A DNA stretch of 37,537 bases from Rikenellaceae bacterium. Lineage in GTDB: Bacteria > Bacteroidota > Bacteroidia > Bacteroidales > Rikenellaceae. The position numbers and the translations under genes were made by a program. Under the pieces are notes generated by a model that worked only from the letters and a program-made list of their open reading frames with translations, searched no databases and was not told the origin of the DNA. Numbering within the stretch: the stretch's first letter is position 1; each line of letters starts with the position of its first letter. The stretch is from the NCBI GenBank assembly GCA_029068395.1, contig JAIECQ010000164.1, forward strand, positions 1-37,537, read 5' to 3'. Shown in pieces: positions 1-37,537 of the stretch.

Positions 1-135
1 TTATCCGCTTAGTTGTTCCTCAAACATATCAAAACGGGGTCCGTGACCCCTCCCCCGGAAGGGCCGCCGGAGGCAGTGCCAGCAAAATAACGGCAGTGCC
101 AGCAAACCATCACCGTCAGTTTCGTCAATAGTCAT
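1..135 (-). CDS. possible small ORF (44 aa) overlapping the recQ stop
   Basis: Reverse-strand reading gives MTIDETDGDGLLALPLFCWHCLRRPFRGRGHGPRFDMFEEQLSG*. Its ATG overlaps the recQ TGA (ATGA). No family recognised. Confidence 0.2.
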   Translation of the reverse strand: MTIDETDGDGLLALPLFCWHCLRRPFRGRGHGPRFDMFEEQLSG

Positions 136-2084
136 TTGTCTGTAGTCACGATGCCGTTTTTATCTGTATACAGTCTGCCTTGTTCTGTCATGCGTTGCAA
201 TATTCCGGTAATTATCTCTTTGTTGCCATTCACTTGTGCGACTATCTGTTGAGGGTCGTAAAGACCTTGCCTTGCCAGCTCTATTATTCTGTTTTCTATG
301 GCTTGATTGGCAGAGTTGTTTTTCCTGCGAGCCAGGCATACATCGCAGCATCCGCACTCTTGGGGTTCTTTCTCTCCGAAATAGCTTTGTAGCATCACGC
401 TTCTGCATCGGTCTGAGCGGTCTGTATATTCGGTCATGGCATTAAGACGCGCCACCATCTGCTGCATGCGTCCGTGATAGATAAGGTGAGGTATGTGTAT
501 GTTACTGCGAGGCAGCCGCTCTTCGCATAGGGTCAGCAGGGGAGAGCGGTTGCGCGGTATGTAGCGTATCACGCGCAGCCGCGAGAGCCTTAACAATGCT
601 TCAGACACAAAAGCGGCAGTATATCCCGACACGTGGGCTATGAACTCTTCGTTTATGGGCACTAACGACGAAAATATGCCGGTGTAAAGACGTAACAGTA
701 TGCGTATCAGGCTTTCAAGCTCGGCGTTTGTTATCTGCACGTTGTAAAGGTCTTCGCGCGAGACTGTAAACATTATGCGTGTCGGGTTGTCAAGCTCTTC
801 TGTGAGAATCAGATATCCGGCCAGCTGCAATATGCGCAGTGAGCTTATCACTGTCATTGAGTAACGGTTGAATCGCTTGCAGAAGTCGAATATGTCGAAC
901 TGCCTGGTTGTCATGCGTCCGTCTCCGGTGGCTATCCCGAAATAGTTGTGTACCTGCTCGTAAATGTCTTTTATGGTCTCGATAGGAGGGAACTCTGCCG
1001 CTATCCGCTTGTCGGCGGCCTGCTTGTCGGCAGCTCCCCGCAACAACACGGCATAAGAGCGTCTGCCGTCTCGTCCGGCCCTTCCCGCCTCCTGATAGTA
1101 CGCCTCTAACGAGTCGGCCATCTGATAATGTATCACCACCCTCACATCGGGCTTGTCTATACCCATCCCGAAGGCGTTTGTTGCAGCCATTACGCGCACC
1201 TGGCCATTGAGCCAAGCCTCCTGATGGGCGCCCCGCAGACGATAGTCGAGTCCTCCGTGATAAAACTGCGCCGTTATGCCGTACTCGTTAAGACGCGCGG
1301 CCACATCTTCGCACTCTTTGCGCTTTCGGCAATATACGATGGCGCTACCTTTCACGGCCGTGAGTATGCGGAACATCTCGCCGTCTTTGTCGTCGCTCTG
1401 GCGCACCACATAGCTTATGTTGGGTCGTGCGAAGCTCATAGACAGCTTTATGGCGTTGTTGCCGAAACGCAGACACTGCATTATGTCGTCGCACACCTGC
1501 TCTGTGGCTGTGGCTGTCAGTGCCAGTATCGGCGCGTCGGGAGCCCATTGACGCAGACGTTCTATCTTAAGATATGCGGGTCTGAAGTCGTAACCCCACT
1601 GCGATATGCAGTGAGCCTCGTCTACAACTATCATAGACACGTTCATCTTCTGAAACCGGGCCTTGAATATGTCGGTGTCGAGCCTTTCCGGCGCCAGATA
1701 CAGCAGTTTGTAGTCGCCATAAACGCAGTTGTCGAGCACGCGGTCTATCTCGCTTGCCGACATGCCGCTGTGTACCGCCTGTGCCATTATGCCACGCCTG
1801 CGAAGGGCGTCCACCTGGTCTTTCATCAGCGATATCAGCGGCGTCACCACAATGGTTATGCCGTCCATTAGCATGGCAGGCACCTGAAAGGTTATAGACT
1901 TGCCTCCGCCTGTTGGCATGAGAGCAAGAGTGTCGTGCCCCGACATGATGGCGTTTATCACGTCGGGCTGAATGGAGCGGAACGAGTCGTAGCCCCAATA
2001 CCTCTTAAGTATCTCAAGGGCCTTGTCCATAAAAGATGCTGTTAGTGTAGTGATACAGTCTGCCACTCTCTGATGCCGTGACAA
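132..2084 (-). CDS. recQ: ATP-dependent DNA helicase RecQ
   Basis: Walker A LMPTGGGKSITFQ, DEAH box VVDEAHCISQWGYDFRP, motif VI YYQEAGRAGRDG, and the RecQ zinc-binding cysteines C-x(n)-CGCCDVC. The true start is probably an internal Met (MDKALEILKRYWGYDSFRSIQ). Confidence 0.95.
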   Translation of the reverse strand: MSRHQRVADCITTLTASFMDKALEILKRYWGYDSFRSIQPDVINAIMSGHDTLALMPTGGGKSITFQVPAMLMDGITIVVTPLISLMKDQVDALRRRGIMAQAVHSGMSASEIDRVLDNCVYGDYKLLYLAPERLDTDIFKARFQKMNVSMIVVDEAHCISQWGYDFRPAYLKIERLRQWAPDAPILALTATATEQVCDDIMQCLRFGNNAIKLSMSFARPNISYVVRQSDDKDGEMFRILTAVKGSAIVYCRKRKECEDVAARLNEYGITAQFYHGGLDYRLRGAHQEAWLNGQVRVMAATNAFGMGIDKPDVRVVIHYQMADSLEAYYQEAGRAGRDGRRSYAVLLRGAADKQAADKRIAAEFPPIETIKDIYEQVHNYFGIATGDGRMTTRQFDIFDFCKRFNRYSMTVISSLRILQLAGYLILTEELDNPTRIMFTVSREDLYNVQITNAELESLIRILLRLYTGIFSSLVPINEEFIAHVSGYTAAFVSEALLRLSRLRVIRYIPRNRSPLLTLCEERLPRSNIHIPHLIYHGRMQQMVARLNAMTEYTDRSDRCRSVMLQSYFGEKEPQECGCCDVCLARRKNNSANQAIENRIIELARQGLYDPQQIVAQVNGNKEIITGILQRMTEQGRLYTDKNGIVTTDK

Positions 2085-2111
2085 AACGAAAACAAGGAAA
2101 CCGCCCCCGGC

Positions 2112-3152
2112 CTACGACAAACCGAGGCGGGCAAGCACCTTGTCTGCAATTACCATAGGGTCTATGTTGCGCATGCACTCGCGGGTGCCTTTGTAACACG
2201 TTCGGTTGCCGAATATAGAGCAGGGACGACACCCGACACTGTCGCCTATCATGTCGTCGGTCTCTTGCCCATACCCGCCGAAGCCGGCATAAGGATGGGT
2301 CGCGCCCCACACCGACACCACCGGCAGCCCTACCAGCGATGCTATGTGCTGCGATGCCGAGTCCATGCTCACCATTGCGTCGAGGTTAGACATTAGCGCC
2401 ATCTCGCCCTCCATGTCGAGCCGCCCTATCACCGACACCACGCGGTCATAGGAGCCTGCCCAACTACCCGCCACCGCCTTTTCTTTGTCGCCGCCTCCGA
2501 ATACGAATATGTCGCACCCGCAGTCTGAGAGCCTCTTTATCACCTGCTCCATCAGCTCTACGGGATATATCTTGCCCTCATGGCGTGCAAACGGAGCCAC
2601 TCCCACGGCAGGAGCACCGCTTGAGTGGTCATTGAAGAATGGCGAGAGGTGTCTCTGTCTGCGTATGCTCTCTGTCAGTGTCACCGTCATCCCTAACGAG
2701 CGCAACACGTCGGCATAACACTCTGTCATGGGCCGCAACGGACGCATTGTTTTGTTGTGGCGTCTTGTGAGCAGCCTCCTTCCTCTTCTCTGTTTGTCTA
2801 TCACTGCCGCGCCTATGCCGCATAACCTCATAAACAGACGTATTATGCGCGACCTTAGCGACGAGTGCATGTCGGCCACGGCGTCGGGACAGTAGCGTTT
2901 TCGGCACTCTGCCGCCAACCTCACTACGCCAGGCAGCGACGAGTAACGTTTGTCTTTGAGGTCTACACCCGCCACCTCCATGTTAGAGGGTGCTCCGCCA
3001 AACAGGAAGAAAGGCTCAAACCCCTTGCGTGTGACCACATGCAGCCTCACATGGGGGTTCTGTGCCGCCGCCCTCCTTACCACAGATGCCAGCATGGCCA
3101 CGTCGCCCATGGCCGAGAATCGGGTTACGAGTATGTCGTGCGGTCGTTTCAC
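2112..3152 (-). CDS. glycosyltransferase family 9 (heptosyltransferase-like)
   Basis: N-terminal ILVTRFSAMGDVAML and C-terminal MVSMDSASQHIASLVGLPVVSVWGATHP are typical GT9 signatures. Confidence 0.88.
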   Translation of the reverse strand: MKRPHDILVTRFSAMGDVAMLASVVRRAAAQNPHVRLHVVTRKGFEPFFLFGGAPSNMEVAGVDLKDKRYSSLPGVVRLAAECRKRYCPDAVADMHSSLRSRIIRLFMRLCGIGAAVIDKQRRGRRLLTRRHNKTMRPLRPMTECYADVLRSLGMTVTLTESIRRQRHLSPFFNDHSSGAPAVGVAPFARHEGKIYPVELMEQVIKRLSDCGCDIFVFGGGDKEKAVAGSWAGSYDRVVSVIGRLDMEGEMALMSNLDAMVSMDSASQHIASLVGLPVVSVWGATHPYAGFGGYGQETDDMIGDSVGCRPCSIFGNRTCYKGTRECMRNIDPMVIADKVLARLGLS

Positions 3153-3754
3153 TGCTTGGCGTAAAGTACGGGGTTAAGGGCGGGGTCGTTGTACATCTTC
3201 ATCTGTCGATATACCTTCATATATTTGCGTCCGGCCTCTATGTCGGCCAGCAGCTCCTCTATGGCTGTCGACAGGTCGACAAGCTGGGTCTTGAGCACCG
3301 CCAGCTTGTCGGCGCACTGCTTGCGATGGGCGGTGTCGGTGTCGGTGCGTCTGGACTCGGCATCCATGTGGTATATCTTAAGATAGAGTATCGACAGGCG
3401 GTCTACGGCCCACGCCGGACTCTCGGTGTTGATGGTGGCCGAGGCTGACGGTGTTACCGACGAATATTTGTCGAGGAAATAGGAGTCGATGTATTCGACC
3501 ATGTCGGTGCGCTCCTGGTTAGAGGCGTCGATGCGTCGTTTGAGTGTCAGTGCCTCTGACGGGTCAATCTCGGGGTCGCGAATGATGTCTTCAAAGTGCC
3601 ATTGAACCGTGTCTATCCAGTTTTTGTGATAGAGAAGGTGTTCTAACGAACGCTCGGGATAGGGGTTGTTTACAGGGGTGTCGACATTGTCGGTTATATG
3701 GTAATCGGCTATAGAACGGGTGAATATCTGCCCGCAAAGTTCTGTGAAAGTCAT
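3149..3754 (-). CDS. DUF4254 domain-containing protein
   Basis: MTFTELCGQIFTRSIADYHITDNVDTPVNNPYP...LLYHKNWIDTVQWHFEDIIRDPEIDP. Start placed at the internal Met downstream of a canonical promoter. 4-nt overlap with the downstream GT9 gene. Confidence 0.8.
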   Translation of the reverse strand: MTFTELCGQIFTRSIADYHITDNVDTPVNNPYPERSLEHLLYHKNWIDTVQWHFEDIIRDPEIDPSEALTLKRRIDASNQERTDMVEYIDSYFLDKYSSVTPSASATINTESPAWAVDRLSILYLKIYHMDAESRRTDTDTAHRKQCADKLAVLKTQLVDLSTAIEELLADIEAGRKYMKVYRQMKMYNDPALNPVLYAKQ

Positions 3755-3774
3755 GTTGTCAGTGTTTTTATTTG

Positions 3775-3806
3775 CAAATGTAACAAAATCTTTCGCATGC
3801 GGCAAA
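3775..3806 (-). promoter_or_regulatory. Bacteroidota sigma-ABfr-type promoter for the DUF4254/GT9 unit
   Basis: On the reverse strand: TTTG (3806-3803), N20, TACATTTG (3782-3775). Confidence 0.7.
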
Positions 3807-3951
3807 TCAAAAAGCATGCGTGGCAGATGCCTGTTTTGAATTGTGGGGCTTTTTTATTTCCTTTGTCATATCGTTGGTCTCTAAGGCATGAGATTTGCGT
3901 CTGAGACCGTGCCGGGGCAGGGTGGCGCCAAGGCCTGCGTAGAGATATGAC

Positions 3952-5118
3952 ATGATGAAAACAATGAAAATATTGCCATACCTTATGATGTCGGTGTTTG
4001 TGCTGACAGGGTGCCGTGCTCCGGTCATGCCGGCTATAGACGTTGCCGTGGCGCCCTGCGACGATACGTTGCACTACTCCGATGTGGTCAGCCGTGTTGG
4101 CTACGTGACCCTCGACACCGAAGGCAAGGTGCCCTTGGGGCGAATCGTCTGCATAGAGCGAGGCGAGAGCTATATCTTCCTCACCTCTACGGGAGTGAGG
4201 GGTGTGCTTCAGTTCGATGCCAAGGGTCGTCTTGTGCGTCGGGTGCCCCTGCCCGAGGGCGATGCGGTGTCGTCGCTTGCCGTCGACCGCGACCACAGAC
4301 TGCTGTTAGTGGGGTGCGGACACAGGGTTCACATATACAACTTTGCGGGACGCCATCTGCGCACGGTGCCGCTGTCTCAGGGACGATGGACGGTGCACGG
4401 CCCGCAACCCGGCTATATGCACAAGCTGACAGTGCCGCCATCTGACGACATAGACGCCGAAGGTTTCCGCTTCGTCGAGGTGGCCAATTACCGCGACTCG
4501 GCGGTCAACTCGCTGCCTCACCGCGACACCATGTGGCAGCACATAGGCGGAGGCAAGATGCGCCGACTTCACCTGCCCCTGCTTTACGGATATGATGCGC
4601 ACGGCAGCATGGAGGTGCTGTCGACGGTCAACGACACCATATTTGCCGTAGACCGTAGCTGTGTGCGTCCCGTGGCGGTCATATCGCGCGGCGGCGACAG
4701 CCTCTATACCCGCACCGTGAGCCTTGCCATGCCGCGACGCATAGACCCTGCGTGGTATCACATAGAGTCTATGATGTCCACCTTTGGACACATCTATCTG
4801 CGTGTGCGTCACAACGACTCTCTTAGCGTTGTGGCATACGACAGGGCGGACGGCAGTGTGCGCCGCTATCGCTCGCCGTGCACCTATAAAGACCTCACGG
4901 CCCGTTTTCGCCTCTTTGACAACGACTATGACGGCGGTGCCGGCGCATGGGGCGACTTCGCACTGGCCGACGGCAGCTTCGCCACGGTGATCTATCCGCG
5001 CGATATCGCCCGCCTCAGACGAAAGGGCCTTTTCACCCAAGTCAAAAGCAAAGACCTGCGCGATGAGCTTGCCAGGGCGGGTAAGTCTCCCATTGTCATG
5101 TTTATATATTTCAAATAG
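3952..5118 (+). CDS. 6-bladed beta-propeller-type lipoprotein (Bacteroidales family)
   Basis: Signal peptide with lipobox VFVLTGC; repeated blade-like motifs (LQFDAKGRLVRRVPLPEG, VHIYNFAGRHLRTVPL). Confidence 0.65.
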   Translation: MMKTMKILPYLMMSVFVLTGCRAPVMPAIDVAVAPCDDTLHYSDVVSRVGYVTLDTEGKVPLGRIVCIERGESYIFLTSTGVRGVLQFDAKGRLVRRVPLPEGDAVSSLAVDRDHRLLLVGCGHRVHIYNFAGRHLRTVPLSQGRWTVHGPQPGYMHKLTVPPSDDIDAEGFRFVEVANYRDSAVNSLPHRDTMWQHIGGGKMRRLHLPLLYGYDAHGSMEVLSTVNDTIFAVDRSCVRPVAVISRGGDSLYTRTVSLAMPRRIDPAWYHIESMMSTFGHIYLRVRHNDSLSVVAYDRADGSVRRYRSPCTYKDLTARFRLFDNDYDGGAGAWGDFALADGSFATVIYPRDIARLRRKGLFTQVKSKDLRDELARAGKSPIVMFIYFK

Positions 5119-5280
5119 CCGTGTGCCGTTGCCTCTGCAAGAAGGAAGATGACATTTGCCGTCTTCCGTCTTGTTTTTGGTATGCTTTATGTATGACTAT
5201 GTGAAAGCTCATGCCGTGCGCACTGCTGCGTGACGGTGGCAGACGCCTGCATGGGGAGTAGAAACTAAAACTTATGAGAT

Positions 5281-5433
5281 ATGTACAACGATAACATTAA
5301 AGACGATTTGTCGTGCACCGAACATAAGCTTAAGGTGGACCGATCGAAAGAGAACATACGTAAGACAAACTGCATCACGCTCACTATTGTAGGGGTGGCT
5401 GCCATGATAATAGCACTGCTGTCTATTGTTTAG
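5281..5433 (+). CDS. small single-pass membrane protein (50 aa), uncharacterised
   Basis: Translation MYNDNIKDDLSCTEHKLKVDRSKENIRKTNCITLTIVGVAAMIIALLSIV*: charged N-terminus and a C-terminal hydrophobic helix. Below the cutoff of the supplied ORF track. Confidence 0.45.
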   Translation: MYNDNIKDDLSCTEHKLKVDRSKENIRKTNCITLTIVGVAAMIIALLSIV

Positions 5434-5530
5434 CCGCCGTTCAGGTTATGCCATTTTATGTTATGATAGAATTTATGATAGAATATTTTGTAATAAGAAT
5501 AATGGGAGAGCTTGTGCCCGTTCGCCTGAT

Positions 5531-5581
5531 AAAGAGAAAGCGTAACGACAGGCTCGGTTAGCCTGCCGCTACGCTCTTTTT
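5531..5581. terminator. hairpin terminator between the + strand small ORF and the end of thiF
   Basis: AAAGAGAAAGCGTAACGACAGGCT-CGGTT-AGCCTGCCGCTACGCTCTTTTT: inverted repeat flanked by A and T tracts, probably bidirectional. Confidence 0.7.
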
Positions 5582-5700
5582 GCCTTTGTGCATTTGTTCG
5601 TGCACTGTTGTCCTTGTCTTTGCCCATTTTGCCGGGTCAGCCCTTCGGGAGCCGTGAAAACCCGAACGCCATCAATGGGACGTGTGCACCGAATGCCCCT

Positions 5701-6381
5701 TTACAGGTCGAATATGCGGAACGACAGCTTTCTCATGTCTGCCACAAGCAGCCTCCCCTCGAGGGTGTCGCCGATGCGCGCGATGTATTTTATCGTCTCG
5801 ACGGCCTCTATCGACCCTATTATCCCCGGCATGGGGGGCATTACGCCCACCGCCGCTTTTTGTTTCGGCACACGCGGGAACAGCTCGTGGTAATAGACCC
5901 CGCACGAGGGTGTGAACAGGGCCACCTGTCCGCCCATCTCTTCGGCGCTGGCATATATGAACGGCTTGCCGTGGGCCTTGCACTTTTCAGACAGCATGAC
6001 ACGCACAGCGTAACTGTCGGTGCAGTCGACCACCATGTCGGCCTCGGCGGCAAGACGGGTGAAGTTGTCGCCATCTACGGCTATGGTGTGGGCCACTATC
6101 TCTATCTCGGGGTTTATGGCTGCAAGGCGCGCTGCCGCACACTCGGCCTTGGGCATGCCTATCTGGTCGGTGGTGTATAGCACCTGACGTTGCAGGTTAG
6201 AGAGGGCCACTCTGTCGTGGTCGGCTATCATGAGGGTGCCTATGCCCGCGGCAGCCAAGTATTGAAGCACCGCCGAGCCCAGACCTCCGCACCCGGCCAC
6301 AAACACCCTTGCCTCCGATAGCCTTTTCTGTTGCTCGTCCCCGAACCCCTCTATCGCCGAACGGCTGTATCTCTCTGTCAT
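5701..6381 (-). CDS. thiF: ThiF/MoeB/HesA-family adenylyltransferase (E1-like)
   Basis: GCGGLGSAVLQYLAAAGIGTLMIADHDRVALSNLQRQVLY and VVDCTDSYAVR. Last gene of the thi operon; ATGA overlap with thiH. Confidence 0.85.
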   Translation of the reverse strand: MTERYSRSAIEGFGDEQQKRLSEARVFVAGCGGLGSAVLQYLAAAGIGTLMIADHDRVALSNLQRQVLYTTDQIGMPKAECAAARLAAINPEIEIVAHTIAVDGDNFTRLAAEADMVVDCTDSYAVRVMLSEKCKAHGKPFIYASAEEMGGQVALFTPSCGVYYHELFPRVPKQKAAVGVMPPMPGIIGSIEAVETIKYIARIGDTLEGRLLVADMRKLSFRIFDL

Positions 6382-7538
6382 AGCGCGCTGCGTGATAGTT
6401 TGGAGGTGTTGCGGTTGAGCGACAGGTCCCAGTCTTTCCACACCACCTCGAAGTTGTGCGAGTTTATGGACTCGACAATCTCAGATACGGGGCGGTCGTC
6501 GTTGACGCTGAATTGCTCCAGCTCCTTGTTCTGCTCCCAGTCCGAATATCCCCCGGGGGCGGTCTTGGACCCCGCGCTCATGGTGGTGACGCCCAGCTCT
6601 ATGACGCCGTCGCGGAAGCGCGGACTCTCTCTTGTGGATAGCGATATCTCGAGGTCTTCGCTCAGAAGACGATAGGCCGTTATCAGCTGTAACAGGTCGC
6701 GCTCGGTGGTGGGGTAGTTGGGCTGAAAACCCTCGCCCACAAAGGGACGCAGCCGCGGGAATGATATCGAGCACTTGGTACGCCAATATCTGTTTTGTAT
6801 GTAGTGTATGTGCAGGGCTGTGAAAAAGGCGTCGGTGCGCCAGTTTTCAAGTCCTATCAGGTTGCCCACGCCCACCTTGTATATGCCGGCCTGACCGAGC
6901 CTGTCGGCGGTTTCGAGCCGGTAACGGTAGTCGCGCTTGCGTCCTGCCGGGTGATAGAGCGGATATCGGGCCTCGTTGTAGGTCTCCTGATATACGCACA
7001 CGGTGTGCAGGCCGTGGCCGATAAGCATCTCATAGTCGGCGGTATCGAGCGGCTGCACCTCTATTGAGGTCTGGTCGAAATATCTCGACACTGTGTCTAT
7101 CGACTCGGCCATGTAGTCGACCCCCGCATGTCTGGGCGACTCGCCCGTCACCAGCAGTATGTGTTTGAAAGGATGGCCGTCGGCCTGTATGGCCTGTGCC
7201 TCGCGCTCTATCTGCTGTTGGGTCAGGGTCACGCGTCCTATCTGGTTCTTGCAGTTGAAACCGCAATATACGCAGTGGTTGGTGCAGTGGTTTGATATAT
7301 ACAATGGTATGTATATCTGCATGGTGCGCCCGAACCTGCGTCGCGTGGCTGCGGCCGAGGCGCGTGCCATCTCTTCGATATAGGGGGCTGCTGCGGGCGA
7401 TACCAGCACGGCAAAATCTTCAGGGCTTATATTCACCCCTTTGGCCAGTACGCGCTCCACGTCGGCGGCAGAGGCACTCTCTATGAACCGCGTCATTTTG
7501 TCCCAGTCCCACCTCTGTTTGTAATCGTAAAAAGTCAT
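6378..7538 (-). CDS. thiH: 2-iminoacetate synthase ThiH (radical SAM)
   Basis: CTNHCVYCGFNCKNQIGR radical SAM cluster and IEVQPLDTADYEMLIGHGLHTVCVYQETYN. Start set at MTFYDYKQRWDW. Confidence 0.93.
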   Translation of the reverse strand: MTFYDYKQRWDWDKMTRFIESASAADVERVLAKGVNISPEDFAVLVSPAAAPYIEEMARASAAATRRRFGRTMQIYIPLYISNHCTNHCVYCGFNCKNQIGRVTLTQQQIEREAQAIQADGHPFKHILLVTGESPRHAGVDYMAESIDTVSRYFDQTSIEVQPLDTADYEMLIGHGLHTVCVYQETYNEARYPLYHPAGRKRDYRYRLETADRLGQAGIYKVGVGNLIGLENWRTDAFFTALHIHYIQNRYWRTKCSISFPRLRPFVGEGFQPNYPTTERDLLQLITAYRLLSEDLEISLSTRESPRFRDGVIELGVTTMSAGSKTAPGGYSDWEQNKELEQFSVNDDRPVSEIVESINSHNFEVVWKDWDLSLNRNTSKLSRSAL

Positions 7539-7543
7539 TGTTG

Positions 7544-8314
7544 TCAGTCGTTGAGAAAAGATGTCAGTGGACTTGTGGCCGATGCCGAATCTCTTATGGG
7601 TGCGGTGCCGGCCTCGAAAGCCTTGCGTCCGGCCTCTACCGCCATTTTGAATGCCTGAGCCATTGCCGCAGGGTCGCCTGCCACAGCTATGGCGGTGTTG
7701 ACCAGCACGGCGTCGGCGCCCATCTCCATGGCCCAAGCGGCCTGCGAGGGGGTGCCTATGCCGGCGTCGACCACCACGGGCACATTGCTCTGCTCTATGA
7801 TGATGCGCAGAAATTCGAGCGTGGCCAGCCCTTTGTTAGAGCCTATGGGGGCACCCAGCGGCATCACGCATGCGGCGCCGGCATCCTCCAGACGCTTGCA
7901 CAGCACGGGGTCGGCATGTATGTACGGCATCACCGTGAACCCATCCTTGGCCAGCTCCTCGCATGCCTTAAGCGTCTCGACGGCGTCGGGCATGAGGTAG
8001 CGCTGGTCGGGGTGTATCTCAAGCTTTATGAGGTTTGTGCCGAGCGCCTCGCGTGCCAGTTGCGCCGCAAAGACGGCCTCGCCGGCGTCGCGCACTCCCG
8101 AGGTGTTGGGCAGAAGCTCTATGCCCGGCATGCGTAACGACTGCAACATGTCGTCGTTGTCGTTTCTGAGGTCTATGCGTTTGAGCGCAACCGTCACAAG
8201 GCCGCTGCCCGATGCCTTCACCGCCTCGGCCATGACACGGTTGGAGGCGAACTTGCCCGTGCCGACGAAAAGACGCGAGCGCATGGTGTGGTCACCTATC
8301 CTTAACTGTTCCAT
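7544..8314 (-). CDS. thiG: thiazole synthase ThiG
   Basis: [19 protein letters not shown] (Schiff-base Lys), [32 protein letters not shown]. Start set at [14 protein letters not shown]. Confidence 0.95.
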
Positions 8315-8510
8315 AAATAAATATCTGAAAGAGGCAGAGCCTCTTGGTTGGTGTCTTGCTGTTGTATCGGGCGCGAACATCCCCCATGCCGTGCCCTTGT
8401 CATGTCCCCGAAGATGTTTCCCCGGTTGTTCTCTCTTGTCATGCCCGTGCCCCCCCTGTCATGCCCCCTGCCTGTAGCGGGTTGCCGCCATGGCTTTGCG
8501 GCCCTGTGGG

Positions 8511-9149
8511 CTATTCAAACAGCCCTGTCAGCTCTACAAACCGGCGGGTCGCCGCGCATGGGTCGTCGGCATGCGATATGGCTCCGCCTATGGCAATGCC
8601 GTGCACTCCTGTGCGGGCAATGGCGGCCACGTCGTCGGGTGTTATGCCTCCTATGGCCACCACGGGAGGGGCATTCTTCACCGCCGACATAATACGCGCA
8701 TATCCCTCTATGCCCAATATGGGGGCGAGCGCCTTTTTGGTGGCGGTGTGGCGCATCGGCCCCAGCCCTATATAGTCGGCTCCCGCCTCCATGGCCGCCT
8801 TGATATCCTCTTCGGTGTTGGCGGTGACACCTATTATGGCATCGCCCAGCATGTGGCGGGCCTCCCCGGGAGGCATGTCGCCACGGCCTAAGTGTACCCC
8901 GTCGGCCTTTACGCGGGCGGCCACCTCCACGCGGTCGTCTATTATGAGCACCCCGCCGCAGGCATGCACCGGCAGCAGCAGCATCCTGGCCGTCTGCTCA
9001 ACCATGCTGTCGTCGTGCTCTTTCATGCGCAACTGCACCCACCGTCCGCCGCCGCTCAGGTATAGAGCCACCTCTGAGGCGATATCTTGGGGCGTCGCTC
9101 CGGTGGTTATATATTGCAGACGGGCTATCTTGTCTCTGTCTGTTGCCAT
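8511..9149 (-). CDS. thiE: thiamine phosphate synthase ThiE
   Basis: WVQLRMKEHDD, LIIDDRVEVAARVKADGVHLGRGD, YIGLGPMRHTATK, AIGGITPDD. Confidence 0.92.
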   Translation of the reverse strand: MATDRDKIARLQYITTGATPQDIASEVALYLSGGGRWVQLRMKEHDDSMVEQTARMLLLPVHACGGVLIIDDRVEVAARVKADGVHLGRGDMPPGEARHMLGDAIIGVTANTEEDIKAAMEAGADYIGLGPMRHTATKKALAPILGIEGYARIMSAVKNAPPVVAIGGITPDDVAAIARTGVHGIAIGGAISHADDPCAATRRFVELTGLFE

Positions 9150-9751
9150 TTGTCTCTCATTTTAATGATGTTGTCCAAGGTAGACTCAGGGTCTATCTCT
9201 CCGTCTCTTACCACCCATGCCGACCCTATCATGGCCGCCCCGCCAAAGCCGGCCTCTCTGCATATTGTTATGTTTTCACCTGTTACGCCCCCCAAGGCGA
9301 CCACCTTTTGCCTCATGCCTGTGGGCAGTGAGCGCAAGAATGCGCGCAGCCTGTCGAGGTCGAATGCAGAGGCATACCCCGGCTTTGATATGCTGTCAAA
9401 TACGGGACTTAGAAAGATGTAGTCGGCCTTGCCCTCGTACAGAGCCGTTGCCGCCTCGTCCGTTGAGTGGCACGACAGGCTCAGCCGTCCGTGGCATGGC
9501 TCGTTGCGCTCGGCAAAACGTCTGTGGGTGCCTCCCATGCGGTGATGAAAGGCCGTCTGCGCGTTGTGATGCACCGAAAAGCGCATCAACATGCCGGGGT
9601 CGTTGCCGCACACCCTTCTGACGGTGTCGGCCAGAGCCTCAATCCCGTTGTGGCGCCTCAGGTGTATGGTGACGCCCTCTTGCGCGGCAATAAGAGCCAG
9701 CGCCTCATCTTCGCGCGGCAAAGAGTGGGGCAGGGTGATGACGACTATCAT
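9125..9751 (-). CDS. ThiE/TenI-like thiamine phosphate synthase paralogue (divergent)
   Basis: LSLSCHSTDEAATALYEGKADYIFLSPVFDSISKPGY and VVALGGVTGENI match the ThiE/TenI barrel; the canonical DDR and HLG motifs are not recognisable. Confidence 0.78.
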   Translation of the reverse strand: MIVVITLPHSLPREDEALALIAAQEGVTIHLRRHNGIEALADTVRRVCGNDPGMLMRFSVHHNAQTAFHHRMGGTHRRFAERNEPCHGRLSLSCHSTDEAATALYEGKADYIFLSPVFDSISKPGYASAFDLDRLRAFLRSLPTGMRQKVVALGGVTGENITICREAGFGGAAMIGSAWVVRDGEIDPESTLDNIIKMRDKWQQTETR

Positions 9752-9752
9752 G

Positions 9753-9950
9753 TCAGCCTCCCTGTGTGGCCCTTATTATGGTTATGTTGTCGTTCTGACT
9801 CAGTAGGTGGTCGCCCCACGCCGCCGCCGGCACTATCTTGGTGCCCGCCGCCACCGCAATGCCCTCTGCCGACACGCCAAGATGCGCAAGAAGCTCTGCC
9901 ACAGTGGCGCCGTCGAAAACTACCTCTTCGTTGTTTACGATGATTTTCAT
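9753..9950 (-). CDS. thiS: sulfur carrier protein ThiS
   Basis: 65 aa MKIIVNNEEVVFDGATVAELLAHLGV...NDNITIIRATQGG with a C-terminal GG. Confidence 0.92.
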   Translation of the reverse strand: MKIIVNNEEVVFDGATVAELLAHLGVSAEGIAVAAGTKIVPAAAWGDHLLSQNDNITIIRATQGG

Positions 9951-9973
9951 CTGAAGCATGTTTTTGTTCTCCG

Positions 9974-9981
9974 CAAAAGTA
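9974..9981 (-). promoter_or_regulatory. -7 promoter element of the thi operon
   Basis: TACTTTTG on the reverse strand, 23 nt upstream of the thiS ATG. No clear TTTG -33 partner. Confidence 0.45.
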
Positions 9982-10208
9982 ACAAAAAAAACGGTTGGGT
10001 GTCTTTGTCGCGGCGCATTAGTTTGAATGGCATCGTCACTTATGCGCAGGCGTGCCATGACCGCTTGTTATCGGTAGTGTTTTTGCAGTCTCTGTGGCGC
10101 AGCCTGACAAGCCTTGATGCAGCCTCTTCAGCCTGTTTTACCCATGCGGAAAGCGTGAGGATGAAATTTTTATTGAGTATAAAATGGAAAAAGAAGCGAC
10201 CTTTTTTG

Positions 10209-10216
10209 TACCTTTG
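10209..10216 (+). promoter_or_regulatory. -7 promoter element for the GH2-plsC unit
   Basis: TACCTTTG on the + strand about 50 nt upstream of the 10266 ATG. Confidence 0.45.
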
Positions 10217-10265
10217 CAAGGAACGCGCGGAATGCCCCTCGCGATAAAAAACCAGTCAACATCTT

Positions 10266-12293
10266 ATGATTGAGAAGATAATAAAAGGCGTGCTGACGCT
10301 TTCATTGCTCTTTTCGTGCGCCGCTGCCCACGCCCAGAGAGACACCAGCGACATGCGCAACCTGTCGCTGCCCTCAAGGTCACGTCTTGCCTCGCGTGCC
10401 AAGTTCATGACCTATCCCAAGGCTCCTGCCGACACCGCTTCGTTCGCCTCGTCGGTCTATCATGCCTCTTTAGACGGAGAGTGGCGCTTCAGATACTTCC
10501 CTAACGGCAGACCTGTCAAGGGGTACAACACTGTCGGATTTGACGACTCGGGCTGGAGCACCCTTTCGGTGCCATGCAGTTGGGAGGACGCCGGTATTGT
10601 CAAGGCCTCTGACGTCTCGTCGCCCTATCCCTTTGTCAGAAAGGGCGATAAGGCCCGTCTGCCCAAAGTGCTGCCTGTTGGCGTCTATCGCTCTACGTTC
10701 GTTGTGCCGTTCGACTGGAACCATCGTCAGAAGCTCCTTAACATAGGACGCTTCGGCGGCGCCGTGACGGTGTGGATCAACGGGCACAAAGCCGGTTATG
10801 CCGAGGGCGGCTCTGTAGGTGCCGAGTTTGACATAACCAACCTCTGTGTAGAGGATGTTAACACCATAGTGATAGAAAACCACCTCTATGCCAAAGGTTC
10901 GTTGCTCGAAGGGTCGCGCACACGTCGTCCCGACGGTCTTGCCGGAGGCGTCTATATAATATGTCAGCCCAAGGTGCGCGTAAGCGACATTATCACCGAG
11001 TCTACCCTCGACCCCACCTGCACTGACGGACTGTTGCACATAGGCGTGGTTGTCAAGTCGCACTACCTCAATCCTAAGGAGCTTAAGGTCTATTACGAGT
11101 GCTACGACGCCCAGGGCCGCTCTATAGGTCGCGAAAGCAAATACACCAACTTGCAGATGCGTCTGCAAGACACCGTGCACTTTCTCTTGCCTATAAAAGA
11201 GGTGTGCAAGTGGAGCGATGAAGACCCCTACCTTTACACCGTCAAGATAAAGACCCAGCGTCCCGACGGCCGTTACTCCGAATACCTCACGGTGCCCGTG
11301 GGCTTCAGGACGGTGGACGTAAGAAGGTCAGAGCTTCTTGTAAACGGCCGTCCGGTCGAAATAAGGGGCGTTGTAATGCGTGACGGCGGCGTGTGTCTCG
11401 ACACCTTGAACAACAGGTTGCTTAGACTTAAGAAGATAGGCGTCAATGCCATACTCACCCAGCCCATGATGCCCGAGTTTTACAGCCTGTGCGACAGATA
11501 TGGCTTCTATGTCTTCGATCAGGCACCGGTGGAGTCTACCGGTGCCGGCGAGAGCCTCACCAAGGGACGCTCGTTGGGCAACGACCCCGCATGGGTCAGC
11601 TCGTTTGTAGAGCGTGCCGAAAACATGATGCAGCGCGACAAGCTCCACCCGTCGGTGGTGGCATGGTCGCTCGGTTACCGCTCGGGCAACGGTTACAACA
11701 TGTACAAGTCTTACCTTAACCTCAAAGCCAAAGACCGCACCCGCCCGGTATGCTACGGCGGCGCGGGGTTAGAGTGGAACACCGACCTTTACTGCCCCGT
11801 CAACCCCGACCTCGACAAGCTCGGAGGGTGGGGCAATGTGGGCGATGTGCCGTGCGTGATAGAAGAGTATAGGGCCGACATTCCCACCTTCGACCGCGTG
11901 TGGGACATCGTCAGGCGTTCCGGCTCGAAGGTGCAGGGGGGCTTTATGTTCGACTTCGAGGCCCTCGACAGCAACAAGCAGCTCAAAGGAGCCGTCTTTA
12001 TGCGTTTTACTCCCGTGACTCTCAGCCTCGGGCCCGACGAGACGGTGGTGGTGACCAACAGGTGCAAGTTCTTGAATCTTGATAGGTTCCATGTCAAATG
12101 GCGTCTGACTACCGAGGGAGGCAAAAAGATATCTGAGGGCGATTTAAATGAGTCGGTGGCTCCCGGAGAGAGCGCCGAGATACGTCTGGTCAAAGAGAAA
12201 CGCTCCCTGCCTAACCAGAAGCTGATATTCATGATGACATTGCAGAAGAAAGACGGCCTGGAGACGGTAACACGCATAACTATGGAGTTTTAG
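10266..12293 (+). CDS. secreted glycoside hydrolase family 2-like protein with degenerate active site
   Basis: Signal peptide (LTLSLLFSCAAAHAQ), GH2 jelly-roll SLDGEWRFRYFPNG, TIM-barrel CDRYGFYVFDQAPVESTG, HPSVVAWSLGYRSGNG, VIEEYRADIP, QGGFMFDF, and a DUF4981-like TNRCKFLNLDRFHVKWRL. Confidence 0.85.
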   Translation: MIEKIIKGVLTLSLLFSCAAAHAQRDTSDMRNLSLPSRSRLASRAKFMTYPKAPADTASFASSVYHASLDGEWRFRYFPNGRPVKGYNTVGFDDSGWSTLSVPCSWEDAGIVKASDVSSPYPFVRKGDKARLPKVLPVGVYRSTFVVPFDWNHRQKLLNIGRFGGAVTVWINGHKAGYAEGGSVGAEFDITNLCVEDVNTIVIENHLYAKGSLLEGSRTRRPDGLAGGVYIICQPKVRVSDIITESTLDPTCTDGLLHIGVVVKSHYLNPKELKVYYECYDAQGRSIGRESKYTNLQMRLQDTVHFLLPIKEVCKWSDEDPYLYTVKIKTQRPDGRYSEYLTVPVGFRTVDVRRSELLVNGRPVEIRGVVMRDGGVCLDTLNNRLLRLKKIGVNAILTQPMMPEFYSLCDRYGFYVFDQAPVESTGAGESLTKGRSLGNDPAWVSSFVERAENMMQRDKLHPSVVAWSLGYRSGNGYNMYKSYLNLKAKDRTRPVCYGGAGLEWNTDLYCPVNPDLDKLGGWGNVGDVPCVIEEYRADIPTFDRVWDIVRRSGSKVQGGFMFDFEALDSNKQLKGAVFMRFTPVTLSLGPDETVVVTNRCKFLNLDRFHVKWRLTTEGGKKISEGDLNESVAPGESAEIRLVKEKRSLPNQKLIFMMTLQKKDGLETVTRITMEF

Positions 12294-12296
12294 CGC

Positions 12297-13037
12297 ATGA
12301 AGATAATACTGTTTCTGATATATCTGGTGCCGCTGTTGGTCGTAGAGCTTGCGATAATAGCCTTGACGTGCCTCTTGACCTTCGCTTTCGACCGCGACCG
12401 GAGGATTGTTCACGGCATATCGCACATCATGTCGGGCACCATAACATACCTGTCGGTGCTCTGGCGCATGAAAACCTGCGGCATGGATAATATCGGGCGC
12501 GGCAAGAGCTATGTGGTGACCGTCAACCACCACTCCATGATAGACATACCCGTCTGCTACTCGCTGCCCCTCTTCTTCAAGTGGGTCTCCAAGCGCGAGG
12601 TGCTTAAGATGCCTCTCTTCGGCTGGGTGCTCAGGCTTCGCGGCGACATAGCCATAGAGCGCGGAGGGGTGGCCAGCACCATGAATCTGTTCAAGCGCAC
12701 CAGAGAGCTGACCTCACGCGGCTGTTCCGTGATCATATTCCCCGAGGGCACCCGCAGCAAGAGCGGAGCTATGGGGCGCTTCAAAGACGGCGCTTTCATC
12801 ATGGCCAAAGACAATGATGTCGAGATACTACCCGTGGTTATAAATTACACCATGCGTGGCCGCCGCCTCTTTGGCAAGACGGTCAATATACCGTGCCGCA
12901 TAGAGCTTAAGGCGCTCAGGCCTGTCGACATAGAGACGGTGCGACAGAAGAGCGCGGGAGAGCTTCGCGACATGGTGCGCGATATTATGGTGGCCGAGCA
13001 TAAGGCGTCACACCCTGAGCTTTATGCGCAGCAGTAG
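12297..13037 (+). CDS. plsC: 1-acyl-sn-glycerol-3-phosphate acyltransferase (PlsC-like)
   Basis: H(X4)D motif NHHSMID and FPEGTRSKSG. Confidence 0.9.
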   Translation: MKIILFLIYLVPLLVVELAIIALTCLLTFAFDRDRRIVHGISHIMSGTITYLSVLWRMKTCGMDNIGRGKSYVVTVNHHSMIDIPVCYSLPLFFKWVSKREVLKMPLFGWVLRLRGDIAIERGGVASTMNLFKRTRELTSRGCSVIIFPEGTRSKSGAMGRFKDGAFIMAKDNDVEILPVVINYTMRGRRLFGKTVNIPCRIELKALRPVDIETVRQKSAGELRDMVRDIMVAEHKASHPELYAQQ

Positions 13038-13133
13038 GCCTTAAGCATGCCTTGCCGGAGGGCGAAAGCCGAAACGGACACCCGTCGCGGTTGGGTACGA
13101 TGATTTTTTTGAGAATAAGATTTAACTGAACAG

Positions 13134-14981
13134 ATGGCAGAGACAATAAGTTATACCGAGGACAACATACGCACCCTCGACTGGAAAGAGCACATAAGGC
13201 TTCGTCCGGGCATGTACATAGGCAAGCTGGGCGACGGCACCTCTCCCGACGACGGCATATACATATTGATAAAGGAGGTCGTTGACAACTCCATCGACGA
13301 GTATGCCATGGGCAACGGCAAAAGCATCGACATTGCCATAGAAGACAAGACCGTCACCATCCGCGACTTCGGCCGCGGCATACCCTTGGGCAGCCTTGAG
13401 GCGGCGGCCTCTCGCATGAACACGGGCGGTAAGTACGACTCCAAGGCCTTCAAGAAGTCGGTGGGTCTCAACGGTGTGGGCATCAAGGCGGTCAACGCCC
13501 TCTCGTCACGCTTTGTCATCACCAGTGTGCGCGACGGCAAGAGCCGCACCATAGAGTTCTCGGCCGGCAATATCGTCTCTGACAGCGAGGCTGACACCTC
13601 TGAGAAAAACGGTACGCGAGTGTCGTTCACGGCCGACGATAGCGTCTTCGGCTCTTACGACTATAACCTGGAGTATATCGAGACCATGGTGAAAAATTAC
13701 ACCTATCTCAACTCCGGGCTTACCATACGCCTTAACGGCACCCCCTACCTCTCTAAAGAGGGCCTGCTCGACCTTCTCAACGACACCCTCTCGGAAGAGC
13801 CGGTCTATAAGCCCATCCACCTCAAGGGCGACGACATAGAGATAGCCATGACCCACGGCGGCGGTTACGGCGAGACCTATTACTCGTTCGTCAACGGCCA
13901 GCACACCACCCAGGGAGGCACCCATCAGGCCGCCTTCCGCGAGTCGCTGGTCAAGGTGGTGCGCGAGTTTTACCGTAAAGATTTCGATGCGGCCGATATA
14001 CGCATGTCGGTGATAGGGGCCATCAGCATCAAGGTAGAGGAGCCTCTGTTCGAGTCGCAGACCAAGACCAAGCTCGGCTCTAAAGACATGAAGCCGGGCG
14101 GCGATGTGAGCGTACGCCAGTTTGTCGCCGACTTCATGCAGCAGTTAGACAACTATCTGCACAAAAATCCCGACGTTGCCGAGGCGCTTCAACGCAAGAT
14201 ACTCGAGTCAGAGAAAGAGCGCAAGGGCGTTGACGACCTGCGCAAGAAAAAGGGCAAGAATGCCAAGAAAACCAGTCTCAACAACAGCAAGCTGCGTGAT
14301 TGCCGCATACACCTCAACACCAAGAACGAGCGTGCCGAAGAGTCGACCATCTTCATCACCGAGGGCGACTCGGCCAGCGGCTCCATCACCAAGAGCCGCG
14401 ATGTCAACACCCAGGCCGTCTTCTCGCTCAGAGGCAAGCCCCGCAACACCTTCAGCCTCACCAAGAAGGTGATATACGAAAACGAGGAGTTCAACCTTTT
14501 GCAGGCGGCCCTCGATATAGAAGACGACATAGAGGGCCTGCGTTACAACAAGATAGTGATTGCCACCGATGCCGATGTGGACGGCATGCACATAAGGCTG
14601 CTGCTGCTGACCTTCTTCATAAAGTTCTTCCCCGACATCATACGCCGCGGTCACCTTCACATATTGCAGACCCCTCTTTTCCGTGTGCGCAACAAGAAAG
14701 AGACCCGTTATTGTTACTCTGAAGAGGAGAAGCAGGCGGCGGTGACCCAACTCAAAACAGGCGTTGAGATCACCCGCTTCAAAGGTCTTGGCGAGATATC
14801 GCCCGACGAGTTCAAGGAGTTCATAGGTCCCGGCATGAGGCTCGACCGTGTGCGCATGAGCAAGGACGACCCCATAAACGACCTTTTGGAGTTCTATATG
14901 GGCAACAACACCTCCGAGAGGCGCGATTTCATCATAGACAACCTGCGCATGGAGACCGACATGGTCGAAGAGGGAGCCTGA
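13134..14981 (+). CDS. parE: DNA topoisomerase IV subunit B (GyrB/ParE family)
   Basis: [16 protein letters not shown] motifs DNSIDEY and [25 protein letters not shown] and [17 protein letters not shown]. Followed directly by a subunit A gene. Confidence 0.92.
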
Positions 14982-15069
14982 CCCCCGTCACGGTAAAACG
15001 GGCCATGACATAGCGCCATAGGGCGTCACCCCGCAAGGGAGCGGAGCGAAAAGATAAAAATTACGACAC

Positions 15070-17811
15070 ATGAGCGATAACTATAACGAAGAAATGTTTG
15101 AGGACGAAGAGTTCGTCACCGATGAAGAGGATGTCGAGCAAGAGACGGATGACGGCGATGTTGCCGACGATGTCAACACGCATCGGTTTGCGCGTCTGAC
15201 GGTTGAGGATGGCGGCATGAACCGTCTGACGGGTATGTACAAGGAGTGGTTTCTGGATTACGCCTCATACGTCATACTTGAGCGTGCCGTGCCCCACATC
15301 ACCGACGGTCTCAAGCCGGTGCAGCGACGCATACTTCATGCCATGAAACGTATGGACGACGGCCGTTACAACAAGGTTGCCAACATCATAGGCAACACCA
15401 TGCAGTACCACCCGCACGGCGACCGCTCCATAGGCGACGCCCTTGTGCAGATGGGTCAGAAAGAGCTTATGATAGACTGCCAGGGTAACTGGGGCAACAT
15501 ACTCACCGGCGACAGCGCGGCAGCTCCCCGTTACATCGAGGCGCGCCTCTCCAAGTTCGCCCTGGACGTGGCCTTCAATCCCAAAACCACAGAGTGGATG
15601 CTCTCTTACGACGGCCGCAACCAGGAGCCGCTCACCCTGCCCGTCAAGTTCCCGTTGCTGTTGGCGCAAGGCGTCGAGGGCATAGCCGTGGGTCTGGCCT
15701 CCAAGATACTGCCCCACAACTTCAACGAGCTGATAGAGGCCTCTATAGCCTACCTCAAAGGCGAGCCGTTCGAGCTTTATCCCGACTTCCCCACCGGCGG
15801 CATGATAGACGTGTCTCGTTATAACGACGGACTGCGCGGCGGCGTGGTGCGCGTGAGGGCCAAGATAGTCAAGGTCGACAACAAGACACTGGCCATCACC
15901 GAGATACCTTACGGCAAGACCACCTCGTCTACCGGCAAGCGCAAGGGCAAGAGCAGCAAGGAAAACTCGTCTATCATCGACTCTATAATAAAGGCCAACG
16001 AGCGCAACAAGATAAAGATAAAGAGCATTGACGACAACACCGCCGCCAATGCCGAGATACTCATACACTTAGGCTCTGACGTGTCGGCCGACAAGACCAT
16101 CGACGCCCTCTATGCCTTTACCGATTGCGAGATATCTATATCGCCCAACTCGTGCGTCATTGTCGACCGCAAGCCCTGCTTCATGGGCGTGAGCGACATA
16201 TTGCGCCACTCGGCCGAGACCACCCGTTCGTTGCTCGGCCGCGAGCTTGAGATAGAGCTTCACGAGCTTGGCGAAGAGTGGCACCTCAGCTCGCTGGAGA
16301 AGATATTCATCGAGAAACGCATCTATTACAAAATCGAGGAGTGCACCACCTGGGAGAGCGTGTTGGAGACGATAGACCGCGAGCTGGAGCCATATAAGAA
16401 GCTCTTCTTCCGAGAGATTACCACCGACGACATTGTCAAGCTCACCGAGATAAAAATCAAGCGCATCTCCAAGTTCGACGCCTTCAAGGCCGACGAGCAT
16501 ATCAAGGCCGTTGAGGAGCAGATAAAGACGGCCAAAGACCACCTCGACCACCTCACCGACTACACGATAGACTATTACCGCCGCATAGGCGAAAAGTACG
16601 GCAAGGGTCGCCAGCGCCGCACCGAGATAAAGTCGTTCTCGGCCATCGAGGCCACCAAGGTCGCCGTGTCGAACGCCAAGCTCTATGTCAACCGCGCCGA
16701 GGGCTTCTTCGGCATAGGCAACGCCATGAAACGCGACGAGTTTGTGTGCGACTGCTCTGACATTGACGATGTTATCATAATATGCCGCGACGGCGACTAT
16801 GTCATCACCAAGGTGAGCGAGAAGGCCTATTTCAAGAAAGACATAATGTATATAGGAGTCTTCTTGCGCGGCGACGAACGCACCATCTATAACGTTCTTT
16901 ACCGCGACGGCGCTGCCGGCAACTATATGATGAAACGTTGCGCCATCAAGGGCATCACGCGCGACAAGGTCTATAACCTCACCAAGGGCGAGCCGGGTTC
17001 TGAGATACTGCATCTGTCGGTCAACCCCAACGGCGAGGCCGAGGTGCTTAAGGTCTATCTCAAACCGCGGTTGAGGCTCAAAAAGCTTATTGTCGACCTC
17101 GACTTCTCGACTCTGGCCATCAAGGGGCGCTCTTCGCAGGGAAACCTCTTCCAGAAAAACCCCATACACAAGATAGTGCTTAAAGAAAAGGGAGTCTCTA
17201 CCTTGGGCGGTATAACGGTGTGGTTTGACGAGTCCGAAAGACGTCTCAACACCGACGGCCGCGGCACCGAGGTGGGTGTCTTCGAGGGCGATGACAAAAC
17301 CATCGTAATACGCCGCCGCGGCAGCTACTACACGGCGGGTTACGACACAAGCCTTCACTTCCCCGAAGATCTGCTGTCGGTGAGCAAATACTCGCCCGAC
17401 CGCATCTATACGGTTGTTTTGTGGGACGCCTCGCAGGGCTTCTATTACCTTAAACGCTTCAAGGCCGAGCCTACAGAGCGCGAGATGTCGTTCATTGACG
17501 ATAGCGAGGGCTCTTACCTTGTGGCAATCACAGGCGACAGGTTCCCTCAGCTGAAGGTCACCTTCGGCGGGGCCAACTCTTCGCGTCCCGAAGAGGTTAT
17601 CGACGCCGACGAGTTCATACGCATCAAGGGGTGCAAGGCCAAGGGCAAACGCGTCACCACCTATCAGGTCGACCGCCTGGAGTTTATAGAGCCTCTGCAC
17701 AAGAGCGTGCCCGCCGACCCTTCTGAGGGCATGGGCGACCAGGAGCCGCTGCCTCCCGCCCCTGACGAGCAGGACGACGAGCCGGTAGCGGAGCAGAGCC
17801 TCTTCGATTAG
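15070..17811 (+). CDS. parC: DNA topoisomerase IV subunit A (GyrA/ParC family)
   Basis: DGLKPVQRRILHAM, YHPHGDRSIGDALVQMGQ, catalytic-Tyr region SAAAPRYIEARLSKFA. Strongly acidic N-terminal tail. Confidence 0.92.
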   Translation: MSDNYNEEMFEDEEFVTDEEDVEQETDDGDVADDVNTHRFARLTVEDGGMNRLTGMYKEWFLDYASYVILERAVPHITDGLKPVQRRILHAMKRMDDGRYNKVANIIGNTMQYHPHGDRSIGDALVQMGQKELMIDCQGNWGNILTGDSAAAPRYIEARLSKFALDVAFNPKTTEWMLSYDGRNQEPLTLPVKFPLLLAQGVEGIAVGLASKILPHNFNELIEASIAYLKGEPFELYPDFPTGGMIDVSRYNDGLRGGVVRVRAKIVKVDNKTLAITEIPYGKTTSSTGKRKGKSSKENSSIIDSIIKANERNKIKIKSIDDNTAANAEILIHLGSDVSADKTIDALYAFTDCEISISPNSCVIVDRKPCFMGVSDILRHSAETTRSLLGRELEIELHELGEEWHLSSLEKIFIEKRIYYKIEECTTWESVLETIDRELEPYKKLFFREITTDDIVKLTEIKIKRISKFDAFKADEHIKAVEEQIKTAKDHLDHLTDYTIDYYRRIGEKYGKGRQRRTEIKSFSAIEATKVAVSNAKLYVNRAEGFFGIGNAMKRDEFVCDCSDIDDVIIICRDGDYVITKVSEKAYFKKDIMYIGVFLRGDERTIYNVLYRDGAAGNYMMKRCAIKGITRDKVYNLTKGEPGSEILHLSVNPNGEAEVLKVYLKPRLRLKKLIVDLDFSTLAIKGRSSQGNLFQKNPIHKIVLKEKGVSTLGGITVWFDESERRLNTDGRGTEVGVFEGDDKTIVIRRRGSYYTAGYDTSLHFPEDLLSVSKYSPDRIYTVVLWDASQGFYYLKRFKAEPTEREMSFIDDSEGSYLVAITGDRFPQLKVTFGGANSSRPEEVIDADEFIRIKGCKAKGKRVTTYQVDRLEFIEPLHKSVPADPSEGMGDQEPLPPAPDEQDDEPVAEQSLFD

Positions 17812-17959
17812 AGGTAACCTAATAGAGCCGAGGGGCGTCTGTTGTGCATGGGCGTCCCGCACATGAGTGCAGGTGCCGTGGTCAGCAGGTTTGCGCGAAG
17901 CACGCCGCTTGTTGCGCGGGGATTGTTTTTATGTGCTGCATGTTAGCAAAGGAGGTGTT

Positions 17960-18466
17960 ATGCCACTGTTTCTGATAGGATATATGGGGTCAGGCAAGAG
18001 CACGCTGGGCCGTAGGGTAGCCGCCGCGTTGGGCTGGCGCTTTGCCGACATGGACAAGGAGATAGAGCGCAAGGCGGGCATGACTGTCCCCGAGATATTC
18101 TCGACGCTCGGCGAGCCGGCCTTCAGGCAGATGGAGCACGATTATATACTGTCGCTCTCACCCGACGATGACGTGGTGGTGGCCACCGGCGGAGGCGCCC
18201 CGTGCCACTTCGACAACATGGATGCCATGAATCGTCTGGGCGTCACGCTCTATCTGCGGGTGCCCGCCGGTGCGCTGGCCGACCGTCTTGTTGCAAGCCG
18301 TACGCGCCGCCCGCTCATAGAGGGCAAGAGTCCCGAGAGCCTGCGCGCATACGTCGATAGCCACCTGTCCGAACGCGAACCATACTACACCCGTGCCACA
18401 TATACGCTTGAGGGCGTGAGCATCAATGCCCGCCATATCGTCGAGACACTTCGCCTTAAGTTGTGA
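17960..18466 (+). CDS. aroK: shikimate kinase
   Basis: LIGYMGSGKSTLGRRVA (P-loop), FADMDKEIERKAGMTVPEIF, VATGGGAPC, RTRRPLI. ATG placed at 17960, 4 nt after a GGAGG. Confidence 0.93.
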   Translation: MPLFLIGYMGSGKSTLGRRVAAALGWRFADMDKEIERKAGMTVPEIFSTLGEPAFRQMEHDYILSLSPDDDVVVATGGGAPCHFDNMDAMNRLGVTLYLRVPAGALADRLVASRTRRPLIEGKSPESLRAYVDSHLSEREPYYTRATYTLEGVSINARHIVETLRLKL

Positions 18467-18715
18467 TTATACGTTGCTGACAGACAACGCTATACCTTGC
18501 GGCACACTCTTTCGGCACATAGAAACCTGCCTTGCCTCAAGCCATGCGGTCCATCACGGGCAGGATACGCGCAAAATCTCGAAAGAGAGGCTCTCTCCCG
18601 GAAAGCACGGTAAATATCAAAAAAAGCCACGCATGACCTCGGGAAATTTCACCCAAAACTCTGCGTTGCTATAACGTGTAAACGCGCAGAATCACAAAAA
18701 AGTCTCTGCCGACCC

Positions 18716-21184
18716 TTAGTCGAAATATACTCTTTTTACCCGGGGAGCTATAAGGGTCAGTATCTCATAAGGTATTGTGTCGAGTATCTCGGCCATCTGC
18801 ACTATCTCTCTGTTGCCTGAAAATATGGTGACCTCGTCGCCGACAGCGGCGGGTATGCCTGTTATGTCTATCATGCAGGCATCCATGCAGATGTTGCCTA
18901 TTATGGGGGCCTTGTGTCCGTTTACGGTAAATGACCACCTGCCGCAGCTTAGCGCGCGTCTCAGTCCGTCGGCATAGCCTATGGGCACCGTGGCTATCAC
19001 CGAGTCGACACCCGTAACGCCGCGCCTGTTGTAGCCTATCCGTTCGCCGGCCGGCAGTGACCTTATCTGCGATATCACGCTCTTTAGCGAGGTCACGCTT
19101 TGCAGGTCGTCGGTAAATGGACTTATGCCGTAAAGGCCCAGCCCCAGACGCACCATGTCAAACTGAGCCTGGGCAAACCGCTCTATGCCCCATGTGTTAG
19201 ACAGGTGACGCAGTATGCTCTTGTCGCCCAAAAGCTGCATAAGACGGCTGCTCATGCGGTCGAACAGCTCTATCTGCCTTATGGTGAGGTCGTCCTGGTC
19301 GGGGTTGTCGCTCGAAGGGAAGTGCGAGAATATGCTTTTTATGCTCAGGGTGCGGTCGCCGGCCAAGCGTTCGGCCAAGGGCTGCAACTCATCTTCGGCA
19401 AAGCCTAACCGGTGCATGCCGGTGTCTAACTTTATGTGCACGGGGTAATGCGACTCGGCGGCGCGTCGTACATCTGAGCTAAACAGCTCTAACGACTCGA
19501 AGTCGTATATCTCAGGCTCAAGCGAGTAGTCTATCATGGCGGCAAACCCGCTTGGCTCGCTGTTGAGCACTATAATGGGCGTTGTTATGCCTCCTTGTCG
19601 CAATGTTACCCCCTCGTCGGTATATGCTACGGCGAAATAGTCGACATGCTGACGCTCAAGTGCCGCCGCTACCTCTACACCTCCATGACCGTATGACGAC
19701 GCCTTGACCATGGCCACGGTCTTGACGCCGGGACGCAGAAGACGACGGTGGTAATTGAGGTTGAAGCACATGGCCGCCAGGTCTACCTCCATCACGGTAG
19801 AGTGGCGTTGCACTTCGAGCATGCGGCTTATGCGTTCAAAGGCAAATTGTCTGGCTCCTTTGAGCAGCACGGCGGCCCCGGCTGTTGACGAGCGGTCAAA
19901 CTGCTCTATGAACTGCTCTGTCGAGATATAAAAAGAGGAGTCAATGCCGACGAACAGCTCTTTGGATGCCGTTATGTCGCTGCCTATGGCGTGCAACCTG
20001 CCGACACCGTGATGCCGCAACATGTCGGCCACCTTGGCATAGAGACGTTCCGGCAGATGTCCCGACTGTGATATGTCAGATATGATGGCTATCTTGGGCC
20101 TGTCGGCCGATATGTCGCACAGACGGTCAAGCGCCACTGCCAACGACCCCGTGTCGCTGTTGTAGCTGTCGTTGAGCACTACCGAGCCGTTAATGCCCTG
20201 CCTCATCTCAAGCCTCATGGCCACGGGTCGCAGTTCGCCTGTGGCCGATAGCGCACCTTTAAGACGCTGCCCCCCCTCTATGGCGTCGAGACAGGCGTAA
20301 AAAGCCAGTGCTGTCAATACGTTGTCAAGCGAGGAGGCGTCGGTAAACGGCACGGTGGTGCTATAATCTGACCCCGACACGGTGAATGTTATCAGTGTAG
20401 TCCCGTTTGACTGCACGCATCCTGTCACACGCATGCGCGCTGTCGGCGAGGTGCCCCAGTCGAACAGGTCACGGTCGGCATACTCTTGGGTCACGGCATG
20501 CGCCACCTCGGCATGGTCAGAGCAATATACTATGGCGCGCGAATGGCTTGCTATATGCAGCTTCTGACGCAGCTTGTCACCCCGCGACGTGAAGTTGCCG
20601 TCGTGAGCCTCGCCTATGTTGGTTATCACGCATATGTGCGGCCTTATCATGCGCTCAAGCCGCTCCATCTCGCCCGGTTTCGACACCCCGGCCTCAAATA
20701 CCGACAATACCTCGTCACCCTCGCACATGGTTATGGCCACAGCCACCCCTATCTGTGAGTTATAGCTCTTGGGACTCACGAACAATCCACCCTTGCCACA
20801 CCATAGGGCGGCAATCCACTCTTTGACCACCGTTTTGCCGTTGCTTCCCGTAACTGCCGCCACCGTGCCCGATATGTCGCTTCGCATGTGCGAGGCCACC
20901 GCCTGCAAGGCCGCCAAGGTGTCGTCTACGGCTATGAACGCCTCGCCCTCCTTAAGCTCGGGCAGTGGGTAATTGCTGCTTACTATGAAATTGCAGATGC
21001 CTCTGCAGCGCAACCCCTCTATGTAGTGGTGCCCGTCGCGCGTGGCGCCGCAAAGAGCCACAAATACCGTGTGACTGTCGCAGGCTATGCGCCGCGAGTC
21101 AAATGCAAATGTCTCTATGACGGAGTCATTGCCCGTAAGACGCCCTCCGCATATACGGGCAATGGCAGATGCCGTTGTTCTCAT
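18716..21184 (-). CDS. bifunctional UDP-MurNAc-tripeptide:D-Ala-D-Ala ligase / alanine racemase (MurF-Alr fusion)
   Basis: N-terminal Mur ligase P-loop VTGSNGKTVVKEW. C-terminal alanine racemase PLP site TVAMVKASSYGHGGVE and ERIGYNRRG. Confidence 0.93.
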   Translation of the reverse strand: MRTTASAIARICGGRLTGNDSVIETFAFDSRRIACDSHTVFVALCGATRDGHHYIEGLRCRGICNFIVSSNYPLPELKEGEAFIAVDDTLAALQAVASHMRSDISGTVAAVTGSNGKTVVKEWIAALWCGKGGLFVSPKSYNSQIGVAVAITMCEGDEVLSVFEAGVSKPGEMERLERMIRPHICVITNIGEAHDGNFTSRGDKLRQKLHIASHSRAIVYCSDHAEVAHAVTQEYADRDLFDWGTSPTARMRVTGCVQSNGTTLITFTVSGSDYSTTVPFTDASSLDNVLTALAFYACLDAIEGGQRLKGALSATGELRPVAMRLEMRQGINGSVVLNDSYNSDTGSLAVALDRLCDISADRPKIAIISDISQSGHLPERLYAKVADMLRHHGVGRLHAIGSDITASKELFVGIDSSFYISTEQFIEQFDRSSTAGAAVLLKGARQFAFERISRMLEVQRHSTVMEVDLAAMCFNLNYHRRLLRPGVKTVAMVKASSYGHGGVEVAAALERQHVDYFAVAYTDEGVTLRQGGITTPIIVLNSEPSGFAAMIDYSLEPEIYDFESLELFSSDVRRAAESHYPVHIKLDTGMHRLGFAEDELQPLAERLAGDRTLSIKSIFSHFPSSDNPDQDDLTIRQIELFDRMSSRLMQLLGDKSILRHLSNTWGIERFAQAQFDMVRLGLGLYGISPFTDDLQSVTSLKSVISQIRSLPAGERIGYNRRGVTGVDSVIATVPIGYADGLRRALSCGRWSFTVNGHKAPIIGNICMDACMIDITGIPAAVGDEVTIFSGNREIVQMAEILDTIPYEILTLIAPRVKRVYFD

Positions 21185-21432
21185 CTCTTTTGTGGTAACC
21201 CTGTTTTAATGCTTCGCATAAACCTACGACAGAGGCGCCGCCCCATCTCTGCGCCGCCTCATATCGTCTTCATTTCCGCACAGCCGACCATCACTGTGCC
21301 TCGCCCCGTCGTTATCTTAACACGGCGCGTGCCGTTGTTCCTGCCCCGGTCCGTGCCTTGTGTCTCCCCTGACCATGCTTGCCCCCGTCTACTGTTCCTT
21401 TCCCCTTCTCCGGTCCCCTGCCCCGCCCTTGC

Positions 21433-22516
21433 CTAAGCCTCATTGGCCCATAGCAGAAAGGCGTTGATGAAGCCGTCTATCTCGCCATCGAGCACATCGT
21501 CGGGCGACGACGACTCATACCCGGTGCGATGGTCTTTAACCAGCTTGTATGGGTGCAGGGTGTAACTCCTTATCTGGCTTCCCCATTCTATCTTTTTCTT
21601 CTTGCCCTCAAGCTCGCGTTGCAGCTCCATCTTCTTGTCAAGCTCCATCTGATAGAGTTTGCTTTTGAGTATGCGCATGGCATTCTCTTTGTTCATCAGC
21701 TGCGAGCGCGTCTCGGTGTTTTCGACCACTATACCTGTGGGTATGTGATAGAGCCTCACGCCGGTCTCCACCTTGTTGACGTTCTGGCCGCCGGCTCCTC
21801 CCGACCTGTATGTGTCCCACTTGATATCCGCCGGCGACACCTCTATTTCTATGGTGTCGTCAATGGCGGGTGTCACAAACACCGACGCGAAGGTGGTGTG
21901 ACGGCGGTTGCTCGAGTCGAACGGCGACAGCCTCACAAGCCTGTGCACGCCGCTCTCAGAACGCAGATAACCGAACGAGTAGTCGCCCCCTATCTCTATC
22001 ATCGCCGACTTCACCCCTATGCCGTCCTCTTGAATGTCGAGTACACGGCACTCCAGCCCCTTACGCTCGGCATAACGGGTGTACATGCGTAAAAGCATCG
22101 AGGCCCAGTCGAGACTCTCGGTGCCGCCGGCCCCCGAGTTTATCTCTATTATGGCGCCCATGCGGTCTTCGTCGCCGCTCAGCATGGCCTTTAGCTCGGC
22201 CTCTTCGAGCGATGACAGAAAGTCATTGGCCGCCGCGTCAACCTCCTCTTGGGTCAGCAGACCCTCGCGCAGAAAGTCGAAAGCGGTGGTCGCCTCGTTG
22301 AGTTTGTTGTCAAGGTCGGCCAATATATCGAGCCACCCTTTGTGCGAGGCCGCCTCTTTCATCGTCTTCTCGGCCTGCGCGGGGTTGTCCCAGAAACCGG
22401 GCGCCTCCTGCTGCGACATCAGCCGTTCATACTCACCCTGCCTGCGAGCGGGGTCAAAGACAGCTCCTCAGCGATTCCAGTCGCTTTATATTCTCTTTAA
22501 AAAGTTCGTATGTCAT
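21433..22516 (-). CDS. prfB: peptide chain release factor 2 with +1 programmed frameshift
   Basis: Frame 1 runs 22516-22457 ([20 protein letters not shown]), then TGA at 22456-22454. Skipping one T gives [30 protein letters not shown]... continuing to 21433. The RF2 core motif [17 protein letters not shown] is present. Confidence 0.95.
22454..22468 (-). promoter_or_regulatory. RF2 autoregulatory +1 frameshift site
   Basis: Reverse strand AGGAG CTGT CTT TGA C: SD-like AGGAG at 22468-22464 and slippery CTT_TGA_C, with E. coli prfB-like spacing (AGG GGG TAT CTT TGA C). Confidence 0.9.
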
Positions 22517-22543
22517 ATAGTTTGTCGTTTGTTTTCCTGTCGT

Positions 22544-23320
22544 TTATACCGTATGCTCGCACACATAACCCCTCTGGCGTACCTTTTGCGCTATTGCCGA
22601 CAGCTCTTGCGCGCTCACCTTAGAGAGCCTGTCGTGCGGGGTGTCGCGGTCTATCGAATATATCATCACAAGCCAGGGGCGCACCCTGTCCAACACATCG
22701 AGCCATGCCGACACCTCCTTGTCGGTGGTGTTGTCTATGATACGGCCATCTTTCTCGCCTCGCAGAAACATGGTCTGCACTATCAGTTCGCCGTGGAAAC
22801 GCCGCATGCCCTCTATGACCTTGTCGAGCGAGTAGTCGAACAGAGGCTCGTTTACCGCCTTGATGGTCTCCTCTAACGCCGAGTCTATCTTGAGTATGGC
22901 GCGGTCGACCCTCTCAAGGGCGTGGCGCACATCTTCCCTCCCTATCATGGTGGCATTGCTCAGCACCGCCACCTTGGTTGAGGGGAAGAGACGGTCGCGC
23001 ACCGCTATGGTGTCGTCTATAATCTCGGCGAAACAGGGGTGCATGGTAGGCTCGCCGTTACCTGCAAATGTTATCACGTCAAGCTCTTGCCCCTCTTCAC
23101 GCATGCTTACGAGCCTCTTCTCCAACTCTTGCCTTACGGTGTCGCGGTCGTTGTAACGCAGTTTTTGCCCTTTGTGCTCTGTCCATCCGCACTCGCAATA
23201 TATGCAGTTGAAGTTACACAGCTTGCCGTCCACCGGCAGCAGATTGACCCCTAAAGAGCTGCCCAGACGCCTGCTCTTGACGGGTCCGAAAATAATGTCA
23301 CCGAAAAGCGATGTTGCCAT
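22544..23320 (-). CDS. radical SAM protein
   Basis: LCNFNCIYCECGW (CxxxCxxC), FAGNGEPTMHP, followed by typical radical SAM barrel motifs. Confidence 0.88.
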   Translation of the reverse strand: MATSLFGDIIFGPVKSRRLGSSLGVNLLPVDGKLCNFNCIYCECGWTEHKGQKLRYNDRDTVRQELEKRLVSMREEGQELDVITFAGNGEPTMHPCFAEIIDDTIAVRDRLFPSTKVAVLSNATMIGREDVRHALERVDRAILKIDSALEETIKAVNEPLFDYSLDKVIEGMRRFHGELIVQTMFLRGEKDGRIIDNTTDKEVSAWLDVLDRVRPWLVMIYSIDRDTPHDRLSKVSAQELSAIAQKVRQRGYVCEHTV

Positions 23321-23373
23321 ATACGTTATCTTTTATCATCCCTCACTGCTGTCAATACAGCCTTGCACCCTGC

Positions 23374-24510
23374 CTATGCCAGCCTGCGTCCCGTTGTGCT
23401 GTCGGTAAGACGCATATTGTGCAGGTCGACATTTTCAAGCAGCACCACTCCCGGACGCTTGCCTACCTCGAAGCTGCCGGCCCAGTCGCTTATGCCCAGG
23501 GCCTCGGCGCCGTTGATGGTCGCCCACCCGAGCATCTCGTCGATGGGTATGTGCGGCATGTTGGCGCTCACGCACTTAAGCTCTTCAACCATAGACAGCA
23601 CCTCGTTAGAGCTTAGTCCGTCGGTGCCTAATGCTATGCGCACACCCTTGCGACGCAACATGTCAAAGTCGGGCAGACGCCTCTCTATGTATATGTTGGA
23701 GCGCGGACACGGCACTACCGTCACCTTATCGCCTAACTTGTCGGTCATTACGTCAATGTCGCCCTCGTCGGCATATATGCAGTGCACCAGCAGCACGCCC
23801 TGACGTCCGCATCCGAGCGATGCCGCCACCCGGGCCCGTTCGTCAGGCCCACCCAAGGCCACCGACTCCTTGTAGTGTATCGACACTATACCCTCGGCCC
23901 GCGCCCCGCAGGCAGTCTCGGCACTGCCTCCGGTAAGGGCCATCAGACGGTCGTCCATGGTGTAACATGCGTGAGGTACCACAGAGGCCGGCAGCCCGAG
24001 AGAGAGGTGATGCCTTACCCGCCTTAGCCCCTCTGCAAATGTCTCGTCGGCGCTTTGTCCGTCCACGTCAAACAGCTCTACGAATGTGCGCCAGAAAATG
24101 TCGCTCTTCTGCTTTGCGCTGTAAACGTAGTCGTTGTTGTTGTGGTCGCCCACGGCCACTACGCCTTCGTCATACATCTTGCGGCTCCATGCCAGCGCCG
24201 TACGGCACTTCTCCTCGTCGGGAATGTCGCAGGTGCGCTTTATCTCTATTATCGAACGTATGAACTCGGGCAGCCCTCCGCCTTGTGCTATCATGCCCTT
24301 GACGTAAGAATACTCTATGTGACAGTGACAGTTAGACATGCCCGGTATGAGTATGCCGTTATAAAACTCGGTATCCTGACGCGAGTCTATATCCTTAATG
24401 CCCGTCTCTATGCCGGTAATGACCCCGTCAGGGCCGAGACTTATGGCCACTGACGGCGTAAGGCACCCTGAAAGGAGGGCGAAGTGCGCTGCTATCTTTC
24501 TCTGTTTCAT
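23374..24510 (-). CDS. amidohydrolase family protein (chlorohydrolase/deaminase-like)
   Basis: NCHCHIEYSYVKGM metal-binding motif, VLLVHCIYADEGDIDVM, ALGTDGLSSNEVLSMVEEL. Confidence 0.82.
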   Translation of the reverse strand: MKQRKIAAHFALLSGCLTPSVAISLGPDGVITGIETGIKDIDSRQDTEFYNGILIPGMSNCHCHIEYSYVKGMIAQGGGLPEFIRSIIEIKRTCDIPDEEKCRTALAWSRKMYDEGVVAVGDHNNNDYVYSAKQKSDIFWRTFVELFDVDGQSADETFAEGLRRVRHHLSLGLPASVVPHACYTMDDRLMALTGGSAETACGARAEGIVSIHYKESVALGGPDERARVAASLGCGRQGVLLVHCIYADEGDIDVMTDKLGDKVTVVPCPRSNIYIERRLPDFDMLRRKGVRIALGTDGLSSNEVLSMVEELKCVSANMPHIPIDEMLGWATINGAEALGISDWAGSFEVGKRPGVVLLENVDLHNMRLTDSTTGRRLA

Positions 24511-25324
24511 AGACTTTAAATTTTACTGTGTCTTGGTTGAACAGCCCGAAATATCTCTGATAATTCATCTGTCTGGCCTTTTCTATCGGCGGACGATATG
24601 TCACCGACATGGTGTCTATGTCCACGATGGGCTGGTTTATCAGCCGTCCCGCGGCCACAGCCAGAAAGTCTACCGACATGCGGTTATATTTGTCGGCGTC
24701 TATCTTTATGTCTGATGTGCTCAGGCTCTTGCGTCCCATGCGGCCGAGCCATACGGAGCCGTTGTTCTTAGGCGAGCGCCCCATAGTGTCTGAGAGGGTG
24801 TACTTTATGAGGTAGTTCTTGTTGCGGTCGGCAGAGTCTATCTTGTAGCTCATCGTTATGGTATATATGCCGGTTCGGTATATCGGCATCTCGAAGCGTG
24901 TCTTGGCAAAGTCGCTGGTGTCGCGAGCCTTCAGCGAGTCGAGCATAAGCTCCAATGTGGCCATCCTGTTCGACAGTGTGTCCCACCGAAGGCTTATGTC
25001 GTAACCGGCCCTGTAACGTCTCAGCCGGGCGGCATAATCCTCTACGGCCATGTCGACGATGCGCGGCAGCGAGCTGGTTTTGCGTTGCGACATCACATAC
25101 AGGGTGTGCTTCATCTGGTCCATGGTGTAACCGTAACGTTCGAGCACCGGAGCCAATATGGTCATGGTGTCGCGGTCATACTGCGAACGCATCTCTCGCA
25201 GATAGCAGTCGGCCAGATAGACCTCTGAGATAATGGCTTTAAGGTCGTCGTCAGGAATCATCTGCCTGTCACGACAGCCTGCCAGCATCGACAGCAACAT
25301 CAATATGGGTAATATCTTTCTCAT
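24428..25324 (-). CDS. DUF4296 domain-containing lipoprotein
   Basis: Lipobox LSMLAGC; MIPDDDLKAIISEVYLADCYL and YGYTMDQMKHTLYVM are typical of DUF4296. Confidence 0.78.
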   Translation of the reverse strand: MRKILPILMLLSMLAGCRDRQMIPDDDLKAIISEVYLADCYLREMRSQYDRDTMTILAPVLERYGYTMDQMKHTLYVMSQRKTSSLPRIVDMAVEDYAARLRRYRAGYDISLRWDTLSNRMATLELMLDSLKARDTSDFAKTRFEMPIYRTGIYTITMSYKIDSADRNKNYLIKYTLSDTMGRSPKNNGSVWLGRMGRKSLSTSDIKIDADKYNRMSVDFLAVAAGRLINQPIVDIDTMSVTYRPPIEKARQMNYQRYFGLFNQDTVKFKVYETEKDSSALRPPFRVPYAVSGHKSRP

Positions 25325-26535
25325 CTTATTGTTCTTATGACACCTTTAGATGTTGAATATGTTATGGCTACGTTCAATAGCGCCATTGAGACCACTGTCA
25401 GCACCACGTCAGAGAGGGCTATCCTCACCGGATAGGTGTCTATTATAAGCGAGCCTCCGCCTATGCCTATCACCCCCCACCTCTGCTGCACGAACGCCAG
25501 ACCCAAGCCTAAGGCCACTCCCGCCACCAGCCCTAACGCCGATATCATGACCCCCTGCACGAAGAATATGCGCCTTATGTAACCGTCCGTCGCCCCCATG
25601 CTCTTAAGGGTCTGCAACTGACCCTCTTTGTCAGACACCAGCATGACCACCGATGCCACTAACGTGAGCGACGATATGGCCGCCACCATGAATATGATGA
25701 AGAATATGCCAATCTTCTCATACCCCATTATTCTGAAAATGGTCTCTTTCTGCTCAAATCTGTTCTGCACCTTGAAGTGCGGACCCATAAGCTGCGCCAC
25801 CCTCTCTTGCACGGCTCTCTCGTCGGCCTCTGAGTCCAGCTTAAGACCTATCGACGTGGCCTTGCCCTCTTTGCCCAAAAGGTCGCCGGCAAAACGCAGG
25901 GGCACCAGCAGGTAACGGCTGTCGGTGTCGGCGTCGAGCTGATATATGCCTACCGGCTGCAACCCCTTTTTGCGGTAAAACGACGATGGCATGAACGATG
26001 CCCGTGTGGGGGCATTGTAAGTGTAAAGCTCTATCTTGCGGCGCATGGCAATGTTGACGCCCAGCTTATACACTATGCCCGCCCCGGCCACGGCCCTGTC
26101 TATGTCGCCTAACACGGGCGAATACCTGCCCGCAATCATCATCTGCTCTATGGGCACCAGCCGTGCGTACGACGAGTCTACCCCTCGCATGGTAACAATG
26201 GTGTTGCGGTCGTCATAGGCGGCAAATACATTTTCGTCAATCATCGGCGACACCACATCAACCCCCTCCACGCTGCGTAGCGAGTCTTGCAACCCCTCCG
26301 ACACGTTGAAATAACGTCCTGTTACAGACGATATTTTAAGCTGCGGGTCGAAATGGCCGTACATCGACCTCAGCACATCGTCAAGCCCGTTGTATACCGA
26401 CAGCAGCACTATCATGGCAGCGCACGGCACGGTCACGGCCAACGCGCTCAACACCGATATGATGTTGATGATGGAGTGCGACTTGCCGGAAAACAGGTAA
26501 CGCAACGATATGTATGGCACACCGCGCAACAGCAT
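25321..26535 (-). CDS. FtsX-like/LolC-LolE-type ABC transporter permease
   Basis: N-terminal RYLFSGKSHSIINIISVLSALAVTVPCAAMIVLLSVYNGL, C-terminal FtsX domain IFFIIFMVAAISSLTLVASVVMLVSDKEGQLQTLKSMGAT. Start at the internal Met (MLLRGVPYISLRYL). Confidence 0.88.
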   Translation of the reverse strand: MLLRGVPYISLRYLFSGKSHSIINIISVLSALAVTVPCAAMIVLLSVYNGLDDVLRSMYGHFDPQLKISSVTGRYFNVSEGLQDSLRSVEGVDVVSPMIDENVFAAYDDRNTIVTMRGVDSSYARLVPIEQMMIAGRYSPVLGDIDRAVAGAGIVYKLGVNIAMRRKIELYTYNAPTRASFMPSSFYRKKGLQPVGIYQLDADTDSRYLLVPLRFAGDLLGKEGKATSIGLKLDSEADERAVQERVAQLMGPHFKVQNRFEQKETIFRIMGYEKIGIFFIIFMVAAISSLTLVASVVMLVSDKEGQLQTLKSMGATDGYIRRIFFVQGVMISALGLVAGVALGLGLAFVQQRWGVIGIGGGSLIIDTYPVRIALSDVVLTVVSMALLNVAITYSTSKGVIRTIR

Positions 26536-26537
26536 CG

Positions 26538-26885
26538 CTATAACTTTCTGAGCACGTTTTCTATAGAGTCGGCATACTCTAACGAGTCGTCTATGTAGAA
26601 AGCTATCTCGGGTATCGACTTTATCTGGTTCTTCATCTTTGCCGCCAGCATCTTGCGTATGCTCCATGTGTTGTCTTTCAGCTTTGCAAGCACCTCTTTG
26701 TGGCGGTCGAAAGGAAAGACGCTCACATATATCTTGGCGAACGACAAGTCGGGACTCATGCGCACAACCGTCACCGACACCATGGTGCCCGGTATGAGGT
26801 ATGAGCTTTCGCGTGTGAATATGTCGCCTATGTCGCGTTGTATCTGCCGCGACAGCTTTAATGCTCTGGGTGATGTCTCGTCCAT
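26538..26885 (-). CDS. rbfA: ribosome-binding factor A
   Basis: RQIQRDIGDIF, VSVTVVRMSPDLSFAKIYVSVFP, IPEIAFYIDDSLEYADSIENVL. Confidence 0.9.
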   Translation of the reverse strand: MDETSPRALKLSRQIQRDIGDIFTRESSYLIPGTMVSVTVVRMSPDLSFAKIYVSVFPFDRHKEVLAKLKDNTWSIRKMLAAKMKNQIKSIPEIAFYIDDSLEYADSIENVLRKL

Positions 26886-26924
26886 GTTATTTTTAAGGAA
26901 AAATTAATGTTGTCCGTTTGCTCC

Positions 26925-26964
26925 CTGGCCCGTCTGCCCTCTGGCCCGTCTGCCCTCTGGCCCC
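26925..26964. repeat. 16-bp tandem repeat, about 2.5 copies
   Basis: ctggcccgtctgccct at 26925-26940 and 26941-26956 (perfect), then partial ctggcccc. Confidence 0.85.
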
Positions 26965-26977
26965 TTTCATCATGAGG

Positions 26978-27736
26978 TCACTGCCGCCTCTGCCGGCGCT
27001 CTTTTTTGCTCACGCGCGGCTCTTTGGCTATGGTGCTGCGGCCCGACTGCCTGATAAACAGATAGTGTATGCCCAATGTCACGTTCATCTGGTCTATGGG
27101 CGACTCCTGAGTGATGCTGCCCGGATATTTGTTGGGGTTTTTCAGAATGTCTGAGAAGCCCACCACGTAGCGGAACTCGAACAACACCTCCAGTCTGCCG
27201 GCAATGGTGGCGCCAAATCCCGCGCCGGCACTCAGGCCATACTCCAGGCGGTTGTCGCGCAGAGAGTTGAAGTCGTACGAGTAAACCGCCTGCTCGCCAT
27301 CTTTTTTCGACACCAGCCTCTCGTCAGAGGTCTTGAGCATATATGACAGGTATGGGCCGGCGTTGAGGAAAAACCTCGCTCTGTTTTGCGCGAACCACAC
27401 GTGCGGCTGCCACATGAAAGGAAGCTCTATGGCTGTGAGCTTGCGCTGCAACGATGAGTCCGAGTCGCTCTTTACAAGATATTTATAGCCCTTTTCCACA
27501 TAGTTGACGTCAAGCTCCACACCCCCGAAGAAGCGGTCGCCGCCCAAATATTTGTATGCCACGCCGTAAGTCATGTTGGGCAACAGCAATTTGCTCTCCT
27601 TGCGCGGATAAAACCTCACCTTGCTGGCTCCCGCGCCTCCCCTTATGCCTATATAGTGCCCCCCCTGGGCCGATGCCGAAAGGGCTGTGGTCACTATTGC
27701 CAGCGCGATCACTACCGCTCGTCTTATTGTCTTCAT
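26978..27736 (-). CDS. outer membrane beta-barrel protein (PorT-like)
   Basis: Signal peptide ending ALSASAQG; HYIGIRGGAGASKVRF, alternating aromatic/hydrophobic strands, YGLSAGAGFGATIAGRLEVLFEFRYVVG. Confidence 0.7.
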   Translation of the reverse strand: MKTIRRAVVIALAIVTTALSASAQGGHYIGIRGGAGASKVRFYPRKESKLLLPNMTYGVAYKYLGGDRFFGGVELDVNYVEKGYKYLVKSDSDSSLQRKLTAIELPFMWQPHVWFAQNRARFFLNAGPYLSYMLKTSDERLVSKKDGEQAVYSYDFNSLRDNRLEYGLSAGAGFGATIAGRLEVLFEFRYVVGFSDILKNPNKYPGSITQESPIDQMNVTLGIHYLFIRQSGRSTIAKEPRVSKKERRQRRQ

Positions 27737-29682
27737 TACTCATCCTCCTCATCGCTTACCGGCATATCGTTGGTCGACTCGTCGGCATTGCCCGGTTTGG
27801 TTATGGTGTTACGCACGTTGGTGGCGGCGCCGTCGAATATGTGGTCCATGTCTAACGTGAGCAGTATGTCCCAGTTGGCCTTGGTGCTTATTACGCTGTT
27901 GCCGTGGTCGTCGGCAAAGAATACCACGCGCTCGGGATGCACCCTGTCTACAAGGCGTCCGCTGTCCCACATGCCGTTGTTGTCTAAGTCCTCTATTATG
28001 CGTATCCTGTAGTCTTGCGACGGCTCTATGTAGTCGAAGGTCACCTTGCCGGTCCCTACATGCTTTTTCTCATATCTTATGTCGCCGTTTGGGGCTGTCA
28101 GCTGCACTATGTATCTCTTGGAGGCGTCGGCCTTGACATCGAGAATGAAGCGGGTGTAGTTGTCGGGTTTCATCACCGTGAAGTCCGACTTCAGAGTGTC
28201 GTTGCTTCCACCGTAAATGTCGGTCAGCGCTCCCGGCAATATTTCAAGTCTGTAACGGCTGTCGGGCCTCCACTTGCTGCCAAGCCGCCATAGCAGTATG
28301 TCGATGCTGTCACGCTCGAATGTGAACGGCGCCTTTTCAAACACGGCCTCTTTAGGCTCGCTCGCTTTCTGCTCCAGTCGCCTGTCGCCGCGCGGACCCT
28401 CTTTCACCTCCTCTTTGACCTCGGCCATAAGTATGATGCTGTCGGTCAGCGGTTGACGCAACGGCACCTTGAAACGCATGTCTATGGTGCCGTGAGGATT
28501 TAGCGGGTTAGAGGCCCTCACCTCCACCTTGAACGGGTTTTCGGGCTTCTCGGTCTCCTCTTTTCGTGCATTCCTGCGCACCTCTCTCAGGGGAGCAAGC
28601 CTGAACGAACGATATCCGAGCGTGTCGCGTCCTATCGAGTCGGTGGTCATAAACTCCACCACGCCCTTTAAGGTGTCGGGCACGCCTCCTTTTACCAGCG
28701 TGGTGTCTATCCACACATTGACAGAGTCGCCGTGGCGTGACCGTTTGACAATGAAGGCCGAGCTGTCTACGCGGTCCATCATTATGCGCACGCCCTTGGG
28801 ATATTGCGATGAAAACTCAAGGAAGAACGAATACCTGTCGGTGCGCGTTATCTTGGTGAGCGACTGTCGGCGGATGGCCTCCTCGCCGAAAGCGCGCATC
28901 CTTATCTGCGGAGTCGCCTCTATGCGCATGCGCTTTTTGTTCCACCACACCTTGAAGGGGGGCATCTGGGCGGGGTTGTATGCCGAGTCTATGAAGGCCA
29001 CCTTGTCGGTACCCGGCTCATACCGTCCGTTGCCGTTTTCGTCGGCAATGGCATATATGCGGTAACTCATGGGTTTGAGGTTGGTGGCCAGAAATACGCC
29101 CATGTTGTCGGTGCGGGCCGTAGACAGGGGTTTGCCTGTAAATAGGGTCGAGTCGTAAGCGACGGTGTCGGCCGCGGCGTCGAAAAACAGCATGGTGGCG
29201 TTAAACAACGAGTCACCCGAAAATGCGTCCACCACCTGCCCCGACATGGCCAGCGAGTCTATGTGGTCGCCCGTCGAGAACACGTAAGAAAATCCGTATA
29301 GTATGTTGCCCTCGTTGTTGTCGGCAATGGCCTTGCCGAAGTCTATCTTGTATGTGGTGTTGGGTTCGAGCCTGATATCGTCGGTGAAATTGATGTGCAC
29401 CGACCGGCCCTTGATCGACATCATGGGTCTGCGCTCTGTGGGGGGCGATATCAAGACCTCTTTCTGCACATCTTTCAGCTGCACATACTCGTCAAAGGTT
29501 ATTACTATGCGTCCGCCGCCGAAGTGAGTGGTGAAATTGGCCGGCACTATAGAGAGTATGCGTGGCGGCAGTGTGTCTTGAGGACCGCCTGTAGGCGCCG
29601 ACGGATTGGCACATCCCCAGTTGACAGCAAAGGCGCCGGCAAACAGCAGTGCGACCGTCATGTATTTAGATATCAATCTCAT
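27736..29682 (-). CDS. Ig-like domain-containing lipoprotein (Bacteroidota family)
   Basis: Lipoprotein N-terminus GCANPSAPTGGPQDTLPPRILSIVPANFTTHFGGGRIVITFDEYVQL, typical of this conserved family. Confidence 0.8.
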   Translation of the reverse strand: MRLISKYMTVALLFAGAFAVNWGCANPSAPTGGPQDTLPPRILSIVPANFTTHFGGGRIVITFDEYVQLKDVQKEVLISPPTERRPMMSIKGRSVHINFTDDIRLEPNTTYKIDFGKAIADNNEGNILYGFSYVFSTGDHIDSLAMSGQVVDAFSGDSLFNATMLFFDAAADTVAYDSTLFTGKPLSTARTDNMGVFLATNLKPMSYRIYAIADENGNGRYEPGTDKVAFIDSAYNPAQMPPFKVWWNKKRMRIEATPQIRMRAFGEEAIRRQSLTKITRTDRYSFFLEFSSQYPKGVRIMMDRVDSSAFIVKRSRHGDSVNVWIDTTLVKGGVPDTLKGVVEFMTTDSIGRDTLGYRSFRLAPLREVRRNARKEETEKPENPFKVEVRASNPLNPHGTIDMRFKVPLRQPLTDSIILMAEVKEEVKEGPRGDRRLEQKASEPKEAVFEKAPFTFERDSIDILLWRLGSKWRPDSRYRLEILPGALTDIYGGSNDTLKSDFTVMKPDNYTRFILDVKADASKRYIVQLTAPNGDIRYEKKHVGTGKVTFDYIEPSQDYRIRIIEDLDNNGMWDSGRLVDRVHPERVVFFADDHGNSVISTKANWDILLTLDMDHIFDGAATNVRNTITKPGNADESTNDMPVSDEEDE

Positions 29683-29701
29683 TTTTGCATATTATGACAA
29701 G

Positions 29702-29735
29702 CAAAGATAATTATTTTTCGGCATAACCTAACAAA
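29702..29735 (-). promoter_or_regulatory. Bacteroidota-type promoter for the Ig-like protein gene
   Basis: Reverse strand TTTG (29735-29732), N22, TATCTTTG (29709-29702). Confidence 0.6.
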
Positions 29736-29834
29736 ATGTGCTACGCACAAGTCAGAGACAAAGATAACACGCTGACACTTAGCGGCAGCCTCTCTTGCAA
29801 GGGGCGGCGATAGCCCTCCGCGCAGACACCGCCG

Positions 29835-30296
29835 TCACATCTGCCGCTCATACCCTTCGTCGGCGGGCAGGTCGGGCAAGTCGGCGGCTGCGGTGGCCAG
29901 GCGGTCGCACCTTTCGTTGAGCGGTATGGAGGCGTGGCCCTTGACCCATACGTACTGCGGCCTGAATTTCTGGTGCAGAGGCAGGTAACGCATCCACAGG
30001 TCTTTGTTTTTCTTGTCTTTGAATCTGTTTTTCGCCCATCCGAACACCCAGCCGAGCGTTATCGAGTCGACCACATATTTTGAATCGGAATATATGATAA
30101 CCTCGGGATTGTCGGCCTTTATGGCCTCTAAGGCTGCTATCACGGCCAGCAGCTCCATGCGGTTGTTGGTGGTGAGACGATAGCCCGCCGACAGCTCTTT
30201 GTAGTGCTGCCCCGACTGCAATACCACCCCATAGCCCCCCGGACCCGGATTGCCCCGTGACGAGCCGTCTGTATATACTGTTATTTTCGTTTTCAT
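29835..30296 (-). CDS. rnhA: ribonuclease HI
   Basis: ITVYTDGSSRGNPGPGGYG, TNNRMELLAVIAALEAI, IYSDSKYVVDSI, VKGHASIPLNERCDRLA. Confidence 0.95.
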   Translation of the reverse strand: MKTKITVYTDGSSRGNPGPGGYGVVLQSGQHYKELSAGYRLTTNNRMELLAVIAALEAIKADNPEVIIYSDSKYVVDSITLGWVFGWAKNRFKDKKNKDLWMRYLPLHQKFRPQYVWVKGHASIPLNERCDRLATAAADLPDLPADEGYERQM

Positions 30297-30300
30297 GCGG

Positions 30301-30308
30301 CAAAGATA
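30301..30308 (-). promoter_or_regulatory. -7 element of the rnhA promoter
   Basis: TATCTTTG on the reverse strand with only 4 nt (CCGC) before the ATG. Confidence 0.5.
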
Positions 30309-30418
30309 ATCATTTTCGACAACAAGCCTGCGACGCCATGCCGTGATGCCGCGGCACATGCAGCCTTTTGCCGGGCGGCTACTATGGAATGACCCAATGC
30401 CTTCTCGGGAATAAATGC

Positions 30419-30451
30419 AAAAGGAGCCGAGAATCAATCTCGGCTCCTTTT
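30419..30451 (-). terminator. intrinsic terminator downstream of tRNA-Pro
   Basis: AAAAGGAGCCGAG-AATCAAT-CTCGGCTCCTTTT: perfect 13-bp stem, 7-nt loop; symmetric, so possibly bidirectional. Confidence 0.85.
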
Positions 30452-30461
30452 ACACAACCAG

Positions 30462-30536
30462 TCGGGGTGACTGGATTCGAACCAGCGGCCACACGCCCCC
30501 CAGACGTGTACTCTAACCGGGCTGAGCTACACCCCG
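30462..30536 (-). tRNA. tRNA-Pro (anticodon GGG)
   Basis: CGGGGTGTAGCTCAGCCCGGTTAGAGTACACGTCTGGGGGGCGTGTGGCCGCTGGTTCGAATCCAGTCACCCCGA: cloverleaf arms and GGTTCGAATCC. CCA not encoded. Confidence 0.93.
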
Positions 30537-30553
30537 TATCCGTTTTACGGGTG

Positions 30554-30585
30554 CAAATATAGGTTGTTTGTTTATATTGTGCAAA
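30554..30585 (-). promoter_or_regulatory. Bacteroidota-type promoter for tRNA-Pro
   Basis: Reverse strand TTTG (30585-30582), N20, TATATTTG (30561-30554). Confidence 0.75.
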
Positions 30586-30665
30586 TATTTCTGATGTTTT
30601 TTAATTCAAATTATGCCGATGTTGTTAAAATCGCCTGTATGCCAACAAGTTGACAGTGATGTTTT

Positions 30666-31919
30666 TTACTTTCCTGTCAGCCTTTTTAAGTCGTCAAAAA
30701 ATCCGGCATAAGATTTTGATACAGCCTCCGCCCCCTCTATGGTTATGGGCTTGTCTGCCCTCAACGCGCTCACGGCCACCGACATGGCCATTCTGTGGTC
30801 GCCGTGGCTCGACAGGCTTACCCCTCCCTTTATATCGCCTCCGCGTATTATCATTGCGTCGTCATACTCGGCGTTTATCTCTATGCCCATGGCAGAGTAG
30901 AGGTCTATCAGCACCCCCGCCCTGTCGCTCTCTTTGTGTGTCAGGCGGCTTGTGCCCAGCAGTATGCTCTCGCCTCTGCATCCGGCCGCCAGCGCCACTA
31001 ATGCGGGGAATAGGTCGGGGCAGTGGGTGGCGTCGAACGAAAAGGAGTCGAGCCTCGAACGTCTGACCCTCACATGTCCCCACTCTATCGAAATGTCGGC
31101 GCCGGCATAATCTAACGCTTCGAGTATGGCCTTGTCGGCCTGCAACGACCGTCCGCACAGGTTGGTCACCGTAACGTCGCCGGCAAGGGCCCCCGCCACC
31201 AGCAGACACGAGGCCCCGCTCCAGTCGCCCTCTATGTTGTAACACTGATGCTTGTAGCGCTGCCCGCCCTTTATGGTGAATGTACGGTAGCTGTCGTTGT
31301 CGACATGCACGCCAAACGAGCGCAGCACATCGCATGTCATGTCTATGTAAGGACGCGACACCAGATTGTCTGCCGTTATCACCGAGTCGCCCTCGGCAAG
31401 AGGCAGTGCGGTGAGCAGCCCTGACAGAAACTGCGAGCTTATGCTGCCGTCCACCTCTACCTGCCCCCCTCTCAGCGGTCCGCACACGGTTACAGGCAGT
31501 CTTCCGTTTGATGTTGTCACCCTCACGCCCAAGCGGCGCAACGGCTCCTCCATCATCGACACCGGACGCGACATCAGCGACCCGCATCCCGTTATCACCA
31601 TCTCTTCAGACAGCAGCGCGGCTATGGGGGTGAAAAGACGCGCCGACAGTCCCGACTCGCCCACCGACAGCACGCCCGACGCCTGCACAGGAGCCGTGTG
31701 GCCTATGATGGAGATATCTCCACCCGTGCGGGTGACTGTAGCCCCCAGAGCCTCGGCCGCCGACAGGGCTGCGTCAATGTCGGCGCATCGTCCTATGTTG
31801 CGCAATATAGACTCGCCGTCGGCAAGTGCGGCTACCGCAATGGCCCGCTGGGCATAACTTTTTGACGACGGGGCCGTCGTGGTACCCGATATCGGAGAGG
31901 GGTGTATCGTCTTCTGCAT
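30666..31919 (-). CDS. aroA: 3-phosphoshikimate 1-carboxyvinyltransferase (EPSP synthase)
   Basis: TTTAPSSKSYAQRAIAVAALADGES, GESGLSARLFTPIAALL, SSQFLSGLLTALPLAEGDS, SSHGDHRMAMSVAV. Start set at MQKTIHPSPISG. Confidence 0.92.
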   Translation of the reverse strand: MQKTIHPSPISGTTTAPSSKSYAQRAIAVAALADGESILRNIGRCADIDAALSAAEALGATVTRTGGDISIIGHTAPVQASGVLSVGESGLSARLFTPIAALLSEEMVITGCGSLMSRPVSMMEEPLRRLGVRVTTSNGRLPVTVCGPLRGGQVEVDGSISSQFLSGLLTALPLAEGDSVITADNLVSRPYIDMTCDVLRSFGVHVDNDSYRTFTIKGGQRYKHQCYNIEGDWSGASCLLVAGALAGDVTVTNLCGRSLQADKAILEALDYAGADISIEWGHVRVRRSRLDSFSFDATHCPDLFPALVALAAGCRGESILLGTSRLTHKESDRAGVLIDLYSAMGIEINAEYDDAMIIRGGDIKGGVSLSSHGDHRMAMSVAVSALRADKPITIEGAEAVSKSYAGFFDDLKRLTGK

Positions 31920-31940
31920 TATAGTGCTTTTAAATCCAAA

Positions 31941-31948
31941 CAAAGCTA
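31941..31948 (-). promoter_or_regulatory. -7 promoter element of aroA
   Basis: TAGCTTTG on the reverse strand 21 nt upstream of the predicted ATG. Confidence 0.4.
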
Positions 31949-32041
31949 CGAAAAAAAAACGAGACTCCGAAACAGGCCATGCCTCTGCAAACAGTGCGCC
32001 GCACCGCTCCGTACGCTCTTACGCACCTTTGACGGGAAGAC

Positions 32042-32076
32042 ACAAAAAGCGACGGAGGAGGTCCGTCGCTTTTTGT
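32042..32076 (-). terminator. intrinsic terminator downstream of the GH29 gene
   Basis: ACAAAAAGCGACGGA-GGAGG-TCCGTCGCTTTTTGT: perfect 15-bp stem. Confidence 0.88.
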
Positions 32077-32105
32077 CTGTCCTGTCGGCATCTGAGGCTG
32101 CGGGG

Positions 32106-34172
32106 TCAGTCTTCGTCGGTCAATACCGAAAACTCCCCTATGCCGGCGCGGCTGCCGCCTGCAAGGTCGGTGGCCACGAGCTTGACGGTGCGCCCCTTGA
32201 CCGGGTTGAATGTAACCGTCTGCTCTATGGGGTTGTTCTTGATGTTGGAAAACTCACCCGCGGCCACGGGACGGTTGTCTACATACAGCTCAAAGCGGGT
32301 TATGACGCCCGAAGCCCATCTGTTTTGGTCGGGGGTGTATGTAAAGCCTCTGAGACGGTATGTGCCGCCAAGGTCTATCACGACCTCTTGTTTGGCGCCT
32401 GCGGGCAGGTAATAGGCGGTGTATCCGTTGCCGTCGAACATGGCTTTATACCCGCGAGTCTGCTCTCTGTTGCCGCCTTTGAGGGTGAAGCGCGACGCTG
32501 GGATATCGAACCGTTTGACGGCGACGGCGCTTTGACGTCCGGTCACCGGGTCGATGTTGACAGCCTTGACCTGCCCCTTGCCCGGCATGACGAAGGGATG
32601 AGACGGGTCGTAACGCAGTGATGATGCCGAGGGGGTGGTGCCGTCGGTGGTGTAATATATTGCCGACTCTCTGTCGCCCGAGGTGATGATGACCCTGTCG
32701 GCGCCATCGCGGGTTATGGCGGGTTCTTCAAGCAGCACGGGAGCGCAGAATGCCTCTATGTTGTTGATGCACAAGGGGCCGCGCGACTTGTCGAAGCATA
32801 TACGCATCTGGTCGGTCTCAACGGTGGGAAACCTGAGTATGCGCTTGTAGCCGACGGTGGTGGTCTTCTCGGGGGTGTCGACAGGGAGCCATTTGCCGTC
32901 GGCGAGATACTCGACAGAGAAAGATATGACGCGTTGACCCAGAGGGATGTGCTCCTGTATCAGCAGTCGGTTGATGTGCTCTTTTTGTGGCAGCGTCAGG
33001 GTGATGCAGCCGTGGTGCACAGAGTCGTCGGTGGCCCAGTAGGTGTCCCATTTGCCGTCGACGGCTTTGTCGGGAGCATATCGCCGCGAGCCTCCGCGGT
33101 GGTTGTCGGCGCTGGCTTCGGCCTTGCGCAACAGGTTGGTGGCCAGTTCGGCATCTATCGTGCGGCGCCATTCTACGGCGCGTGCAGAGTCGGCAGGGTG
33201 TATCTTGCCGTTGAGCGCAACGGGGAAGTTGAGCAACAGGTTGGAGTTGTGACCGACACTGCGGTAATAGAGGTCGACAAGGTGCGACAGGCTGCGCAGC
33301 TGATGGTCTTCGCGGGGGTGGTAAAACCATCCCGGACGTATAGACACGTCACACTCGCCGGGTAGCCACGTCTGCCCGTCCTGCATGCCTTCTGTGGGTT
33401 CGCCCCCCTTGTGGTCGTCAAACATGGCCCAGTTGGTCTCGGCGGCCCATCCCTGCTCGTTGCCTATCCAGCGTATGTCGGCGCAGGTGCCTCCGAATAT
33501 CACGGCCTCGGGCTGCAATCGGTTGATGGTCTTGCGTGCATCCTCATACCTGTAATATGTGCGTGCGTCGATGCTGCGTTTCTCGTTGGCGCCGCCATAC
33601 CATCCGTCGCCGCCGTTGGCCCCGTCAAACCAATATTCGAACAGGTCGCCGTAACCTGTCAGCAGCTCTTCCATCTGGTTGTGGAAATAGGTGACATATT
33701 CGGGACGGCCATATTCGGCGTGGTTGCGGTCCCAGGGCGACAGATAGATGCCGAACTTTAGCCCGTGACGGCGGCATGCCTCTGACAGCTCTTTGACCAT
33801 GTCGCCCTTGCCCTCTTTCCAGGGCGAGTTCTTGACGCTGTATTCGGTGTACTTAGATGGCCACAGGCAGAAACCGTCATGGTGCTTGGCCGTGAGCATG
33901 ACACCCTTGAGGCCCGCGGCCTTGATGGTGCGCGCCCACTGGTCGCAGTCGAGGTCGGTGGGGTTGAATGTGGACGCGGGGGTGTCGCCATAGCCCCATT
34001 CGAGGTCGTTGAACGTGTTGAGCCCGAAGTGTACGAAGGCGTAGTTTTCCATCTTCTGCCACTCTATCTGGTTGCGTGTGGGGATGGGGTACACAGGGTC
34101 GGGCGGAGCTGCCTGGCGGCAAGAGAAGAGCAATAGCGCTCCTGCCAATAGCGGTGTGAGGTGTTTTGACAT
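32106..34172 (-). CDS. GH29 alpha-L-fucosidase-like lipoprotein with C-terminal accessory domains
   Basis: Lipobox LLLFSC; WQKMENYAFVHFGLNTF, LTAKHHDGFCLWPSKYTEYSV, nucleophile region YWFDGANG, HNSNLLLNFP. C-terminal discoidin-like and IYYTTDGTTPSASS (chitobiase-like) regions. Confidence 0.9.
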   Translation of the reverse strand: MSKHLTPLLAGALLLFSCRQAAPPDPVYPIPTRNQIEWQKMENYAFVHFGLNTFNDLEWGYGDTPASTFNPTDLDCDQWARTIKAAGLKGVMLTAKHHDGFCLWPSKYTEYSVKNSPWKEGKGDMVKELSEACRRHGLKFGIYLSPWDRNHAEYGRPEYVTYFHNQMEELLTGYGDLFEYWFDGANGGDGWYGGANEKRSIDARTYYRYEDARKTINRLQPEAVIFGGTCADIRWIGNEQGWAAETNWAMFDDHKGGEPTEGMQDGQTWLPGECDVSIRPGWFYHPREDHQLRSLSHLVDLYYRSVGHNSNLLLNFPVALNGKIHPADSARAVEWRRTIDAELATNLLRKAEASADNHRGGSRRYAPDKAVDGKWDTYWATDDSVHHGCITLTLPQKEHINRLLIQEHIPLGQRVISFSVEYLADGKWLPVDTPEKTTTVGYKRILRFPTVETDQMRICFDKSRGPLCINNIEAFCAPVLLEEPAITRDGADRVIITSGDRESAIYYTTDGTTPSASSLRYDPSHPFVMPGKGQVKAVNIDPVTGRQSAVAVKRFDIPASRFTLKGGNREQTRGYKAMFDGNGYTAYYLPAGAKQEVVIDLGGTYRLRGFTYTPDQNRWASGVITRFELYVDNRPVAAGEFSNIKNNPIEQTVTFNPVKGRTVKLVATDLAGGSRAGIGEFSVLTDED

Positions 34173-34197
34173 GACTGTTTGCGTATGTAATTTTACA

Positions 34198-34205
34198 CAA
34201 ATGTA
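34198..34205 (-). promoter_or_regulatory. -7 promoter element of the GH29 gene
   Basis: TACATTTG on the reverse strand 25 nt upstream of the ATG at 34172. Confidence 0.4.
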
Positions 34206-34325
34206 ATACTTTATATTGAAAGTATGGCCATGTCGTTTGTAGGGCAGGCATGAATACGCTTTTTAATGGTGAGAAGGCTGTTGTCTGTCCCTGCGGAAGG
34301 TCGCGACAACGAAAATGGGGCGGCT

Positions 34326-34359
34326 TTTGTACACCCTATCGGAAAAAGTCTTATCTTTG
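34326..34359 (+). promoter_or_regulatory. Bacteroidota-type promoter for mlaE-mlaF
   Basis: TTTG (34326-34329), N22, TATCTTTG (34352-34359). Implies an mRNA leader of about 150 nt. Confidence 0.6.
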
Positions 34360-34510
34360 TCTCGGTCAACACCTGTGGGCAGAGCCTTGTGCGGAGCCTT
34401 GGAGCGGCACAGATGCAGGGCAGAGGCTCTCTTGCACCGAGAGACGGCTCTCTGTGTTTTGCCGATGTTTTTTGTGACAGGGTGTGAGCCGGTAACTAAA
34501 ATTAAAGAAG

Positions 34511-35263
34511 ATGTTCGTAACCAAGATACTCGCAGAGATAGGCAACTATATGATGCTGATGCAAAAGGTGTTCACCCGTCCTGTCAAAAGACGCGTGTTT
34601 ACCCGTCAGCTGATGGACGAGATGGAGAAGCTGGGGCTTAACTCCATAGGTATCGTGGCCATAATATCGGTGTTCATGGGAGCCGTTGTGGCACTCCAGA
34701 TGGCCATTAACCTCGAATCGCCCTTTTTGCCCAAGTATCTCATAGGCTATGCCACCCGCGAGTCGCTCATCTTGGAGTTCAGCTCCACCATTGTGGCGCT
34801 GATACTTGCCGGCAAGGTAGGCTCAAACATAGCCTCAGAGATAGGCTCCATGCGCATAACCGAACAGATAGACGCCCTTGAGATAATGGGTGTCAACTCG
34901 GCCAACCACTTGATACTGCCCAAGATAATAGCGGCTATGGTCTTTTTCCCCATGCTCACGCTTATGAGTATGTTTGTGGGCGTGCTTGGCGGCTATTTTA
35001 TCGTCTTTACTGTCGACATGATGACGCCCGACGACTTCATGACCGGCCTTACCAGCGATTTCCGTCCCTATCTGGTCTTTTACGGCTTTACCAAGATGAT
35101 AATCTTCGCGTTCATCATAACGTCGGTCTCGTCATATTACGGCTATTACGCCAAGGGCAACTCGCTTGAGGTGGGGCGGTCGAGCACGCAGGCGGTGGTG
35201 TCGAGCACCATAGTGGTGTTGGTTTTCAATGTGATACTGACCAAGCTCTTCTTCAACTACTAA
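34511..35263 (+). CDS. mlaE: MlaE-family ABC transporter permease
   Basis: GLNSIGIVAIISVFMGAVVALQMA, LEFSSTIVALILAGKVGSNIASEIGSMRITEQIDALEIMGVN. Confidence 0.92.
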   Translation: MFVTKILAEIGNYMMLMQKVFTRPVKRRVFTRQLMDEMEKLGLNSIGIVAIISVFMGAVVALQMAINLESPFLPKYLIGYATRESLILEFSSTIVALILAGKVGSNIASEIGSMRITEQIDALEIMGVNSANHLILPKIIAAMVFFPMLTLMSMFVGVLGGYFIVFTVDMMTPDDFMTGLTSDFRPYLVFYGFTKMIIFAFIITSVSSYYGYYAKGNSLEVGRSSTQAVVSSTIVVLVFNVILTKLFFNY

Positions 35264-35273
35264 ACAACTGGCC

Positions 35274-36026
35274 ATGATAAAAGCCGACCATGTAACAAAA
35301 CAGTTTGACGGGCGCGCAGTGCTCGACAACGTCTCTGCCGTTTTCGAGACAGGCAAGACCAACCTTATAATAGGGCAGAGCGGCTCGGGCAAAACCGTGC
35401 TCCTCAAGTCGTTGGTGGGGTTGCACAATATCGACGACGGCAATATATATTACGACGATGTGTGCTACAACACGCTCGACTTCAAACACAAGAAAGAGAT
35501 AAGAAAGCAGGTGGGTATGATATTCCAGGGCGGGGCGCTTTTCGACTCGTTCACTGTCGTAGAGAACGTCAAGTTTCCGCTCGATGTATTCACCGACCTT
35601 TCGGAAGAGGAGAAACTCGACATGGTCAACGAGACCCTCAAACGCGTGCGGCTTGAAAATGCGCACAGGCTCTATCCGTCAGAGATAAGCGGAGGCATGG
35701 TCAAGCGCGTGTCGATAGCCCGGGCCATTGTCATGAAGCCGCGTTACCTCTTCTGCGACGAGCCTAACTCGGGTCTGGACCCCCTCACCTCCATTGTCAT
35801 CGACAACCTCATAAAAGAGATAACGGAAGAGTATGGCATCACCACCATCATCAACACCCACGACATGAACTCGGTGATGGAGATAGGCGAGACCATAGTG
35901 TTCATATATAAGGGCAAGATGTGGTGGCATGGCAGCAAAGACGACATACTGATGAGCGACAACAAAGAGCTCAACAACTTCGTGTTCGCCTCGGCCATGG
36001 CCAAAAGGGCGCGTAAAAGCATGTGA
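35274..36026 (+). CDS. mlaF: MlaF-type ABC transporter ATP-binding protein
   Basis: Walker A IIGQSGSGKTVLLKS, signature EISGGMVKRVSIARAI, Walker B RYLFCDEPNSGLDP. Confidence 0.92.
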   Translation: MIKADHVTKQFDGRAVLDNVSAVFETGKTNLIIGQSGSGKTVLLKSLVGLHNIDDGNIYYDDVCYNTLDFKHKKEIRKQVGMIFQGGALFDSFTVVENVKFPLDVFTDLSEEEKLDMVNETLKRVRLENAHRLYPSEISGGMVKRVSIARAIVMKPRYLFCDEPNSGLDPLTSIVIDNLIKEITEEYGITTIINTHDMNSVMEIGETIVFIYKGKMWWHGSKDDILMSDNKELNNFVFASAMAKRARKSM

Positions 36027-36028
36027 CC

Positions 36029-37042
36029 ATGAACACTACCGGCACCCTTTTCCGCATATCGCTCTTTGGCGAGTCGCACGGCAGCAGCGTCGGCGTTACA
36101 GTCGACGGCATACCTGCCGGACTCCCTCTCTGCGAGTCAGACCTCCTTGCCGACCTTGCCCGCCGCAAGCCGGGAGCGCGTGGCACCACCCCCCGCAGAG
36201 AGACCGACACCCCGCGCATCGTCAGCGGCGTGTTTGATAAACACACTACAGGGGCGCCTCTTACGGTGCTCTTCGACAACGACAACACCGTCAGCGGCGA
36301 TTACTCCAACCTTGTCAGCCATCCGCGCCCGGGACACTCCGACTTTGTCGCCCGTGTCAAGTACGGCGGGTTCAACGACTATCGCGGCGGCGGCCACTTC
36401 TCCGGACGCATAACACTGGGCCTTGTTGTGGCCGGCAGTATAGCCAAGAAGATGCTGTCCCGTTACGGCGTTGCCATATCCGCCGGGGTTACGGCAGTGG
36501 GCGGCTGTGACGACCAAGGGCGCTTTGCAGACATTATAGAAGAGGCCATGGCCCATGGTGACTCTGTAGGCGGCATTGTCGAGTGCACCGCCACCGGAGT
36601 GCCTGTGGGGTGGGGCGAGCCCTTTTTCGACTCTGTCGAGAGCCGCATGTCGCACCTTTTGTTCTCCATACCGGGGGTGCGCGGGGTGGAGTTCGGCGAG
36701 GGATTTGCCTCTGCCGCACGCACCGGCTCTCAGCACAACGACCCCATTGCCGATGCTGCGGGACATACCGTAACCAACCACGCCGGAGGTGTCAATGGCG
36801 GCATAACCAACGGCAACGACATAGTGTGCCGCATAGCCGTCAAGCCCACTTCGAGCATATCGGCGCCTCAGGATACATACGACTTCTCTGCCGACACCGT
36901 AGCTCCTCTGAGGGTGAGGGGGCGCCATGATGCCTGCATAGCCTTGCGCGTGCCTGTCATTGCCGAGGCGGCGGTGGCGGTGGTGCTGGCCGACCTTATG
37001 CTTGTTGCCCTGAGTGCCGGCCGTTTTTCAGAAAAGCGGTAG
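36029..37042 (+). CDS. aroC: chorismate synthase
   Basis: GTLFRISLFGESHGSSVGVTVDGIPAG, RPGHSDFVARVKYGGFNDYRGGGHFSGRIT, HAGGVNGGITNGNDIV. The ORF-track start at 36023 is a GTG; the ATG at 36029 is preferred. Confidence 0.95.
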   Translation: MNTTGTLFRISLFGESHGSSVGVTVDGIPAGLPLCESDLLADLARRKPGARGTTPRRETDTPRIVSGVFDKHTTGAPLTVLFDNDNTVSGDYSNLVSHPRPGHSDFVARVKYGGFNDYRGGGHFSGRITLGLVVAGSIAKKMLSRYGVAISAGVTAVGGCDDQGRFADIIEEAMAHGDSVGGIVECTATGVPVGWGEPFFDSVESRMSHLLFSIPGVRGVEFGEGFASAARTGSQHNDPIADAAGHTVTNHAGGVNGGITNGNDIVCRIAVKPTSSISAPQDTYDFSADTVAPLRVRGRHDACIALRVPVIAEAAVAVVLADLMLVALSAGRFSEKR

Positions 37043-37126
37043 ACGTTTTTGGTGGGGTGCAAAACATTGATGTTTAGCTCTTTAAGCAAAAAGGCAGTAA
37101 AAAGACGCAAAAAAGTGTCTGAAATA

Positions 37127-37158
37127 TTTGGATTGTATTGAAATAGTCTCTATATTTG
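37127..37158 (+). promoter_or_regulatory. Bacteroidota-type promoter for the tRNA cluster
   Basis: TTTG (37127-37130), N20, TATATTTG (37151-37158). Confidence 0.8.
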
Positions 37159-37186
37159 CACGACCAAAAAACACTGAGAGAGCCAC

Positions 37187-37260
37187 GCCGATGTAGCTCA
37201 GTTGGTCAGAGCAGCTGATTTGTAATCAGCAGGCCGTGGGTTCGAATCCCTCCATCGGCT
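37187..37260 (+). tRNA. tRNA-Thr (anticodon TGT)
   Basis: GCCGATGTAGCTCAGTTGGTCAGAGCAGCTGATTTGTAATCAGCAGGCCGTGGGTTCGAATCCCTCCATCGGCT. Confidence 0.96.
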
Positions 37261-37275
37261 CTCAAGAATATTTTT

Positions 37276-37358
37276 GGGGAGGTACCAAAGTGGCCAACTG
37301 GGGCAGACTGTAAATCTGCTGACTTATGTCTTCGTAGGTTCGAATCCTGCCCTCCCCA
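37276..37358 (+). tRNA. tRNA-Tyr (anticodon GTA)
   Basis: GGGGAGGTACCAAAGTGG...CAGACTGTAAATCTG...long variable arm...CCTCCCCA. Confidence 0.95.
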
Positions 37359-37364
37359 CAAACC

Positions 37365-37440
37365 GCGGAAGTAGCTCAGTTGGTAGAGCATTAGCCTTCC
37401 AAGCTAAGGGTCGCGGGTTCGAGTCTCGTCTTCCGCTCCA
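37365..37440 (+). tRNA. tRNA-Gly (anticodon TCC)
   Basis: GCGGAAGTAGCTCAGTTGGTAGAGCATTAGCCTTCCAAGCTAAGGGTCGCGGGTTCGAGTCTCGTCTTCCGCT, followed by CCA. Confidence 0.95.
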
Positions 37441-37508
37441 ACCTTCCTTTAACGGGAAGAACATTTTTAAAATGGCGGTCAGGTGAGATTTCGTATTTAA
37501 CCGCCCAT

Positions 37509-37537
37509 GCTGATGTAGCTCAGGGGTAGAGCACTTC
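37509..37537 (+). tRNA. 5' part of a tRNA, probably tRNA-Thr, truncated by the window end
   Basis: GCTGATGTAGCTCAGGGGTAGAGCACTTC: acceptor and D-arm only. Thr inferred from the conserved Thr-Tyr-Gly-Thr order. Confidence 0.7.

Follow-up and report, generated by a model that had tools for sequence, protein, structure and literature searches.

The Rikenellaceae gene described here encodes one member of a recurrent, family-wide class of GH2-derived pseudoenzymes (pseudo-GH2s). Its product, P0001, is probably a secreted pseudo-beta-galactosidase, a descendant of a LacZ-type enzyme that would have been kept by selection as a non-catalytic scaffold with domain 2 as its main contact surface. We put the probability of this reading at roughly 70%. 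Rikenellaceae is the family of Alistipes, common gut bacteria.

A predicted secreted GH2 protein with nearly all of its active site lost

The gene lies on the forward strand of contig JAIECQ010000164.1 from a Rikenellaceae MAG, of which 37,537 nt of this contig were analysed (the window). As in the original prediction from the sequence, the ORF is open and intact and the GH2 scaffold is retained: the GH2 N-terminal, Ig-like and TIM barrel domains and LacZ domain 4 each score above the Pfam cut-off, which gives P0001 the architecture of a GH2 protein. The features of the gene and the sites of its altered motifs are:

10266..12293, + strand: pseudo-GH2 gene, product P0001; open ORF with an ATG start, 675 aa
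10266..10334, + strand: predicted signal peptide MIEKIIKGVLTLSLLFSCAAAHA, cleaved between AHA and Q; looks type I (rule-based call)
10464..10910, + strand: domain 1, jelly-roll sugar-binding domain, aa 67-215 (Pfam PF02837)
10974..11309, + strand: domain 2, Ig-like, aa 237-348 (Pfam PF00703)
11313..11960, + strand: domain 3, TIM barrel with the active site lost, aa 350-565 (Pfam PF02836)
11376..11387, + strand: MRDG for LacZ R356-H357-E358-H359 (alignment to LacZ)
11457..11474, + strand: TQPMMP for SHYPxxP, H391 lost (alignment to LacZ and orthologues)
11532..11540, + strand: E-S-T for E416-T/S-H418, metal-site Glu kept, His lost (alignment to LacZ)
11676..11681, + strand: Y471-R472 for the acid/base pair N460-E461 (alignment to LacZ)
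11865..11867, + strand: E534, equivalent of the nucleophile E537; Arg in the G001 orthologue (alignment to LacZ and orthologues)
12045..12203, + strand: LacZ domain 4 fragment, aa 594-646 (Pfam PF16353)

P0001 ends at aa 675 after domain 4, and LacZ domain 5 is absent. Its best solved relatives are LacZ-type beta-galactosidases (3bga, E = 8.7e-70), and the closest named record is L035 from an uncultured Rikenellaceae bacterium (88% identity over the whole protein). An AlphaFold model built from a two-sequence alignment of P0001 and this orthologue had a pLDDT of 32. By the rule-based call, 87 of 102 short relatives have a hydrophobic N terminus that resembles a signal peptide and only four have a lipobox; the periplasm is the most likely location of the pseudo-GH2.

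The residues of P0001 were mapped against E. coli LacZ as reference. Of the residues checked for catalysis, metal binding and substrate contact, P0001 retains only E416 and E537 (as E423 and E534, respectively), plus a conservative change of E358 to D. The acid/base pair is replaced (N460 to Y, E461 to R), and the residues of the metal site and the galactose contacts are gone (D201 to R, H357 to R, H391 lost, H418 to T, H540 to A, W568 to F, N604 lost), as are N102 (S), H359 (G) and Y503 (N). The motif WSLGYRSG, in which the prediction had read an acid/base Glu replaced by Arg, is at residues 467-474, essentially as placed, and RGVVMRDG, DQAPVESTG, VIEEYRADIP and QGGFMFDF were all found in the protein. 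The motifs were thus correctly described, but the losses were under-counted and the absence of LacZ domain 5 was not mentioned. Active Rikenellaceae paralogues have GNEA or GNES at the acid/base motif, and since GNEA is what the full-length ones show within the same genomes, there is no doubt about the alignment frame.

The acid/base Glu is absent from all species-level orthologues, with YRS in G000, G002 and G003 and SLS in G001, and the operon orthologue of G023 has NGG. Since the orthologues share the loss, and close homologues do not all carry GNES, a lone mutation or sequencing error is ruled out. An orthologue alignment had been proposed as a check on GYRS; it bore out a common loss of the acid/base residue, under purifying selection (see below), and not the conservation of GYRS itself, which differs between genera. 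The dead pocket is therefore not visibly a conserved new binding site. With homology to an enzyme and a catalytic-motif loss that is conserved in orthologues, P0001 is a probable pseudoenzyme.

The retained E416 equivalent and nucleophile Glu leave room for very weak or unusual activity, and P0001 might still be a glycosidase that uses a different acid/base residue or a substrate-assisted mechanism. We regard this as extremely improbable, as nearly all of the other -1 subsite and metal residues are missing, along with domain 5. Moreover, the nucleophile itself is replaced by Arg in the congener G001 and in g8 and by Val in G023, and position 461 is R, L, G or N across the operon orthologues, with no conserved carboxylate found there. 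P0001 is thus probably without glycosidase activity.

A conserved operon and other core genomic sites

The pseudo-GH2 is the first gene of a GH2–plsC–parE–parC–aroK operon, and its neighbours are essential. The other features of the operon are:

10209..10216, + strand: candidate -7 box of the Bacteroidota type, TACCTTTG, some 50 nt ahead of the GH2 start codon (pattern match)
12297..13037, + strand: plsC-like acyltransferase; its ATG follows the GH2 stop codon by 3 nt (TAGCGCATG)
13134..14981, + strand: topoisomerase IV subunit B (parE)
15070..17811, + strand: topoisomerase IV subunit A (parC)
17867..18466, + strand: shikimate kinase (aroK), end of the syntenic block

Apart from this -7 box, the + strand has no TAnnTTTG between 3220 and 24685, the next being 14 kb on, which makes the box a candidate promoter of the whole operon. 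A single promoter may fit this arrangement, with the caveat that the pattern occurs 18 times in the window against 10.6 expected by chance and is weak evidence alone.

The GH2–plsC arrangement is syntenic in five genera: g1 (four species), g21, g8 (seven species), g13 and g10. In one g13 genome (G015) the GH2 gene is with plsC and parE is elsewhere. The operon position is occupied by a short degenerate GH2 in g1, g21, g8 and g13, and by a 1088-aa GH2 with every catalytic residue intact in g10. Other genera have plsC–parE without a GH2 gene, and carry short GH2s at recurring core sites elsewhere, either beside DUF4954/der and rlmH (A-type), between der and glmS (C-type) or after the malic-enzyme gene maeB (B-type). 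These sites do not look like polysaccharide utilisation loci. The neighbours differ at every short-GH2 site and no constant genomic partner was found among them, so the gene neighbourhood does not identify a partner.

Elsewhere in the window, two adjoining TMP-synthase/TenI-like genes (8511-9149 and 9125-9751, - strand) belong to a divergent thi cluster, and the second may be a regulatory or degenerate copy. A Mur ligase middle domain is fused to alanine racemase in an 822-aa protein (18716-21184, - strand), a fusion known from Bacteroidota.

A class of short GH2 proteins across Rikenellaceae

We scored GH2 proteins across Rikenellaceae at eight diagnostic sites and defined those of <900 aa as short. 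The 97 short proteins (430–850 aa) keep 0–3 of the eight residues and the 18 full-length paralogues keep all eight, with nothing between 3 and 8. Excluded by hand from this set were two contig-edge fragments with intact motifs (L030 and L076), two partial rows (L074 and the g10 operon fragment of G012) and two distant relatives (L004 and L056). The bimodal pattern is far beyond chance. In seven short proteins the 461 column does hold a Glu, but N460 is lost and the surroundings are of the kind GGEAG or ARESA; we read these as probable coincidence. It is very unlikely that the short Rikenellaceae GH2s work as beta-galactosidases. However, they pass the Pfam GH2 cut-offs and are easily counted as β-galactosidases in CAZyme inventories, so metagenome estimates of Rikenellaceae galactosidase capacity may be inflated.

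The short form is present in 34 of the 37 sampled Rikenellaceae genomes, including that of the window. The three without it are G012 and G031, both of g10, and G034, which has a contig break at the locus. A match was found in 130 of 130 genomes, a count that takes in full-length matches; as g10 has full-length forms only, universal presence of the short form was rejected. Roughly 195 genomes of other families in the order showed no member of the short class. Their matches are full-length apart from a few fragments, and the short class therefore looks specific to Rikenellaceae. A scan of viral contigs gave no further homologues.

At the A-, B- and C-type loci (L042-L072, L088-L092), the short GH2s of A-type and some of those of B-type end or lose similarity at around barrel strand 5-6, with an occupancy of 0.44-0.53 at the positions of P0001 residues 478-565. 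In these proteins the TIM barrel itself seems to be incomplete.

Purifying selection and a shift of constraint to domain 2

Substitution rates were estimated by NG86, and some dS values were saturated. Between G000 and G002 the dN/dS of the pseudo-GH2 is 0.13–0.14, compared with 0.096 for the active paralogue, 0.098 for plsC and 0.047 for parE. The value is higher (0.31) between G000 and G003, and mostly 0.05–0.16 among the seven g8 orthologues. The gene is thus intact and under purifying selection, with neither a broken frame nor the neutral evolution of a pseudogene, and on dN/dS we reject decay. The original prediction had favoured retained repurposing over decay. The intact ORFs, the purifying selection and the orthologues that lack the acid/base Glu agree with that preference; the specific role, whether binding, scaffold or envelope, is a proposal.

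A particular form of decay deserves separate mention, in which the ex-enzyme would be degenerating and its frame would stay open for no reason other than its place at the head of an essential operon and its translational coupling to plsC-parE-parC. The position of the gene, 3 nt before plsC, makes this conceivable, as a frameshift would be polar, and the next candidate -7 box on the + strand lies far downstream (above). However, polarity explains an open frame and neither a dN/dS of 0.05-0.16 nor a domain 2 that evolves slowest, and degenerate forms have been retained beside rlmH, glmS and maeB too. We therefore think this explanation unlikely.

In the operon pseudo-GH2s, the Ig-like domain 2 is relatively the most constrained domain, and of the three main domains it is domain 1 that evolves fastest. 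The divergence ratio of domain 2 to domain 3 is 0.90 (95% interval 0.77-1.05) in the operon pseudo-GH2s and 1.88 (1.60-2.21) in the active paralogues, with intervals from column resampling that ignores relatedness. Within g8, domain 2 evolves three times slower than the barrel (divergence of 0.058 vs 0.173). The former active-site columns vary freely between genera, with a mean identity of 0.35 vs 0.54 for the barrel. The weight of constraint has shifted away from the barrel and onto the Ig-like domain 2; it is relative and, between genera, could partly reflect folding instead of an interface.

These patterns also bear on the idea of a lectin-like glycan binder, in which galactosides would be captured or sensed by the former carbohydrate pocket or by the jelly roll of domain 1. 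The fold of GH2 domain 1 binds sugars, and there are known cases of inactive glycosidases as possible binders; for instance, binding was tested for GH26B of Segatella copri, which is catalytically inactive (PMC12704710). On the other hand, the -1 subsite residues are lost and what replaces them varies between orthologues, and domain 1 is the domain that changes fastest. This role is the less probable one, though it is the most credible of the alternatives to the secreted scaffold that we considered.

History of catalytic loss

A careful tree of 68 sequences and 375 columns places the intact g10 operon enzyme as sister to the pseudoenzymes of g21 and g1 with 100/100 support. As the g10 enzyme occupies the same site, catalysis was lost among syntenic orthologues, a conclusion that is well supported. 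The active/inactive label requires two changes on the best tree, and more than one on each of 200 bootstrap trees. By AU tests, trees that unite every pseudoenzyme in one clade are not rejected (p = 0.119), nor are those that unite every operon form (p = 0.219). Repeated loss of catalysis in Rikenellaceae is thus likely, not proven. A further hint comes from domain 2, in which the O and B forms share KSHxLN-type sequence with one group of active enzymes, and the A and C forms resemble another active group, which carries NSYNSAE.

Proposed role and relation to known systems

We propose that the ancestor would have been a full-length LacZ-type GH2, first in a plsC-parE-parC operon, and that the acid/base catalyst, the metal site, the substrate contacts and domain 5 would have been lost in the lineage leading to the genus of the window and its sister genus. 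The scaffold of domain 1, Ig-like domain and barrel would then have been kept by selection for a non-catalytic job, most likely binding to a partner protein or to a glycan of the envelope, and the Ig-like domain 2 would be the principal contact surface. A partner contacted through domain 2 would probably be a periplasmic or surface protein. Such a partner-binding or scaffold role would agree with the constraint seen in domain 2.

One candidate partner is an active GH2 paralogue, with which the pseudo-GH2 might form a hetero-oligomer or for which it might serve as a regulatory or structural partner or decoy. Active full-length paralogues (C192 and C106) do co-occur with it in G000, of the window's genus. 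However, G006, G011, G017 and G021 carry the short form without a full-length LacZ-type match; for G006, G011 and G021, which are about 99% complete, this holds at E<1e-20. The pseudo-GH2 is therefore not simply a subunit of an active enzyme, and we consider such a partnership highly improbable.

Nearly every relative in the family keeps at least one dead enzyme, so the new non-enzymatic job was probably taken more than once. A broader and more tentative possibility, which we hold to be doubtful, is that Rikenellaceae depend on a secreted non-catalytic GH2 scaffold as a family-defining envelope component that has been re-made repeatedly, with a function that predates each catalytic loss. The sources would then differ, with types O and B from a KSHxLNP-like lineage and types A and C from an NSYNSAE-like lineage. 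The copies would sit at core housekeeping loci and the syntenic g10 enzyme would do both jobs. The plsC-parE operon is an unusually clean case of catalytic loss, and because an intact enzyme and dead orthologues occupy one syntenic site in sister genera, whether the non-catalytic role came first can be asked directly.

The pseudo-GH2s have domains 1-4 in the same order as LacZ-type GH2s (E. coli LacZ, Bacteroides 3bga and 3dec, and the intact-motif Rikenellaceae paralogues), with roughly 30-44% identity and common barrel landmarks (WSLGxxxGNGYN, TDxxCP and QGGF). Unlike these enzymes, which are 1000-1100 aa long, they are 430-850 aa long, are missing domain 5 and are without the acid/base residue, the metal His and almost all -1 subsite residues. 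Secreted pseudo-glycosidases with binding or receptor functions include Klotho (GH1-derived) and the chitinase-like proteins (GH18-derived). Those are eukaryotic and from other GH families, whereas the Rikenellaceae case is bacterial, within GH2 and probably involves repeated losses in one family. Expansion of pseudoenzymes within a glycosidase family beside active paralogues has been described for GH28 of leaf beetles (PMC6549527). That is an insect multigene family that degrades pectin, and the Rikenellaceae proteins differ in that they are few in copy number and lie at core loci of bacterial genomes, where the housekeeping neighbours are diverse. A 2025 GH2 subfamily classification covers GH2 sequence space, and its main text has no mention of inactive GH2s or of Alistipes/Rikenellaceae (PMC12243196). 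Pseudo-glycosidases are thus a known kind, and the novelty of bacterial GH2 pseudoenzymes is provisional, as no description of them was found in the literature searched, the coverage of which was incomplete.

The acid/base NE has also been lost in a second, separate GH2-like family of beta-glucuronidase-like size, in L004 (C65 of the window's own genome, 707 aa) and L056 (G013, around 9853-11925, 691 aa), which have MWGIFGGLRTGG and MWGIFSDLSLRG, respectively. A paralogue in that family (L005/L038, C149, 710 aa) keeps FNELKEHG and VSEYGAG.
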